From Pseudoxanthomonas wuyuanensis (GTDB lineage: Bacteria > Pseudomonadota > Gammaproteobacteria > Xanthomonadales > Xanthomonadaceae): a stretch of DNA of 64,000 nucleotides. The notes under the pieces are model-generated. The model did not search any database, was not told the origin of the DNA, and saw only the letters and a list, made by a program, of their open reading frames with translations. This document shows positions 1 to 64,000 of this stretch, one piece after another; positions within the stretch are counted from its first letter, which is position 1, and every line of letters starts with the position of its first letter. The stretch spans positions 620,001-684,000 of the forward strand of contig NZ_OCND01000001.1 of the NCBI RefSeq assembly GCF_900215535.1. The letters are read 5' to 3'. Both the position numbers and the translations under genes were made by a program.

Positions 1-366
1 TACCTGGTCCCGCAGGGCAAGGCCGTGCCGGCCACCGCCGCCAACGTCGCCGAGTTCGAGGCCAAGCGCGCCGAATACGAAGCCAAGGCCAAGGCCGTGC
101 ATGACGAAGCCGAAAGCCGCCGCGCCAAGCTGGAAGGCGCCAGCGTCACCGTCCGCGCCAACGCTTCTACCGAAGGCAAGCTGTTCGGTTCGGTCGGCCC
201 GCGCGATATCGCCGAGGCCTTCACCGCCGCCGGCCTGCCGCTGGAAAAGAGCGAAGTGGTCATGGGCGAAGGCGCGCTGCGCAACATCGGCGAGTACGAA
301 GTCATCGCCAAGCTGCACGCCGACGTCGAGACCACCATCAAGGTCGTGGTCGAAGCCGAAGCCTGA
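1..366 (+). CDS. rplI: 50S ribosomal protein L9 (C-terminal part)
   Basis: The window opens inside this gene: the frame is open from base 1 and the stop is at 364-366. The visible 121 residues are the linker helix (alternating Ala/Glu/Lys, about residues 10-40 of the visible part) and the C-terminal domain of L9, with the typical [14 protein letters not shown] segment. L9 binds 23S rRNA at the base of the L1 stalk. The following gene is dnaB, matching the common rpsF-rpsR-rplI-dnaB order. An internal GTG at 25 could be read as a start, but the reading frame upstream is already L9-like, so this is a truncated gene and not a short one. Confidence 0.95.
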
Positions 367-391
367 ACCGCCGTTTGAGTCAACGCTTCAC

Positions 392-422
392 GAACGGGCG
401 CCGCAAGGCGCCCGTTCTGTTT
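392..422 (+). terminator. Rho-independent terminator after rplI
   Basis: A perfect 11-bp stem (392-402 with 407-417) closes a GCAA tetraloop and is followed by a short T-rich tract (TGTTT). It lies 26 bp after the rplI stop, so dnaB probably needs its own promoter. Confidence 0.75.
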
Positions 423-490
423 CCAGTCGACGCAAGGAAAAGCGTGGCTGTCGCAGTTTTTGCGACAGCAACCGGCTATCAGAAGAATTG

Positions 491-499
491 TTATCCACA
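491..499 (+). promoter_or_regulatory. Perfect DnaA box upstream of dnaB
   Basis: TTATCCACA matches the strict DnaA-box consensus and lies about 100 bp before the dnaB start. A 9-bp hairpin with a TTTT loop (447-469) lies just upstream. The rest of the 423-599 gap shows nothing else. Regulation of dnaB by DnaA is an inference from the site alone. Confidence 0.55.
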
Positions 500-599
500 G
501 CTTGCTCCATCGCGAGTCCACAGGAGAAGCGCCTAGGATGGCCGGCCCGCAAGTGTCTCCTCCCGTCTCATTCTCGTTCTGTAGGAGTCTTCCCGCCCC

Positions 600-1997
600 A
601 TGCCCGCCAGCCAGAGTTACCGCTACGACCAGCATGAAGCACGGATCGAACAGCTGCGCGTGCCGCCGCACTCGATCGAAGCGGAACAAGCGGTGCTGGG
701 CGGGCTGATGCTGGCGCCGGAGGCCTACGACCGCATCAACGACAAGCTGACCGAGCGCGATTTCTATCGCCGCGATCACCAGCTGATCTACCGCGCCATC
801 TGCGAGCTGGCCGAGCGCAATCGCCCTTACGACGCGGTGACCCTGGGCGAGTGGTTCGAATCGCAGGGACAGATGGAGCAGGTCGCCGGCGGCGCCTACC
901 TGGTCGAACTGGCCAGTTCCACGCCATCGGCCGCCAATATCGTCGCCTACGCCGAAATCGTCCGCGACAAGGCGGTGATGCGGCAGCTGATCGATGTCGG
1001 CACGGAGATCGTCAACGACGCCTTCCAGCCCGAGGGCAAGGAAAGCGGCGAGCTGCTGGCCACCGCCGAGCAGAAGGTGTTCGCCATCGCCGAAGCCGGC
1101 GCGCGCGGGCGCAGCGATTTCGTGGCGATGAACAGCGCGCTGAAGGACGCCTTCGAGGTGCTGCAGAGCCGCTTCGAGAACGGCGGCAGCGTCACCGGCC
1201 TGCCGACCGGCTACACCGAATTCGACGAGATGACCGCCGGCCTGCAGCCTACCGATCTGCTGATCCTGGCTGCGCGCCCGGCGATGGGCAAGACCACGCT
1301 GGCGCTGAACATGGCCGAGTACGCGGCCATCAAGTCGAAGAAGGCCGTCGCCATCTTCTCGATGGAAATGTCGGCCGCCCAGCTCGCGTTGCGCCTGATT
1401 TCCTCCAACGGCCGCGTCAACGCCACCCGCCTGCGCACCGGCCAGCTCGAGGACGAGGACTGGAGCCGCGTCACCAGCGCCATCCGCATGCTGAAGGAAA
1501 CCAAGATCTTCATCGACGACACCCCCGGCCTGTCGCCGGAAGTGCTGCGCTCCAAGGCGCGCCGGCTCAAGCGCGAGCACGACCTGGGCCTGATCGTCAT
1601 CGACTACCTGCAGCTGATGTCGGTGCCTGGCAACAGCGAGAACCGCGCGACCGAAATCTCGGAAATCTCGCGTTCGCTGAAGGGTCTGGCCAAGGAGCTC
1701 AACGTGCCGGTGATCGCGCTGTCGCAGCTCAACCGCTCGCTGGAAACCCGTACCGACAAGCGCCCGGTGATGGCCGACCTGCGCGAATCCGGCGCCATCG
1801 AGCAGGACGCCGACGTCATCATCTTCATCTACCGCGACGACTACTACAACAAGGAAACCTCGCCGGACAAGGGCCTGGCCGAAGTCATCATCGGCAAGCA
1901 GCGTAGCGGCCCGACCGGCTCGATCAAGCTGAAGTTCTTCGGTGAGTACACCCGCTTCGACAACCTCAGCCACGACAACATCGGCGCCTTCGAATAG
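600..1997 (+). CDS. dnaB: Replicative DNA helicase DnaB
   Basis: This is the hexameric 5'-3' helicase that unwinds DNA at the replication fork and is loaded by DnaC/DciA-type loaders. The 465 residues match the usual length. The N-terminal DnaB domain covers about residues 18-120. The RecA-like ATPase has the Walker A motif ARPAMGKTT at about 225-233, a Walker B segment LIVIDYLQLM, and the SxLNRSLE and ESGAIEQDAD motifs. The ATG at 600 has a TAGGAG Shine-Dalgarno 12 bases upstream. There is no intein or insertion. It is separated from rplI by a terminator and a DnaA box. Confidence 0.97.
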   Translation: MPASQSYRYDQHEARIEQLRVPPHSIEAEQAVLGGLMLAPEAYDRINDKLTERDFYRRDHQLIYRAICELAERNRPYDAVTLGEWFESQGQMEQVAGGAYLVELASSTPSAANIVAYAEIVRDKAVMRQLIDVGTEIVNDAFQPEGKESGELLATAEQKVFAIAEAGARGRSDFVAMNSALKDAFEVLQSRFENGGSVTGLPTGYTEFDEMTAGLQPTDLLILAARPAMGKTTLALNMAEYAAIKSKKAVAIFSMEMSAAQLALRLISSNGRVNATRLRTGQLEDEDWSRVTSAIRMLKETKIFIDDTPGLSPEVLRSKARRLKREHDLGLIVIDYLQLMSVPGNSENRATEISEISRSLKGLAKELNVPVIALSQLNRSLETRTDKRPVMADLRESGAIEQDADVIIFIYRDDYYNKETSPDKGLAEVIIGKQRSGPTGSIKLKFFGEYTRFDNLSHDNIGAFE

Positions 1998-2234
1998 GCG
2001 CCGTACGGTCGGCGGCCGGCCGGCTTCGCGCTGGCGGGTGCAGGGCAACCGCGCGGTGAAGACCATCGGCACCGCTGCAGGTACCATCGGCGCCAGACCG
2101 GGTCGTTCGCGTACCCGCCGGCCCGTTTGTTTCGGCGACGCGTGAGCGCCGGAGCGAGGCCGGTCGCGACAAAGCCATACCGGTAAGCCGCTTCACCGTT
2201 GACAACCGTCGCACCTGCAACGCACGGAGTCGCC

Positions 2235-3656
2235 ATGCCCAATGCCATCGTCTGGCTTCGCAACGATCTCAGACTGGATGATCATCCGGCGCTGCGGGCC
2301 GCGTTGGAGGGGGGCTATACGCCGGTTCCGGCCTACATCCATGCGCCGGCGGAGGAGGGCGCCTGGGCGCCCGGCGCGGCGTCGGACGCCTGGCGCGCGC
2401 GTTCGCTGATTGCGCTGGATGCGGATCTGCGCAGCCGCGGTTCGCGCCTGCTGGTGCGCCATGGCCCCACTGCCGACGCGCTGGCGCGCCTGATTGCCGA
2501 CAGCGGCGCCGAAGCGGTGTTCTGGAACCGCAAGTACGAGCCCACGACCCAGCCGCGCGATACCGCGCTGAAAAAGCAGTTGCGCGAACGTGGCCTGCGG
2601 GTGAAGAGCTTCAACGGGAGTCTGTTCTTCGAGCCCTGGCAACTGGCTACCCAGCAGGGAGGGCCATACCAGGTCTTCACCCCGTTCTGGCGCGCGGCGC
2701 AGGCGCAGTGGCGCGTGCCGGAGCTGTGGGATGCGCCGGCGCGGTTGCCGGCAGTGCCGGCGACGCTGGCCGATGAGAGCGCCGCATCGCTGCCGCTTTC
2801 GCCGCGGCCGGACTGGGACCGCAGCTTCTGGCAGCACTGGCAACCGGGCGAAGCCGGCGCGCGCGAGGCGCTGGAAGTCTTTGCCGACGGCGCCTTGCAG
2901 GGCTATCACAGCGAGCGCGACCGCCCCGACCGGATCGGCACCTCGCGGCTGTCGCCGCACCTGCATTGCGGCGAAATCGCGCCCTGGCGGATCGTGCGCA
3001 TGCTGGAACCGCTCCGCAACCGGGACAACGGCGCCGACATCGATGCCTATGTGCGCCAGTTGGGCTGGCGCGAATTCGCCCACCATCTGTTGCACCACTT
3101 TCCGCAGACCCCGGACGAGGATCTCAATCCGCGGTTCCGGCGTTTCGATTGGGCCGAGCCGGACCTGACCCTGCTGGCGGCCTGGCAACGCGGCCGCACC
3201 GGCGTACCCATCATCGACGCCGGCATGCGTGAACTGTGGGCCACCGGCTACATGCACAACCGCGTACGCATGATCGCGGCCAGCTACCTGAGCAAGCACC
3301 TGCGCTATCACTGGTCGTATGGCGCGCGCTGGTTCTGGGAAACCCTGGTGGACGCGGACCTGGCCAACAACACGCTGGGCTGGCAGTGGGTGGCCGGCAC
3401 CGGCGCCGACGCCGCCCCTTATTTCCGGGTGTTCAATCCGGTCACGCAGGCGGAAAGGTTCGACCTGGACGGGGTCTACATCGCGCGCTGGCTGCCCGAG
3501 CTGGCCGCGCTGCCGCTGCCGCTGCGGTTCGCGCCGTGGCGGCAGCCCGAGGCGCTGGCCACGGCGGCGCCGGATTATCCGCGCCTGCCGGTCATCGACC
3601 TGGATGCCGGCCGCGATGCCGCGCTGGCGGCCTACCGCAAGAGCGGGCCGCGCTGA
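2235..3656 (+). CDS. phrB: Deoxyribodipyrimidine photolyase
   Basis: A cryptochrome/photolyase-family enzyme that repairs UV cyclobutane dimers using FADH- and an antenna cofactor. The N-terminal Rossmann domain starts VWLRNDLRLDDHPAL. The FAD-binding C-terminal half has the family blocks TSRLSPHLHCGEI, WREFAHHLL and NTLGWQWVAGTGADAAPYF. The 473 residues are normal for class I CPD photolyases. The ATG at 2235 has ACGGAG 6 bases upstream, and an in-frame start at 2199 lacks a ribosome site. It appears to be a single-gene unit, and the 240-bp gap before it shows no clear element. Confidence 0.93.
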   Translation: MPNAIVWLRNDLRLDDHPALRAALEGGYTPVPAYIHAPAEEGAWAPGAASDAWRARSLIALDADLRSRGSRLLVRHGPTADALARLIADSGAEAVFWNRKYEPTTQPRDTALKKQLRERGLRVKSFNGSLFFEPWQLATQQGGPYQVFTPFWRAAQAQWRVPELWDAPARLPAVPATLADESAASLPLSPRPDWDRSFWQHWQPGEAGAREALEVFADGALQGYHSERDRPDRIGTSRLSPHLHCGEIAPWRIVRMLEPLRNRDNGADIDAYVRQLGWREFAHHLLHHFPQTPDEDLNPRFRRFDWAEPDLTLLAAWQRGRTGVPIIDAGMRELWATGYMHNRVRMIAASYLSKHLRYHWSYGARWFWETLVDADLANNTLGWQWVAGTGADAAPYFRVFNPVTQAERFDLDGVYIARWLPELAALPLPLRFAPWRQPEALATAAPDYPRLPVIDLDAGRDAALAAYRKSGPR

Positions 3657-3704
3657 GCGCGCGCGTTGACGCCTTCAACCGCCGCGTGCTTCACTCGCAA
3701 CGGA

Positions 3705-3991
3705 AGGGCCTGTTAATACTCGGGACAGGTCACGCCGCAACGGAATGCGTGCGGGACAAGGAAGAGCGAGGAAGTGCATGTCAATACACGCCCGGGTGAT
3801 GACGCGGTACCGCGTGCATTCCGTTGCGGCCCCGTATCAAGTACGGGGCAGGCTCTTCGGGTTGCTGCCCAGCGTCGCCAGGCGGTCGCGCGCGGCTTGA
3901 ACAGGCGGCCAGCCTGCCGCTGCGCCACGCACAATCACCTGGCGACCGCTGGAAAGCAACGTGACCTATCCCAATAGCGTTAACAGGCCCT
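3705..3991. mobile_element. MITE-like element with ~30-bp terminal inverted repeats
   Basis: The ends are near-perfect inverted repeats: the left end reads AGGGCCTGTTAATACT and the right end, reverse-complemented, reads AGGGCCTGTTAACGCT. Similarity continues for about 30 bases through GG(a/g)ATAGGTCAC-like sequence. Inside is a second 20-bp inverted repeat (3734-3754 against 3810-3830) and a small hairpin (3829-3849). No transposase is encoded, and the only ORF (67 codons) looks spurious. A target-site duplication is not obvious at the chosen borders. This fits a non-autonomous element of about 287 bp; its parental transposase family is not recognised. Confidence 0.7.
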
Positions 3992-4002
3992 CAGGAGAAC
4001 CG

Positions 4003-5469
4003 ATGGCGACCAAGCAAGCGCTCAGGAAACCGCGCCGCGAACCGATGTCGCGGGTCGACACCGCCTGGTTGCGGATGTGCCGTCCCACCAACCCGATGAT
4101 GATCACCGGCGTGCTGATGTTCGACGAGCCGATGACGCTGGAACGGCTGAAGCAGGTGATCAGGAAGCGCTTCCTGGCTTACCCGCGTTTCTGGCAGAAG
4201 GCGGTGGATACGCCGGCCGGCGCGTCTTGGGTGGAGGATGCCGATTTCGATCTGGATTGGCATGTCCGCATTTCCGCATTGCCTGGCCGCGGCGATCCGC
4301 GTTCGGAAAAAAGGGCGTTGGAGCGCTTCGTCAGCCAGATGGCTTCGACTCCGTTGGACAAGACCAAGCCGCTATGGCAGTTCCACCTGGTCGAGAAATA
4401 CGGCAGCGGGTCGGCGCTGGTGGCGCGGATACATCACAGCTACGCAGACGGCATTGCACTGGTGCAGGTGCTGTTGTCGCTGACCGACACCACCCGCAAG
4501 CCGGACAGCGGCAGTGAGCTGCGGGCGGCCTGGCTGAAGAAGGACGGCGTGGAGGTCGTGCGCCGGGTCGGTGCCATCGACCGTTACGTCAAGCTGGGCG
4601 GCAAGGTGCTGGACAAGGGCATGGAGATGTACCGGGATCCGTCGCTGGCTGCGGTGCTGGCCAAGGAGGGCGGCGAGATCGGCCGCGAATTGTTGTCGGC
4701 GCTGGCGCTGTCCGACGACCCGCCGACCCTGCTGCGCGGCAGGCTGGGCGTGAGCAAGCGGGTGGCCTGGGCCGAGCCATTGAACCTGGACGAGGTCAAG
4801 GCGGTCGGCCGCGCCTGCGACTGCACCGTCAACGATGTGCTGATGGCTGCCGCCGCCGGCGCGCTGCGCGGCTATCTGATCGAGCGCGGCGAAAACCTGG
4901 ACGGCATCACCCTGCGCGCCACGGTGCCGGTCAATTTGCGTCCGCTGGAACACGCCAAAAAACTCGGCAACCACTTCGGCCTGGTGTTCCTGGAACTGCC
5001 GGTTGGCGAGGACAATCCGATGCGCCGGCTGGAGCATGTCGCCAGTTGCATGCAGAACCTCAAGAATTCTAGGCAAGCCATTGTTGCCTTTGGACTTCTT
5101 GCCGCCCTGGGGATGGCGCCCACCGCGCTGCAAAGCGTCGCGCTGGAGTTGTTCAGCCGCAAGGCTTCGGCCGTGGCCACCAATGTGCCCGGGCCGCAGC
5201 AACCGCTGTACATGGGCGGCTGCCAGGTCCGCGAGATGATGTTCTGGGTGCCGCAGACCGGTTCCATCGGCCTGGGCGTGTCGATCCTCAGCTACAACAA
5301 TCGCGTCCATTTCGGCCTGATTGCGGACGCCAAGCTGATTCCTGACCCGGATGCGGTGATCCGCCGTTTCGGGCCGGAATTCGAAAAGCTGCTGTTCCTG
5401 TCGCTGATGGGCGACTGGGATCACGCCATGAGCGCGGATGCCGCTGCCGCGTTGCTTCCGGCCAGCTGA
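4003..5469 (+). CDS. Wax ester synthase / diacylglycerol acyltransferase (WS/DGAT)
   Basis: A bifunctional acyltransferase that transfers acyl-CoA to fatty alcohols or diacylglycerol to make neutral storage lipids. The active-site HHxxxDG motif is present as HHSYADG at residues 144-150. The conserved C-terminal WS/DGAT domain includes an NVPGPQQPLYMGG segment and a nearby PQTG. The 488 residues match AtfA-type enzymes. The ATG at 4003 is preceded by AGGAG (3993-3997); the inverted-repeat element ends at 3991, so any native promoter would lie inside or beyond the element. The gene stands alone. Confidence 0.9.
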   Translation: MATKQALRKPRREPMSRVDTAWLRMCRPTNPMMITGVLMFDEPMTLERLKQVIRKRFLAYPRFWQKAVDTPAGASWVEDADFDLDWHVRISALPGRGDPRSEKRALERFVSQMASTPLDKTKPLWQFHLVEKYGSGSALVARIHHSYADGIALVQVLLSLTDTTRKPDSGSELRAAWLKKDGVEVVRRVGAIDRYVKLGGKVLDKGMEMYRDPSLAAVLAKEGGEIGRELLSALALSDDPPTLLRGRLGVSKRVAWAEPLNLDEVKAVGRACDCTVNDVLMAAAAGALRGYLIERGENLDGITLRATVPVNLRPLEHAKKLGNHFGLVFLELPVGEDNPMRRLEHVASCMQNLKNSRQAIVAFGLLAALGMAPTALQSVALELFSRKASAVATNVPGPQQPLYMGGCQVREMMFWVPQTGSIGLGVSILSYNNRVHFGLIADAKLIPDPDAVIRRFGPEFEKLLFLSLMGDWDHAMSADAAAALLPAS

Positions 5470-5590
5470 ACAGGACCGAAAATCGCAACACGTCTTTCAC
5501 GGACCTTTAGCCAAGGTTGTCGTTCGCTTCGGTAGTTTGACAAGCCTGAACGAACTGACGGGGCCGCGCCCCATGACGAGGAGGATGACG

Positions 5591-6268
5591 ATGAACAAGT
5601 CCGTAGTGAGAACCACCCTGGGTGCACTGGCGGCAACGGTGATGCTCGGTTCCTGCGCCACCTATACCGGCCAGACCAACGACCCCAACGACCCCAACCG
5701 CACCCGTACCGGCGCGCTGATCGGTGCCGGCATCGGCGCTGCGGTCGGCCTGCTGAGCGGCGGCGATGCGACCGAACGCCGCCAGCGCGCGCTGGTCGGT
5801 GCCGGCGTTGGCGGCCTGACCGGCGGCGCCATCGGCGCCTACCAGGACCGCCAGGAAGCCGAACTGCGCCGCCAGACCGCCGGCACCGGCATCGATGTCA
5901 GCCGCGAAGGCGATGTCATCAAGCTCAACCTGCCCGATGGCGTGACGTTCGATTTCGGCAAGGCCGACCTGAAGCCGCAGTTCTACCCGGCCCTCAACAA
6001 CGTTGCCCGCACGCTGGCCGAGTACAACCAGACCATCGTCGAGGTGACCGGCCATACCGACAGCATCGGCAGCGATGCGGTCAACCAGCGCCTGTCCGAG
6101 CAGCGGGCGTCTTCGGTCGGCAATTACCTGATCGGCCAGGGCCTGTTGCGCGAGCGTTTCGAGATCGTCGGCATGGGCAAGCGCTACCCGATCGCCAGCA
6201 ACGACACCGACGCCGGCCGCGCCCTGAACCGCCGGGTGGAAATCCGCGTGTTGCCGCTGCGTTCCTGA
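5591..6268 (+). CDS. OmpA-family outer-membrane lipoprotein (YiaD-like)
   Basis: The 225-residue protein has a lipoprotein signal with lipobox LGSC (Cys22). A Gly-rich segment with glycine-zipper repeats follows (GALIGAGIGAAVG, GAGVGGLTGGAIG, about 35-80). The C-terminal OmpA peptidoglycan-binding domain (about 110-220) has the VEVTGHTDSIGSDAVNQRLSEQRA block and a closing NRRVEI. It should anchor the outer membrane to peptidoglycan. The start at 5591 is chosen because GAGGAGG ends 6 bases before it; upstream ATGs at 5573 and 5585 overlap that site. A strong terminator follows. Confidence 0.9.
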   Translation: MNKSVVRTTLGALAATVMLGSCATYTGQTNDPNDPNRTRTGALIGAGIGAAVGLLSGGDATERRQRALVGAGVGGLTGGAIGAYQDRQEAELRRQTAGTGIDVSREGDVIKLNLPDGVTFDFGKADLKPQFYPALNNVARTLAEYNQTIVEVTGHTDSIGSDAVNQRLSEQRASSVGNYLIGQGLLRERFEIVGMGKRYPIASNDTDAGRALNRRVEIRVLPLRS

Positions 6269-6295
6269 GTGCTGTCGAAGTGATGTAGAGAATCA

Positions 6296-6328
6296 GGAAA
6301 AGGCCGCCATGCGGCCTTTTCCTTTTTT
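6296..6328 (+). terminator. Rho-independent terminator after the OmpA-family gene
   Basis: A perfect 12-bp stem (6296-6307 with 6311-6322) with a CAT loop is followed by six T residues. It is the strongest canonical terminator in the window and lies 28 bp past the stop codon. Confidence 0.9.
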
Positions 6329-6343
6329 GCAAAAGAATTCTGT

Positions 6344-6411
6344 TGTAGGAGCGACGTGGGTCGCGATTGGGCTTGCACGAAAAGCCGGTCGCGACTCACG
6401 TCGCTCCTACA
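6344..6411. repeat. REP-like palindrome (copy 1)
   Basis: The arms TGTAGGAGCGACGTG-GTCGCGA and its reverse complement pair over about 30 bases with roughly three mismatches around a short loop. The same sequence family recurs at 18724-18789. Such intergenic palindromes starting GTAGGAGCG are common in Xanthomonadaceae and Pseudomonas and resemble REP elements moved by RAYT transposases. No RAYT gene is in the window. Confidence 0.75.
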
Positions 6412-6424
6412 TAGGGCGAACGCC

Positions 6425-6910
6425 CTAGAACCCCCGCGCCAGGCACTCCTTGTCGATCAGCTTCCAGTCGCGGTGGCGGCTGAAGTTGGCCGCGTCTTCG
6501 GCGGCCATGTTCTCGATCAGGCACTGGTACATGCCCAGCCGCTTGATGCGCTTCTTCAGCGGCGCGTGGGTCTTGTTCTCCTCGGCAATCATGCCGGCGT
6601 AGACCACCGACAGCAGCCGGTCCACCTGCAACGCATCCTCGCCATAGCCGGCGGCCAGTCCGGTGATCAGCGCCAACAGTCCGGCATCGGGAATCGCGCA
6701 GGTACTGTCGTAGATGCGGACGAAATCGTCGTATAGCCGGTATCGCCCGTGCTTGTCGCCGAGCCGCTGCAGCTCGGCGAAGTACCAGGCATCGCGCGGG
6801 GCGAAGCGCGGCAGATCCGGCCCGGACAGGAATACGCACCAGGCGTCGAACTGGCCGCGCCCGTATTCGATCAGCGAGCCATCGCCGAATGTCTTGAACT
6901 GCCTGCGCAT
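6425..6910 (-). CDS. Conserved hypothetical protein
   Basis: I do not recognise this family. The protein has 161 residues from the chosen ATG at 6910, where it begins MRRQFKTFGDGSLIEYGRG. It is rich in aromatic residues early (QFDAWCVFL) and has a helical, charged second half (DALQVDRLLSVVYAGMIAEENKTHAPLKKRIKRLG) ending ANFSRHRDWKLIDKECLARGF. There are no signal peptide or membrane segments, so it is probably cytoplasmic. No good Shine-Dalgarno is seen, and the frame stays open to 7219, but the upstream part is low-complexity. It is divergent from tex. Confidence 0.7.
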   Translation of the reverse strand: MRRQFKTFGDGSLIEYGRGQFDAWCVFLSGPDLPRFAPRDAWYFAELQRLGDKHGRYRLYDDFVRIYDSTCAIPDAGLLALITGLAAGYGEDALQVDRLLSVVYAGMIAEENKTHAPLKKRIKRLGMYQCLIENMAAEDAANFSRHRDWKLIDKECLARGF

Positions 6911-7091
6911 CGGTTGCTGCGGTGCGGATCGTTGCCGGTGGCCGGTTATCGTAACCCGTGCCGATGCCGTCGGCCGGACCTCGCGACGCAAGCCTGAATG
7001 GCCGCTGCTGTCAACCGGTTCCGTCGCGGCGCCGAGGTTGCCACAATCGCCATCCCGCCCGGATTGACCGGTGCTTCGCCGTACGGACTCA

Positions 7092-9455
<2,364 letters not shown>

Positions 9456-9466
9456 GGCGCGGACGC

Positions 9467-10018
9467 ATGGCCAGAAGCGAAAAGCAGAAGATGCTCGCCG
9501 GCGAGCTGTACCACGCCGGCGACGCCGAACTGCAGGCCGATCAGGCGGCGGCCAAGGCATGGATGGCGCGCTTCAACGCCGCCTCGACGCTGCCGGCCGC
9601 GGAGCGGCGGGCGCTGCTGCGCGAATGCTTTGCCGCGGTCGGCGATGGCGCGGTGATTCGGCCGCCGTTCCATTGCGACTACGGCTACAACATCCGTCTT
9701 GGCGCCGATGTCTTTCTCAACTACAACTGCGTGATTCTGGACGTGGTTGAAGTGGTCATTGGCGATGGCACCCAGGTCGGTCCTGCGGTGCAGATCTACA
9801 CTGCCGACCACCCGCGCGACCCGCAGCAGCGCTGCAGCGGCGCCGAGTTCGGTCGCCCGGTCCGGATTGGCCGCAATGTCTGGATTGGTGGCGGCGCGAT
9901 CCTGCTGCCCGGCATCACCGTTGGCGACGATGCGCTGATCGGTGCCGGCAGCGTCGTCACCCGCGACGTGCCCGCCGGTGCAACCGTGGTCGGGAATCCC
10001 GCGCGCGCCATCGGCTGA
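9467..10018 (+). CDS. Sugar O-acetyltransferase (maltose/galactoside acetyltransferase family)
   Basis: A left-handed beta-helix acetyltransferase that moves acetyl from acetyl-CoA to a sugar hydroxyl. The 183-residue protein opens with the Mac domain (EKQKMLAGELYHAGDAEL, about 4-55). Hexapeptide repeats follow (VIGDGTQVGPAVQIYTADHP, PVRIGRNVWIGGGAILLPG, VGDDALIGAGSVVTRDVP), ending in the usual VVGNPARAI. The catalytic His is in the TADHP segment. The ATG at 9467 starts 12 bp after the tex stop, so the two may be co-transcribed. The natural acceptor sugar cannot be told from sequence. Confidence 0.88.
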   Translation: MARSEKQKMLAGELYHAGDAELQADQAAAKAWMARFNAASTLPAAERRALLRECFAAVGDGAVIRPPFHCDYGYNIRLGADVFLNYNCVILDVVEVVIGDGTQVGPAVQIYTADHPRDPQQRCSGAEFGRPVRIGRNVWIGGGAILLPGITVGDDALIGAGSVVTRDVPAGATVVGNPARAIG

Positions 10019-10305
10019 GCCCGCAATCGCATCCCCGGCGGATAGCGCCTGTTGCTGCGGCCGCAGGCGCATGTGCGTTGCATCGTCGTGCGGCGCGCTT
10101 GGCCGCCCTGTCGACGTGGACTTAACTGCAGGTTCACAGATGATTGATCGCCCGGCGCCGATGATGGCTGGGCGCGTTCCGGCGCGTCAGTCGATGGCGT
10201 GGCCGGTTGCCGCGGTGCGCCGCCTCCGCCATGCGGATTCGCCCGGACGCGGCAACGCCGAAGTGATCGACCGCAGGTAACGACCGTCGCCACCGGAGAT
10301 GGACC

Positions 10306-10506
10306 ATGGCCAGCGAAACACCGATTTTGCTGATTGCCGGCACCGCCGGCGGCGTCGGCGAATCGCGGGCCCACATGCTGGCCTCCGGTGGAGGTGGCGC
10401 AATAGATTCGCAAGCGCAATCGCAAGCGCAAGCGCAAGGGCGGCTCATCGCAGCGGCGGCGCGTCGGTCCGTTTCTGCAAGCCTGGGCGGGCGCTGCCAC
10501 GGATGA
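10306..10506 (+). CDS. Possible small ORF overlapping the endonuclease/phosphatase start
   Basis: A 66-codon frame with CGGAG before its ATG ends in a TGA that overlaps the ATG of the next gene as ATGA (10503-10506), the pattern of translational coupling. The predicted peptide begins MASETPILLIAGTAGGVGES and then runs into a Gln/Ala/Ser stretch encoded by five CGCAA(G/T) hexamers (10409-10438). It matches no family I know and could be a leader peptide, a decayed gene or chance. The rest of the 10019-10502 gap holds nothing I can identify. Confidence 0.3.
   Translation: MASETPILLIAGTAGGVGESRAHMLASGGGGAIDSQAQSQAQAQGRLIAAAARRSVSASLGGRCHG
10409..10438. repeat. Hexanucleotide tandem repeat, five copies
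   Basis: Five consecutive CGCAA(G/T) units (four CGCAAG, one CGCAAT). The unit length is a multiple of three, so copy-number change would keep the small ORF at 10306-10506 in frame but change its Gln/Ala/Ser tract. Confidence 0.7.
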
Positions 10507-11267
10507 TCGAACTGACCGTGCTTACCGCCAATATCCATATGGGCTTCAGCTTCACGCGGCGCAGATTCGTGCTGCCGGAACTGCGCCAGGCCATCCGCGA
10601 GGTCTCTGCCGATGTGGTGTTCCTGCAGGAAGTGCTGGGCGAGCACAGCGGCCATTCGTCGCGGCTTGCCGACTGGCCGCAGGTGCCGCACTACGAATTC
10701 CTGGCCGACAGCCTGTGGCCGCAGTTCGCCTATGGCCGCAACGCGGTCTATCCGGCGGGACATCACGGCAATGCCCTGCTTTCCAAGTTTCCGATAGTCA
10801 GCTACCGCAATCGCGACGTCTCCATCGATGGCCACGAGAGCCGCGGGGTGCTGCACTGCGTGCTGCAGATGCCGGCCAGCGGGCAGCGGCTGCATGCGCT
10901 GTGCGTGCATCTGGGACTGCGCGAAACCCACCGCAGGCGGCAGCTGGAACTGTTGTGCCGTATCGTGGACAACGAAATTCCGCACGATGCGCCGCTGATC
11001 GCGGCCGGCGATTTCAACGACTGGCGCAAGGCCGGCCATGCGCTGTTGTTGCGCTGCGGTTTCCACGAGGCCTTCGCCCATGCCACTGGCCGCCTGGCGC
11101 GCACCTTCCCGGCGCGCTGGCCGTTGCTGCCGCTGGATCGCATCTACTTGCGCAATCTTCGCGCGATGGAGCTGGACGTCCTGTCCTCGCGGCCATGGTC
11201 GCACCTGTCGGATCATGCGGTGCTGCGCGCGCGCGTCGGCATTCCCGCCGCGGCAGGCGCGCCGTGA
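10503..11267 (+). CDS. Endonuclease/exonuclease/phosphatase family protein (YbhP-like)
   Basis: A 254-residue EEP-superfamily hydrolase acting on phosphodiester or phosphomonoester bonds with a divalent metal. The motifs are TVLTANIHMGF (Asn), DVVFLQEVLGEH (catalytic Glu), LCVHLGLRETHR, AAGDFNDWRKAG (Asp/Asn) and a closing LSDHAVLRARVG (Asp/His). It heads an overlapping set: its TGA overlaps the GTG of the ClsB-like gene by 2 bases. The E. coli ybhP-clsB-ybhN operon has the same three families, which supports a role in phospholipid metabolism at the envelope; the substrate is unknown. Confidence 0.88.
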   Translation: MIELTVLTANIHMGFSFTRRRFVLPELRQAIREVSADVVFLQEVLGEHSGHSSRLADWPQVPHYEFLADSLWPQFAYGRNAVYPAGHHGNALLSKFPIVSYRNRDVSIDGHESRGVLHCVLQMPASGQRLHALCVHLGLRETHRRRQLELLCRIVDNEIPHDAPLIAAGDFNDWRKAGHALLLRCGFHEAFAHATGRLARTFPARWPLLPLDRIYLRNLRAMELDVLSSRPWSHLSDHAVLRARVGIPAAAGAP

Positions 11268-12481
11268 GAACGCCTCCCGCCACCGGCATCTGGCGCGCCG
11301 GCAACCGCGTGGCCTTGCTGGAGAACGGCGAGGAGTACTTCGAGCGGGCCTTCGCTGCCATCGCCGAGGCACGGCAGGAGGTGCTGCTGGAAACTTTCAT
11401 CCTGTTCGAAGACAAGGTTGGCCTGGAGCTGCAGCGCCGGCTGGTGCGAGCGGCGCGGCGCGGAGTGAACGTGCAGGTCCTGGTTGACGGGTACGGATCG
11501 CCGGGGTTTTCCGAACCGTTCCTGACCGAGTTGGACAACGCCGGCGTGACGCTGCGCGTATTCGATCCGCATCGGCCGCTGTTGGGCATGCGCATGCACA
11601 TCTTTCGCCGGATGCACCGCAAGCTGCTGGTGGTCGATGCACAGACCGCCTTCGTCGGCGGCATCAACTATGGCGCCGACCATCTGCACGACTTCGGGCC
11701 TACCTCCAAGCAGGACTACGCGGTCGAACTGCAGGGGCCTGTCGTGGCCGACATCCACGCGTTCGCCGCGGCCAGCCTTCGCAACGGTTACGGGCCGCTA
11801 CGGCCATCGCCGGATGTGGCCGCCAGCGCGCGCGGCCAGGCAACGGTGTCGTTCGCGGTGCGCGACAACGACCGCCACACCACCGATATCGAGCGCGCCT
11901 ACCGCGAGGCGATCCGTGCCGCGCGCCAGGAAATCGTCCTTGCCAACGCCTACTTCTTCCCCGGCTACGGCTTCCTGCGCGATCTGCGCCACGCGGCGCG
12001 GCGCGGCGTGCGCGTCACCCTGCTGGTCCAGGGCCAGCCCGATATGCCCATCGCGATGAGCGCAGCGCGTTCGCTGTACCGGCATCTGGTCGCCGACGGC
12101 ATACGCATCTTCGAATACGGTCAGCGCGCTTTCCATGGCAAGGTCGCGCTGGTGGACCAGGACTGGGCAACCGTAGGTTCCAGCAATCTGGATCCGTTGA
12201 GCCTGTCGTTGAACCTGGAAGCGAATGTCTTCATCCGCGACGCCGCGTTCAACCAGGACCTGCGCCAGCGCCTGGAACGGTTGCGTGAGCGGCATTGCCG
12301 GCCCATCGATCCCGAGTGCCTGCCCGCACCGGGCGGACTGCGGCTGCCGGCGCCGGTGCTGTATCACATGCTGCGCCGCTTTCCGGCCTGGGCCGGCCTG
12401 TTGCCGGCGCATACTCCCAAGGTGGTGCTGATGGCGCCGGCCAACGGGGACGCCGCCGACAGCCCGGTGGCGGAGCCGTGA
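11264..12481 (+). CDS. clsB: Cardiolipin synthase B-type phospholipase D family protein
   Basis: Two HKD phosphatidyltransferase motifs are visible: HRKLLVVDAQTAFVGGIN and HGKVALVDQDWATVGSSNLD. This is the signature of PLD-type cardiolipin synthases, which condense phosphatidylglycerol with another phospholipid at the inner membrane. The 405 residues match ClsB, which lacks the long N-terminal membrane helices of ClsA. The GTG start at 11264 overlaps the preceding TGA (GTGA), and the stop overlaps the next GTG the same way, so translation of the three genes is probably coupled. Gene order matches E. coli ybhP-clsB-ybhN. Confidence 0.9.
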   Translation: MRTPPATGIWRAGNRVALLENGEEYFERAFAAIAEARQEVLLETFILFEDKVGLELQRRLVRAARRGVNVQVLVDGYGSPGFSEPFLTELDNAGVTLRVFDPHRPLLGMRMHIFRRMHRKLLVVDAQTAFVGGINYGADHLHDFGPTSKQDYAVELQGPVVADIHAFAAASLRNGYGPLRPSPDVAASARGQATVSFAVRDNDRHTTDIERAYREAIRAARQEIVLANAYFFPGYGFLRDLRHAARRGVRVTLLVQGQPDMPIAMSAARSLYRHLVADGIRIFEYGQRAFHGKVALVDQDWATVGSSNLDPLSLSLNLEANVFIRDAAFNQDLRQRLERLRERHCRPIDPECLPAPGGLRLPAPVLYHMLRRFPAWAGLLPAHTPKVVLMAPANGDAADSPVAEP

Positions 12482-13425
12482 AGCGTCAATGGCGCGGCCG
12501 CATCGGCCGGATCATCGTGGCGGCGCTGTTCATCGTGGTAGCGGTGCTGATGGTGCGCTATGCGCGTTCGGTGGACTGGCCGGCGGTGGCCGAGGCGATG
12601 GCCGGCTACCGGCCGAAGACGATTGCCGCGGCGCTGGCGCTGGTTACGCTGAGTTATCTCATCTACTGCGGCTATGAATTGTCGGCGCGCGCGCATACCG
12701 GCCACGGGCTGCCGGCGCGGCGGGTGATGCTGATGGCATTCATCGGTTACGCCTTCAGCCTGAACCTGGGCGCATGGGTAGGCGGCGGCGGATTGCGGTT
12801 GCGCATGTACACCCGCAACGGCGTGCGTCCGGGCGTCGTTGCGCACATCGCGGCTTTCGCCATTGCCGCCAACTGGTCCGGGTATCTGCTGCTGGCCGGC
12901 GCGATACTGGCGGCGCGGGCCGTGCGGCTGCCCGAGAACTGGAGCGGCGGCGCCGCATTGGGACTGCAAGCCCTAGGGGTTGCCATGCTGCTGCTGGTTG
13001 GGCTCTATCTCTGGGCCTGCGCGCGCTGGCCGCACCGGCCGTGGAGCGTCCGTGGACAGGAACTGCGTCTGCCGTCGTTGCCGATGGCGGCGCTGCAACT
13101 GGGGTTGTCGGCGTTCAACTGGATGACGATAGCGGGCGTGGTATTCGTGCTGATGCCGGAGCCGGTGGATTACCTGGAACTGCTGGGCGTATTGCTGACC
13201 TCGGCGATCCTGGCTGCGGCGATGCACATCCCCGCGGGTCTTGGAGCGCTGGAAGGCGCGTTCCTGGTGATGCTGGGCGGACAGGTGGCCAAGCCGCAGT
13301 TGCTGGCCACGCTGCTGGCGTACCGCGCGATGTATTACCTGCTGCCGATGCTGCTGGCCGTTCCCGCCTATCTGGCGCTCGAGGCGAAGAGACGCGGCAC
13401 CAGGACAGGGAAGGCGAGTGATTGA
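12478..13425 (+). CDS. YbhN/UPF0104-family integral membrane protein
   Basis: A 315-residue polytopic membrane protein of the lysylphosphatidylglycerol-synthase-transmembrane (UPF0104) family. About eight hydrophobic segments are visible, beginning IIVAALFIVVAVLMV (residues 11-25), with the family block AHIAAFAIAANWSGYLLLAG in the middle and HIPAGLGALEGAFLVMLGG near the end. It lacks a cytoplasmic catalytic domain. In E. coli the homologous gene neighbours clsB. The GTG start at 12478 overlaps the clsB stop as GTGA. A role in lipid transport or remodelling is inferred from context. Confidence 0.85.
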   Translation: MKRQWRGRIGRIIVAALFIVVAVLMVRYARSVDWPAVAEAMAGYRPKTIAAALALVTLSYLIYCGYELSARAHTGHGLPARRVMLMAFIGYAFSLNLGAWVGGGGLRLRMYTRNGVRPGVVAHIAAFAIAANWSGYLLLAGAILAARAVRLPENWSGGAALGLQALGVAMLLLVGLYLWACARWPHRPWSVRGQELRLPSLPMAALQLGLSAFNWMTIAGVVFVLMPEPVDYLELLGVLLTSAILAAAMHIPAGLGALEGAFLVMLGGQVAKPQLLATLLAYRAMYYLLPMLLAVPAYLALEAKRRGTRTGKASD

Positions 13426-13469
13426 GCCCTGCGGGTTCGGCAACGCGCTTCGGGTCGACTGGCAACACG

Positions 13470-14369
13470 CTACTCCCGCAGCAGCGACAGCAACGCCTGC
13501 AGCGCGGGCGAACGCGGCCGGTTGGCCAGTTCCAGCCGGAACAGCGGGCGCGACATGCCGCCTTGCCCGATGGCAACGCTGTGCAGCCGGCGGGCGCCCA
13601 GCAGGTCGGCTACCACCACTTCCGGCAGCACGGCGATGCCCATGCCGGCGGCCACGGTGCGGGCGATGGCCTCGTTGCTGCCTATCTCCACACGCCTGCG
13701 CGGTTGAATGCCATGCGAGCGCAACAGGTGCTCGGTGACCTGCCGGGTTCCTGAGCCCTGCTCGCGCACCAGCCAGGTCTGAGAGGCCAGGGCGTCACGG
13801 TCGGGTTTGCGCCGCCGGGCCAGCGGCGAGTCGGTGGCGGCCACCAGCAGCAGGTTTTCGTCGCGCCAGGGCACGCTGCTGATGCCGGGCGCATCGACGT
13901 GGCCTTCGACGAAGGCCACGTCGATGCGATAGCCCACAATCGCCTCGCCGATCTCTTCGGTATTGGCTACCTGCAGTTCGAGCTCAAGATGCGGAAAAGC
14001 CTGGGAAAACCGGCTCATCACCGCCGGCAGCCAGTAGCCGGCCACGGTGGTGCTGGCGCCTATGCGCAGGCGTCCGCTGCGTAGTTCGACCCGGCTGCGG
14101 ACCTCATCGACGGCGGCGCGCTCCATTGCGAAGATCCCGCGCGCGTGCTGGTAAAGCGCCTGGCCGCCCTCGGTCAGGCGCACGCCGCGCGCGCTCCTGC
14201 CATCGTGTCCCGCGCGTTCCAGCAGCGGCAGGCCGAGCTGGTGCTCGAGTTCGCGCACCGCCTTGGACATGGCCGACTGGGTGACATGCAGGGCAACCGC
14301 CGCGCGCGAGAAACCCTGGTGTTCCACCACGCCCATGAACATGCGCAGCAGGTGCAGATTCAGTTGCAT
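13470..14369 (-). CDS. LysR-family transcriptional regulator (YeiE-like by context)
   Basis: A 299-residue LysR protein. The N-terminal winged helix-turn-helix is HLLRMFMGVVEHQGFSRAAVALHVTQSAMSKAVRELEHQLG split over residues 6-46. The effector-binding domain (about 90-295) includes LELELQVANTEEIGEAIVGY and AIARTVAAGMGIAVLPEVVV. It is divergent from a YeiH-type transporter with 94 bp between the starts; in enterobacteria yeiE and yeiH have the same arrangement, where YeiE responds to sulfite. It most likely controls the divergent gene and itself, but the ligand here is not shown. Confidence 0.88.
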   Translation of the reverse strand: MQLNLHLLRMFMGVVEHQGFSRAAVALHVTQSAMSKAVRELEHQLGLPLLERAGHDGRSARGVRLTEGGQALYQHARGIFAMERAAVDEVRSRVELRSGRLRIGASTTVAGYWLPAVMSRFSQAFPHLELELQVANTEEIGEAIVGYRIDVAFVEGHVDAPGISSVPWRDENLLLVAATDSPLARRRKPDRDALASQTWLVREQGSGTRQVTEHLLRSHGIQPRRRVEIGSNEAIARTVAAGMGIAVLPEVVVADLLGARRLHSVAIGQGGMSRPLFRLELANRPRSPALQALLSLLRE

Positions 14370-14463
14370 GAGTAGAATTCATTGAAAACGGAATTATATG
14401 CCTTGGACTCTGCCCCGGGGGCCGGCTTAGGCTGCGCCGGTCCTCGTTCCGGCCGCGTCCCGC

Positions 14464-15531
14464 ATGTTCCGTCGCGCAACCGCTGTCCTGCTGTCGCCGC
14501 TGGCCCACGGCCGGCAGGCGTCGTTCTGGCGGGGGTTGCTGCTGGCGGGGTCCATCGCTGCGCTGGGGCTGTGGCTGGCCGAGTTGCCGCGGCTGCGGGG
14601 CTGGGGACTGAGCGCGCTGACGCTGGCCATCGTGCTGGGCATGCTGGCAGGCAACAGCTTCTTCCCGGCCATCGCAAAATCGACCGCCGCCGGCGTGGAT
14701 TTTTCGCGCAGCCGCCTGCTGCGGCTGGGCATCATCCTGTACGGGTTCCGGATCACGTTCCAGCAAATCGGCGAGGTTGGCGTTGCCGGACTGATCATCG
14801 ATGCGGCGATGGTGGCGTCGGTGTTCGCGCTGGCGGTAACGCTGGGACCCAGGTGGTTGGGAGTGGACCGGCAGACCGCGATGCTGATCGGCGCCGGCAG
14901 CGCCATCTGCGGCGCGGCCGCGGTCATGGCCACCGAACCGGTGGTGCGCGCACCGGCGCACAAGGTATCGGTGGCGGTGGCGACGGTGGTGGTGTTCGGA
15001 ACCGTCGCGATGTTCCTGTACCCGTGGCTGTATCCGTATCTGGGCATGGATGCGCACGCCTACGGCGTCTATGCCGGTTCCACCATCCACGAAGTGGCGC
15101 AGGTGATCGTGGCGGGCAATGCGGTGGACCAGACCGCAGCCGCCAGCGCCGTGATCGAAAAGATGCTCAGGGTGATGCTGCTGGCGCCGTTCCTGTTGTT
15201 GCTGGGATGGGCCTTGCGCCGCGGGCGGGGCAGGGTGGCCGCAACAGGCACGCCGCTGGCCGTGCCCTGGTTCGCGCTCGGTTTCATCGCGGTCTGCGGA
15301 TTCAACTCGCTGCAACTGCTGCCGGCTAGCTGGGTGGAAGGCATCGTGCGCATCGATACCGCCTTGTTGGCGATGGCGATGGCGGCGCTGGGCCTGCGTA
15401 CGCATGCCGGCGCCATCCGCCAGGCCGGCATCCGTCCGTTGTTGCTGGCGGCGGCGTTGTTCCTGTTCCTGCTGACCGGCGGCTGGGCCGTCAACGTGGC
15501 GGTAGCCCGGTGGTTCCAGTTGGCGTTCTGA
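14464..15531 (+). CDS. YeiH/UPF0324 family putative sulfate exporter
   Basis: A 355-residue inner-membrane protein with about ten hydrophobic segments. Family blocks are GLSALTLAIVLGMLAGN, RLLRLGIILYGFRITFQQIGEVG, GAGSAICGAAAVMATEPVV and YAGSTIHEVAQVIVAG. Members of UPF0324 are annotated as putative sulfate exporters, and the divergent LysR gene fits a sulfur-compound response. The start used is the ATG at 14464, followed by MFRRATAVLLSPLAHGRQ. The region after the stop (15532-15690) has short TACCGCCA repeats and no clear gene. Confidence 0.85.
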   Translation: MFRRATAVLLSPLAHGRQASFWRGLLLAGSIAALGLWLAELPRLRGWGLSALTLAIVLGMLAGNSFFPAIAKSTAAGVDFSRSRLLRLGIILYGFRITFQQIGEVGVAGLIIDAAMVASVFALAVTLGPRWLGVDRQTAMLIGAGSAICGAAAVMATEPVVRAPAHKVSVAVATVVVFGTVAMFLYPWLYPYLGMDAHAYGVYAGSTIHEVAQVIVAGNAVDQTAAASAVIEKMLRVMLLAPFLLLLGWALRRGRGRVAATGTPLAVPWFALGFIAVCGFNSLQLLPASWVEGIVRIDTALLAMAMAALGLRTHAGAIRQAGIRPLLLAAALFLFLLTGGWAVNVAVARWFQLAF

Positions 15532-15694
15532 CCAACGCGCCGCACGAACCGGGACGCCCGGGAAGCCGAAGAGCCGGCCCAGCGGGGAACCTGCACGCGG
15601 CATGGCGGCAACTGCCTTGGCGGTAGCTGTTACCGCCATTGTTACCGCCACTGGGAGGCGGATTGCAGGGGCGTCTTCGGACCGCTACAGGCAC

Positions 15695-15738
15695 AAAAAA
15701 GGCCGGAAGCCTTGAGGTTGCTGGGCTTTCCGGCCTTT
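15695..15738 (-). terminator. Rho-independent terminator of ssrA
   Basis: Read on the minus strand, a 12-14-bp GC-rich stem (15725-15738 with 15698-15711) is followed by six T residues. It lies 24 bases past the tmRNA 3' end. Confidence 0.85.
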
Positions 15739-15762
15739 CGTGGTCCGTCTTGGACCGTCTAA

Positions 15763-16116
15763 TGGTGGAGGTGGGCGGAATCGAACCGCCGTCCGAAGGT
15801 ACTCCATCCCCGGCACTACATGCTTAGCGTTCCGTTAGATCTCGTTCCCGGGCAGCACGGCACGCAAAGCGCACCCGGTAACCAGCCTGTTTTGGTTAAG
15901 CCGCGACTGACAGGCAGCCGTCACAGCCGGTTCCGTGATAATGACCCTACATCCACGAGCACGGGCACAAGTGGGTTCGGGGCTTACGCCTTAAGCGGCG
16001 AGAGCGTAGTTGTCGTCGTTGGCAACTAGAGTTTTGCCGCTGGATTAACGAGGAAAGCTGCCCCCTCGGCATGCGCCAGGCAATTTCGCAACCCCCGTCG
16101 AAGCCAGTGCACCCCC
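15763..16116 (-). ncRNA. ssrA: tmRNA (SsrA)
   Basis: On the minus strand the RNA begins GGGGGUGCACUGGCUUCGAC and ends with the tRNA-like GGUUCGAUUCCGCCCACCUCCACCA type 3' end; the 5' and 3' ends pair as an acceptor stem. The tag frame reads ANDDNYALAA and then UAA, the proteobacterial degradation tag, preceded by a resume codon GCC. The length of 354 nt is typical of one-piece tmRNA. It rescues stalled ribosomes with SmpB, whose gene lies at 18808-19296 on the same strand. Putative ORFs over this stretch are artefacts. Confidence 0.96.
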
Positions 16117-16276
16117 GGGAATCAGTCATTGCTGACGAACGGCAGTGTAAGGGCGTGCCGGGGTGCCCACAAGTGTGGCTCAATCAACGGTTACTCCGGC
16201 TTCACCCGTTTCAACACCGCCCCGAGCCGTATCGATACCGTGTTGTCTGCGCCCCCGCGCAAAAGGAGAACGATTC

Positions 16277-18712
16277 ATGGCAGCCAAGAAGACCGCCAGC
16301 AAGACCGGCAAGGCCTCCCCGGCTTCATCGGCAACCCCGCGCCGGAAGCCTGCGGCCAAGGCCCGCACCGCCGCGTCTACCAACCCTATGGACGCCGAGT
16401 TCATGGCCATGGCGCAGGGCCATGCCTGCACCGTCATTTACGTGCATGGCATCGGCAACAAGCCGCCGGCCGAAGTGCTGCGGCGGCAATGGGACAACGC
16501 CTTGTTCGGCCGCGGGATGGGCGAACGCACGCGCCTGGCCTATTGGGTCAACCGGCAACGCTACCCATCGCCGGAGCCGGCCAGCATCGACCAGCGCGAC
16601 GAAGGGCCCATGCTGAACCAGGCCGAGCAGCGCGTGCTGGGTGCGCTGGGCATCGACCCGGGCGTGCGCGATCTGGGCATCCTGGCCGATTCGCTGGCCG
16701 ATAGCGAACAGGAACGGCGGTTGCTGCGGCAGATGCTGGCCGAACTGGAAGCCGGTGCGCCGGCGCCGGGCACCCCTGCCGCCAAGGGCATCGCCGGCAG
16801 CCTGAACCGCATCCTGTTGAAGATGATCTCGGCGGCGCTGCTGCAGGACGTGCACGACTTCTTCTTTGTCCCCGGCGAACGCGAACGGATGCGGCGCAGC
16901 CTGCTGGAGCGCCTGCAGGCCGGCGGCGGGCCGTTTGTAGTGGTCGCCCACAGCCAGGGCTCGATGATCGCCTACGACGTGCTGCGGGAGCTGTCGGCCG
17001 ATCGGCACGAGGTGGCGCTGTTCGTCACCATCGGCTCGCCGCTGGGCCTGCCCAGCGTGCGCAGCATGTTCAAGCGCTGGACGCGGAAGAACAAGCTGCC
17101 GTTTCCTGCCTGCGTGCGGCGCTGGGTCAACATCGCCGACCGCCTGGATCCGGTGTCGCTGGACCACGATCTGCGCGACGACATCGAGCGCCCGGGCACT
17201 CGCTTCGCCAATGTTTCCGAACGCGGCCTCAATCCGGACTGGCGGCGCAATCCGCATTCGGCATCGGGCTATCTGTCCATTCCGCGGACGCGGGCCGAAG
17301 TGCGCGACGCGGTCGGTACCGGTTTCGACCAGCCGGTTTCCAACACCGTGCTGATCAAGGATCTGTCGGACCAGCTGGAAGCCCATGACGCCGAACACCG
17401 CCATGAAATCCTGATTGAGCTGGACAGGCTGCCCGCCGATGGCGACCGCGCCGCCACGCGTGAAGCGTTGCTGGCGCGCATCCGCCAGTTGGCGGCGGCA
17501 ACCACCCGTCTGCACGGCGGCAAACTGGACGATGCCATCGAACTGGAGGACGGCCTGCAGCGCTTCGTTTCGGCGCGGCTGACCCGCTTCGAAATCGAGA
17601 TGCTGCGCAACGACTACCGCACGCTCAGCTTCAAGCGGATGTGGCGCGACGCCAGCAAGCGCGCGCTGCTCAACCAGTCGCGCGGCGTCATCCATGCCGA
17701 TGCCGCCGAGGCCTCCTACCAGGCGCGCGGCAGCCGGATCGGCTGGGCGGTGCTGGATACCGGCATCGCGGCTGGCCACCCGCATTTCTACCGCGACGGC
17801 GAGCGCGACCTGGTGGCAGCGCAATGGGACTGCACGCGGCGAGGCAAGCCGAAGAAGCTGGTACGCGGCGATGGCGAGGAATTCTCGCGGCTGGACGGCA
17901 ACGGCCATGGCACCCATGTGGCCGGGATCATCGCCGGCCAGTGCCGGGCGCGCCTGCCGGAGGGCAGGGAAGACATCGACTTTCACGGCGTGGCGCCGGA
18001 CACCCGCCTGTACGGCTTCAAGGTGCTGGACGATGACGGCAATGGCCGCGATTCGTGGATCATCAAGGCGGTGCAGCAGGTCGCCGATCTCAACGAACAG
18101 GCCGGCGAGCTGCTGATCCATGGCGTCAACCTGAGTCTGGGCGGCTATTTCGACGTCGAAAGCTACGGCTGCGGCCACACTCCACTATGCAACGAGCTGC
18201 GCCGGCTGTGGCGGCAAGGCGTGGTGGTGGTGCTGGCGGCCGGCAACGAAGGCCTGGCCTGGCTGGTGCAGAGCGACGGCCTGTCGTACCCGATGAACAT
18301 GGACATGACCATCGGCGACCCGGCCAACCTGGAGGAAGCCATTGCGGTCGGTTCGGTGCACAAGAGCAATCCGCACACCTATGGCGTGTCGTATTTTTCT
18401 TCGCGCGGCCCCACCGCCGATGGCCGCCACAAACCGGACATCGTTGCCCCGGGCGAGAAAATCATCTCCGCCCACCATGGTTTCCGCTCTGACGATCCGA
18501 GCACCTGGATGGTGGAGATGAGCGGCACCAGCATGGCCGCGCCGCATGTGTCGGGCCTGATTGCCGGTTTCCTGTCGGTACGCCGCGAATTCATCGGCTT
18601 TCCGGACAGGGTCAAGCAGCTGTTGCTTGCCAATGCCATCGACATCGGCCGAGATCCGTACACGCAGGGCAGGGGCATTCCCAATCTGGTCCGGATGCTG
18701 GCTTCCACCTGA
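16277..18712 (+). CDS. Alpha/beta-hydrolase - subtilisin (S8) protease fusion
   Basis: The 811-residue protein joins two serine hydrolases. Residues 1-37 are a Lys/Ala/Pro-rich basic tail without a signal peptide. Residues 50-335 look like a lipase-type alpha/beta hydrolase, with TVIYVHGIGNK at the start, nucleophile elbow AHSQG (Ser226), and candidate acid and base Asp291 and His327. Residues 485-800 are a subtilase with Asp494 (VLDTG), His544 (GHGTHVAG), oxyanion Asn657 (AAGNEG) and Ser752 (GTSMAAP). All catalytic residues are present in both halves, and no propeptide is evident. AAGGAG precedes the ATG. It lies between ssrA and smpB. Function unknown; likely cytoplasmic. Confidence 0.85.
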   Translation: MAAKKTASKTGKASPASSATPRRKPAAKARTAASTNPMDAEFMAMAQGHACTVIYVHGIGNKPPAEVLRRQWDNALFGRGMGERTRLAYWVNRQRYPSPEPASIDQRDEGPMLNQAEQRVLGALGIDPGVRDLGILADSLADSEQERRLLRQMLAELEAGAPAPGTPAAKGIAGSLNRILLKMISAALLQDVHDFFFVPGERERMRRSLLERLQAGGGPFVVVAHSQGSMIAYDVLRELSADRHEVALFVTIGSPLGLPSVRSMFKRWTRKNKLPFPACVRRWVNIADRLDPVSLDHDLRDDIERPGTRFANVSERGLNPDWRRNPHSASGYLSIPRTRAEVRDAVGTGFDQPVSNTVLIKDLSDQLEAHDAEHRHEILIELDRLPADGDRAATREALLARIRQLAAATTRLHGGKLDDAIELEDGLQRFVSARLTRFEIEMLRNDYRTLSFKRMWRDASKRALLNQSRGVIHADAAEASYQARGSRIGWAVLDTGIAAGHPHFYRDGERDLVAAQWDCTRRGKPKKLVRGDGEEFSRLDGNGHGTHVAGIIAGQCRARLPEGREDIDFHGVAPDTRLYGFKVLDDDGNGRDSWIIKAVQQVADLNEQAGELLIHGVNLSLGGYFDVESYGCGHTPLCNELRRLWRQGVVVVLAAGNEGLAWLVQSDGLSYPMNMDMTIGDPANLEEAIAVGSVHKSNPHTYGVSYFSSRGPTADGRHKPDIVAPGEKIISAHHGFRSDDPSTWMVEMSGTSMAAPHVSGLIAGFLSVRREFIGFPDRVKQLLLANAIDIGRDPYTQGRGIPNLVRMLAST

Positions 18713-18723
18713 TCCGGTCGATG

Positions 18724-18789
18724 TCTGGAGCGACGTCAGGCGCGAGAAGCTTTCATGGGAAAGCCAATCGCGACTGACGTCGCTCCTAC
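18724..18789. repeat. REP-like palindrome (copy 2)
   Basis: The arms CTGGAGCGACGTCAGGCGCGA and, reverse-complemented, GTAGGAGCGACGTCAGTCGCGA pair around a loop with AAGC/GCTT ends. It is the same family as the copy at 6344-6411. It sits between two convergent stop codons and could end transcription from both sides. Confidence 0.75.
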
Positions 18790-18807
18790 GGCAAAGCCGA
18801 CGGCGTG

Positions 18808-19296
18808 CTACGCGTTGCGGTTGTGCTGGCGCATGGTGCGCTGTTTTTCGCGCGCCCAGTCGCGGTCCTTGCTGGCCGCGCGCTTGTCGTGGGTCTGCTT
18901 GCCCTTGGCCAGCGCCACTTCGGCCTTGACCTTGTTGCCTTTCCAGTACAGGGCGGTCGGCACCAGCGTATAGCCGTCGCGTTCGACCTTGCCGACCAGG
19001 GTGTCGATTTCGCGCCGGTGCAACAGCAGTTTGCGGGTGCGGCGGTCATCGGCCACGACGTGCGTCGAGGCCTGGATCAGCGGAGTGATCTGCGCGCCAA
19101 ACAGGAAAATCTCGCCGCCGCGGATGGTCGCGTAGGCTTCGGTGATATTGGCGCGGCCGGCGCGGATCGCCTTCAGTTCCCAGCCCTGCAGCGCCAGTCC
19201 CGCCTCGTAGCGCGTTTCCAGCGTGTACTCGTGGCGGGCGCGCTTGTTCAACGCGATGGTGCCAGTTGCTTTATTCTTGTCCGGTTTCTTGCCCAT
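18808..19296 (-). CDS. smpB: SsrA-binding protein SmpB
   Basis: A 162-residue partner of tmRNA that takes the place of the anticodon arm and delivers Ala-tmRNA to stalled ribosomes. The OB-fold core shows [38 protein letters not shown] and [12 protein letters not shown]. The C-terminal tail is strongly basic ([20 protein letters not shown]), as required for mRNA-channel engagement. It is divergent from ratA, as in many gammaproteobacteria. The distance to ssrA (2.7 kb) is larger than the usual adjacency because the hydrolase-subtilase gene lies between them. Confidence 0.96.
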
Positions 19297-19336
19297 CCGT
19301 CCATTGTCGCCGAAGGCGGAACCACAAGCGAGTCAA

Positions 19337-19765
19337 ATGCATACCATCCGCCGCAGCGCCCTGGTCGAACATTCGGCCGCCCGCATGTTCGACCTGGTCA
19401 ACGATGTTGCCGCCTATCCCCGCCGTTTCGACTGGTGCCGCGGCGCCGAATTGCTGGAAGCCGGCGAGGACCGGCTGACCGCCAAGCTGGATCTGGGGCT
19501 GGGTTCGCTGCGGACCTGGTTCACCACCGAAAACGCGCTGGACCGCCCGCATCGCATCGACATGAAGCTGGTCGACGGCCCGTTCCGCAAGCTGCATGGC
19601 CAGTGGGACTTCCACGCGCTGGACGAATGCGCCTGCAAGGTGACGCTGACGCTGGAATTCGAACCCAACAGCCGCTTGCTGGCACCGGCGCTGGCGCTGG
19701 GTTTCCAGGGGCTGGCCGACCGCATGGTGGACGATTTCGTCCGTGTCGCCGATCGCGGCGACTAG
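19337..19765 (+). CDS. ratA: RatA/PasT-family START-domain protein
   Basis: A 142-residue SRPBCC (START-like, COQ10-related) protein. It begins MHTIRRSALVEHSAARMFDLVNDVAAYPRRFDWC and ends in a long helix with GFQGLADRMVDDFVRVA. The family has been described as ribosome-association toxin RatA in E. coli and as a ubiquinone-binding COQ10 relative; which activity applies here is open. The start at 19337 is preferred because the upstream extension to 19223 overlaps the smpB coding region. The ratA-rnfH order opposite smpB is conserved in gammaproteobacteria. Confidence 0.9.
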   Translation: MHTIRRSALVEHSAARMFDLVNDVAAYPRRFDWCRGAELLEAGEDRLTAKLDLGLGSLRTWFTTENALDRPHRIDMKLVDGPFRKLHGQWDFHALDECACKVTLTLEFEPNSRLLAPALALGFQGLADRMVDDFVRVADRGD

Positions 19766-19790
19766 GCCGCTGACGGGTATTGAGCCGCTG

Positions 19791-20051
19791 ATGCGTATCG
19801 AAGTGATCCGTGCCTGGCCACGCCGGCACCAGTCGGTGGTGGTGCAACTGCCGGCGCCCGCCCGGGTAGCCGATGCGCTGCAGGCGTCGGGGTTGCTGGA
19901 CGGTGCCGAAGAATGCGCCTATGCGGTCTTCGGCGCCATCGTCACCCTGGATGCGCCGTTGGCAGACGGCGACCGGCTGGAGCTGCTCAGGCCGCTGCAG
20001 ATGGATCCGAAAGAAGCGCGCCGGCGGCGCGCGGGCAAACCCGGCGCGTAA
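19791..20051 (+). CDS. rnfH: RnfH-family ubiquitin-like protein (RatB)
   Basis: An 86-residue beta-grasp protein of the RnfH/UPF0125 family. It begins MRIEVIRAWPRRHQSVVVQL and has the [26 protein letters not shown] core and the terminal DPKEARRRRA helix. It follows ratA by 25 bp, the normal arrangement. No clear Shine-Dalgarno precedes the ATG; an in-frame GTG at 19743 would overlap ratA. Its molecular role is not established. The stop abuts that of the convergent bamE. Confidence 0.88.
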   Translation: MRIEVIRAWPRRHQSVVVQLPAPARVADALQASGLLDGAEECAYAVFGAIVTLDAPLADGDRLELLRPLQMDPKEARRRRAGKPGA

Positions 20052-20444
20052 TCAGCGGCCGCGGCCCTTTTTCTTGTCCTTGGCCAGGTTGGGTCCCAGC
20101 TTGCGCACGTCCTTGGACAGCTGCAGATCGTTTTCGGGGAAGTAGTCGCCTTCCCAACGGACCAGGCTGTTGCTGTCGAAGTACAGGGTGAAATTCTTGA
20201 TTTCGGTCTGGCCGCGGCGATTGGTGCGTTCGCTGGCGGTATAGTCCCAGCGGTCGGCATGGAACGGATCGGCGATGGACGGGCTGCCCAGCAGCGCCTG
20301 CACCTGCTGCTTGCTCTGGCCCACCTGCAACTGTTCCACTGCGCTCTGTTCGATCAGGTTGCCCTGGTAGATCGGCTGCTTGTAGAGGATGCCGCAACCG
20401 GCGGTGGTGGAGGCAAGGGCGGCAACCAGCAGGAATTTGCGCAT
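20052..20444 (-). CDS. bamE: Outer-membrane assembly lipoprotein BamE
   Basis: A 130-residue lipoprotein of the BAM complex that helps BamA fold outer-membrane beta-barrels. It has a signal peptide with a lipobox ending AGC and then the SmpA/OmlA domain: YKQPIYQGNLIEQSAVEQL, GQSKQQVQALLGSPSIADPF and RWDYTASERTNR. A short Lys-rich tail (KDKKKGRGR) ends it. The start at 20444 places the signal peptide correctly, and a longer frame to 20549 is not convincing. It is divergent from fur, the usual neighbourhood in this group. Confidence 0.95.
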   Translation of the reverse strand: MRKFLLVAALASTTAGCGILYKQPIYQGNLIEQSAVEQLQVGQSKQQVQALLGSPSIADPFHADRWDYTASERTNRRGQTEIKNFTLYFDSNSLVRWEGDYFPENDLQLSKDVRKLGPNLAKDKKKGRGR

Positions 20445-20548
20445 GAGGCACTGAAGTCGATGAAATCGTGCCGATGATACACTCCTGCCGACCGCCGCAA
20501 CCGCACGACAGGCAGCTGGCGCTAAACCGCTAATGAACGGAGACGCCA

Positions 20549-20953
20549 ATGGAATCCCAGGACCTTCGCAAGCTCGGACTCAAGGTGACGCATCCCCGCA
20601 TGCGCATCCTGGAACTGCTGGAACAGAAGACGCCCCAGCACCACCTCAGCGCCGAGGACATCTACCGCCAACTGCTGGATCACGGCGATGAGATCGGCCT
20701 GGCCACGGTGTACCGGGTGCTGACCCAGTTCGAAGCCGCCGGGCTGGTGCTCAAGCACAACTTCGAGGGCGGGCAGGCGGTCTACGAACTGGACCGCGGC
20801 GGCCATCACGACCATATGGTCGATATCGATACCGGCAAGATCATCGAGTTCGAAAGCCCGGAAATCGAGAAGCTGCAGCGCGAAATCGCCGCCAAGCACG
20901 GCTACGTGCTGGAAGAGCATTCGCTGGTGCTGTACGTGCGCAAGAAGCGCTGA
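20549..20953 (+). CDS. fur: Ferric uptake regulator Fur
   Basis: A 134-residue metal-dependent repressor. The N-terminal winged helix includes GLKVTHPRMRILELLEQ and GLATVYRVLTQFEAAGLV. The C-terminal dimerisation domain has the metal-site GGHHDHMVDIDTGKIIEF block. The CxxC zinc site of E. coli Fur is absent here: Asp stands where the first Cys of LDCGK would be, and there is no C-terminal Cys pair. A GGAG precedes the ATG. It is expected to repress iron uptake genes when Fe2+ is abundant. Confidence 0.95.
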   Translation: MESQDLRKLGLKVTHPRMRILELLEQKTPQHHLSAEDIYRQLLDHGDEIGLATVYRVLTQFEAAGLVLKHNFEGGQAVYELDRGGHHDHMVDIDTGKIIEFESPEIEKLQREIAAKHGYVLEEHSLVLYVRKKR

Positions 20954-21008
20954 AACAGGGATTCGCGGGAATGCAAGGCGGGTCCCGACCCGTCCTGCAA
21001 GGCGGGTG

Positions 21009-22676
21009 TCATACCGCGTCGGTCAGCAGCCTTCTGGCCGCTGCGCGGGCTTCCTTGCTGACTTCCACGCCGCCCAGCATGCGCGCCAGCTCTTCCTCGC
21101 GTTGCTTGGCGCTCAGCGATTCGACCGCGCTCTGGGTCATGCCGTCCACCGGCGCCTTGCTGACCCGGTAATGGGCATGGCCCTGGGCCGCGACCTGGGG
21201 CAGGTGGGTCACGCACAGCACCTGCCGCTTGCCGCCCAGCGCGCGCAGTTTCTGCCCGACAATCTCGGCCACCGCGCCGCCGATGCCCGAATCGACTTCG
21301 TCGAACACCATGGTCGGTACCGCGTCCAGCCCCAGCGCCGCCACTTCAATGGCCAGCGAGATGCGCGAGAGTTCGCCGCCGGAGGCGACCTTGCGTAGCG
21401 GCCGCGGCGGCTGGCCGGCATTGGCGGCGACCAGGAACTCGGCGCGTTCGGAACCGGCCGGGTCCGGGCGTTCGTTGTCGTTGGCCTCCAGCGCGATTTC
21501 GAAGCGTCCGCCGCCCATGCCCAGTTCGCCGATCAGCGCGGTGGTGGCGCGGGCCAGATCCTTGGCCGCGCGCTGGCGGGTCCGGCCAAGCCGCAGCGCC
21601 GCCTCGCGCCAGGCCGAACGGGCAGCGTCGATTTCGCCATTCAACCCGACCAGCCGCTCGCCGGCGCCGCGCAGGCCTTCCAGTTCGGCGGCCAGCGCAT
21701 CGCGATGGGCGGCCAGTTCGTCGGGAATGACCCGGTGCTTGCGCGCCAGGTCGTGGATGCGCCCCAGTTTGTGTTCGAGTTCGTCGAACTGGGCCGGGTC
21801 GGCATCCAGGTCGTCGCGGATCTGTCCCAGCAGCGCCAGCGCCTCGTCGACCTGGATGTGCGCGCTTTCCAGCAGCGCATCGACTTCGCCCAGGCGATTC
21901 TCGTGTTCGCGCAGCCGTGCCAGATCGCTGCGCGTCTGCTGCAGCTGGCGCGATACCGATGGCGCCTCGTCGCTGCCCAGCTCCGCCAGCGCAGTGTCGC
22001 AGGCCTGGATCAGCCCGGCGGCATGGGCCTGGCGTTTGTGGTTGGCGACCAGCGCCTGGATGGCCGCCGGAGCCAAGTCCTCGCGCTGCAGTTCCGCCAG
22101 CTGATGTTCCAGGTAGTTGATGCGGTCGGAAACGTCGCCCTGCGCCGAAAGCGCTTCGCGTTCCTGCAGCAACGCGCTCCACCGCCGCGCCGCCTCGCGC
22201 ACCGCGTCGCGTTCCTTGCCGTTGCGGGCGTAGGCATCCAGCAATTCCAGTTGGCTGCCGCGCGACAACAGCGCCTGGTGTTCGTGCTGGCCGTGGATTT
22301 CGACCAGCCGGCCAGCCAGTTCGGCCAGCTGCGACAGGGTCACGCTGCGGCCGTTGATCCAGGCCCGGGATCCGCCGTCGGCGCGGATGACCCGGCGCAA
22401 CTGGCACTGGCCGTCGTCGTCCAGCTCGTTCTCGCGCAGCCAGCCACTGGCCAGGCTGTCCGCGGCGACGCTGAATTCGGCCGACAGCTCGGCGCGTTCG
22501 GCACCGTGCCGGACCACGCCGCTGTCGGCGCGCAACCCGGACAGGAAGCCGAGCGCGTCGACCAGCAGCGATTTGCCGGCACCGGTTTCTCCTGAAATGA
22601 CGGTCATGCCGGCGCCGAATTCGAGCTCGGCGCTGCGGACGACGGCAAAATCCTTGATGGCGAGGTGTCTGAGCAT
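21009..22676 (-). CDS. recN: DNA repair protein RecN
   Basis: An SMC-like ATPase acting in double-strand break repair. The 555 residues are normal. Walker A is GETGAGKS at 29-36. A long coiled-coil middle (about 160-370) is rich in Glu/Leu/Arg. The C-terminal half carries the ABC signature VASGGELSRISLAIEV and Walker B TMVFDEVDSGIGG, followed by HLPQVAAQGHAHY. Start at 22676 (MLRHLAIKDFAVV). It is divergent from hrcA with 95 bp between the starts; no LexA-type box is recognisable in that gap. Confidence 0.95.
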   Translation of the reverse strand: MLRHLAIKDFAVVRSAELEFGAGMTVISGETGAGKSLLVDALGFLSGLRADSGVVRHGAERAELSAEFSVAADSLASGWLRENELDDDGQCQLRRVIRADGGSRAWINGRSVTLSQLAELAGRLVEIHGQHEHQALLSRGSQLELLDAYARNGKERDAVREAARRWSALLQEREALSAQGDVSDRINYLEHQLAELQREDLAPAAIQALVANHKRQAHAAGLIQACDTALAELGSDEAPSVSRQLQQTRSDLARLREHENRLGEVDALLESAHIQVDEALALLGQIRDDLDADPAQFDELEHKLGRIHDLARKHRVIPDELAAHRDALAAELEGLRGAGERLVGLNGEIDAARSAWREAALRLGRTRQRAAKDLARATTALIGELGMGGGRFEIALEANDNERPDPAGSERAEFLVAANAGQPPRPLRKVASGGELSRISLAIEVAALGLDAVPTMVFDEVDSGIGGAVAEIVGQKLRALGGKRQVLCVTHLPQVAAQGHAHYRVSKAPVDGMTQSAVESLSAKQREEELARMLGGVEVSKEARAAARRLLTDAV

Positions 22677-22771
22677 GGGGAGCGATTGTAGGGCCTGCCG
22701 GCGCATCCGTTGAGACGGGCCGGCCGCCGCCGTCGCTTGCAAAGCCGGGGCCGGACGGCTATCTATCGGCT

Positions 22772-23821
22772 ATGTCCGTGCCTTCCTCCCAGCTCGACCC
22801 GCGCGCGCGCCACTTGCTGCGCACGTTGATCGCGCGCTACATCCGCGATGGCGAGCCGGTGGGCTCGGCAACGCTGGCCAAGCACGCCGGCCTGGACGTC
22901 AGCCCGGCCACCATCCGCAACATCCTGGCCGAGCTGGAAGAAGTGGGGCTGCTGACGTCCCCGCATACCTCCGCCGGCCGGGTGCCTACCGCGCAGGGTT
23001 ACCGGATGTTCGTCGACAGCCTGGTGCAGGTGAAGTCGCTGGGCGAGGGCGAAGTGGCGCGGCTGCGCGCCGAGCTGCCGGCCGGGGCCGGCACCCAGGC
23101 CTTGCTGGGCAATGCTTCGGAACTGCTGTCGGCGATGACCCACTTCGTCGGCGTGGTCAGCGCGCCCAAGCGCGAGCAGTTCGCGTTCCGCCATATCGAT
23201 TTCGTGCCGCTGGACGCGCGCCGGGTGCTGGCGATTCTGGTGTTCGCCGACAACGACGTGCAGAACCGGGTCATCGAACCGCGCCGGAGCTACGACCGGT
23301 CGGAACTGGAACGCATCGCCAACTACCTGAATGCGCATTTCGCCGGCCGCCCGCTGTCGGATATCCGTACCACCCTGTTGCACGATCTGCGCGTGGCCCA
23401 GTCGGAGATGGAAGGGCTGTTGGCGCAGACCATCGAGCTGGCCGAACAAGCGCTGGTACCGCCGGGCGACGATGTGGTGCTGGCCGGGCAGACCCGGCTG
23501 ATGGGGTTGCAGGACCTGGCCGATCTGGACCGCCTGCGCGAGCTGTTCGAGACCTTCGCCCGCAAGCGCGAGATCCTGCAGTTGTTGGAGCGCACCATCC
23601 GCGCGCCCGGGGTCCGCATCTTCATCGGCGAGGACACCGGGCTGGCGCCGCACGACAGCGTCTCGGTGGTGACCGCGCCGTACCTGGCCGGCGGCCAGGT
23701 GCTGGGCGTGCTGGGGGTCATCGGGCCGACCCGGATGGCCTACGACCGGGTGATTCCGGTGGTCCAGGCCGCCGCGGACGCGCTGGGTGCCGCCTTGAAT
23801 CCTGAGCCGCCGCCCCCATAG
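22772..23821 (+). CDS. hrcA: Heat-inducible transcription repressor HrcA
   Basis: A 349-residue repressor of heat-shock operons. It has an N-terminal winged helix (ARHLLRTLIARYIRDGEPVGS then SPATIRNILAELEEVGLL with PHTSAGRVPTAQGYRMFVD) and a C-terminal GAF-like domain ending SVVTAPYLAGGQVLGVLGVIGPTRM. HrcA binds CIRCE elements and is itself activated by GroEL. No CIRCE is seen upstream of hrcA or dnaK here, so its targets are probably elsewhere, for example groESL. It heads the hrcA-grpE-dnaK-dnaJ run. Confidence 0.95.
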   Translation: MSVPSSQLDPRARHLLRTLIARYIRDGEPVGSATLAKHAGLDVSPATIRNILAELEEVGLLTSPHTSAGRVPTAQGYRMFVDSLVQVKSLGEGEVARLRAELPAGAGTQALLGNASELLSAMTHFVGVVSAPKREQFAFRHIDFVPLDARRVLAILVFADNDVQNRVIEPRRSYDRSELERIANYLNAHFAGRPLSDIRTTLLHDLRVAQSEMEGLLAQTIELAEQALVPPGDDVVLAGQTRLMGLQDLADLDRLRELFETFARKREILQLLERTIRAPGVRIFIGEDTGLAPHDSVSVVTAPYLAGGQVLGVLGVIGPTRMAYDRVIPVVQAAADALGAALNPEPPPP

Positions 23822-23863
23822 GTTTCCGGTCACGCGGCCGGACCTGCCGCGACGGAACCCGCA

Positions 23864-24382
23864 ATGAACCCGAACCAACAAGACACCGACCTTGGCCAGA
23901 GCGCCGAACAGCAAGACACCGAAAGCCTGCTGCAGGCGGAAATCGAAACCCTCCGCAACGAACTGGATCAACTGCGTGCCGCCTCGCTGCTGGAACGCGC
24001 GGATCTGGAAAACCAGCGCAAACGCGTGGCCCGCGACATCGAGCAGGCGCGCAAGTTCGCCAACGAGCGGCTGCTGGGCGACCTGCTGCCGGTGTTCGAC
24101 AGCCTGGACGCTGGCCTGGCCGCCGCAGGCGAGGGCCCCAGCCCGCTCAAGGATGGCCTGGAGCTGACGTTCAAGCAGCTGCTGAAGGTCGCCGCCGACA
24201 ACGGCCTGAGCGTACTGGACCCGACCGGCCAACCCTTCAACCCCGAGCATCACCAGGCGATCAGCCAGGCCGAAGCCGCCGGCGCCGAGCCGGGCAGCGT
24301 GGTGCAGGTGTTCCAGAAGGGCTACCTGCTCAATGGCCGCCTGCTGCGGCCGGCGCTGGTGGTGGTCGCCAGGCACGACTGA
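23864..24382 (+). CDS. grpE: Nucleotide exchange factor GrpE
   Basis: A 172-residue dimeric co-chaperone that releases ADP from DnaK. The long N-terminal helix (about 20-80) leads into [22 protein letters not shown], and the C-terminal beta domain has [32 protein letters not shown]. It lies 42 bp after hrcA and about 150 bp before dnaK, with a sigma-32-like promoter in that second gap. Confidence 0.95.
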
Positions 24383-24441
24383 CCGGGGGGCTGAACGGAC
24401 CTTCGCCTGCGATGCGTTCAGGCCAACGCTGCCATCGCCGG

Positions 24442-24469
24442 CTTGAATGTTCCACGCCGACCCCCACAT
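24442..24469 (+). promoter_or_regulatory. Sigma-32-type heat-shock promoter of dnaK
   Basis: CTTGAAT (24442-24448) and CCCCACAT (24462-24469) are separated by 13 bases, matching the sigma-32 consensus CTTGAAA / CCCCATNT. The predicted start would give a leader of about 50 nt before the dnaK ATG. Confidence 0.65.
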
Positions 24470-24529
24470 CCAACCCATCAACCCGGCCGCCAACCGGCCA
24501 ATACTGAAATCTCTTACGGAGCAACCCTC

Positions 24530-26452
24530 ATGGGCAAGATCATCGGCATCGACCTGGGCACGACCAATTCGTGCGTGGCGATCATGGACGGCGGCAAGGC
24601 GCGCGTCATCGAAAATTCCGAAGGCGACCGCACCACGCCCTCCATCGTCGCCTACACCAAGGACGGCGAAGTGCTGGTGGGCGCCTCGGCCAAGCGCCAG
24701 GCGGTCACCAATCCCAAGAACACCTTCTATGCGGTCAAGCGCCTGATCGGGCGCAAGTTCACCGACGCCGAAGTGCAGAAGGACATCGGCCTGGTGCCCT
24801 ACGCCATCGTCGCCCACGACAATGGCGACGCCTGGGTGGAAACCAGCGACAGCCGCAAGATGGCCGCGCAGGAAATCTCCGCCAAGGTGCTGGAGAAGAT
24901 GAAGAAGACCGCCGAAGCCTTCCTTGGCGAAACCGTCACCGAGGCGGTCATCACCGTGCCGGCGTACTTCAACGACAGCCAGCGCCAGGCGACCAAGGAC
25001 GCCGGCCGCATCGCCGGCCTGGACGTCAAGCGCATCATCAACGAACCGACCGCGGCCGCGCTGGCCTACGGCCTGGACAAGACCGATGCCAAGGATCGCA
25101 AGATCGTCGTCTATGACCTGGGCGGCGGCACCTTCGACGTATCGATCATCGAGATCGCCAATGTCGATGGCGAAAAGCAGTTCGAGGTGCTGGCCACCAA
25201 CGGCGACACCTTCCTGGGCGGCGAAGACTTCGACAAGCGCGTCATCGACTACCTGGTGGACGAATTCCAGAAGGACCAGGGCATCGATCTGCGCAAGGAC
25301 CCGCTGGCCCTGCAGCGCCTGAAGGACGCGGCCGAGCGCGCCAAGATCGAGTTGTCCAGCTCGCAGCAGACCGAAGTGAACCTGCCGTACGTGACCGCCG
25401 ATGCTTCCGGTCCCAAGCACCTGAACATCAAGCTGACCCGCGCCAAGCTGGAGGCCCTGGTCGAGGATCTGATCAAGAAGACCATCGAACCGTGCCGCAT
25501 CGCGCTGAACGATGCCGGCCTGCGTTCCAGCGACATCGGCGAAGTGATCCTGGTCGGCGGCCAGACCCGCATGCCCAAGGTGCAGCAGGCGGTGGCCGAA
25601 TTCTTCGGCAAGGAACCGCGCAAGGACGTCAACCCGGACGAGGCGGTCGCGCTGGGCGCGGCGATCCAGGGTGGCGTGCTGGCCGGCGACGTCAAGGACG
25701 TGCTGCTGCTGGACGTGACTCCGCTGAGCCTGGGCATCGAGACCCTGGGCGGCGTGTTCACCAAGATCATCGAGAAGAACACCACCATCCCGACCAAGGC
25801 CTCGCAGGTGTTTTCGACCGCCGAGGACAACCAGTCCGCGGTGACCGTGCATGTGCTGCAGGGCGAGCGCGAACAGGCCCGCTTCAACAAGTCGCTGGCC
25901 AAGTTCGACCTGGCCGGCATCGACCCGGCTCCGCGCGGCCTGCCGCAGGTCGAGGTGTCGTTCGACATCGACGCCAACGGCATCCTGCATGTGTCGGCCA
26001 AGGACAAGAAGACCAACAAGGAGCAGAAGGTCGAGATCAAGGCCGGTTCGGGCCTGTCCGATGAGGAAATCCAGCGCATGGTCGCCGATGCCGAAGCGCA
26101 CCGGGAAGACGACAAGAAGTTCCACGAGCTGGTGCAGGCGCGCAACCAGGCCGATGGCCTGATCCACGCCACCCGCAGCGCCATCGCCGAGCACGGCGAC
26201 AAGGTCGGCGGCGACATCATCGGCAAGGTCGAAGCTGCGCTGGCGGACCTGGAAACGGCGATGAAGGGCGACGACAAGGCCCAGATCGAAGCCAAGTCCA
26301 AGGCGCTGGAAGAAGCCGGCCAATCGCTGTACGCGGCTGCCGCCGCTGCCGGCCAGCCGGGCGCGCAGGCAGGCGGTGACGGCGCGGCTCCCGCCGGCGA
26401 TGATGTCGTCGACGCCGAGTTCACCGAGGTCAAGGACGACGAGAAGAAGTAA
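24530..26452 (+). CDS. dnaK: Molecular chaperone DnaK (Hsp70)
   Basis: A 640-residue Hsp70. The nucleotide-binding domain starts [18 protein letters not shown] and includes [16 protein letters not shown] and [13 protein letters not shown]. The substrate-binding domain follows with [20 protein letters not shown], then the helical lid and a Gly/Ala-rich tail ending [13 protein letters not shown]. The start at 24530 has ACGGAG 9 bases upstream; the frame is open further upstream without homology. It works with GrpE and DnaJ. The next gene is not dnaJ but an inserted four-helix-bundle gene. Confidence 0.97.
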
Positions 26453-26478
26453 AGCGGTAAACAGGAAAAGGAGAAGTC

Positions 26479-26503
26479 GCAAGTCGGGCTATGCCCGACT
26501 TGC
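26479..26503 (+). terminator. Perfect 11-bp hairpin after dnaK
   Basis: GCAAGTCGGGC and its complement flank a TAT loop. It lacks a following T-run, so it may slow or protect the transcript end and need not stop transcription. It lies between the dnaK stop and the strong AAGGAGGG site of the inserted gene. Confidence 0.45.
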
Positions 26504-26518
26504 TGCCAAGGAGGGCAG

Positions 26519-26878
26519 ATGCGTCCACACCATGATTTACGGGTATGGCAGGAAGCCATGGAACTGGTCGCCGACGTTTATGCGGCTTCCAGGACTTTTC
26601 CTGCTGACGAACGTTTTGGATTGAGCCGCCAGAGTCGCCGGGCGGCGGTCAGCGTTCCCTCGAACATCGCGGAAGGCGCAGCCCGGGGTAGTCGCAAGGA
26701 GTTCATACAGTTTTTGATGATTGCCCGAGGTTCGCTTTCCGAACTGGATACTCAGCTGCGGATCGCTAAAAATCTGGAGTTTGCAGCGAATATCGATTCT
26801 CTACTTTCGGCTACGGAACGATTGCAGGCGGCGCTTGGGGCGCTGGTCGAATCGCAACGCGATCGATTGGCGAAATAG
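26519..26878 (+). CDS. Four-helix-bundle protein (23S rRNA intervening-sequence protein family), copy 1
   Basis: A 119-residue protein of the TIGR02436/S23 family. The hallmarks are HDLRVWQEAMELVADVY at the N terminus, RRAAVSVPSNIAEGAARGS in helix 2, and FLMIARGSLSELDTQLRIAKNL in helix 3. Relatives are encoded in 23S rRNA intervening sequences and in the accessory Avd protein of diversity-generating retroelements, but the free-standing ones have no known role. It has an excellent AAGGAGGG site. It splits dnaK from dnaJ, and its AT-richer stretches (for example TTTTTGATGATT) differ from its neighbours, suggesting acquisition. A second copy is at 34467. Confidence 0.9.
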   Translation: MRPHHDLRVWQEAMELVADVYAASRTFPADERFGLSRQSRRAAVSVPSNIAEGAARGSRKEFIQFLMIARGSLSELDTQLRIAKNLEFAANIDSLLSATERLQAALGALVESQRDRLAK

Positions 26879-26957
26879 ACCTTGTTGCAGCGATTTCCCT
26901 TTACAGGCGGCACCGCCGCCGAATTGACAGGCCGAAGGCCGAACTGACCATTGACCT

Positions 26958-28076
26958 ATGTCAAAACGCGACTACTACGAAGTTCTGGGCGTGGCCCGCA
27001 ACGCCAGCGATGAAGAGCTGAAGAAGGCCTATCGCCGCTGCGCGATGAAGCATCACCCCGATCGCAATCCGGGCGATGCCGCGGCTGAAGCGGCATTCAA
27101 GGAATGCAAGGAAGCCTACGAAGTGCTGTCCGACGGCGCCAAGCGCCGCGCCTATGATGCGCACGGGCATGCCGCATTCGAACACGGCATGGGCGGCGGC
27201 CATGGCGCGCCGGACATGGGCGATATTTTCGGCGATATTTTCGGCAACATCTTCGGGGGCGGCGGCGGTGCGCGTGCCGCACGGCGCGGCGCCGACGTCG
27301 GTTACGTGATGGAACTGGACCTGGAAGAAGCCGTCGCCGGACTCGAGAAACGCATCGAAATCCCGACGCTGTCGCCGTGCGAACCCTGCAAGGGTTCCGG
27401 CTCGGAAGACGGCAAGACCGAAATCTGCGGCACCTGCGGCGGCCGCGGCAACGTGCGCATGCAGCGCGGCATCTTCGCCATGCAGCAGACCTGCCCGGCC
27501 TGCGGCGGCCGCGGCCAGACCATCCGCAATCCCTGCAAGCACTGCCATGGCGCCGGCAGGGTGGAGGAAGAAAAAGTCCTGTCGGTCAAGATTCCGGCCG
27601 GCGTGGACACCGGCGACCGCATCCGCCTGACCGGCGAGGGCGAAGCCGGTCCGCCGGGAACGCCGCCGGGCGATCTGTACGTGGAAGTGCGCGTGCGCGA
27701 ACACGAGATCTTCCAGCGCGACGGCGACGACCTGCACTGCGAAGTGCCCATCCGCATCTCGCAGGCGGCGCTGGGCGACACCATCCGCGTGCCCACCCTT
27801 AATGGCGAAGCGGAGATCCGCATCCCGGCCGAAACCCAGACCGGCAAGCTGTTCCGGTTGCGCGGCAAGGGCGTCCGATCGGTGCGCAGCCGCAGCGAAG
27901 GCGATCTGTTCTGCCGGGTGGTGGTGGAAACCCCGGTCAACCTGACGCCGGAACAGCGTGAGCTGCTGGAGAAGTTCGAAGCCAGCTTTTCCGGCGAGGA
28001 CGCGCGCAAGCACTCGCCAAGATCGGCCACGTTCGTTGACGGCATCAAGGGCTTCTGGGACCGGATGACGTCCTGA
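26958..28076 (+). CDS. dnaJ: Chaperone protein DnaJ (type I Hsp40)
   Basis: A 372-residue co-chaperone that delivers substrates to DnaK and stimulates its ATPase. The J domain (1-70) has the HPD motif in [10 protein letters not shown] Gly/Phe-rich linker (about 78-105) follows. The zinc-finger region has four CxxC modules ([32 protein letters not shown]; about 140-205). The C-terminal substrate domains are complete. No clear Shine-Dalgarno precedes the ATG, and it now sits 80 bp behind the inserted four-helix-bundle gene, so its expression relative to dnaK may be altered. Confidence 0.96.
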
Positions 28077-28363
28077 GAACCTGCGCCTGGCTGTCCGGTT
28101 CCTGCTCCGGGATTGTGTACGATGGACCCGCTCCGCACCGCCGCGGGGCCGGACCCTGGAGCGTGTGACCTACTTTGAGGCGGGTCTCAACGTGCAGGAC
28201 ACGCTTTGAGCCGGGCCGTTTCATCGCAAGAGGCCAGACGTCGTATGAAACCTGGGCATGGGGAATGCGCGGCTGCGCCGTGCGCATCGCCGCGCGGCAA
28301 TACCGCCGGCGACGGCCACATTCCATGCGCGGACGGATCGCCCGCGGTTGCGTTGAGCGATAG

Positions 28364-29476
28364 ATGAACCCGCAACCGGTTATCGGCGTGGTCGGCATCG
28401 AGGGCGCCTACGGGCGCTGGTTGCGGCGTTTTTTTCGCGAGCGCATGGGCCTGGAGGTGATCGGGCGCGACCCGGCCGCGGCCGATTCGCCGCCGGAGCG
28501 GGAGCTGATCGAACGTGCCGACGTGCTGGTGTTCTCGGCGCCGATACGCCGGACGGTGGAACTGATAGGCGATTATGTGCGCCTCGCCGACGGCTGCGAG
28601 CGCGGCAAGCTGTGGCTGGACGTGACGTCCATCAAGGCCGGCCCGGTCGCCGCGATGCTGGAGTCGCAGGCGGAAGTGGCCGGACTGCACCCGATGACGG
28701 CGCCGCCGAAGGCGCCGACGCTGAAGGGCAGGGTCATGGTGGTTTGCGAAGCCCGCCTGGAGCGCTGGCGGGATTGGCTGCAGGCCTTGTTGCTGGCGAT
28801 GCAGGCCGAATGCGTACGCAGCAGCCCGGAGCACCACGACCGGGTGATGGCGCTGGTGCAGGCGATGGTCCACGCCAGCCACCTGTTGCAGGCGGGCGTG
28901 CTGCGCGACTACGCGGCCGAACTCGGCGACCTGCAGGCGTTGTTGCCGTACCGTTCGACCTCCTTCGAGATGGACAGCGCCGTCATCGCGCGCATCCTGT
29001 CGCTGAACCCGGCGATCTATGAGGACATCCAGTTCGGCAACCCGTATGTGCCGGAGATGCTGGACAGGCTGGACGCGCATCTTGCCGGCCTGCGGGCGCT
29101 GGTGCAGGCCGGCGACGACGCGGCCCGGGCGGTTTTCCGGCGCGACTTCCTGCAGGCCAATCACGCGGCCCTGGGCGCAACCGCGCTGGACGAAGGCAAC
29201 TACAACTACGAGCGGCTGGGCTACCTGCTGGCGGACCTGACCGAAGCCAATGCGCTCAGCGTCCACCTTCCCGAGGACCGTCCCGGCTCGCTGCGCGCGT
29301 TGCTGCATGTCTTCGAACGCCATGGCGTCAGTCTTTCCTCGGTGCATTCCTCGCGCACGCCCGAGGGCGAAGTCCACTTCCGCATCGGCTTTTCCGCCGA
29401 CAGCGAAGCCGGCGCGCTGGCCGACGCCGTGCGGGATATCGAGCAAAGCGGTCTGGGCCGGGTACTGGCACGCTAG
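28364..29476 (+). CDS. tyrA: Prephenate dehydrogenase with ACT-like C-terminal domain
   Basis: A 370-residue NAD(P)-dependent enzyme of tyrosine synthesis. The Rossmann start is VIGVVGIEGAYGRWLRRFF, a modified GxGxxG in which the third Gly position is replaced. The catalytic region has LWLDVTSIKAGPVAAM and AGLHPMTAPPKAP, with the conserved His in the GLHP block. The C-terminal 75 residues (SVHLPEDRPGSLRALLHVF onward) look like an ACT regulatory domain, pointing to feedback control by tyrosine. No chorismate mutase domain is seen. The 287-bp gap before it holds no recognisable element. Confidence 0.85.
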   Translation: MNPQPVIGVVGIEGAYGRWLRRFFRERMGLEVIGRDPAAADSPPERELIERADVLVFSAPIRRTVELIGDYVRLADGCERGKLWLDVTSIKAGPVAAMLESQAEVAGLHPMTAPPKAPTLKGRVMVVCEARLERWRDWLQALLLAMQAECVRSSPEHHDRVMALVQAMVHASHLLQAGVLRDYAAELGDLQALLPYRSTSFEMDSAVIARILSLNPAIYEDIQFGNPYVPEMLDRLDAHLAGLRALVQAGDDAARAVFRRDFLQANHAALGATALDEGNYNYERLGYLLADLTEANALSVHLPEDRPGSLRALLHVFERHGVSLSSVHSSRTPEGEVHFRIGFSADSEAGALADAVRDIEQSGLGRVLAR

Positions 29477-29630
29477 CGCATCGCTGGCGGCGTTTCGCGC
29501 CGTCGCCGCGAAAACCGCCAGGGTTGAACCAGCGGCCATGCTCGGGCAGGATTGCCGGACAGGCGCTGCGGGGAGCGGCGCCTGACGATAGCCGCGATGG
29601 CGGCCTGGAACGGAACTCCAAGGGGAACCC

Positions 29631-30119
29631 ATGAAGAAACTGTTGCTGTGCCTGCTGCTGGCCGCCGCTGCCGCCTGGTACTTCTTCGGCCGTACGCAGG
29701 TGAACGAAGCCGAAGTGCGGGATTTCTACCAACGCCAGTTCGAAGCTTCCAGCAAAGGCGACGTCGGGCGACTGTGCGGGATGCTGGCCAGCGACTTCCA
29801 GGGCGTCAACATCACCCATGTCGGCCCGCGCCAGCTGCGTGAACTCAACGACCGCGACGAAACCTGCGATGCGCTGGAGAAGTTCTACGACCAGCTCAAG
29901 AAGCTTCATGCCATGGCCGGGGATCAGTTCGAGGTGGACGGCGACTACACGATCAACGGCGTCGAAGTGGCCGAGGACGGCAAGAGCGCGACGGTCAAGG
30001 TGCGCTCGGTCGCCCGCCTGGGGCGGATGCGGATAACCTCGCGCTCGACCGACACCGTGGTGCGCCAGCATGGCCGGCTGGTGGTGCGCCGCAGCGACTC
30101 GCGCAGCTGGATGGAATAG
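29631..30119 (+). CDS. Hypothetical exported or anchored protein, NTF2-like
   Basis: The 162-residue protein starts with a hydrophobic segment (KKLLLCLLLAAAAAWYFFG, residues 2-20) that could be a signal anchor. The rest resembles a small alpha+beta NTF2-like fold: EAEVRDFYQRQFEASSKGDVGRL, then beta strands FEVDGDYTINGVEVAEDGKSA and ATVKVRSVARLGRM. Function is unknown. A good AAGGGG site lies 8 bases before the ATG. Nine bases after the stop begins a purine-rich repeat shared with the prfB-lysS gap. Confidence 0.75.
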   Translation: MKKLLLCLLLAAAAAWYFFGRTQVNEAEVRDFYQRQFEASSKGDVGRLCGMLASDFQGVNITHVGPRQLRELNDRDETCDALEKFYDQLKKLHAMAGDQFEVDGDYTINGVEVAEDGKSATVKVRSVARLGRMRITSRSTDTVVRQHGRLVVRRSDSRSWME

Positions 30120-30128
30120 CGGCAATAG

Positions 30129-30158
30129 GAGCGAGAAACGAGGAACCAGGAACGAGAG
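30129..30158. repeat. Purine-rich repeat remnant (GAGCGAGAAACGAG family)
   Basis: The 14-mer GAGCGAGAAACGAG starting 9 bases after a stop codon is identical to the one starting directly after the prfB stop (47857-47870). It is followed by degenerate AGGAACCAGGAACGAG units and further purine-rich sequence to about 30235, but no complementary arm. It may be a one-sided or decayed version of the array at 47857-48058. Confidence 0.55.
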
Positions 30159-30293
30159 GGGCAACGACAGCGGCGGGAAGGAGCTGGCGGGCGCGGCAAG
30201 GGAAGGGCGAGACAGGGCAGGGTAAGGCAAGGCGACCCGAAGCGGGCGGGCGTCTGGAACAGTCCCCCCAAAAGCCGCGGCAGCCACTAAACT

Positions 30294-31508
30294 ATGGCCA
30301 TGACCGTCAAATTCACTCTTTCCAAACGTGCGCAGGCGCTGACCAGCTCGGCGATCCGCGAAATCCTCAAAGTCACCGAGCGCCCGGAAGTCATTTCCTT
30401 TGCCGGCGGCCTGCCGTCGCCAGCCACCTTCCCGGTCCAGCGGATGCGTGAAGCCACCGACAAGGTGTTCGACGAAGCCCCGCATGCGGCGCTGCAGTAC
30501 GGGCCGACCGAGGGCTACACCCCGCTGCGCGAGTGGATTGCGGCCCGCCACAGCAAGAACGGGGTGACCATCCGCCCCAGCCAGGTGCTGATCACGACCG
30601 GTTCGCAGCAGGGCCTGGACCTGCTGGGCAAGGTGCTGATCGACGAAGGCAGCAAGGTGCTGGTGGAAACCCCCAGCTATCTGGGCGCATTGCAGGCGTT
30701 TTCGCTGTTCCAGCCGCAGTTCGTGCCGATGCGGACGGACGAGCAGGGCATCGTCACCGAGGCGCTGACCGCCGAACAGTTGCAGGGCGGACGCTTCATG
30801 TACTGCCTGCCCAATTTCCAGAATCCGACCGGCCGCCGGATGCCGCTGGATCGCCGCCAGGCGCTGGTCCAGCGGGTCACCGAAGCCGGCGTGCTGGTGG
30901 TCGAAGACGATCCGTACGGCGAACTCAGCTACCACGGCGAGCAGCTGCCCAGCCTGCTGTCGATGAATCCGGACAACGTGGTCTACATGGGCTCGTTCTC
31001 CAAGGTGCTGGCGCCCGGGCTGCGCCTGGGTTACCTGATCGCGCCGGAAGAACTGCACGGCAAGCTGGTCCAGGCCAAGCAGGCGGCGGATCTGCATACG
31101 CCATCGTTTTCCCAGCGCATCGTCTACGAAGCGCTGCAGGGCGGCTTCCTGGACCGGCATATTCCGGAAATTCGCACTCTCTACGCTCATCAGTGCGAAC
31201 TGATGCTGTCGGCGCTGGAGCGCCATTTTCCGGCCGAAGCGCGCTGGAACCGGCCGGCCGGCGGTATGTTCATCTGGGTCACCCTGCCGGAAGGCATCGA
31301 TACCGGCGCGCTGCTGGCGCAGGCGATCGAGCAGAACGTCGCCTTCGTGCCGGGCGCACCGTTCTTCGCCGCCGACCCGCAGGTCAACACGCTGCGCCTG
31401 TCCTTCGTTACCGTGCCAGCCGAGAAGATCGAGCAAGGCATGGAAAAACTGGGCGTGCTGGTGAAGGCGGCGGTGGCCGCCAACAAGGCGGGCGCGGTCG
31501 CGGCCTGA
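30294..31508 (+). CDS. PLP-dependent aminotransferase (2-aminoadipate/aromatic class I type)
   Basis: A 404-residue fold-type I aminotransferase. It opens SSAIREILKVTERPEVISFAGGLPSP, the start typical of LysN/AadAT-like enzymes. The PLP lysine is in SFSKVLAPGLRLGY (about residue 239), preceded by VVEDDPYGELSY (the Asp that binds the PLP nitrogen). The closing part has LRLSFVTV. The substrate is not certain; family members use 2-aminoadipate, branched or aromatic amino acids. The start at 30294 has no clear ribosome site, and a second ATG lies at 30300. Confidence 0.88.
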   Translation: MAMTVKFTLSKRAQALTSSAIREILKVTERPEVISFAGGLPSPATFPVQRMREATDKVFDEAPHAALQYGPTEGYTPLREWIAARHSKNGVTIRPSQVLITTGSQQGLDLLGKVLIDEGSKVLVETPSYLGALQAFSLFQPQFVPMRTDEQGIVTEALTAEQLQGGRFMYCLPNFQNPTGRRMPLDRRQALVQRVTEAGVLVVEDDPYGELSYHGEQLPSLLSMNPDNVVYMGSFSKVLAPGLRLGYLIAPEELHGKLVQAKQAADLHTPSFSQRIVYEALQGGFLDRHIPEIRTLYAHQCELMLSALERHFPAEARWNRPAGGMFIWVTLPEGIDTGALLAQAIEQNVAFVPGAPFFAADPQVNTLRLSFVTVPAEKIEQGMEKLGVLVKAAVAANKAGAVAA

Positions 31509-31793
31509 GCGGCAACGGCACGCCCTGAGCGGCTCCGGGCAGGGCGAAACGCGCCTGGTCCCAGGGTCCTGATTGCGCGTTCTGCCGATTGAGCCGGTTC
31601 CCGGGCGGCAGGTGGGATGGGAGCGGCTGAGCGGCCATTCGGTTGTCGAAAACCAGCCGCGACGTCCCCACCGAAGCAGGCGTGGCTGAAACCGCTTCGG
31701 CAAACAAGGCGGCTATCCGCGGACTGGACCAGTGAAGCCGGTCCCGCACCGTGCCCGGTCGCCAATGCCGCCTGTCGCCGCTACCATGCCGAC

Positions 31794-32519
31794 ATGAGTA
31801 CATCTCCCACCCGACTTCTTATCCATGGCGCTTCCGGGCGCATGGGACAGGCCTTGTTGCGGCTGGCTGCCGAGCAGCCCGAGCAGTTTGCCGTGGTCGC
31901 CGCAATCACGCGCAAATCGCCGCCGCAGCGCGTGGTGGCGGGAGTGCCGCACTTTTCGGCCAGCGAACTGTCCGCGGCGCCCGCTTTCGATGTCGCCATC
32001 GATTTCAGCCTGCCGGAGGGATTCGACCCCATCCTGTCGCTATGTGCGGAACGCGGCGCCGCGCTGGTGTCGGGCACGACCGGCCTGTCCGATGCGCAGC
32101 AGGCGGCGTTGCAGCAGGCGGCCACCCGGATAGCGGTGGTCTGGGCCTCCAATTTCAGCCTGGGCGTTGCGGTGCTGACCGAACTGGTCGAACGTGCCGC
32201 CTCGGCGCTGCAGGGATGGGACTGCGACATCGTCGAGTCGCACCATACCCAGAAGAAGGACGCGCCATCGGGGACTGCGCTGACGCTGGGGCAGGCCGCG
32301 GGAACGGCCGGCGGCGATGTCCGCTACGCCAGCCTGCGCGCCGGCGATATCGTCGGTGAACACACCGTGCAGTTCACCGGCCTTGGCGAGCGCATCGAAC
32401 TGATTCACCGCGCGACCAACCGCGACATCTTCGCCCGCGGAGCGTTGCAGGCCGGCCAGCGCCTGCGCGGCTGCGCGCCTGGCTTGTACGGCATGCGCGA
32501 TCTGCTGTTTGCCGGCTAG
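31794..32519 (+). CDS. dapB: 4-hydroxy-tetrahydrodipicolinate reductase
   Basis: A 241-residue NAD(P)H-dependent enzyme of diaminopimelate/lysine synthesis. The nucleotide-binding start is IHGASGRMGQALLRL. The catalytic ESHHTQKKDAPSGTAL block holds the active-site His and Lys, and GEHTVQFTGLGERIELIHRA and GMRDLLF are also typical. This is short relative to the usual 265-270 residues because the domain between the cofactor motif and the catalytic block is compact. The 285-bp gap upstream shows no other gene or clear regulatory element. Confidence 0.92.
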   Translation: MSTSPTRLLIHGASGRMGQALLRLAAEQPEQFAVVAAITRKSPPQRVVAGVPHFSASELSAAPAFDVAIDFSLPEGFDPILSLCAERGAALVSGTTGLSDAQQAALQQAATRIAVVWASNFSLGVAVLTELVERAASALQGWDCDIVESHHTQKKDAPSGTALTLGQAAGTAGGDVRYASLRAGDIVGEHTVQFTGLGERIELIHRATNRDIFARGALQAGQRLRGCAPGLYGMRDLLFAG

Positions 32520-32572
32520 GTTCCGGATCTGCGGCTGCGAACGATGGCGGCCTCTAGGCGGCGGTCGGCCAT

Positions 32573-33076
32573 TCAGGGTTCAAGCGGTCCGATCGCTTCC
32601 TCGAATCGCTGCGCCGCGGATTGGCCGCGCAGGTCGCGGACCAGTTCGCGGCCGCGCTGCAGCAGTTCCGGCAGTTGTTCGGGCGATTTCAGCGCTTCCA
32701 TCCGCACCGCCAGCCCGTCGCCCATCGGGCCGAGTATTTCGTTCAGCAAGTGGGTCGCGCGCTGGCGCCGCTGCTTCCAGTCGGTATCGGCCGCTGGCGC
32801 CGGCGCTGCCGGTGGGGCCTTCACCGGTGCAGCCGGCGATGCGACCGCTGCCGACGCCGTCGTGGAAAGGCCGGTAATCAGCCCCAGTTCCAGCAACCGG
32901 GCCAGCATCGGCAGCAGCATGTCGCCACGGCCCAGTTGGGTCTCCAGGTCGGAAACGGCACGCTTGCCGTCCAGCATGATCAGCAGCGTGCGGTGGCGTA
33001 TGTCCAGCCCGTGCGACCGGTGCTGCATCTCGCGCAGGCCGGCATCGGTCTTGGTGTAGATCGTATCGGCGTTCAT
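32573..33076 (-). CDS. Conserved hypothetical protein with winged-helix-like N terminus
   Basis: A 167-residue protein, not assigned to a named family. The N-terminal third (YTKTDAGLREMQHRSHGL, then RHRTLLIMLDGKRAVSDLE) resembles a small domain found at the start of several beta- and gammaproteobacterial hypothetical proteins. An Ala/Pro-rich linker (about 86-105) and a helical C-terminal half (RRQRATHLLNEILGPMGDGL, LLQRGRELVRDLRGQ) follow. No signal or membrane segment is seen. It is convergent with dapB and divergent from carA. Confidence 0.7.
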   Translation of the reverse strand: MNADTIYTKTDAGLREMQHRSHGLDIRHRTLLIMLDGKRAVSDLETQLGRGDMLLPMLARLLELGLITGLSTTASAAVASPAAPVKAPPAAPAPAADTDWKQRRQRATHLLNEILGPMGDGLAVRMEALKSPEQLPELLQRGRELVRDLRGQSAAQRFEEAIGPLEP

Positions 33077-33315
33077 GATTGTCCCCCACGCAGGTCTGCC
33101 GTGCGCCTGCCCCCGTTGCATGGGATACCAGAAACCCGGCAACGGCACAATCCAGGCCGCGTCAAAGCGGGGCGCCCGTTTTCTTTTGCGGCTTTCCCCA
33201 GTACAATTCTCGCTCGCCTGTTACCCATCGCCCCGGACCGGAGAAATACCGCGTTCGCGGTTTCTTGCAGCCGCAAGTCAGTGGAACAGGGTTCCTCCAC
33301 CCCAAGGCGAGCCCC

Positions 33316-34470
33316 GTGACTCAACCCGCAATTCTCGTACTCGAAGACGGCACCGTGTTCGAGGGCGAATCCGTAGGCGCAAGCGGCCTGTCGGTCGGCG
33401 AAGTGGTGTTCAACACCGCCATGACCGGCTATCAGGAAATCCTGACCGACCCGTCCTACGCCCGTCAGCTGGTAACGCTGACCTATCCCCATATCGGCAA
33501 CACCGGTTGCACCGACCAAGATGACGAAGCCGGCCAGGTCTGGTGCGCCGGCCTGATCGTACGCGATGTGCCGCGCCGCCCCAGCAGCTGGCGCAGCCAG
33601 ACGCCGTTGCCCGAGTGGCTGATCGCCCGCGGCATCGTCGCCATCGCCGGCATCGACACCCGCAAGCTGACCCGGCTGCTGCGCGAACGCGGCGCCCAGA
33701 ACGGTGCGCTGATGGCGGGCGAAGTCAACGTCGAGCAGGCGCTGGAAGCCGCGCGCAAGTTCCCCGGTCTGAAGGGCATGGACCTGGCCAAGGTGGTGTC
33801 CACCACCAAGGCTTACCCATGGCGCGATGGTCAGCTGGATCTGGACAGCGGCGCATTCGTGGCGGCAGAGCCCAAGTTCAAGGTCGTCGCCTACGACTAC
33901 GGGGTCAAGCACAACATCCTGCGCATGCTGGCCGAGCGCGGCTGCGAAATCACCGTGGTGCCGGCGCAGACTCCGGCCGCCGAGGTCCTGGCGCTGAATC
34001 CGCATGGCGTATTCCTGTCCAACGGTCCCGGCGATCCGGAGCCCTGCGACTACGCGATTGAGGCCATCCGCGAGTTCATCGCCAGGAAAATCCCCACCTT
34101 CGGCATCTGCCTGGGCCATCAGTTGCTGGCCCTTGCCGCCGGGGCGAAGACGGTGAAGATGGGCCACGGCCACCACGGCGCCAATCACCCGGTGCAGGAT
34201 CTCGACAGCGGGCGGGTCATGATCACCTCGCAGAACCATGGTTTTGCGGTCGATGAAACCAGCCTGCCGGCGAATGTCCGTGTAATCCACCGCTCGCTGT
34301 TCGACGGCACCAACCAGGGCATCGAGCTGACCGACGCACCGGCCTTCTCGTTCCAGGGCCACCCGGAAGCTTCGCCAGGTCCGCACGATGTGGCGCCGTT
34401 GTTCGATAGGTTCCTCGCATCCATGCGGGACCGGGGACCGGGGACCGGGGACCGGGGAAAGGTCCCTTGA
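33316..34470 (+). CDS. carA: Carbamoyl phosphate synthase small subunit
   Basis: The glutaminase subunit that releases ammonia for CarB in arginine and pyrimidine synthesis. The 384 residues include the N-terminal half ([23 protein letters not shown]) and a class I GATase with catalytic Cys in [14 protein letters not shown] and His/Glu in GHPEASPG. The GTG start at 33316 fits the family length. The last residues, [15 protein letters not shown], are encoded by a 7-bp repeat array, so the native C terminus appears to have been replaced. A small hairpin (33248-33261) lies in the leader. The stop overlaps the TTG of the inserted gene. Confidence 0.95.
34427..34458. repeat. Left GGGACCG array of the carAB cassette
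   Basis: Four perfect copies of GGGACCG plus a partial GGGA, inside the 3' end of carA. The array is the reverse complement of the one at 34837-34868. Confidence 0.9.
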
Positions 34471-34876
34471 ACCCATCGCATTTCCGCGAACTGGAGGTCT
34501 GGCGCTTGGCCATCGATCTCGCCAAGGCGGTCTATGTCATGACGTCGGAGTTCCCAAGGGAAGAACGCTATGGTTTGAGTGCGCAGTTGCAGCGCGCCGC
34601 CGTTTCGATCCCCTCGAACATCGCCGAAGGCAACGCCCGGGCCTCCACCCGCGACTATGCGCGTTTCGTTTCGATGGCCAGCGGTTCGGTTGCCGAGCTG
34701 CAAACTCAGTTGACGCTGGCTACGGAGCTCTCATTGGCTGATGGGGACAGGATGATTCCCCTGATGGAAACCGCGGAGCGGGTCAGCAAGATGCTGCACA
34801 AGCTGCATCGTTCACTCATTCAACGACTGGAATCTACCGGGTCCCCGGTCCCCGGTCCCCGGTCCCGGAGCTACTG

Positions 34877-34877
<1 letters not shown>
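34467..34877 (+). CDS. Four-helix-bundle protein (intervening-sequence protein family), copy 2
   Basis: A 136-residue TIGR02436-type protein: [38 protein letters not shown] and [19 protein letters not shown] align with the copy at 26519. It starts at a TTG overlapping the carA stop (TTGA) and its own TGA overlaps the carB ATG (TGATG), so it sits in full translational coupling. Its last residues ([12 protein letters not shown]) are encoded by the right-hand repeat array and are not part of the fold. This arrangement points to insertion of a gene plus flanking inverted repeats between carA and carB. Function unknown. Confidence 0.9.
34837..34868. repeat. Right GTCCCCG array of the carAB cassette
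   Basis: Three GTCCCCG units and a terminal GTCCCGG form the inverted counterpart of 34427-34458. They end 9 bases before the carB ATG and include the carB Shine-Dalgarno-like CGGAG at the edge. Confidence 0.9.
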
Positions 34878-38115
<3,238 letters not shown>

Positions 38116-38119
<4 letters not shown>

Positions 38120-38592
38120 GAGCCCCATTGACGATGAAAGGCGCACAGCGTCTGCGCCAGGAACTGGATTTGCTGAAGTCGGTGAAGCGGCCCGAAGTCA
38201 TCGCCGCCATTGCCGAGGCGCGCGCGCATGGCGATCTGAAGGAAAACGCCGAATACCATGCCGCGCGCGAACAGCAGGGCTTCATAGAAGGCCGCATCAA
38301 ACAGTTGGAAAGCGAGCTGTCGCATTCGGAAATCATCGACGTCAGCAAGCTCAATGCCGGCTCGCGCGTGGTGTTCGGCGCCATCGTCACGCTGGCCGAT
38401 GTCGATACCGACGAGGAGAAGCGCTACCAGGTGGTCGGCGATCTGGAAGCGGACATCAAGCAGGGCCTGATTGCCATCTCCTCGCCGCTGGCGCGCGCGC
38501 TGATCGGCAAGCATGAGGGCGACGCGGTCACCATCGACGCCCCCGCCGGCCAGCGCGAGTACGAAATCGTCAACGTTTCCTACGACGACTGA
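38116..38592 (+). CDS. greA: Transcription elongation factor GreA
   Basis: A 158-residue factor that rescues backtracked RNA polymerase by stimulating transcript cleavage. The N-terminal coiled coil has [20 protein letters not shown] and the acidic tip [20 protein letters not shown]. The C-terminal FKBP-like domain ends [19 protein letters not shown]. The GTG start at 38116 overlaps the carB TGA as GTGA. carB-greA-rpfE-recJ is the known order beside the rpf cluster of Xanthomonas. Confidence 0.95.
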
Positions 38593-38599
38593 CGCGATC

Positions 38600-39550
38600 A
38601 TGGCCTCGGCCACGCTGCTGCTGCCTTTGCGCAGCCGGTTGCCCGGCCAGGCGCTGACGGTGGAGCTGGCGCGGGCGCTGGGCCGCGCCGATCGGTCGTT
38701 GGCCGAGGGCGGTGCGCGTGAGCAACTGCGCCGGCAATTCCAACTGCTGCCCGACCACTGGCCGGTGGCGGCGCTGACCCGGCAACTGGACAGCGACGAT
38801 GCCGCGCATGGCGGCTGGCTGCGCGCCGATCCGGTAAGGATCGCTCCCGATGCCGCCGGCGCCAGGATGATGGCGCACGGCGAGGCGCTGGAGCTGACCG
38901 GAGAGGACGTCGCCCAACTGCTGCCGGCGCTGCGCCCGATGTTTGGCGATGCCGGCTTCACCCTGGACGCGCCGCATCCATCGCGCTGGTACCTGCGCGT
39001 GCCGCGCGAGGCCAGGTTGCCGGCGTTCGCACCGGTCGAGGAAGTGCTGGGCGACGATCTGTTCGCCCACCTGCCCGAGGGCGATGCCGGCCGCCGTTGG
39101 CGCGCGTTGCTGAGCGAGGCGCAGGTGACCTTGCACAATCATCCATGGAACGCGCAGCGCGTCGCGCAGGGCAAGCCGCCGGTGAATTCGCTGTGGTTCT
39201 GGGGCGGCGGCGTGCTGCCGGATTTCGTGCGTACGCGCTTCCGTCAGGTCAAGGGCAGCGAAGTGCTGCTGCGCTCGCTGGCCAAGGCCGCCGGTGTGGA
39301 CGCCGATGGCGGCGACGATGGCCATATCGATGCGCTGATCGATCTGCGTCACCTGCGCAGTCTGGATCTGCTGGCACGCGATGCGCTGCAGCCGCTGCTG
39401 GCGGCGCTGGCGCGGCGCGAACTGGATGCGCTGACGCTGGACTTCCAGGACGGGGCGATCTTCCAACTGCAGCGCAACCAGCGCTGGCGGTTCTGGCGCC
39501 GGCCGCAGCCGCATCTGGATGCCACCAAGTCCGACGCCGTGCCGGCATGA
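38600..39550 (+). CDS. rpfE: Regulatory protein RpfE (phosphoglycerate-mutase-like)
   Basis: A 316-residue protein recognised by position and by family features of the RpfE group: LPDHWPVAALTRQLD, VTLHNHPWNAQR and NSLWFWGGGVLPDFV, the last a block shared with cofactor-independent phosphoglycerate mutase-like proteins. In X. campestris rpfE lies between greA and recJ and mutation affects extracellular enzyme and polysaccharide levels, but no reaction is known. It begins 7 bp after greA and overlaps recJ (ATGA). Confidence 0.85.
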   Translation: MASATLLLPLRSRLPGQALTVELARALGRADRSLAEGGAREQLRRQFQLLPDHWPVAALTRQLDSDDAAHGGWLRADPVRIAPDAAGARMMAHGEALELTGEDVAQLLPALRPMFGDAGFTLDAPHPSRWYLRVPREARLPAFAPVEEVLGDDLFAHLPEGDAGRRWRALLSEAQVTLHNHPWNAQRVAQGKPPVNSLWFWGGGVLPDFVRTRFRQVKGSEVLLRSLAKAAGVDADGGDDGHIDALIDLRHLRSLDLLARDALQPLLAALARRELDALTLDFQDGAIFQLQRNQRWRFWRRPQPHLDATKSDAVPA

Positions 39551-41268
39551 CCGTCAGTCCCAGTATCCGCCGCCGCCATGCCGAAATCTCCGGAGCCTGG
39601 CCGGCCAGCGTGCCGGCGCTGCTGCAACGGATCTATTGCGCCCGCGGGGCGACCGCGATCGAACAGGCGCAGCCGCGACTGGCGCAGTTGTTGTCGCCGG
39701 ATCTGCTGAGCGGAATGGACAAGGCGGTCGGTCTGCTGGCCGAAGCGATCGCTGCGGATCGCCACATCGTTGTGGTCGGCGATTTCGACTGCGATGGCGC
39801 CACCGCCTGCGCGCTGGGAGTGAGAGGCCTGCAGATGCTCGGTGCCGCGCGGGTGACACCCGCAGTTCCCAACCGGATGGTGCATGGCTACGGACTGTCG
39901 CCGACGCTGGTCGAGGAGCTGGCGGCGATGCGGCCGGACCTGCTGGTCACCGTCGATCATGGCATCGCTTGCCACGCCGGTATCGCCGCCGCCAAAGCCA
40001 AAGGCTGGCAGGTGCTGGTCACCGACCATCATTTGCCCGGCGATGCGTTGCCGGCAGCCGATGCGATCGTCAATCCGAACCAACCCGGCGACAGCTTCCC
40101 GAGCAAGGCGCTGGCCGGGGTCGGGGTGATGTTCTACGTGCTGCTGGCGCTGCGGCGGCATCTGCGCCGGGCGGGGGCCTTCCCCGCTGGCGAGCCGGAC
40201 CTGACCGTGCTGCTGGATCTGGTCGCAGTCGGCACGGTGGCCGATCTGGTGCCGCTGGATGTCAACAACCGGGCGCTGGTCTCCGCTGGACTGCGCCGGC
40301 TGCGGGCCGGGCAGGGCAGCGCCGGCCTGCGCGCGCTGATCGATGTGGCCGGACGCACTGCTGCCACGCTCAGCGCCAGCGATATCGGCTACGCCATCGC
40401 TCCGCGCCTGAATGCCGCCGGCCGCCTGGAAGACATGGCGCTGGGTATCGAGTGCCTGCTGACCGATGACCCGGTACAGGCCGCCGAGATCGCGCAACTG
40501 CTCAATGGCATCAATGCCGAACGCCGCGGCGTGCAGCAGCAGATGGTCGACGAGGCCGTGGCGGCGCTCGGGCAGTTCCACGTCGACGGCGATGAGCCGC
40601 CGGTGGCGCTGTGCCTGTTCGACGCCGACTGGCATCCCGGCGTGGTCGGACTGGTCGCGTCCAAGCTGAAGGAACGGCTGCATCGTCCGGTCATCGCGTT
40701 CGCGCCGGCCGAGCCGGGCAGCGACAGTCTGCGCGGATCGGCACGCTCGATTCCCGGTTTCCATATCCGCGACGCGCTGGCTGCGATCGACGCCGCCTAT
40801 CCCGGTTTGATGGTCAAGTTCGGCGGGCATGCGATGGCGGCCGGGCTGAGTCTGCAACAGGCGGATTTTGCCCGCTTCGCAGAGGTATTCCATGCACGGG
40901 CACAGGCGTTACTGGATGCAAGCCTGCTGCGGGCCGAGCTGCACAGCGACGGCGAACTGCGCGGCGACGAATTCGAGCGTCTGCACGCCGAGGCCCTGCG
41001 CGACGGCGGGCCGTGGGGGCAGGGCTTTCCGGAGCCGCTGTTCGACGGCGAATTCGACGTGCTGGAATGGCGTGTGGTCGGCGAGCGCCACCTGAAGTTC
41101 TCGCTGCGCGCCGTCGGCCGGGCGCAGCCGGTCAACGCCATCCATTTCAGCGGTTGGAAGGATCAGCCACCGCCATTGCGCATCCACGCGGCTTACCAGC
41201 TGGATACCGACGATTACCAGGACCGCCGCGGCATCCAACTGGTGATCCGGCACTGGCTGCCGGTCTAG
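39547..41268 (+). CDS. recJ: Single-stranded-DNA-specific exonuclease RecJ
   Basis: A 573-residue 5'-3' ssDNA exonuclease used in recombination and mismatch repair. DHH-family motifs are visible: motif I GDFDCDGATACALG (the usual Ala is Cys here), TVDHGIACHAGI (the usual Asn is His), and VTDHHLPG. The DHHA1 part has WHPGVVGLVASKLKERLHRP, GSARSIPGFHIRDAL and FGGHAMAAGLSL, and an OB-like C terminus follows. The metal-binding Asp and His residues are kept. The start overlaps the rpfE stop as ATGA. Confidence 0.95.
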   Translation: MTVSPSIRRRHAEISGAWPASVPALLQRIYCARGATAIEQAQPRLAQLLSPDLLSGMDKAVGLLAEAIAADRHIVVVGDFDCDGATACALGVRGLQMLGAARVTPAVPNRMVHGYGLSPTLVEELAAMRPDLLVTVDHGIACHAGIAAAKAKGWQVLVTDHHLPGDALPAADAIVNPNQPGDSFPSKALAGVGVMFYVLLALRRHLRRAGAFPAGEPDLTVLLDLVAVGTVADLVPLDVNNRALVSAGLRRLRAGQGSAGLRALIDVAGRTAATLSASDIGYAIAPRLNAAGRLEDMALGIECLLTDDPVQAAEIAQLLNGINAERRGVQQQMVDEAVAALGQFHVDGDEPPVALCLFDADWHPGVVGLVASKLKERLHRPVIAFAPAEPGSDSLRGSARSIPGFHIRDALAAIDAAYPGLMVKFGGHAMAAGLSLQQADFARFAEVFHARAQALLDASLLRAELHSDGELRGDEFERLHAEALRDGGPWGQGFPEPLFDGEFDVLEWRVVGERHLKFSLRAVGRAQPVNAIHFSGWKDQPPPLRIHAAYQLDTDDYQDRRGIQLVIRHWLPV

Positions 41269-41377
41269 CCGGCACCGACCGGGCGAACTACCACGGCGTT
41301 CGCCGAAAGACGTGTAACCCCATCCGGACAGCCGGTCCGTTTGCTAGCCTGTCTTCCACTTCGGCAGCGGCACGCAT

Positions 41378-44317
41378 ATGACGCGGATCAAACGCAACGG
41401 ACTGGCCTGGTTTGGACTATTGGCGTGGATGGCAGCTGCCTCGCTCTCTGGCGCGCAGGATCTGACTGCGCCGCGGTTGCCGCCGCTGCTGGAGGTCCAT
41501 GATGGCGAATCGCCGGTCACGCTGCGTACTGCGGATGTGGACGCCACGGTTTTCGGCAGCCTGGCGCAGACCACGGTCGAGTTGGTCTTCTACAACCCGA
41601 ACAACCGCCCACTGGAAGGTCAGTTGAATTTCCCGCTGCGCGACGGGCAGCGCATCACCGGCTTCGCGTTGGATTTCGAGGGGCGGATGCGTCCGGCGGT
41701 CCCCGTGGAAAAAGCCAAGGGGCAGCAGGTATTCGAGGCCATTGAGCGCCGCCAAGTGGACCCGGCGTTGCTGGAGCAGACCGCCGGCAATCATTTCAAG
41801 CTGCGTATCTTTCCGATACCCGCCCGCGGCAGCCGGCGGGTCAGGCTGCAGTACAGCGAAAGCCTGACGCAACGCGGCAGGATCAGCCGCCTATCCTTGC
41901 CGCTGGATTTCGCCCGTGGCGCCGATTCGCTTTCGCTGCGGCTGGAGGTACGAGGACAGACAGAAAAGCCGGTCGCCGAGGACACGCTGGGTGCGCTGGC
42001 ATTCGAACGCGACGGCGATGGTTGGTCGGCGGAATCCCGTTTCGCGAAGTTCCGCGTCGGCGAACTGGCGGTTGACCTGCCGCGCACGTTGGAGCCGCGG
42101 GTTTACACGCAACGCATCGATGGCCAGGTCTATTTCCTGGCGGAAGTGCCGGCAGACGAAGGTTCCGCACAGCGCCGCTTGCCGAAGAAGATGGGACTGC
42201 TGTGGGACAGTTCGGCGTCCGCGCGTCGGCGTGATTTCGGCAGCGAGTCGGCCGTACTGGACGCCTACTTCAAGGCCGCAGGCGACATCGAGGTGTCGTT
42301 GATTCGGTTGCGTGATCGCGCCGAGCCTGCGGTGACGTTCCAGGTGCGCGGCGGCGACTGGCGGGCGATCAAGTCAGCGTTGCGCGAAACCATCTACGAC
42401 GGGGCCAGTAATCTGGGTGACTGGCAGCCTCAATCCGGCACCGATGAGTACCTGCTTTTCAGCGATGGCTTGAGCAACTACGGCGCGCAGGCGTTCCCCG
42501 CGCTACCATCCGGCCAGCGCCTGTACACGCTGCATACTGCGGGGGCACACGCCGACGGCCAGCGCCTGCGGGCCTGGGCCGAAGGCAACGGCGGCGAATC
42601 GATCGCGTTCGATGCCGAGGGAGTTCCCGTTGCGGTGAAACGCCTGTTGAGCGAACGCCCGCGGCTGCTGTCGCACGATCTGGCCGGTGGCGAGGATCTG
42701 GTGTACGAATCCGCGGTTCCGCGCGACGGCGTGTTTCGCATCGCCGGCAAGCTGCGCGCGCTTTCCGGCGCCTTGCGCGTGGAATACCGGCATGCCGATG
42801 GTCGGCTGCGGACGCTGGAGTTGCCCATCGACGCGCGCCATGCAGCGCAGGGCGGACCTATCGGCCAGCTATGGGCGGCTTACTGGGTGGACGGCCTGTC
42901 TGGCGATGGGGAGGCCAACCGCGCGCGTATCCGTCGTCTTGGTCAGCAGTTCGGTTTGGTGACCGCCGAAACCTCACTGATCGTGCTGGAAACGGTGGAG
43001 GACTATGTACGCTACGACATCGCGCCGCCCGCTGGATGGGAGGCGCAGTTCGCGGCGCTGAAATCGGCGGACGATCGGCAGAAATCCGAGTCCGCGCACG
43101 AGCGCCTGGACTGGGTCGCGGAGGCCTTCGAGGAGAAGATCGCCTGGTGGCACAACAGGTGGCCGAAAGGCCCACCGCAGCGCTTGCTCGACAAAGCGGT
43201 GGCGGCAACTGGCGCGGAATTCGCCTCTTCGCCGCCTCCGGCACTGGCCGCACCTGCGCCTTCGATATCGTCGCCACAGGCGGCCGGTGATGCCTATCGG
43301 CTTCGGGAGCAGGCTGCCGCGAGCCAGCAAGGGACGTTGGACAGCATAGTCGTGACCGGCACCAGGTTGGCCGAAGAGGACAGGCAGGAAAGCCCGGCCA
43401 ACTCCGGTGCCATCCGCATCGCACTGCAGGCCTGGCAACCGGAATCGCCCTACGGTCGCCGGCTGCGTGAGGCGGCAGCGGATCGGGTCTATGCCCTGTA
43501 CCTGGATGAGCGAGACTCCTATGCCGATAGCGTCGCGTTCTACCTGGACGTGACCGATGTGCTGTTCGAGAAAGGACAGGATGACCTTGCGCTGCGCGTG
43601 TTGTCGAATCTGGCGGAAATGGAGCTGGAGAACCGCCACATCCTGCGCGTGTTGGCGTATCGGCTGATGCAGGCCAGGCAACCTGTGCTGGCGGTGCCGG
43701 TATTCGAGAAGGTCAAGCGCCTGGCCGAAGAAGAGCCGCAAAGTTTCCGCGATCTGGGCCTGGCCTACGCGGCAGTCGGCAGGACCCAGCCGGCTATCGA
43801 GCAGTTGTACGAAGTGGTGAAACGCGACTGGGATGACCGATTCGATGGCGTCACGCTGATCGCATTGGCCGAGCTCAACGCCATCATCGCCAACGCACGT
43901 CAGCGGCCGGATACGCGTGCCCTCGATCCGCGGCTGCTGAAGAATCTGCCGCTGGATCTGCGCGTGGTACTGAGTTGGGACAGCGACAACAGCGACATGG
44001 ATCTGTGGGTCACCGATCCCAATGACGAGAAGTGCTACTACGGCAACTCGCTGACCTACCAGGGAGGACGCTTGTCGGACGACTTCACTGGCGGCTACGG
44101 GCCGGAGGAGTTCTCTCTGCGCGACGCCAAGCCCGGCAAATACAAAGTGGAAGCCAATTTCTTCGGCGACCAGCAGCAACTGGTGACAGGCGCCACTACG
44201 CTGCAGCTGAAGCTCACCACGCACTTCGGCACCGCCAAGGCGCAGGAGCAACTGGTGACGATGCGCCTGAAGGAAGAGTCCGAGACCGTGCTGGTCGGCG
44301 AATTCGAGGTGAAGTGA
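41378..44317 (+). CDS. Exported VIT / von Willebrand A / DUF2135 domain protein
   Basis: A 979-residue protein with an N-terminal signal peptide (about 1-26, cleavage near SGAQ). Domains are VIT (about 45-165; FYNPNNRPLEGQLNFPL), a vWA-like region with a MIDAS DSSAS at about 275, a TPR-like helical stretch (about 700-840), and a C-terminal DUF2135 domain (DLRVVLSWDSDNSDMDLWVTD onward). Around residue 655 the segment LDSIVVTGTRLAEEDRQES resembles the start of TonB-dependent receptor plugs, which is out of place here. Such proteins are thought to act at the cell surface, but function is unknown. It follows recJ and is not part of the X. campestris rpf set as I know it. Confidence 0.85.
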   Translation: MTRIKRNGLAWFGLLAWMAAASLSGAQDLTAPRLPPLLEVHDGESPVTLRTADVDATVFGSLAQTTVELVFYNPNNRPLEGQLNFPLRDGQRITGFALDFEGRMRPAVPVEKAKGQQVFEAIERRQVDPALLEQTAGNHFKLRIFPIPARGSRRVRLQYSESLTQRGRISRLSLPLDFARGADSLSLRLEVRGQTEKPVAEDTLGALAFERDGDGWSAESRFAKFRVGELAVDLPRTLEPRVYTQRIDGQVYFLAEVPADEGSAQRRLPKKMGLLWDSSASARRRDFGSESAVLDAYFKAAGDIEVSLIRLRDRAEPAVTFQVRGGDWRAIKSALRETIYDGASNLGDWQPQSGTDEYLLFSDGLSNYGAQAFPALPSGQRLYTLHTAGAHADGQRLRAWAEGNGGESIAFDAEGVPVAVKRLLSERPRLLSHDLAGGEDLVYESAVPRDGVFRIAGKLRALSGALRVEYRHADGRLRTLELPIDARHAAQGGPIGQLWAAYWVDGLSGDGEANRARIRRLGQQFGLVTAETSLIVLETVEDYVRYDIAPPAGWEAQFAALKSADDRQKSESAHERLDWVAEAFEEKIAWWHNRWPKGPPQRLLDKAVAATGAEFASSPPPALAAPAPSISSPQAAGDAYRLREQAAASQQGTLDSIVVTGTRLAEEDRQESPANSGAIRIALQAWQPESPYGRRLREAAADRVYALYLDERDSYADSVAFYLDVTDVLFEKGQDDLALRVLSNLAEMELENRHILRVLAYRLMQARQPVLAVPVFEKVKRLAEEEPQSFRDLGLAYAAVGRTQPAIEQLYEVVKRDWDDRFDGVTLIALAELNAIIANARQRPDTRALDPRLLKNLPLDLRVVLSWDSDNSDMDLWVTDPNDEKCYYGNSLTYQGGRLSDDFTGGYGPEEFSLRDAKPGKYKVEANFFGDQQQLVTGATTLQLKLTTHFGTAKAQEQLVTMRLKEESETVLVGEFEVK

Positions 44318-44414
44318 AACCCGGAGCGATAGCACGGCGCCAGTTGCGACGTTCGAACGGATGTCCCGCACGGATCGAGCGGTCGGCTCGCCGCGACCCG
44401 TGCCGGACTGCCGT

Positions 44415-45626
44415 TCAGCTTTCCGATACCGGCGACACCCGGGCCGTCTTCATCTGCCGAGGTTCCATCTTCAGGCCGAACAGCGGCCGCAACCAGCCGA
44501 TGCGGCGGACAAGTTCGTATCCGGCAAAGCACAGGCCCAACGTCAGCACGACCAGCAATGGCCCCTCGGCCAGTGGGGGCAGGGCGAACGCCTTGAAGTG
44601 GTGGGCCAGCACCACGATGACCGTCTGGTGGAGGATGTACACCGGGAACACCGCCTGAGACAGATAGCGCAGCGCCGGGCTGTCGCCGGGCGCCAGGCGG
44701 CTCGCGAAGCCGAGGATGGCGATGATGGCGCACCACTGGTTCAGGCCCCACGCTGCCCGCATCAGCAACCGCAGCCAGTGCGCAGGCGCAACCTCGACGA
44801 AATGGCCGAAATAGGCCGTGATGGCCCACCAACTGCCCAGCCAGAGCGCCAGGGCGAGCCAGCGGAAGCGCTGCATCGCGGCCCAGATGCCTTCGCTGCG
44901 TGCGATCAGGAAACCGAGCAGGAAGATGCCGAAGTACTGGACGTGGTTGTACCAGTCATCGACCAGGGCGTGAGTGGAGTCGAAAATCCCGATCAGCGTG
45001 ACGCGCGCCACCGCGAAGAACAGGATCGGCCACAGCAGGATGCCGCTCCCCGACAGCGCCCGGGCCACCGGCGCCCTGGCCGCGTCCAGCAGGCGTGGCA
45101 GCCACCTCCACAGCAGCCACAGCGCCACGGTGTACACCCACAGGTAGGCGACGAACCACAGGTGATTCCAGGTCGGCAGGATCAGGCAGCCGCCATCGGC
45201 GCCGCAGAAGCCCTGGTAGGCGCCCAGGTAGCGTCCGTAGAAGGCCAGGTAGCCTTCGTGGTAGCCGCCCGGCAACTGTTCCACCACCTGGTAGTAGGAC
45301 TGCGGCGGCACGATTACCAGCATTCCGAAGATCAACGGCGGCAGCAGCCGCCACGAGCGTCCGCCCAGGAAGCGCACCCGGGTGCCTGCTGCCGTGGCCG
45401 CGCGCTGCGCCTTGCCCAGCAGGAAGGCGGTGGCCACGCCGGACACCAGGAACAGCAGCGACAGCCGCCATGGCGAGCTGAGCATCATGAACGGCTCCAG
45501 CGCCGTCCCGGCCTCGGGGCTTTTCACATGCCAGTCCCAGCTAACGTAGTACATGCCCACGTGGTACAGGACCAGCAGCCCGAAGGCGCAGACGCGGACC
45601 CAGTCCAGATCATGGCGGCGTTGCAT
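44415..45626 (-). CDS. Acyltransferase-3 family membrane protein (OpgC/YrhL type)
   Basis: A 403-residue integral membrane protein with about ten hydrophobic segments. It begins MQRRHDLDWVRVCAFGLLVL with the conserved early His and Arg of the acyltransferase-3 family, and has SLLFLVSGVATAFLL and PVYILHQTVIVVLAHHF (His near the end). Members acylate glucans, O-antigen or other exported sugars. The target here is unknown. It is divergent from the LytTR gene rpfD with 156 bp between the starts, so it could be one of its targets. Confidence 0.85.
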   Translation of the reverse strand: MQRRHDLDWVRVCAFGLLVLYHVGMYYVSWDWHVKSPEAGTALEPFMMLSSPWRLSLLFLVSGVATAFLLGKAQRAATAAGTRVRFLGGRSWRLLPPLIFGMLVIVPPQSYYQVVEQLPGGYHEGYLAFYGRYLGAYQGFCGADGGCLILPTWNHLWFVAYLWVYTVALWLLWRWLPRLLDAARAPVARALSGSGILLWPILFFAVARVTLIGIFDSTHALVDDWYNHVQYFGIFLLGFLIARSEGIWAAMQRFRWLALALWLGSWWAITAYFGHFVEVAPAHWLRLLMRAAWGLNQWCAIIAILGFASRLAPGDSPALRYLSQAVFPVYILHQTVIVVLAHHFKAFALPPLAEGPLLVVLTLGLCFAGYELVRRIGWLRPLFGLKMEPRQMKTARVSPVSES

Positions 45627-45782
45627 CGAATCGTCTCCCGTCTAGTAGTGTCCGCACAGGCTCGCGACGCGGCTGCCGTATGACCACTGCGAGGGGACGG
45701 CGCGCCCTGAAACAGGGACGAATCGCGGAAGCTGGGGACGAAGCGGGACGGATGCAGAAGGTTCGAGGCTTAGAATGCGCGC

Positions 45783-46679
45783 ATGAGCCATGCCGATTCG
45801 ATGAGCTACGAACGCTACCTGCCATGGAGGCGCTGGGTCGAGATCGGCTTCTGGGTCGCGATGATCGGCGCCAACTGCGTCGGCAACAGCATCACCACGG
45901 TGATGGATTTTCGTCGCGGCGGTTCGTCCATCCAGGCGTGGGAACCGGTGGTCTGGGAGGCCAGCAGTGGCCTGATGTGGCTGTTGGTGGTGCTGCCGGC
46001 CATCGCCTGGTACACGCGCCGGTTCCCGTTCCACTGGGGGAACTGGCGGCGGCAACTGGCCGGTTATGTTGGGGCCAGTGTGGCGGTCTGCCTGGTGCAT
46101 GTGGCGGGCATGGTGGCGCTGCGCATCGTCGCCTACCGGACGCAGGGCATGGGCTACGACTTCGGCCCGTGGCCACGCGAGCTGTTCTATGAGTACCTCA
46201 AGGACGTCCGCAGCTTTGTCTATATCGTCGTGACCATGGAGGGCTACCGGATGCTGCTGCGGCGCTGGCAGGGCGAGGCCAGCCTGCTGACCGAACCGGA
46301 CGAGGGCCCGCCGCTGGAGCCGGTGGAGCGGCCGGAACGCTTCCTGGTGCGCAAGCTGGGCCGGGAGTTCCTGGTGGCCGCCAACGACATCGAATGGCTG
46401 CAGGCGTCCGGCAACTACGTCAATCTGCGCGTGCGCGGGCACGACTACCCGCTGCGCAGCACCATCGCCGGCATCGAGGGCAAGCTGGATCCCGGCCGCT
46501 TCGCCCGCATCCACCGCAGCTACATCGTCAACCTGGACCAGGTGGCTTCCATCGAACCGCTGGATACCGGCGATGCCCGCATCCACCTGAAGGACGCCAC
46601 CGCCTTGCCCTGCAGCCGCCGCTACCGGAGCGACCTGCGGGAGCGGGTAGGGGGCGAAAACGCGGTTACAGGCGCCTGA
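45783..46679 (+). CDS. rpfD: LytTR-family transcriptional regulator RpfD
   Basis: A 298-residue protein with a membrane-embedded N-terminal part: four likely helices between residues about 18 and 160, including EIGFWVAMIGANCVGNSI and LMWLLVVLPAIAWYT. A C-terminal LytTR DNA-binding domain (about 185-290) has FLVAANDIEWLQASGNYVNL and GRFARIHRSYIVNLDQVASI. Position upstream of prfB-lysS-rpfG identifies it as the RpfD counterpart. Its membrane part suggests direct sensing. A TTAGAAT box lies just before the ATG. Confidence 0.85.
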   Translation: MSHADSMSYERYLPWRRWVEIGFWVAMIGANCVGNSITTVMDFRRGGSSIQAWEPVVWEASSGLMWLLVVLPAIAWYTRRFPFHWGNWRRQLAGYVGASVAVCLVHVAGMVALRIVAYRTQGMGYDFGPWPRELFYEYLKDVRSFVYIVVTMEGYRMLLRRWQGEASLLTEPDEGPPLEPVERPERFLVRKLGREFLVAANDIEWLQASGNYVNLRVRGHDYPLRSTIAGIEGKLDPGRFARIHRSYIVNLDQVASIEPLDTGDARIHLKDATALPCSRRYRSDLRERVGGENAVTGA

Positions 46680-46730
46680 GCGCGCCTTGCTGCTAGAATT
46701 TGCGGCCGTTTCGCACCGCTCCCCACCACC

Positions 46731-47856
46731 ATGATCGAATTGAACCCCATCCGCCAGCGCATCGCCGACCTGCAGGAACGGCTGGTCTCGCTACGGGGGT
46801 ATCTTTGACTACGACGCCAAGAAAGAGCGTCTGGAAGAAGTCAACCGCGAGCTGGAAAACCCCGACATCTGGAACAATCCCGAATACGCCCAGACCCTGG
46901 GCCGGGAACGTTCGCTGCTGGACAAGACCGTCGGCGGCATCGCCAGCGTCAGCGAGGGCCTGAGCGAAGCCCTGGAACTGCTGGAACTGGCCGAAAGCGA
47001 AAACGACGAGGACACCGCGCTGGCGGTGGTGGCCGATGTCGACCGCTACGCCGCCCATGTCGAGAAGCTGGAATTCCAGCGCATGTTCTCCGGGCAGATG
47101 GATTCGGCCAATGCCTTCGTCGACATCCAGGCCGGCGCCGGCGGCACCGAGGCCCAGGACTGGGCGGAAATGCTGCTGCGCATGTACCTGCGCTGGTGCG
47201 AATCGCGCGGCTGGAAGACCGAGCTGATGGAAGTCAGCGGCGGCGATGTCGCCGGCATCAAGTCGGCCACGTTGCGGGTGGAGGGCGATTTCGCCTACGG
47301 CTGGCTGAAGACCGAAACCGGCGTGCACCGGCTGGTGCGCAAGTCGCCGTTCGACTCGGACAACCGGCGCCATACCAGCTTCACCTCGGTGTTCGTATCG
47401 CCGGAAGTCGACGACAACATCGACATCGACATCAATCCCGCCGACCTGAAGACCGACGTCTATCGCTCCTCCGGCGCTGGCGGCCAGCACGTCAATAAGA
47501 CCGAATCGGCGGTGCGCATCACCCATGTGCCGACCGGGATAGTCGTCGCCTGCCAGAACGGCCGCAGCCAGCACCAGAACCGCGACACCGCGATGAAGAT
47601 GCTGGCGGCCAAGCTGTACGAACTGGAAATCCAGAAGCGCAACGCCGAGCGCGATGCGGTGGAGGCCACCAAGTCGGACATCGGCTGGGGCAGCCAGATC
47701 CGCAACTACGTGCTGGATCAAAGCCGCATCAAGGACCTGCGCACCGGCATCGAGCGCACCGACACCCAGAAAGTGCTGGACGGCGACCTGGACGAGTTCG
47801 TCGAAGCCAGCCTGAAGTCCGGCCTGGAGGCCGGAGCCAAACGTGTTGACGCTTGA
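46731..47856 (+). CDS. prfB: Peptide chain release factor 2 with programmed +1 frameshift
   Basis: RF2 ends translation at UGA and UAA. The first 25 codons (ATG at 46731) run to an in-frame TGA at 46806-46808; the context ACGGGGGTATCTTTGAC is the classic autoregulatory shift site, with an SD-like GGGGG and slippery CTT. After a +1 shift (skipping T46806) the frame continues from GAC at 46807 to the stop, giving about 374 residues. The SPF stop-recognition motif (KSPFDS) and GGQ ([10 protein letters not shown]) are present. The stop is followed at once by an inverted repeat array. Coordinates span the frameshift. Confidence 0.96.
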
Positions 47857-48058
47857 GAGCGAGAAACGAGTGGAGAGGAGTGAGGAACGAGAAGCGAGAA
47901 ACGAGTGGAGAGGAGTGAGAAACGAGTAAAGGCGGTACCTCTTCACTCCTCACTTCTCACTCCTCACTCCTCACTCCTCATTTCTCACTCCTCATTTCTC
48001 ACTCCTCATTTCTCACTCCTCATTTCTCACTCCTCACTCCTCACCCCCCTCTCACTCG
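47857..48058. repeat. Inverted tandem-repeat array between prfB and lysS
   Basis: A purine-rich left arm (47857-47926; GAGCGAGAAACGAG, GTGGAGAGGAGTGAG units) faces a pyrimidine-rich right arm (47941-48058) of complementary sense. The right arm contains four perfect tandem copies of TTTCTCACTCCTCA (47981-48036) flanked by CTCACTC variants. Only 14 bases (TAAAGGCGGTACCT) separate the arms, so the array could form a long hairpin. No gene lies inside. There are no unique spacers, so it is not a CRISPR. Confidence 0.9.
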
Positions 48059-48071
48059 CAGACTCCCCGCC

Positions 48072-49595
48072 ATGACCGACCAGAATCCCGCGCCGCAGAC
48101 CCACGCCGACGAGAATAGCCTCATCGCCGAGCGCCGCGCGAAACTGACGGCGCTGCGCGGGCAGGGCATCGCCTTTCCCAACGATTTCCGCCGCGACGAC
48201 TACGCCGGCGACCTGCAGGCGCAATACGCCGATCCGGAACTGTGGTCGGCCGAAGCGCTGGAGGCGTCGGGGCGCCAGGTCAGATTGGCCGGCCGGCTGA
48301 TGGCCAAGCGGGTCATGGGCAAGGCCAGTTTCGTGCAGATCCAGGACGAGTCCGGGCGCATCCAGCTGTTCCTGCAGTCCAATGCGCTGGCCGAGGTCTA
48401 TGACGCGTTCAAGGGCTGGGACATCGGCGACATCATTGCGGTCGAGGGCGGGTTGACCCGCACCCGCACCGGCGAATTGTCGGTAAAGGCCCAGTCGCTG
48501 CGCCTGCTGACCAAGTCGCTGCGCCCGTTGCCGGACAAATGGCACGGCCTGTCGGATGTGGAACAGCGCTATCGCCAGCGCTATGTCGATCTGATCGTCA
48601 ATCCGGAGGCGCGCGATGTCTTCGTCAAGCGCTCCAGGATCGTCCGCGCCATGCGCGAATGGCTGGACGCCCGGCGCTTCCTGGAAGTGGAGACGCCGAT
48701 GATGCATTACATTCCCGGCGGCGCTGCGGCCAAACCGTTCACCACCCACCACAACGCGCTGGGGCTGGACCTGTACCTGCGGGTGGCGCCGGAGCTGTAC
48801 CTCAAGCGCCTGGTCGTCGGCGGGCTGGAGCGCGTCTACGAAATCAACCGCAATTTCCGCAACGAAGGCGTCAGCACCCGGCACAACCCGGAATTCACCA
48901 TGCTGGAGCTGTACGAGGCCTACGCCACCTACAACGAGGTGATGGACCTGACCGAGGCGGTGATCCGCGATGTCGCCCATGAAGTGCTGGGCACCGGCAA
49001 GGTGGCCTGGGAAGGCAACCAGATCGATCTGGAACCGGCATTCCGGCGCTGGCGCATGGACGAAGCCGTACGCCACCACAACCCGGAAATCAGCGTTGCC
49101 GACTGCACCGACCGCGAAGCGCTGCTGCGCCATTGCGAGCGCTTGAACATTCACGTCAAGAAGGGATACGGGTGGGGCAAGCTGCTGCTGGAAATCTTCG
49201 AGAAGACGGTAGAGCACACCCTGATCCAGCCGACCTTCATCACCGACCATCCGGTCGAGGTGTCGCCGCTGGCGCGGGCCAACGACAGCGATCCCGGTTA
49301 CACCGACCGCTTCGAGCTGTTCATCAACGGCAAGGAACTGGCCAACGGCTTTTCCGAGCTCAACGATCCCGAAGACCAGGCGGCGCGTTTCCAGGCGCAG
49401 GTCGAGGCCAAGGAGGGCGGCGACGATGAAGCCATGCATTTCGATGCCGACTACATCCGCGCCCTGGAGGTCGGGTTGCCTCCCACCGGCGGCCTGGGCA
49501 TCGGCATCGACAGGCTGGTGATGCTGCTGACCGGCTCGGACTCGATTCGTGACGTACTGCTGTTTCCGTACATGCGCCCGGAAAGCCATGGTTGA
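48072..49595 (+). CDS. lysS: Lysyl-tRNA synthetase (class II)
   Basis: A 507-residue class IIb synthetase. The N-terminal OB anticodon-binding domain (about 60-170) has [20 protein letters not shown]. The catalytic core shows motif 1 ([21 protein letters not shown]), motif 2 ([21 protein letters not shown]) and motif 3 ([13 protein letters not shown]). In the known rpf map this gene (lysU/lysS) lies between prfB and rpfG, as here. Its leader is the repeat array that ends 13 bp before the ATG, and no good Shine-Dalgarno is visible. Confidence 0.96.
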
Positions 49596-49725
49596 GCTGG
49601 CCATCAGCGGCTTGCTGGTAGGATGGGAGTTGACGTTGCAGGGCCGCGGCCGCCGCGATTGGGCAGCTGCCGGGTAGAACACGCCGGAGGAAACTCGGCC
49701 TTCGGGGCCTCGATGGTGCAAATAG

Positions 49726-49773
49726 CGTGACAGCCATCACATTAAGTGTTTCATTCATTCACTTTTGTGAATG
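49726..49773. promoter_or_regulatory. Clp/CRP-like palindrome and second palindrome upstream of rpfG
   Basis: CGTGACAGCCATCACA (49726-49741) differs from the CRP/Clp consensus TGTGA-N6-TCACA at one base. A second perfect palindrome, CATTCAC-TTTT-GTGAATG, follows at 49756-49773. Both are about 150-190 bp before the rpfG start, in a 320-bp gene-free gap (49596-49915) that shows nothing else certain. Clp is a c-di-GMP-responsive CRP homologue in Xanthomonas; its binding here is an inference. Confidence 0.5.
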
Positions 49774-49915
49774 GCATGTTTTCTGCTTGCTTTTCACGCA
49801 CGCTCAATGCGAAACCGCGCTGGCCGATAATCCCTAGGCAAGCACCCGGTTCCGCCCAGGGGCGAAGGGCACGGTGTCCCTGCACCGGCGTTCCAACTGA
49901 GAAGGCGTACGGAAA

Positions 49916-51055
49916 ATGCTTGATGCCAGCGCAGTCAACAGCGGAGTATCCTTGCCCGATAGCCACTTGCTGTGGCCCCAAGGGGTAGGTAGCGCTTTGA
50001 ACATCGTCATCGTCGACGATCAGACTTCTGCGCGCACCATGTTGCGCCATGTGATCGAGGATATCGCCTCGGAACTGACCGTGTACGATTTTGGCGACCC
50101 GCAGGTGGCCCTGGAGTGGTGCGAGCAGAACCGTACCGACCTGCTGCTGCTGGACTACCGGATGCCCGGCATGGACGGGCTGGAATTCGCACGCCGTTTC
50201 CGCCGCCTGCCCAAGCACCGCGACATCGCCATCATCCTGGTGACCGTGGTCGGCGATGAGCCGATCCGCCAGGCGGCGCTGGAGGCCGGGGTCATCGATT
50301 TTCTGGTCAAGCCGGTGCGGCCGCGCGAATTGCGGGCGCGCTGCCGCAACCTGCTGCAGCTCCGGCAGCAGTCCGAGAACGTCAAGCAACGCGCGCTGTC
50401 GCTGGAGCAGCGCCTGCTGTCGAGCATGCACGAGGTCGAGGAACGCGAACGCGAGACGTTGTCGCGGCTGGCGCGGGCCATCGAGTTCCGCGACAGCGGG
50501 ACCAGCGCCTATCTGGAACGCATGGCCCACATCGCCGGCCTGATCGCCGAACAGCTGGGCCTGCCGGAAGACGACGTGCGCACCATCGAAATGGCCGCCC
50601 CGCTGCACGACATGGGCAAGATCGCCATTCCCGACTCGGTGCTGCTCAAACCGGGTCCGCTGACCGAGGAGGAGGCCCAGGTCATGCGCCGGCATCCGAA
50701 AATCGGCCACCAGCTGCTGTCCGGCAGCCAGAACCGCTTCATCCAGACCGGCGCGGTCATCGCATTGCGCCACCATGAGCGTTACGACGGCAGCGGCTAC
50801 CCCGATGGCCTGGTGGGCGACGAGATTCCGTTGGAAGCCAGGATAGTGGCAGTTGCGGACGTATTCGATGCATTGGTTTCGCCGCGCCCGTACAAGAAGG
50901 CCTGGGAGAAGGATGCCGCCCTGGCCTACCTGTACGCCCAGCGCGGCCGCCTGTTCGACCCTGCATGTGTCGACGCGCTGATTCGGGGGCGGGCGCGGTT
51001 GGACGACATTTGCGATCGATACTCGACGGTGCAGAGCCGTCCAGGGATGGAGTAA
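49916..51055 (+). CDS. rpfG: DSF response regulator RpfG (REC - HD-GYP c-di-GMP phosphodiesterase)
   Basis: The 379 residues match X. campestris RpfG in length. The receiver domain (about 28-145) has VIVDDQTSARTML and phospho-acceptor Asp in LLLLDYRMPGMDG. The HD-GYP domain (about 195-360) has the catalytic HDMGK and the extended HHERYDGSGYPDGL motif. Phosphorylation by RpfC lets it hydrolyse c-di-GMP, relieving Clp. The ATG at 49916 is used; the conserved part begins at ALNIVIVDDQ, so a slightly shorter start is possible. rpfC starts 3 bp after the stop, leaving no room for rpfH. Confidence 0.95.
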   Translation: MLDASAVNSGVSLPDSHLLWPQGVGSALNIVIVDDQTSARTMLRHVIEDIASELTVYDFGDPQVALEWCEQNRTDLLLLDYRMPGMDGLEFARRFRRLPKHRDIAIILVTVVGDEPIRQAALEAGVIDFLVKPVRPRELRARCRNLLQLRQQSENVKQRALSLEQRLLSSMHEVEERERETLSRLARAIEFRDSGTSAYLERMAHIAGLIAEQLGLPEDDVRTIEMAAPLHDMGKIAIPDSVLLKPGPLTEEEAQVMRRHPKIGHQLLSGSQNRFIQTGAVIALRHHERYDGSGYPDGLVGDEIPLEARIVAVADVFDALVSPRPYKKAWEKDAALAYLYAQRGRLFDPACVDALIRGRARLDDICDRYSTVQSRPGME

Positions 51056-51058
51056 GCC

Positions 51059-53254
51059 ATGGGCAACCTGTCTGACTGGGTCAAAACCCGGCTATCCAAC
51101 CGGCCCGACAGCGAACACGGGCAGGCGCTGATCCGCGTCGCCATTTTTACCGGCGTCATCCTCTACATGACCGGCGCCGCCTGGCACGGCAGCCTGTCGC
51201 CGGATGTGTACGTGGCCGCCATCGCGATGAGCGCGGCCGGTGCCGGCATCGGGCTGGCGCTGTTCATGAGCATCCTGGCCTCGCCCGGCAAGTCCAACGT
51301 CCGCCGCATCATCGGCATGGTCACCGACTACGGTCTGATGACCGTGGCGATGACGTGGAAGGGCGAACCGCTGGCCTGGCTTTATGTGATTCTGATGTGG
51401 GTGACCGTCGGCAACGGCCTGCGCTACGGAAACCGTTTCCTGCTGGGCGCGGTCGCCTCGGCATGCGTGTCCTTCGGCACCGTCGTCGCGCTGAACCCAT
51501 ACTGGCAGCAGAACCTGAGCCTGGGCATCGGGCTGTGGTTCGGGCTGATCGCGGTGCCGATGTACCTGTCCGGGCTGCTGCGCCAGCTGACCCGCGCCAC
51601 CGAGGAAGCCCGCCGCGCAAACGAGGCCAAGAGCCGCTTCCTGGCCAATATGAGCCACGAATTCCGCACCCCGCTCAACGGCCTGTCGGGCATGTCCGAG
51701 CTGCTGGCGACCACCCGGTTGGACAGCGAACAGCGCGAATGCCTGTCCACCATCCAGGCGTCCGCGCGCAGCCTGCTGGCACTGGTGGAAGACGTGCTGG
51801 ACATCTCGGCCATCGAGGCCGGCAAGCTCAAGCTCAACCTGGTCGATTTCTCGCCGCGCGAGATCGTCGACAACATCGGCATGATCCTGGCGCCGCAGGC
51901 GCGTTCCAAGCAGTTGAACTACGAGGTCAGTTTCGCGCCGGGCGTACCCGAGCGGCTGCGCGGCGATGCTGGCCACCTGCGGCAGGTGCTGTTGAACCTG
52001 GCCGGCAACGCGGTCAAGTTCACCGATGCCGGGCATGTCCGCTTGGAAGTGGCCCCAGGCGCGGCGCGCACCGACGGCGGCGTATGCCTGCGCTTTACCG
52101 TCAGCGACACCGGCGTCGGCATACCGGCAGCGGTGCGCACCCGCCTGTTCGAAGCGTTCGAGCAGGCAGATGCCAGCCTGGCCCGCCGTTACGGCGGCAC
52201 CGGCCTGGGCACCACGATTGCCAAGGGCCTGACCGAGGCCATGGGCGGCACCATCGGCTTCGAGAGCACCGAGCAGCAGGGCAGTTCGTTCTGGGTCGAG
52301 CTGCCGTTCGAAACCGTGCAGGCCCGGCCGGCAGTGGCGCCCGTCCATGCTCCGGAAAGCTGGCTGGAAGAATCCGTGCCGGCCGGCTCCGAGAACATCA
52401 TCGCTTTCTCGGATCCGTTCCTGCGCCACCGCGCCCGCGTGCGCAGCATGCAGTTGCTGGTCGCCGACGATCATGAGGCCAACCGGATGGTGGTGCAGCG
52501 CCTGCTGCAGAAGGCGGGCCACAAGGTGACCTGCGTCAACGGCGGCGAAGACGTGCTGAATGCGCTGGAATCCTCCGATTACGATGCGGTCATCTGCGAT
52601 TTGCACATGCCCGATGTCAGCGGACTGGATCTGCTCAAGCAGCTGCGGGTCATGGAAGCCGGCGGCGGCAGGCGCACGCCGGTGCTGATCCTCAGCGCCG
52701 ACGTCACTCCCGAGGCGATCCGCAACTGCGAAAAGGCCGGTGCGCGCGCGTTCATGGCCAAACCGGTTGTCGCCAGCCGGCTGCTGGATGTGCTGGCCGA
52801 AGTGGCCACCAACGGCAACATCAGCGTCACCGCGACTCCGGCCGCGCCGGCGTCGGCGCCGATGCGCCTGGGCGATGAGATCCTGGATCTGACCGTACTC
52901 GACGAGCTCAGCGCGCTGGGCATGGGCGATGTTTTCGAGCGCGAGTTCATCGCGCAATGCCTCAACGACGCCGATGGCTGCATTGGCGCCATGGCGCATG
53001 CGATGGAGCAGGAGACCGGCGAGAATCTGCGCGACCACGCCCATGCCTTGAAGGGCGTCGCCAGCAATCTGGGCCTGGTCAAGGTTGCAGCGGCTGCCAG
53101 CGAACTGATGCGGCTCAGCGACTGGCAGATTTCGCGCGAATGGAAACAGCGGCTGGCTGCGCTCAATTCCTATCTGGCGCAGGGCCGTTCTGCGTTGGAA
53201 ACGCGCGCGCGCGCGCGTCAGCAGAGCAGCGAGCACGGCAGCGATCGTACCTGA
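51059..53254 (+). CDS. rpfC: DSF sensor hybrid histidine kinase RpfC
   Basis: The 731-residue DSF receptor. An N-terminal sensor with five hydrophobic segments (about 25-180) is followed by HisKA with His in [12 protein letters not shown] (about 200), then HATPase with [17 protein letters not shown] and YGGTGLGT. The REC domain has [20 protein letters not shown] and Asp in VICDLHMPD (about 512). The C-terminal Hpt has His in [14 protein letters not shown] (about 660). It phosphorylates RpfG and, in Xanthomonas, also restrains RpfF through its REC domain. It is convergent with rpfF. Confidence 0.95.
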
Positions 53255-53324
53255 GCGTATGCCTGTGCCGGCAACGGCAGAGGCCGGAGGATGGCTGCTG
53301 GCGGAAAGGGAAGGCAATGAAAGC

Positions 53325-53362
53325 GGAGTGCTGGCGGGCGGAACGATCCGGCCCGCCACTCC
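53325..53362. terminator. Hairpin between convergent rpfC and rpfF
   Basis: GGAGTG...GCGGGC pairs with GCCCGC...CACTCC around a GGAACGATCC loop. It lacks a long T-run but lies between two converging stop codons, so it may end transcripts from either side. Confidence 0.45.
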
Positions 53363-53410
53363 AAAGAACGGCTATGTTCTTTGCCCCCTGTCAGTTGGCG
53401 TTGGCGGTTC

Positions 53411-54280
53411 TCAGGCGGCCTTGATACTTGCGCGCTTTTCCTGCGCCCGCACGATGCGCTCCATCATCCGCAGCGATTTGTCGCCCAGGGCCAGTGCGGT
53501 ATCCACCCAGATTTCGGTGATGCCCATCAGCTCGTCGTAGCTGACCCGCTGCGAGATGCCGCGCACGCTGTTCATCGCCAGATGCGAGTAGGGTGCGCGC
53601 TGCTGCTGGCGGATGAGATCCTGCACGGCCACTTCGCCCTGACCCTTCGGCACCAGCACATCGACGATGCCCATGCGATGGAATTCCTCGCTGCTGTACA
53701 TGTGGCCATCAAGGATGATGCGTTCGGCCAGCTGCGGCGAGACCCGCTTGCACAGGAACGAATAGGCGCCCATACCGGGGAACAGCCCGAACAGAACCTC
53801 AGGCAGCCCCATCTCGACGCCTTCCTCGGCGACGATGGTGTGGCACGCCAGCGCCATTTCCAGACCGCCGCCCAACGCATCGCCCTGTACCAGCGCAATC
53901 GTGCGCACGTCGCCGCCCAGGCCGGTATGCAGGGTGTAGACGCCTTCCACGCAGCGGCGCGCGTAGGCGAGCAGGTGCGCACGGTCGTTGGCGCGGATCA
54001 GTTTCGAGAACAGATCCAGGTCCCCGCCCAGGTTGAACGCCGAAGCGGCGGAAGCCAGCACGAAATGCCGCAGCCTGCCGGGCTGGCGTTCGCTTTCGCG
54101 CAGCGTGATGGATGAAGTGAAGCTCCACATTTCGTCCAGCAGTTCGTTGCGGAAGCATGGACGCGAGCCGGTGCCGGCATCGTTGTGCATGTACATCCAG
54201 TGGCTGTTGGCATCGGGAGCGGATTCCACGCGAATGGTGGAGTAGTGGCGGGTACGTTGCAGTTTTTCGATGTTGCTCAT
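53411..54280 (-). CDS. rpfF: DSF synthase RpfF (crotonase family)
   Basis: A 289-residue enoyl-CoA hydratase-fold enzyme that makes the diffusible signal factor, cis-11-methyl-2-dodecenoic acid in Xanthomonas, through its dehydratase and thioesterase activities. The two catalytic glutamates known from X. campestris RpfF are at the same positions: Glu141 (GDALGGGLEM) and Glu161 (GLPEVLFG). The oxyanion-hole region ASAASAFNLGGDLDLF is intact. The start is the ATG at 54280, giving the standard length. A Clp-like site lies about 170 bp upstream. Confidence 0.96.
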   Translation of the reverse strand: MSNIEKLQRTRHYSTIRVESAPDANSHWMYMHNDAGTGSRPCFRNELLDEMWSFTSSITLRESERQPGRLRHFVLASAASAFNLGGDLDLFSKLIRANDRAHLLAYARRCVEGVYTLHTGLGGDVRTIALVQGDALGGGLEMALACHTIVAEEGVEMGLPEVLFGLFPGMGAYSFLCKRVSPQLAERIILDGHMYSSEEFHRMGIVDVLVPKGQGEVAVQDLIRQQQRAPYSHLAMNSVRGISQRVSYDELMGITEIWVDTALALGDKSLRMMERIVRAQEKRASIKAA

Positions 54281-54450
54281 GTCGATGTCCTCGGCAGGTG
54301 TGGGTCCGCGATGTCGTGGCGGCGGGTGCGGATAATGTGACGGATTTGGCATCACGTCGCGATGCTACACCTGAACGAAGAGTTAAAAGCAAGTGGAGAT
54401 CATCGCTTGCAGCACTGGTAAGCCGGTAACAGCCGGGCTAAGCACAAAAA

Positions 54451-54466
54451 TGTGATGAAAATCACG
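54451..54466. promoter_or_regulatory. Clp/CRP-like site between rpfF and rpfB
   Basis: TGTGATGAAAATCACG matches TGTGA-N6-TCACA except at the last base. It is 171 bp upstream of rpfF and downstream of the rpfB terminator. The rest of the 54281-54633 gap has no gene; it probably holds the rpfF promoter. Confidence 0.55.
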
Positions 54467-54595
54467 CAACATAAGGCCGGTTCCTGGCTCGAACACCAGT
54501 GCGCGCGCTGGGAGAGCATCCGAGAGGAAGCCGGCGACCGCGGTATTGCCCGGACATGCCGCAAACATGACGCCCTCGGCGCCTGGGAGAAGAAC

Positions 54596-54621
54596 AAAAA
54601 AAGGCCGGCGTGGAGCCGGCC
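54596..54621 (-). terminator. Rho-independent terminator of rpfB
   Basis: On the minus strand a 7-bp GGCCGGC/GCCGGCC stem is followed by seven T residues, 13 bases after the rpfB stop. rpfF downstream therefore probably uses its own promoter. Confidence 0.85.
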
Positions 54622-54633
54622 TGGTCGTCGCGT

Positions 54634-56319
54634 CTAGTGCGCTGGCGCTTGCGGCGGGTCGCGCAACTCCTTCCGCAGGATCTTGCCGACGTTGGTCTTC
54701 GGCAGTTCCGTCCGGAACTCCACATGCTTAGGCTGCTTGTAACCGGTCAGCTTGTCGCGGCAGAACGTCCGGATCTGCTCCGCAGTCAGCGCGGGATCCT
54801 TCTTGACCACGAATACCTTGACTGCCTCGCCGGATTTATCGTCGGGAACGCCAATCGCGGCGACTTCCAGTACGCCGTCCATGCCGGCGATGACATCCTC
54901 GACTTCGTTGGGATAGACGTTGAAGCCGGACACCAGGATCATGTCCTTCTTGCGATCGACGATGTAGAAGAACCCATCGGCATCCATCTTGGCCATGTCG
55001 CCGGTATGCAGCCAGCCATCGCCGTCGATGACCTTGGCGGTTTCCTCCGGCCGCTGCCAGTAGCCCTTCATCACCTGCGGCCCCTTGATGCACAGTTCGC
55101 CCACTTCGCCAAGCGCCACCATGTTGCCGTCGTCATCCTTGACGCAGGCGTCGGTGGAAGGAATCGGCAGGCCGATGGCGCCGTTGTAGTCCTTCAGGTT
55201 CATCGGATTGATACAGGCGGCCGGCGAGGTTTCGGTCAGCCCGTAGGCTTCCACCAGGGTCACGCCGGTGACCTTCTTCCAGCGTTCGGCCACTGCGCGC
55301 TGCACCGCCATGCCGCCGCCCAGGGTCATCTTCAGGCTGGAGAAATCGATCTGGTCGAAACCGGGCGTATTGAGCAGGCCGTTGAACAGCGTGTTGACGC
55401 CGGTGATGGCGGTGAAGCGCGTCTTGGACAGTTCCTTGACGAAACCGGGCATGTCGCGCGGATTGCTGATGAGATAGTTCAGCCCGCCCAGCTTCATGAA
55501 CACCAGGCAGTTCGCGGTCAGCGCGAAGATGTGATACAGCGGCAGCGCCGTGATGATGATCTCGTGGCCCAGTTGCAGATCGTTGCCCAGCCACGCGCCG
55601 GCCTGCTGCATGTTGGCCACCAGGTTGCGGTGGGTCAGCATGGCGCCCTTGGAAACGCCGGTGGTGCCGCCGGTGTATTGCAGGAACGCGATATCTTCCG
55701 AATCGATGTCCATTTCAGGCAGCTTGTGCAGCTTGCCCAGGGTCAAGGTGTCCTTGAACCGCACCGCGCCGGGAATGTCGTAGTCCGGCACCAGTTTCTT
55801 GACGTACTTGAGCACGAAATTGATCAGCGCGCCTTTCGGGAAACCGAGCAGATCGCCCAGGCCGGTGGTGATGACCTGCTTGACCGGCGTCTCGGCGATG
55901 GCTTCCTGCACCGTCTTGCCGAAATTGTCGACCACCAGCAACGCGGAGGCTCCCGCGTCGGCCAGCTGGTGCTTGAGTTCGCGCGGCGTGTACATCGGAT
56001 TGACGTTCACCACCGTCAGCCCGGCGCGCAGGATGCCGAAAATGGCGATCGGATACTGCAGGCAGTTGGGCGCCATGATGGCGACGCGATCGCCTTTCTT
56101 GAGCTTGAGTTCCCCCAGCAGGTAGGCGCCGAAATCCCGGCTCAGCGCGTCGATTTCGCCGTAGGTCAGCGACTTGCCGAAATTGCTGAAGGCAGGCCGG
56201 TCGCGGTAATCGGCGACCGCCGTTTCGAATACCGAAACGATCGACCGGTACTGCCCCAGATCGATTTCATGCGGCACGCCTTGCGGATAGCTGTTGAACC
56301 ACGGACGATCCTGACTCAT
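54634..56319 (-). CDS. rpfB: Long-chain fatty-acid-CoA ligase RpfB
   Basis: A 561-residue ANL-superfamily enzyme that activates fatty acids with ATP and CoA. The AMP-binding motif is [44 protein letters not shown] and the C-terminal lysine region ([15 protein letters not shown]) are all present. In Xanthomonas RpfB takes part in DSF turnover and returns free fatty acids to lipid synthesis. GGGAG lies 9 bases before the ATG at 56319. It is transcribed toward rpfF, with a terminator between them. Confidence 0.93.
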
Positions 56320-56414
56320 CTTGTACTCCCTCCCCAGGGTTTATGGGCTCGGTTCCGGCGCATGTCGGCGCATGCGGCCTTGTGGGGGTCCACGACAGGA
56401 GCATACCGTTCCGG

Positions 56415-56909
56415 ATGGAAAAGGCGAAGCGGTTACAGCGGTTACCGATTGCAGCGGCGCTCAATGCGCCGGGATGGACCGGGCTGCTCAAGGCGACGGC
56501 GCTGCTGTTGATGCTGGCGGCGCTGGCCGCCTGCGAGCGGGCGACTCCGGAGCAGCGATTGTGCGAGCGACTGGACGCAATGCAGACGGCGTTGTCGGAA
56601 CGCCGCCCGGCGGAGTTCATCGACGGCGTCAGCGAGGAGTTTTCCGGAAATGGCGGCATGGATCGTGCTGCGGTGCACAACCTGTTGCGGGTACAGCTGC
56701 TGGCCAACCGGCATGTCGGCGCCAAGCTCGGCCCGGCCCAGGTGGAGATGCACGGACGGCAGGCCACTGTCCGGTTCACCGCCGTGCTGACCGGCGGCAG
56801 CGGCCGGTTGCTGCCGGATTCGGCGCAGGTCTATCGTGTCACCAGCGGCTGGCGGGAAGAAGGCGGCCAATGGCGGATCCATTACGCGCAGTGGGAACCG
56901 CAGTTGTAG
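56415..56909 (+). CDS. Hypothetical lipoprotein
   Basis: A 164-residue protein with a signal segment (TALLLMLAALAAC, lipobox LAAC at about residue 40). The N-terminal extension before the hydrophobic stretch is long (about 25 residues), so a later start is possible. The mature part begins ERATPEQRLCERLDAMQTAL and resembles a small NTF2-like or hypothetical periplasmic domain (AVHNLLRVQLLANRHVGA, ATVRFTAVLTGG). Small proteins of unknown role occupy the same interval in Xanthomonas rpf maps. Confidence 0.7.
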   Translation: MEKAKRLQRLPIAAALNAPGWTGLLKATALLLMLAALAACERATPEQRLCERLDAMQTALSERRPAEFIDGVSEEFSGNGGMDRAAVHNLLRVQLLANRHVGAKLGPAQVEMHGRQATVRFTAVLTGGSGRLLPDSAQVYRVTSGWREEGGQWRIHYAQWEPQL

Positions 56910-56927
56910 CGCCGCCGCGGATTCGGC

Positions 56928-57823
56928 TCAGAACCGATAACAGGACGACAGCGCCGCTTTTGCCGCCGCATCGGCACCGTCGAGCGCAAGCTGCCCCTGC
57001 AATCCGTTGTTGATGGTCAGCACGGCAGAGCCGCGCCTGGCGAGCAGAAGGCGTGGCAGCGGCGAAGGCCGCAAGTCGCCGTACCAGACGCTGCCACCGG
57101 CCGATGGCTGGGTCAGCGTCAATGACACGCGCTGGCCGGCAAAATCCAGGCCCAGCACCACCGGCCCGGCAGGCGGCTTGGCCTTCAATGCGAACGCCGC
57201 TATCGGTACGTTCTTTTCGCAGAGCAGGCTCATGCTTTGCACGACGCCCGGGCCGCTCACCGTGGCCACCGGCGGACGGCCGCCGACGGGACGTATCTGC
57301 CACCCTTGGGCAGTGGGCGCCGCTGCTGCCGGGGCAGCCCGCGCCGCTGCCGGACTGGTCTGCAATAGCCGGTTGCCTTGCCAGCGGTAGTACGCGGTCT
57401 TGTCGATGCTCGGGCAGCAGCGCGGGTCGTTGGGCCCCGGCCACTTGGCCTTGACCCGGATCAACCCACGCTCGATATCCATTTTCTCCACGCTGCCCAG
57501 TGCATCGGAAGACTCCGCGGCCAGCGCATAGCCGTTGCCGCGGTCGGTGAATACGGCCAGCGAATTGCTCCAGAAGGTGGCCCGTAAGAAACGGTCAACA
57601 GCACTATTTCGGCCTTTCCGTCGCCATCGAGATCGGCGATTTCGGTCTGGCTGGGCTCGACACTCTCCTGGTTCAGCCTGGCCTGGACGTTGGCGGCTGC
57701 GACATGGCGCTGCACGACGCTTTCCACGCTGGCGGCATCCGGCGTCGCCGCCCCGGCATCGCCGGCAGTGCCGGCCAGCACCGGCAACAACGCGGCGTGC
57801 ATGATGACAATCAGCGATTTCAT
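56928..57823 (-). pseudogene. Frameshifted exported protein with VCBS/FG-GAP-like repeat
   Basis: The start at 57823 gives a signal peptide (MKSLIVIMHAALLPVLAGTAG, cut after about residue 28) and an EIADLDGDGKAEIVLLTVSYG segment, a calcium-binding FG-GAP/VCBS-like stretch. The frame then fails near 57581-57585, where GGGCC would need one more G; the continuation ATFWSNSLAVFTDRGNGYAL lies in another frame and runs to the stop at 56928. The C-terminal part has SLLCEKNVPIAAFALKAKPP and a small beta-rich domain. The whole would be about 298 residues. It could be a real pseudogene or a one-base sequencing error. Confidence 0.7.
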
Positions 57824-57896
57824 TGCCGCTCTCCATCGATTCGCCAGGGGACTGGCAGCAGCGCGGGCTTGCGATCCACTGGCGCGCTGTCCGGCG

Positions 57897-58349
57897 TCAG
57901 CGGCACCTGGCATAGGGCGAGCCGTCGACCAGCGCCCGATTGCGCGCGGTAAAAGGCGGGCCGCCTTTCCAGCCTTCGTCCTGGCCCTCTATGGTCATGG
58001 CGCCTTCCTTTTCGTTGGCGTTGAACGTCATCAGCAGCGGGTAGTTGCCGTTCCCTCCGAAGGGAAAGAACCATTGGCTGATGCCTTCGTAGAAATTGCC
58101 GCCGTAACTGGCGGCAAATTCCATGCGCGAGACTTTTTCCTTGCCGCCGGAAACTTCAAAAGTCATTCCGCTGGCGTCCACCAGCACCTGCGGCTGACGC
58201 TTGCAGTCTCCGCCGGGTGCATAACGGCCATGCAGGGCCTTGAAGTCCTGCAGGCCGGTTATCTCCACCGCGTGGGCGGGGATGGCTGCGGCCATGGCGA
58301 GGGACAGGAGACATCCGGACAGAACGGGGCGGTCGTTGCGGCTTCGCAT
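57897..58349 (-). CDS. Hypothetical periplasmic protein
   Basis: A 150-residue protein with a Sec signal peptide (CLLSLAMAAAIPAHA, cleavage after AHA at about residue 29). The mature part EITGLQDFKALHGRYAPGGD, then VLVDASGMTFEVSGGKEKVS and FFPFGGNGNYPLLMTFNANE is beta-rich, with one Cys at each end (GGDCKR and YARCR) that could form a disulfide. I do not recognise the family. CGGAG precedes the ATG. It is upstream of and co-oriented with the frameshifted gene, 73 bp apart, perhaps one unit. Confidence 0.75.
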   Translation of the reverse strand: MRSRNDRPVLSGCLLSLAMAAAIPAHAVEITGLQDFKALHGRYAPGGDCKRQPQVLVDASGMTFEVSGGKEKVSRMEFAASYGGNFYEGISQWFFPFGGNGNYPLLMTFNANEKEGAMTIEGQDEGWKGGPPFTARNRALVDGSPYARCR

Positions 58350-58531
58350 GGCAATCTCCGTGAAGGGGAGCCGCTTCGGGAGAGGCTCCTTTTCACCGCA
58401 ACGCAAATCCGCCGCAGGGCCGGCCAATGGCAATGCGCCTGCCGTTTCTCCCGGGCAGGCTGCGCCGCATGGGGTGTTTCAGGCGTTCCGCCAGGACGGG
58501 CAATGAGCCAACAGTGAGCGGCAAACCCGAA

Positions 58532-58554
58532 CGCCCGCCGCGTAGCGGCGGGCG
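58532..58554. terminator. GC-rich hairpin after acnA
   Basis: A perfect 10-bp CGCCCGCCGC/GCGGCGGGCG stem with a GTA loop lies 22 bp past the acnA stop. T-runs are short on both strands. It is the main feature of the 58350-58576 gap. Confidence 0.55.
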
Positions 58555-58576
58555 GGTCTTCCGCCGGCGCCGCGGG

Positions 58577-61333
<2,757 letters not shown>

Positions 61334-61534
61334 GTGGGGAGGCTCCTGTAGCTGGGAAGTGGAAAGGCGCGCGGTTCCGAGCGTAACCACCCGGGCAAAG
61401 CCGCCTTGTGAATGCTGGCGTTCATTATCCGCCAATTGGATGACAGGGCAGGATTATCCGCCGCAGCCACCGCCGCAGTTTGAGTATGCATGGAAAAGTA
61501 TGTATTATTTGCGCATACTTTCGAGGGCATAGCG

Positions 61535-61780
61535 ATGGAAGCCACCGTTGCCGAACGCGGGCAGATCACGCTGCCGAAGGCCGTGCGCGATGCGCTGGGC
61601 CTGACCAAGGGCAGCGTACTGAAAGTGGAGTTGGACGGCAGCCGCATCGTGCTGCGCAAGAGCGTGGACGACGCCATTTCGCGCGCGCGCGGGCGCTTCA
61701 AGCTGGACGGCTTTGCCTCCACCGACGAGGCGATGCGCGCCATTCGCGGCCGCGCGCCCGGCGAAGCGCTGGATCCGTAG
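61535..61780 (+). CDS. vapB: AbrB-type antitoxin VapB
   Basis: An 81-residue protein with a swapped-hairpin AbrB/MazE DNA-binding domain: VAERGQITLPKAVRDALGL then GSVLKVELDGSRIVLRKS. The C-terminal part (ARGRFKLDGFASTDEAMRAIRG) probably binds the toxin. It is followed 3 bp later by vapC, the usual order. It should autorepress the pair. An inverted CATACTTT/AGTATG-type motif (TATGCATGGAAAAGTATG and GCGCATACTTTCG) lies before the start and may be its operator. Confidence 0.88.
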   Translation: MEATVAERGQITLPKAVRDALGLTKGSVLKVELDGSRIVLRKSVDDAISRARGRFKLDGFASTDEAMRAIRGRAPGEALDP

Positions 61781-61783
61781 GCC

Positions 61784-62188
61784 TTGATCGCGCTGGATTC
61801 TTCCGTGCTGGTCGACCTGCTGGCCGACGGCCCCCAGGCCGACGCCGCCGAGGCCTGCCTGCGCCAGTGCCTGAGCAGCGGGCCGGTGGTGATCTGCGAT
61901 GTGGCGCTGGCCGAGGTCTGCAGCGCGCTGCGCGACGGCTCCGAGGCGCTGGCGGTGCTGGAGGAAATGAGCATCCGTTACAGCCCGCTGGAGGCAAAGT
62001 CGGCGCTGCGCGCCGGCGAGATGCTGCGCCGTTACCGCCAGCGCGGCGGCAGCCGGGTCCGCGCGGTGCCCGATTTCCTGATCGGCGCCCATGCGCTGCT
62101 GCAATGCAATGGCCTGATCACTCGCGACGACAGTTTTTACCGGGACTACTTCAAGGGCTTGAAGCTGATCGTCCCGGCCACCGAATAA
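61784..62188 (+). CDS. vapC: PIN-domain ribonuclease toxin VapC
   Basis: A 134-residue PIN nuclease. The acidic residues are in place: Asp5 ([11 protein letters not shown]), Glu in [11 protein letters not shown], Asp in [12 protein letters not shown], and a final Asp in [11 protein letters not shown]. VapC toxins cut specific tRNAs or rRNA. The start appears to be a TTG at 61784, right after the vapB stop. The pair sits between two aconitase genes that flank it head to tail with acnB. Confidence 0.88.
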
Positions 62189-62216
62189 CCCCCTTCACCG
62201 AACCACCGGAGTCACC

Positions 62217-64000
62217 ATGTTGGAAGCCTACCGCCACCACGTTGCCGAGCGCGCCGCGCTGGGAATCCCGCCGCTGCCGCTGACCGCGCAGCAGACCGCC
62301 GAGGTCATCGAACTGCTGAAGGCGCCGCCGGCCGGGGAAGAGGAATTCCTGCTGGAACTGATCGGCCACCGCGTGCCGGCCGGCGTCGATGATGCGGCCA
62401 AGGTCAAGGCCTCGTATCTGGCCGCCGTCGCCTTCGGCACGGAGCAATGCCCGCTGATCACCCGCGAGCGCGCCACCGAACTGCTGGGCACCATGCTGGG
62501 CGGCTACAACATCCATCCGCTGGTGGAACTGCTGGAGGACGCCCAGGTCGGCACCATCGCCGCTACCGCGCTCAAGCACACGCTGCTGATGTTCGACGCC
62601 TTCCATGACGTGCAGGAAAAGGCTTCGAGCGGCAACGCCAACGCCCAATCCGTGCTGCAGAGCTGGGCCGACGCCGAATGGTTCACCAGCAAGCCGGAAG
62701 TGCCGGAAAGCCTGACCGTCACCGTGTTCAAGGTGCCGGGCGAGACCAACACCGACGACCTGTCGCCGGCCCCCGACGCCACCACCCGCCCGGACATCCC
62801 GATGCACGCGCTGGCGATGCTGAAGAACAAGCGCGACGGCGCGCCGTTCCAGCCGGAAGAAGACGGCAAGCGCGGCCCGATCGCCTTCATCCAGTCGCTG
62901 GCCGAAAAGGGCCACCCGGTCGCCTATGTTGGCGACGTGGTCGGCACCGGTTCCAGCCGCAAGTCGGCGACCAATTCGGTACTGTGGTGGACCGGCGAGG
63001 ACATCCCGTACATCCCCAACAAGCGCTTCGGCGGCGTCTGCCTGGGCAGCAAGATCGCACCGATCTTCTACAACACCATGGAAGACGCCGGCGCGCTGCC
63101 GATCGAGCTGGACGTGTCGAAGATGGACATGGGCGATGTGGTCGAACTGCGCCCCTACGAGGGCAAGGCGCTGAAGGACGGGCAGGTCATTGCGGAATTC
63201 CAGGTCAAGAGCGACGTGCTGTTCGACGAAGTGCGCGCCGGTGGCCGCATTCCGCTGATCATCGGCCGCGGCCTGACCGCCAAGGCGCGCGAGGCGCTGG
63301 GCCTGCCGCCTTCCACGCTGTTCCGCCTGCCGCAGGTGCCGGCCGATACCGGCAAGGGCTTCACGCTGGCGCAGAAGATGGTCGGCCGCGCCTGCGGTCT
63401 GCCCGAAGGGCAGGGCATGCGCCCGGGTACCTATTGCGAACCGAAGATGACCTCGGTGGGTTCGCAGGACACCACCGGTCCGATGACCCGCGATGAGCTG
63501 AAGGACCTGGCCTGCCTGGGCTTTTCCGCCGACCTGGTGATGCAGTCGTTCTGCCACACCGCGGCCTACCCGAAGCCGGTCGACGTCAGGACCCACCACG
63601 AGCTGCCGGCGTTCATCAGCAACCGCGGCGGCATTTCTCTGCGTCCGGGCGATGGCGTGATCCACAGCTGGCTCAACCGCATGCTGCTGCCGGACACCGT
63701 CGGCACCGGCGGCGATTCGCATACGCGCTTCCCGGTGGGCATTTCGTTCCCGGCCGGCTCGGGCCTGGTCGCCTTTGCCGCGGCCACCGGCGTGATGCCG
63801 CTGGACATGCCCGAATCGGTGCTGGTGCGCTTCAAGGGCCAGCTGCAGCCGGGCGTGACCCTGCGCGATCTGGTCAACGCCATCCCGCTGTACGCGATCA
63901 AGCAGGGCCTGCTGACGGTGGCCAAGCAGGGCAAGAAGAACATCTTCTCCGGCCGCATCCTGGAGATCGAAGGCCTGCCGGACCTGAAGGTGGAGCAGGC
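62217..64000 (+). CDS. acnB: Aconitate hydratase B / RpfA (3' end beyond window)
   Basis: The first 594 codons of AcnB. The N-terminal HEAT-like domain (1-160; [20 protein letters not shown]) is unique to this class. The swivel domain follows ([38 protein letters not shown]), then the start of the catalytic core, including [10 protein letters not shown] and [21 protein letters not shown]. In X. campestris this gene is rpfA and also influences iron homeostasis and virulence. GGAG lies before the ATG. The gene is cut by the window end, not truncated in nature as far as can be seen. Confidence 0.96.

Follow-up and report, generated by a model that had tools for sequence, protein, structure and literature searches.

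Most sampled genes of the intervening-sequence-protein (IVP/S23) family lie between two mirrored arrays of a 7-bp word, a frame that has the look of a mobile element so far overlooked. The period of seven, the polarity of the frame and the matching of its two arms recur from locus to locus; the word of an IVP reappears in dispersed arrays of the same genome, operon junctions are found both filled and empty, a gene-less copy sits inside an IVP gene, and one 23S rRNA intervening sequence (IVS) shares the architecture.

A heptamer-framed gene between carA and carB

The case from which the comparison starts lies in a 64,000-nt stretch of the Pseudoxanthomonas wuyuanensis genome (the window; its genome is G000 below), with the following features:

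33313..34470, + strand: carA (PF00988 and PF00117; stop codon at 34468-34470; start codon picked by eye)
34427..34458, G-rich strand on +: 5' arm, GGGACCG x4.6, 32 bp
34467..34877, + strand: IVP/S23 four-helix-bundle gene, 136 codons, TTG start (PF05635, TIGR02436, structure model)
34837..34867, - strand: 3' arm, the GGGACCG array in inverted orientation, which overlaps the IVP gene at its end; 31 nt, 97% complementary
34877..38119, + strand: carB, start overlapping the IVP stop; same protein in 38/38 genus genomes
26519..26878, + strand: second IVP gene, flanked by dnaK and dnaJ (so named by ORF reading); TIGR02436 117 bits; no heptamer arrays
47857..48044, no strand assigned: gene-less opposed heptamer arrays of AGCGAGAAACGAGTGG type / CTCCTCATTTCTCA type, the type of word found on both sides of the nrdB-nrdA IVP in this genome (cf. 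L003)

The first-pass annotation had described inverted GGGACCG arrays around a gene of the intervening-sequence-protein family at this junction, and profile searches bear this out: the protein matches PF05635, its sole Pfam match, with E 8.7e-36 (122.8 bits, cut-off 33.8), and TIGR02436 with 113.8 bits (cut-off 24). The right array is the reverse complement of the left. The earlier figure of 32 bp for each array holds for the left one and is slightly generous for the right, where the match is perfect over 27 bp (34840-34866, x3.9), with arms of 31 nt (34426-34456 and 34837-34867) that are 97% complementary. A doubled GGGACCG with at most one mismatch occurs six times in the window, every time inside these two arrays, as compared to a mean of 0.08 in shuffled versions of the window, none of 100 of which reached six. 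In the predicted RNA fold the two arms pair and the gene lies in the loop (z -6.38; 0/100 shuffles as stable). An Rfam scan of 34300-35000 returned no family match.

Translation and coordinates agree with what had been said of the reading frames as well. The arrays encode the C-terminal tails of both carA (14 residues) and the IVP (12 residues); the carA stop TGA overlaps the TTG start of the IVP (TTGA), and the IVP stop TGA (34875-34877) overlaps the carB ATG at 34877 (TGATG).

The structure model of the protein (pLDDT 93) best matched XCC0516 (2gsc) and BT_0352 (2rld), followed by Avd. Twelve residues were invariant in both of our alignments (9 and 40 sequences): W12, P30, E33, Q40, R43, S47, E54, G55, R58, G73, S74 and E77. 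As judged from the model, the protein has the Avd fold (chains 8ub7, a DGR ribonucleoprotein, and 4dwl; probability 1.00, TM by query 0.58-0.70). Membership in the Avd/DGR system was nevertheless set aside in view of a score of 21.5 bits against NF033474, whose cut-off is 80, together with the lack of a PF00078 (reverse transcriptase) match in G000; PF00078 was found in one of the ten genomes searched.

G000 contains three PF05635 genes. The one between dnaK and dnaJ is directly preceded by a perfect 10-bp hairpin (26480-26502), and could represent either a different variant or a cassette whose arms have decayed. The third, on contig C30, is bracketed by inverted arrays of GAGTGAGAAATGAGG type and shares its flank group with locus L072, where the neighbour reads as NrdB. 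At L072 the N-terminus of the NrdB-like ORF upstream of the IVP is itself encoded by an array (PLTPHSSPLTPHSSPLTPHSS), and arrays can therefore lengthen a neighbour's protein.

Inverted period-7 flanks across the family

PF05635 matches were present in 64 of 149 genomes of the bacterial family, 20 of 38 of the genus and 52 of 299 of the phylum. Eighty-six family loci were fetched, of which 82 were placed by tblastn, and the set was enlarged by 43 loci of plasmids and phylum genomes (14 of 29 plasmid records were fetched at first), 17 from the genus and 80 named records, the latter being the best 80 of 538 relatives and biased towards the dnaK-dnaJ query. Leaving out duplicates, three loci with short flanks, L081, L083, L084 and L086 (PF05635 matches unplaced by tblastn), L055 (a runaway frame) and L355 (motif absent), 217 distinct PF05635 loci were compared with control flanks taken 600 bp further out.

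The mobile reading had been made to depend on whether other family members carry such arrays, and most of those examined do: the two flanks matched each other in inverted orientation (score of at least 12) at 176 of the 217 loci, compared to 4 of 203 controls. By set, this was so for 71/81 family loci, 30/42 from the phylum and plasmids, 16/16 from the genus and 59/78 named records. At a score of at least 15 the numbers were 149/217 and 0/203. The 41 loci without matching arms at the lower score include the dnaK-dnaJ copy of the window. Among the named records, whose assignment to phyla is partly our assumption, inverted flanks occurred, among others, in Acidobacteriota, Syntrophomonadaceae, Acetothermia, Lentisphaerae, Planctomycetales, Capnocytophaga, Uhrbacteria (with period 9), Thermodesulfovibrionia, Campylobacteraceae, Ignavibacteriae, Nitrospira and Hydrogenedens; they were also present at plasmid loci of Anabaena and Nostoc.

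The repeat period is sharply defined. A period-7 score of at least 11 on one side or both was reached at 151/217 loci (controls, 9/203), and among the 434 individual flanks this score was attained by period 7 in 236 and by its double, period 14, in 179, with every other period from 4 to 20 found in at most 11. At L283, L318 and L274 the flank period is 8 or 9 rather than 7. The word itself is free: 58 different words were counted in the 5' arms, taking words and unit counts from flanks with a period-7 score of at least 11 alone. The number of units is stereotyped (mode 3.5-4.5 units in 141/236 arrays, median 4.29), and so is the polarity, with more G than C in the 5' arm at 169 of the 176 inverted loci, the reverse in 5 and equality in 2.

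Within a locus, the left and right arms change together. The left arm fitted its own right arm better than the right arms of orthologous loci at accB-accC (mean fit 19.4 vs 13.3, 36 loci), carA-carB (18.2 vs 12.5, 13 loci) and nrdB-nrdA (16.3 vs 9.8, 13 loci), and the observed mean was reached in 0, 1 and 0 of 10000 permutations, respectively, relatedness being uncorrected. Array length varies between related loci, and the tree points to mostly vertical inheritance of the IVPs within one site.

Filled and empty sites

The 82 family loci fall into 18 upstream flank groups. Thirty-six lie at one site (37 if L055 is counted, which has the upstream group alone in common), 13 each at carA-carB and nrdB-nrdA, 3 at a fourth site and two pairs at others, the rest being single; by ORF reading of the neighbours, not by profiles, the largest site is accB-accC and the fourth glyA-nrdR. 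The nrdB-nrdA IVP runs antisense to its operon. On three cyanobacterial plasmids (L210, L212, L215) IVP genes sit within CRISPR operons, with cas6 and cas4, or cas10 and a cmr3-family gene, on their two sides.

The first-pass annotation would also have been refuted by the same gene and arrays in every relative with vertical phylogeny, and this did not turn up: the carA-carB site is not fixed among relatives. carB was found in all 38 genus genomes and its locus was read for 30, in 22 of which both genes lay within the fetched flank. Three of these 22 junctions carry an IVP (G000; G150, 76% identical; G178, 65%), three are clean (-8, 0 and +1 bp), and 16 are spaced without an IVP, by 92-127 bp in six and by 448-760 bp in ten. 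With junctions filled in some genomes and clean or spaced in others, the cassette is patchy in the genus. Twelve of the 13 carA-carB IVPs of the family form one clade, the thirteenth (L080) lying elsewhere in a tree in which one row (L002, the dnaK-dnaJ gene) was misread in the wrong frame; descent with losses is therefore possible, and the pattern is compatible with repeated arrival too.

Filled and empty junctions also occur in an operon common to nine Nostoc plasmids. Its first junction holds an IVP cassette with CAGGAGT-type arms in three plasmids (the gene being interrupted in one), a 3-bp gap in five and another small ORF in one. The next junction holds a different IVP with GGGAAAA-type arms in one plasmid, and is a TAATG stop/start overlap in four and a 2-4 bp gap in four. 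Two plasmids serve as each other's empty sites; the 292 bp that separate the junctions are 99.7% identical in them. Where the first junction is filled, the stop TAG has become TAA, its last A being supplied by the array end, and the following ATG is kept; the insertion points of these cassettes are ambiguous by a few bases. At the junction preceding the first, CAGGAGT-type arrays stand between the genes in five of the nine plasmids. At nrdB-nrdA, a site also used in the family loci, Nostoc edaphicum has an antisense IVP and Calothrix a 40-bp gap.

A cassette that enters coupled operons without breaking translation, as the first-pass annotation had proposed, is thus supported by the Nostoc junctions, which retain stop and start whether filled or empty; the carA-carB copy itself may have arrived by a recent move or, given the clade of twelve, by descent with losses. 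Vertical descent as the entire story is rejected by the patchiness of carA-carB and by the filled and empty Nostoc junctions.

The interrupted IVP gene, on pNPM1, contains a 182-bp gene-less hairpin (L356:1314-1495) whose arms have the same words. Compared to the intact copies, this insert has no clear target duplication or loss, possibly apart from one shared G; an IS or MITE that makes target duplications was rejected, as the ends bear no direct target repeat. DNA similar to the insert is found in 36 plasmid records, and five further copies that we read (L364-L368) have the same left end and end beside GATAA, making six copies with GATAA in all.

Dispersed gene-less arrays follow the word of the IVP

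In 400 kb of G000, nine of ten period-7 arrays have words related to those of its own IVPs, the tenth being GTAAAGG, and these arrays include opposed pairs without a gene. The same length of G139, which has no PF05635 match, yielded two period-7 arrays.

Across the 149 family genomes, matches to a doubled word were concentrated where the IVP has that word. Doubled AAATCTG occurs in G034 alone, whose IVP word it is, with 28 matches, 19 of them outside the IVP. Doubled GTGAATC has 383, 60 and 56 matches in the three genomes whose IVP carries this word, as compared to 7, 1 and 1 in another three. For GGGACCG the two genomes whose IVP carries it have 100 and 17; elsewhere, four genomes have 18 (G007), 13 (G027), 7 and 5, and five more have 1 each, G007 and G027 being without an IVP of that word. 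GGGACTC is looser, with matches in 30 of the 149 genomes, and G004 has 98 yet no PF05635 match. Counting genomes with at least 10 matches outside IVP loci, and with relatedness uncorrected, the association was 3/3 genomes with the IVP word vs 0/146 others for GTGAATC (Fisher p 2e-6), 1/1 vs 0/148 for AAATCTG (p 0.007), 2/2 vs 2/147 for GGGACCG (p 5e-4) and 4/5 vs 11/144 for GGGACTC (p 3e-4). As a forward prediction we took GGGAATG, an IVP word of G068, which has 59 matches there; of three congeners that have IVPs, G095 (2 matches) and G121 (3) bore the prediction out and G025 (50) did not, and G142, which is 71% complete, has 0.

Neighbouring arrays without a gene keep the polarity of the full frame: 20 of 22 pairs read G-rich then C-rich and none is reversed, with spacers of 18-203 nt. 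A reading of these spacers as IVP remnants was rejected, since no similarity at E 0.01 was found among spacers longer than 20 nt and the window cassette, but for one hairpin: the spacers of L335 and L337 have in common a 28-nt terminator-like hairpin. In G000, an Xoo5 sRNA match (Rfam RF02242; L140:11606-11729) and a gene-less GGGACCG pair are about 1.1 kb apart.

Relation to known repeat systems and 23S rRNA intervening sequences

A close parallel is REPIN/RAYT, in which a gene stands beside inverted repeats and dispersed inverted doublets form hairpins (PMC3116915). As in that system, to the extent that this source describes it, a gene and dispersed gene-less inverted doublets are tied together by sequence class. 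The parts differ: the RAYT gene encodes a Y1 tyrosine transposase and the REP sequence is a short palindrome, whereas the IVP is a four-helix bundle and its arms are tandem heptamers, and the window IVP matches PF05635 and not a Y1 (HUH) family.

Heptameric G-quadruplex repeats of the GGGAATC type have been described in Xanthomonas and Nostoc, two Xanthomonas genomes having 70 and 75 convergent inverted pairs (PMC4692102), and these pairs have the same polarity as the arrays here. The main text of that paper contains none of the terms 'four helix', 'intervening' and 'S23' and reports no general association with a mobile element. Heptamer arrays are also described in PMC6344855, and the Beggiatoaceae have TAACTGA repeats in a paper whose main text mentions neither S23 nor four helix (PMC4679880). 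In titles and abstracts of the open-licence literature we found no report that links IVP/S23 to heptamer arrays.

The IVS of 23S rRNA in Coxiella and Leptospira likewise consist of an S23p ORF between complementary arms (a 28-bp stem in Coxiella), and have been termed selfish and suspected to be mobile (PMC4990558). They are known from 23S rRNA genes, and heptamer arrays, operon sites and gene-less copies go unmentioned in the available part of that source. The window cassette has the ORF and the stem-forming arms of an IVS, paired in the predicted fold, and lies outside any 23S rRNA gene. In G396, two identical stretches of 4325 bp each contain an IVP gene whose inverted arms have period 7, and in one of them (L219) a full-length LSU rRNA match from the Rfam scan spans the insert. 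At least that 23S rRNA IVS is therefore the same kind of object, and looks like one insertion site of a wider element class.

Discussion

We consider it an evenly balanced proposition that the cassette belongs to a class of two-part, REPIN/RAYT-like mobile elements in which a ring of IVPs reads the array. In its full form the element would consist of an IVP gene with about four heptamers on either side, the two arrays being inverted and able to pair into a stem of about 30 bp; in the gene-less form, a short spacer would take the place of the gene. An IVP and its word would go together, gene-less copies with the word of the IVP spreading through the same genome as REPINs do beside RAYT. Such elements would mostly settle in intergenic positions, and at times would land precisely where one operon gene stops and the next starts; there the stop codon can come from the end of the array, with the following start left intact. 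Specificity would come from the ring, each protomer reading 7 nt and the whole ring about four to five heptamers; XCC0516 is a homopentameric torus (PMC4990558). A constant period, a free word, a fixed polarity and a stereotyped number of units are what identical binding sites evenly spaced on a ring would impose. It may act on the single-stranded hairpin and decide which hairpins spread, copying presumably being done through that hairpin by an enzyme of the host or of another element, perhaps a borrowed Y1; in Nostoc, the absence of an evident target duplication and the nearby GATAA suggest such a single-strand mechanism. Counting against this reading are the 41 loci that lack matching arms, the largely vertical inheritance of IVPs within a site, the GGGACTC arrays of G004 and the GGGACCG arrays of G007 and G027 in genomes where no IVP of that word was found, the GGGAATG prediction that failed in G025, permutation and Fisher tests uncorrected for relatedness, and an IVP that has no known catalytic motif; the Nostoc gene-less element, with its conserved ends beside GATAA, also fits a sequence-specific transposase of another kind.

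A rather unlikely alternative is that the hairpins cannot move by themselves and are mobilised in trans by a transposase of the Y1/HUH class (IS200/IS605 or RAYT type), the IVP being cargo between the arms. A GATAA-type end is typical of IS200/IS605, all six Nostoc copies end beside this motif and the 182-bp insert made no target duplication. The earlier statement that no transposase is present is right for the cassette itself and not for the genome, as G000 has four PF01797 (Y1 transposase) matches elsewhere, three of them over the cut-off, and REPINs are moved in this manner (PMC3116915). Yet PF01797 was not found in G034, G039 and G095, whose array populations match their IVP word, and cargo would leave unexplained why the word follows the IVP and why one gene family is so regularly present within the arms.

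The remaining explanations dispense with a mobile element. The IVP could be a ring that binds RNA as TRAP does and tunes operons through arrays in their mRNA, the arrays being selected regulatory sites; the fixed period and unit number, the G-rich arm standing first in 169 of 176 loci, the location on operon junctions and the Avd-like fold would all suit it. We nevertheless find it improbable, because one IVP gene is broken by a gene-less element, close relatives differ in which sites are occupied and the nrdB-nrdA IVP is antisense to its operon. Far less credible still is an IVS acting at the RNA level and nothing more, in which the arms form a putative RNase III site that excises the IVP segment from mRNA or rRNA: the pairing of the arms in the predicted fold and the position of L219 inside a 23S rRNA match agree with it, and the dispersed gene-less arrays, the period of seven and the matching of words would be left unexplained. 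Slippage and gene conversion around an old, immobile gene, which would account for the vertical inheritance within sites and for array lengths that differ among related loci, are equally hard to credit in view of empty and filled sites, the number of upstream flank groups, one word at many dispersed positions of a genome and a period of seven across phyla; they are already disfavoured by the insertion within an IVP gene and by the pair of Nostoc junctions that are filled and empty reciprocally.

Returning to the array-reading ring, we put forward with more doubt the general form of this proposal: a mobile element class in more than 10 phyla, in which an IVP/S23 ring recognises tandem heptamers at one protomer per 7 nt, each lineage having its own word, and drives or licenses the spread of the hairpins. 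If true, the same element would have left its traces in 23S rRNA IVS, in the G-quadruplex heptamers of Xanthomonas and possibly in cyanobacterial and Beggiatoaceae heptamer repeats, and this would also account for the preference of intergenic tandem repeats in prokaryotes for a period of seven. The link of the arrays to one protein family would make the question of their nature testable. It would describe a mobile element that lands on stop/start junctions with both neighbours still translatable, and it would give the IVP/S23 family a role, recasting a 23S rRNA IVS as one insertion site among many.
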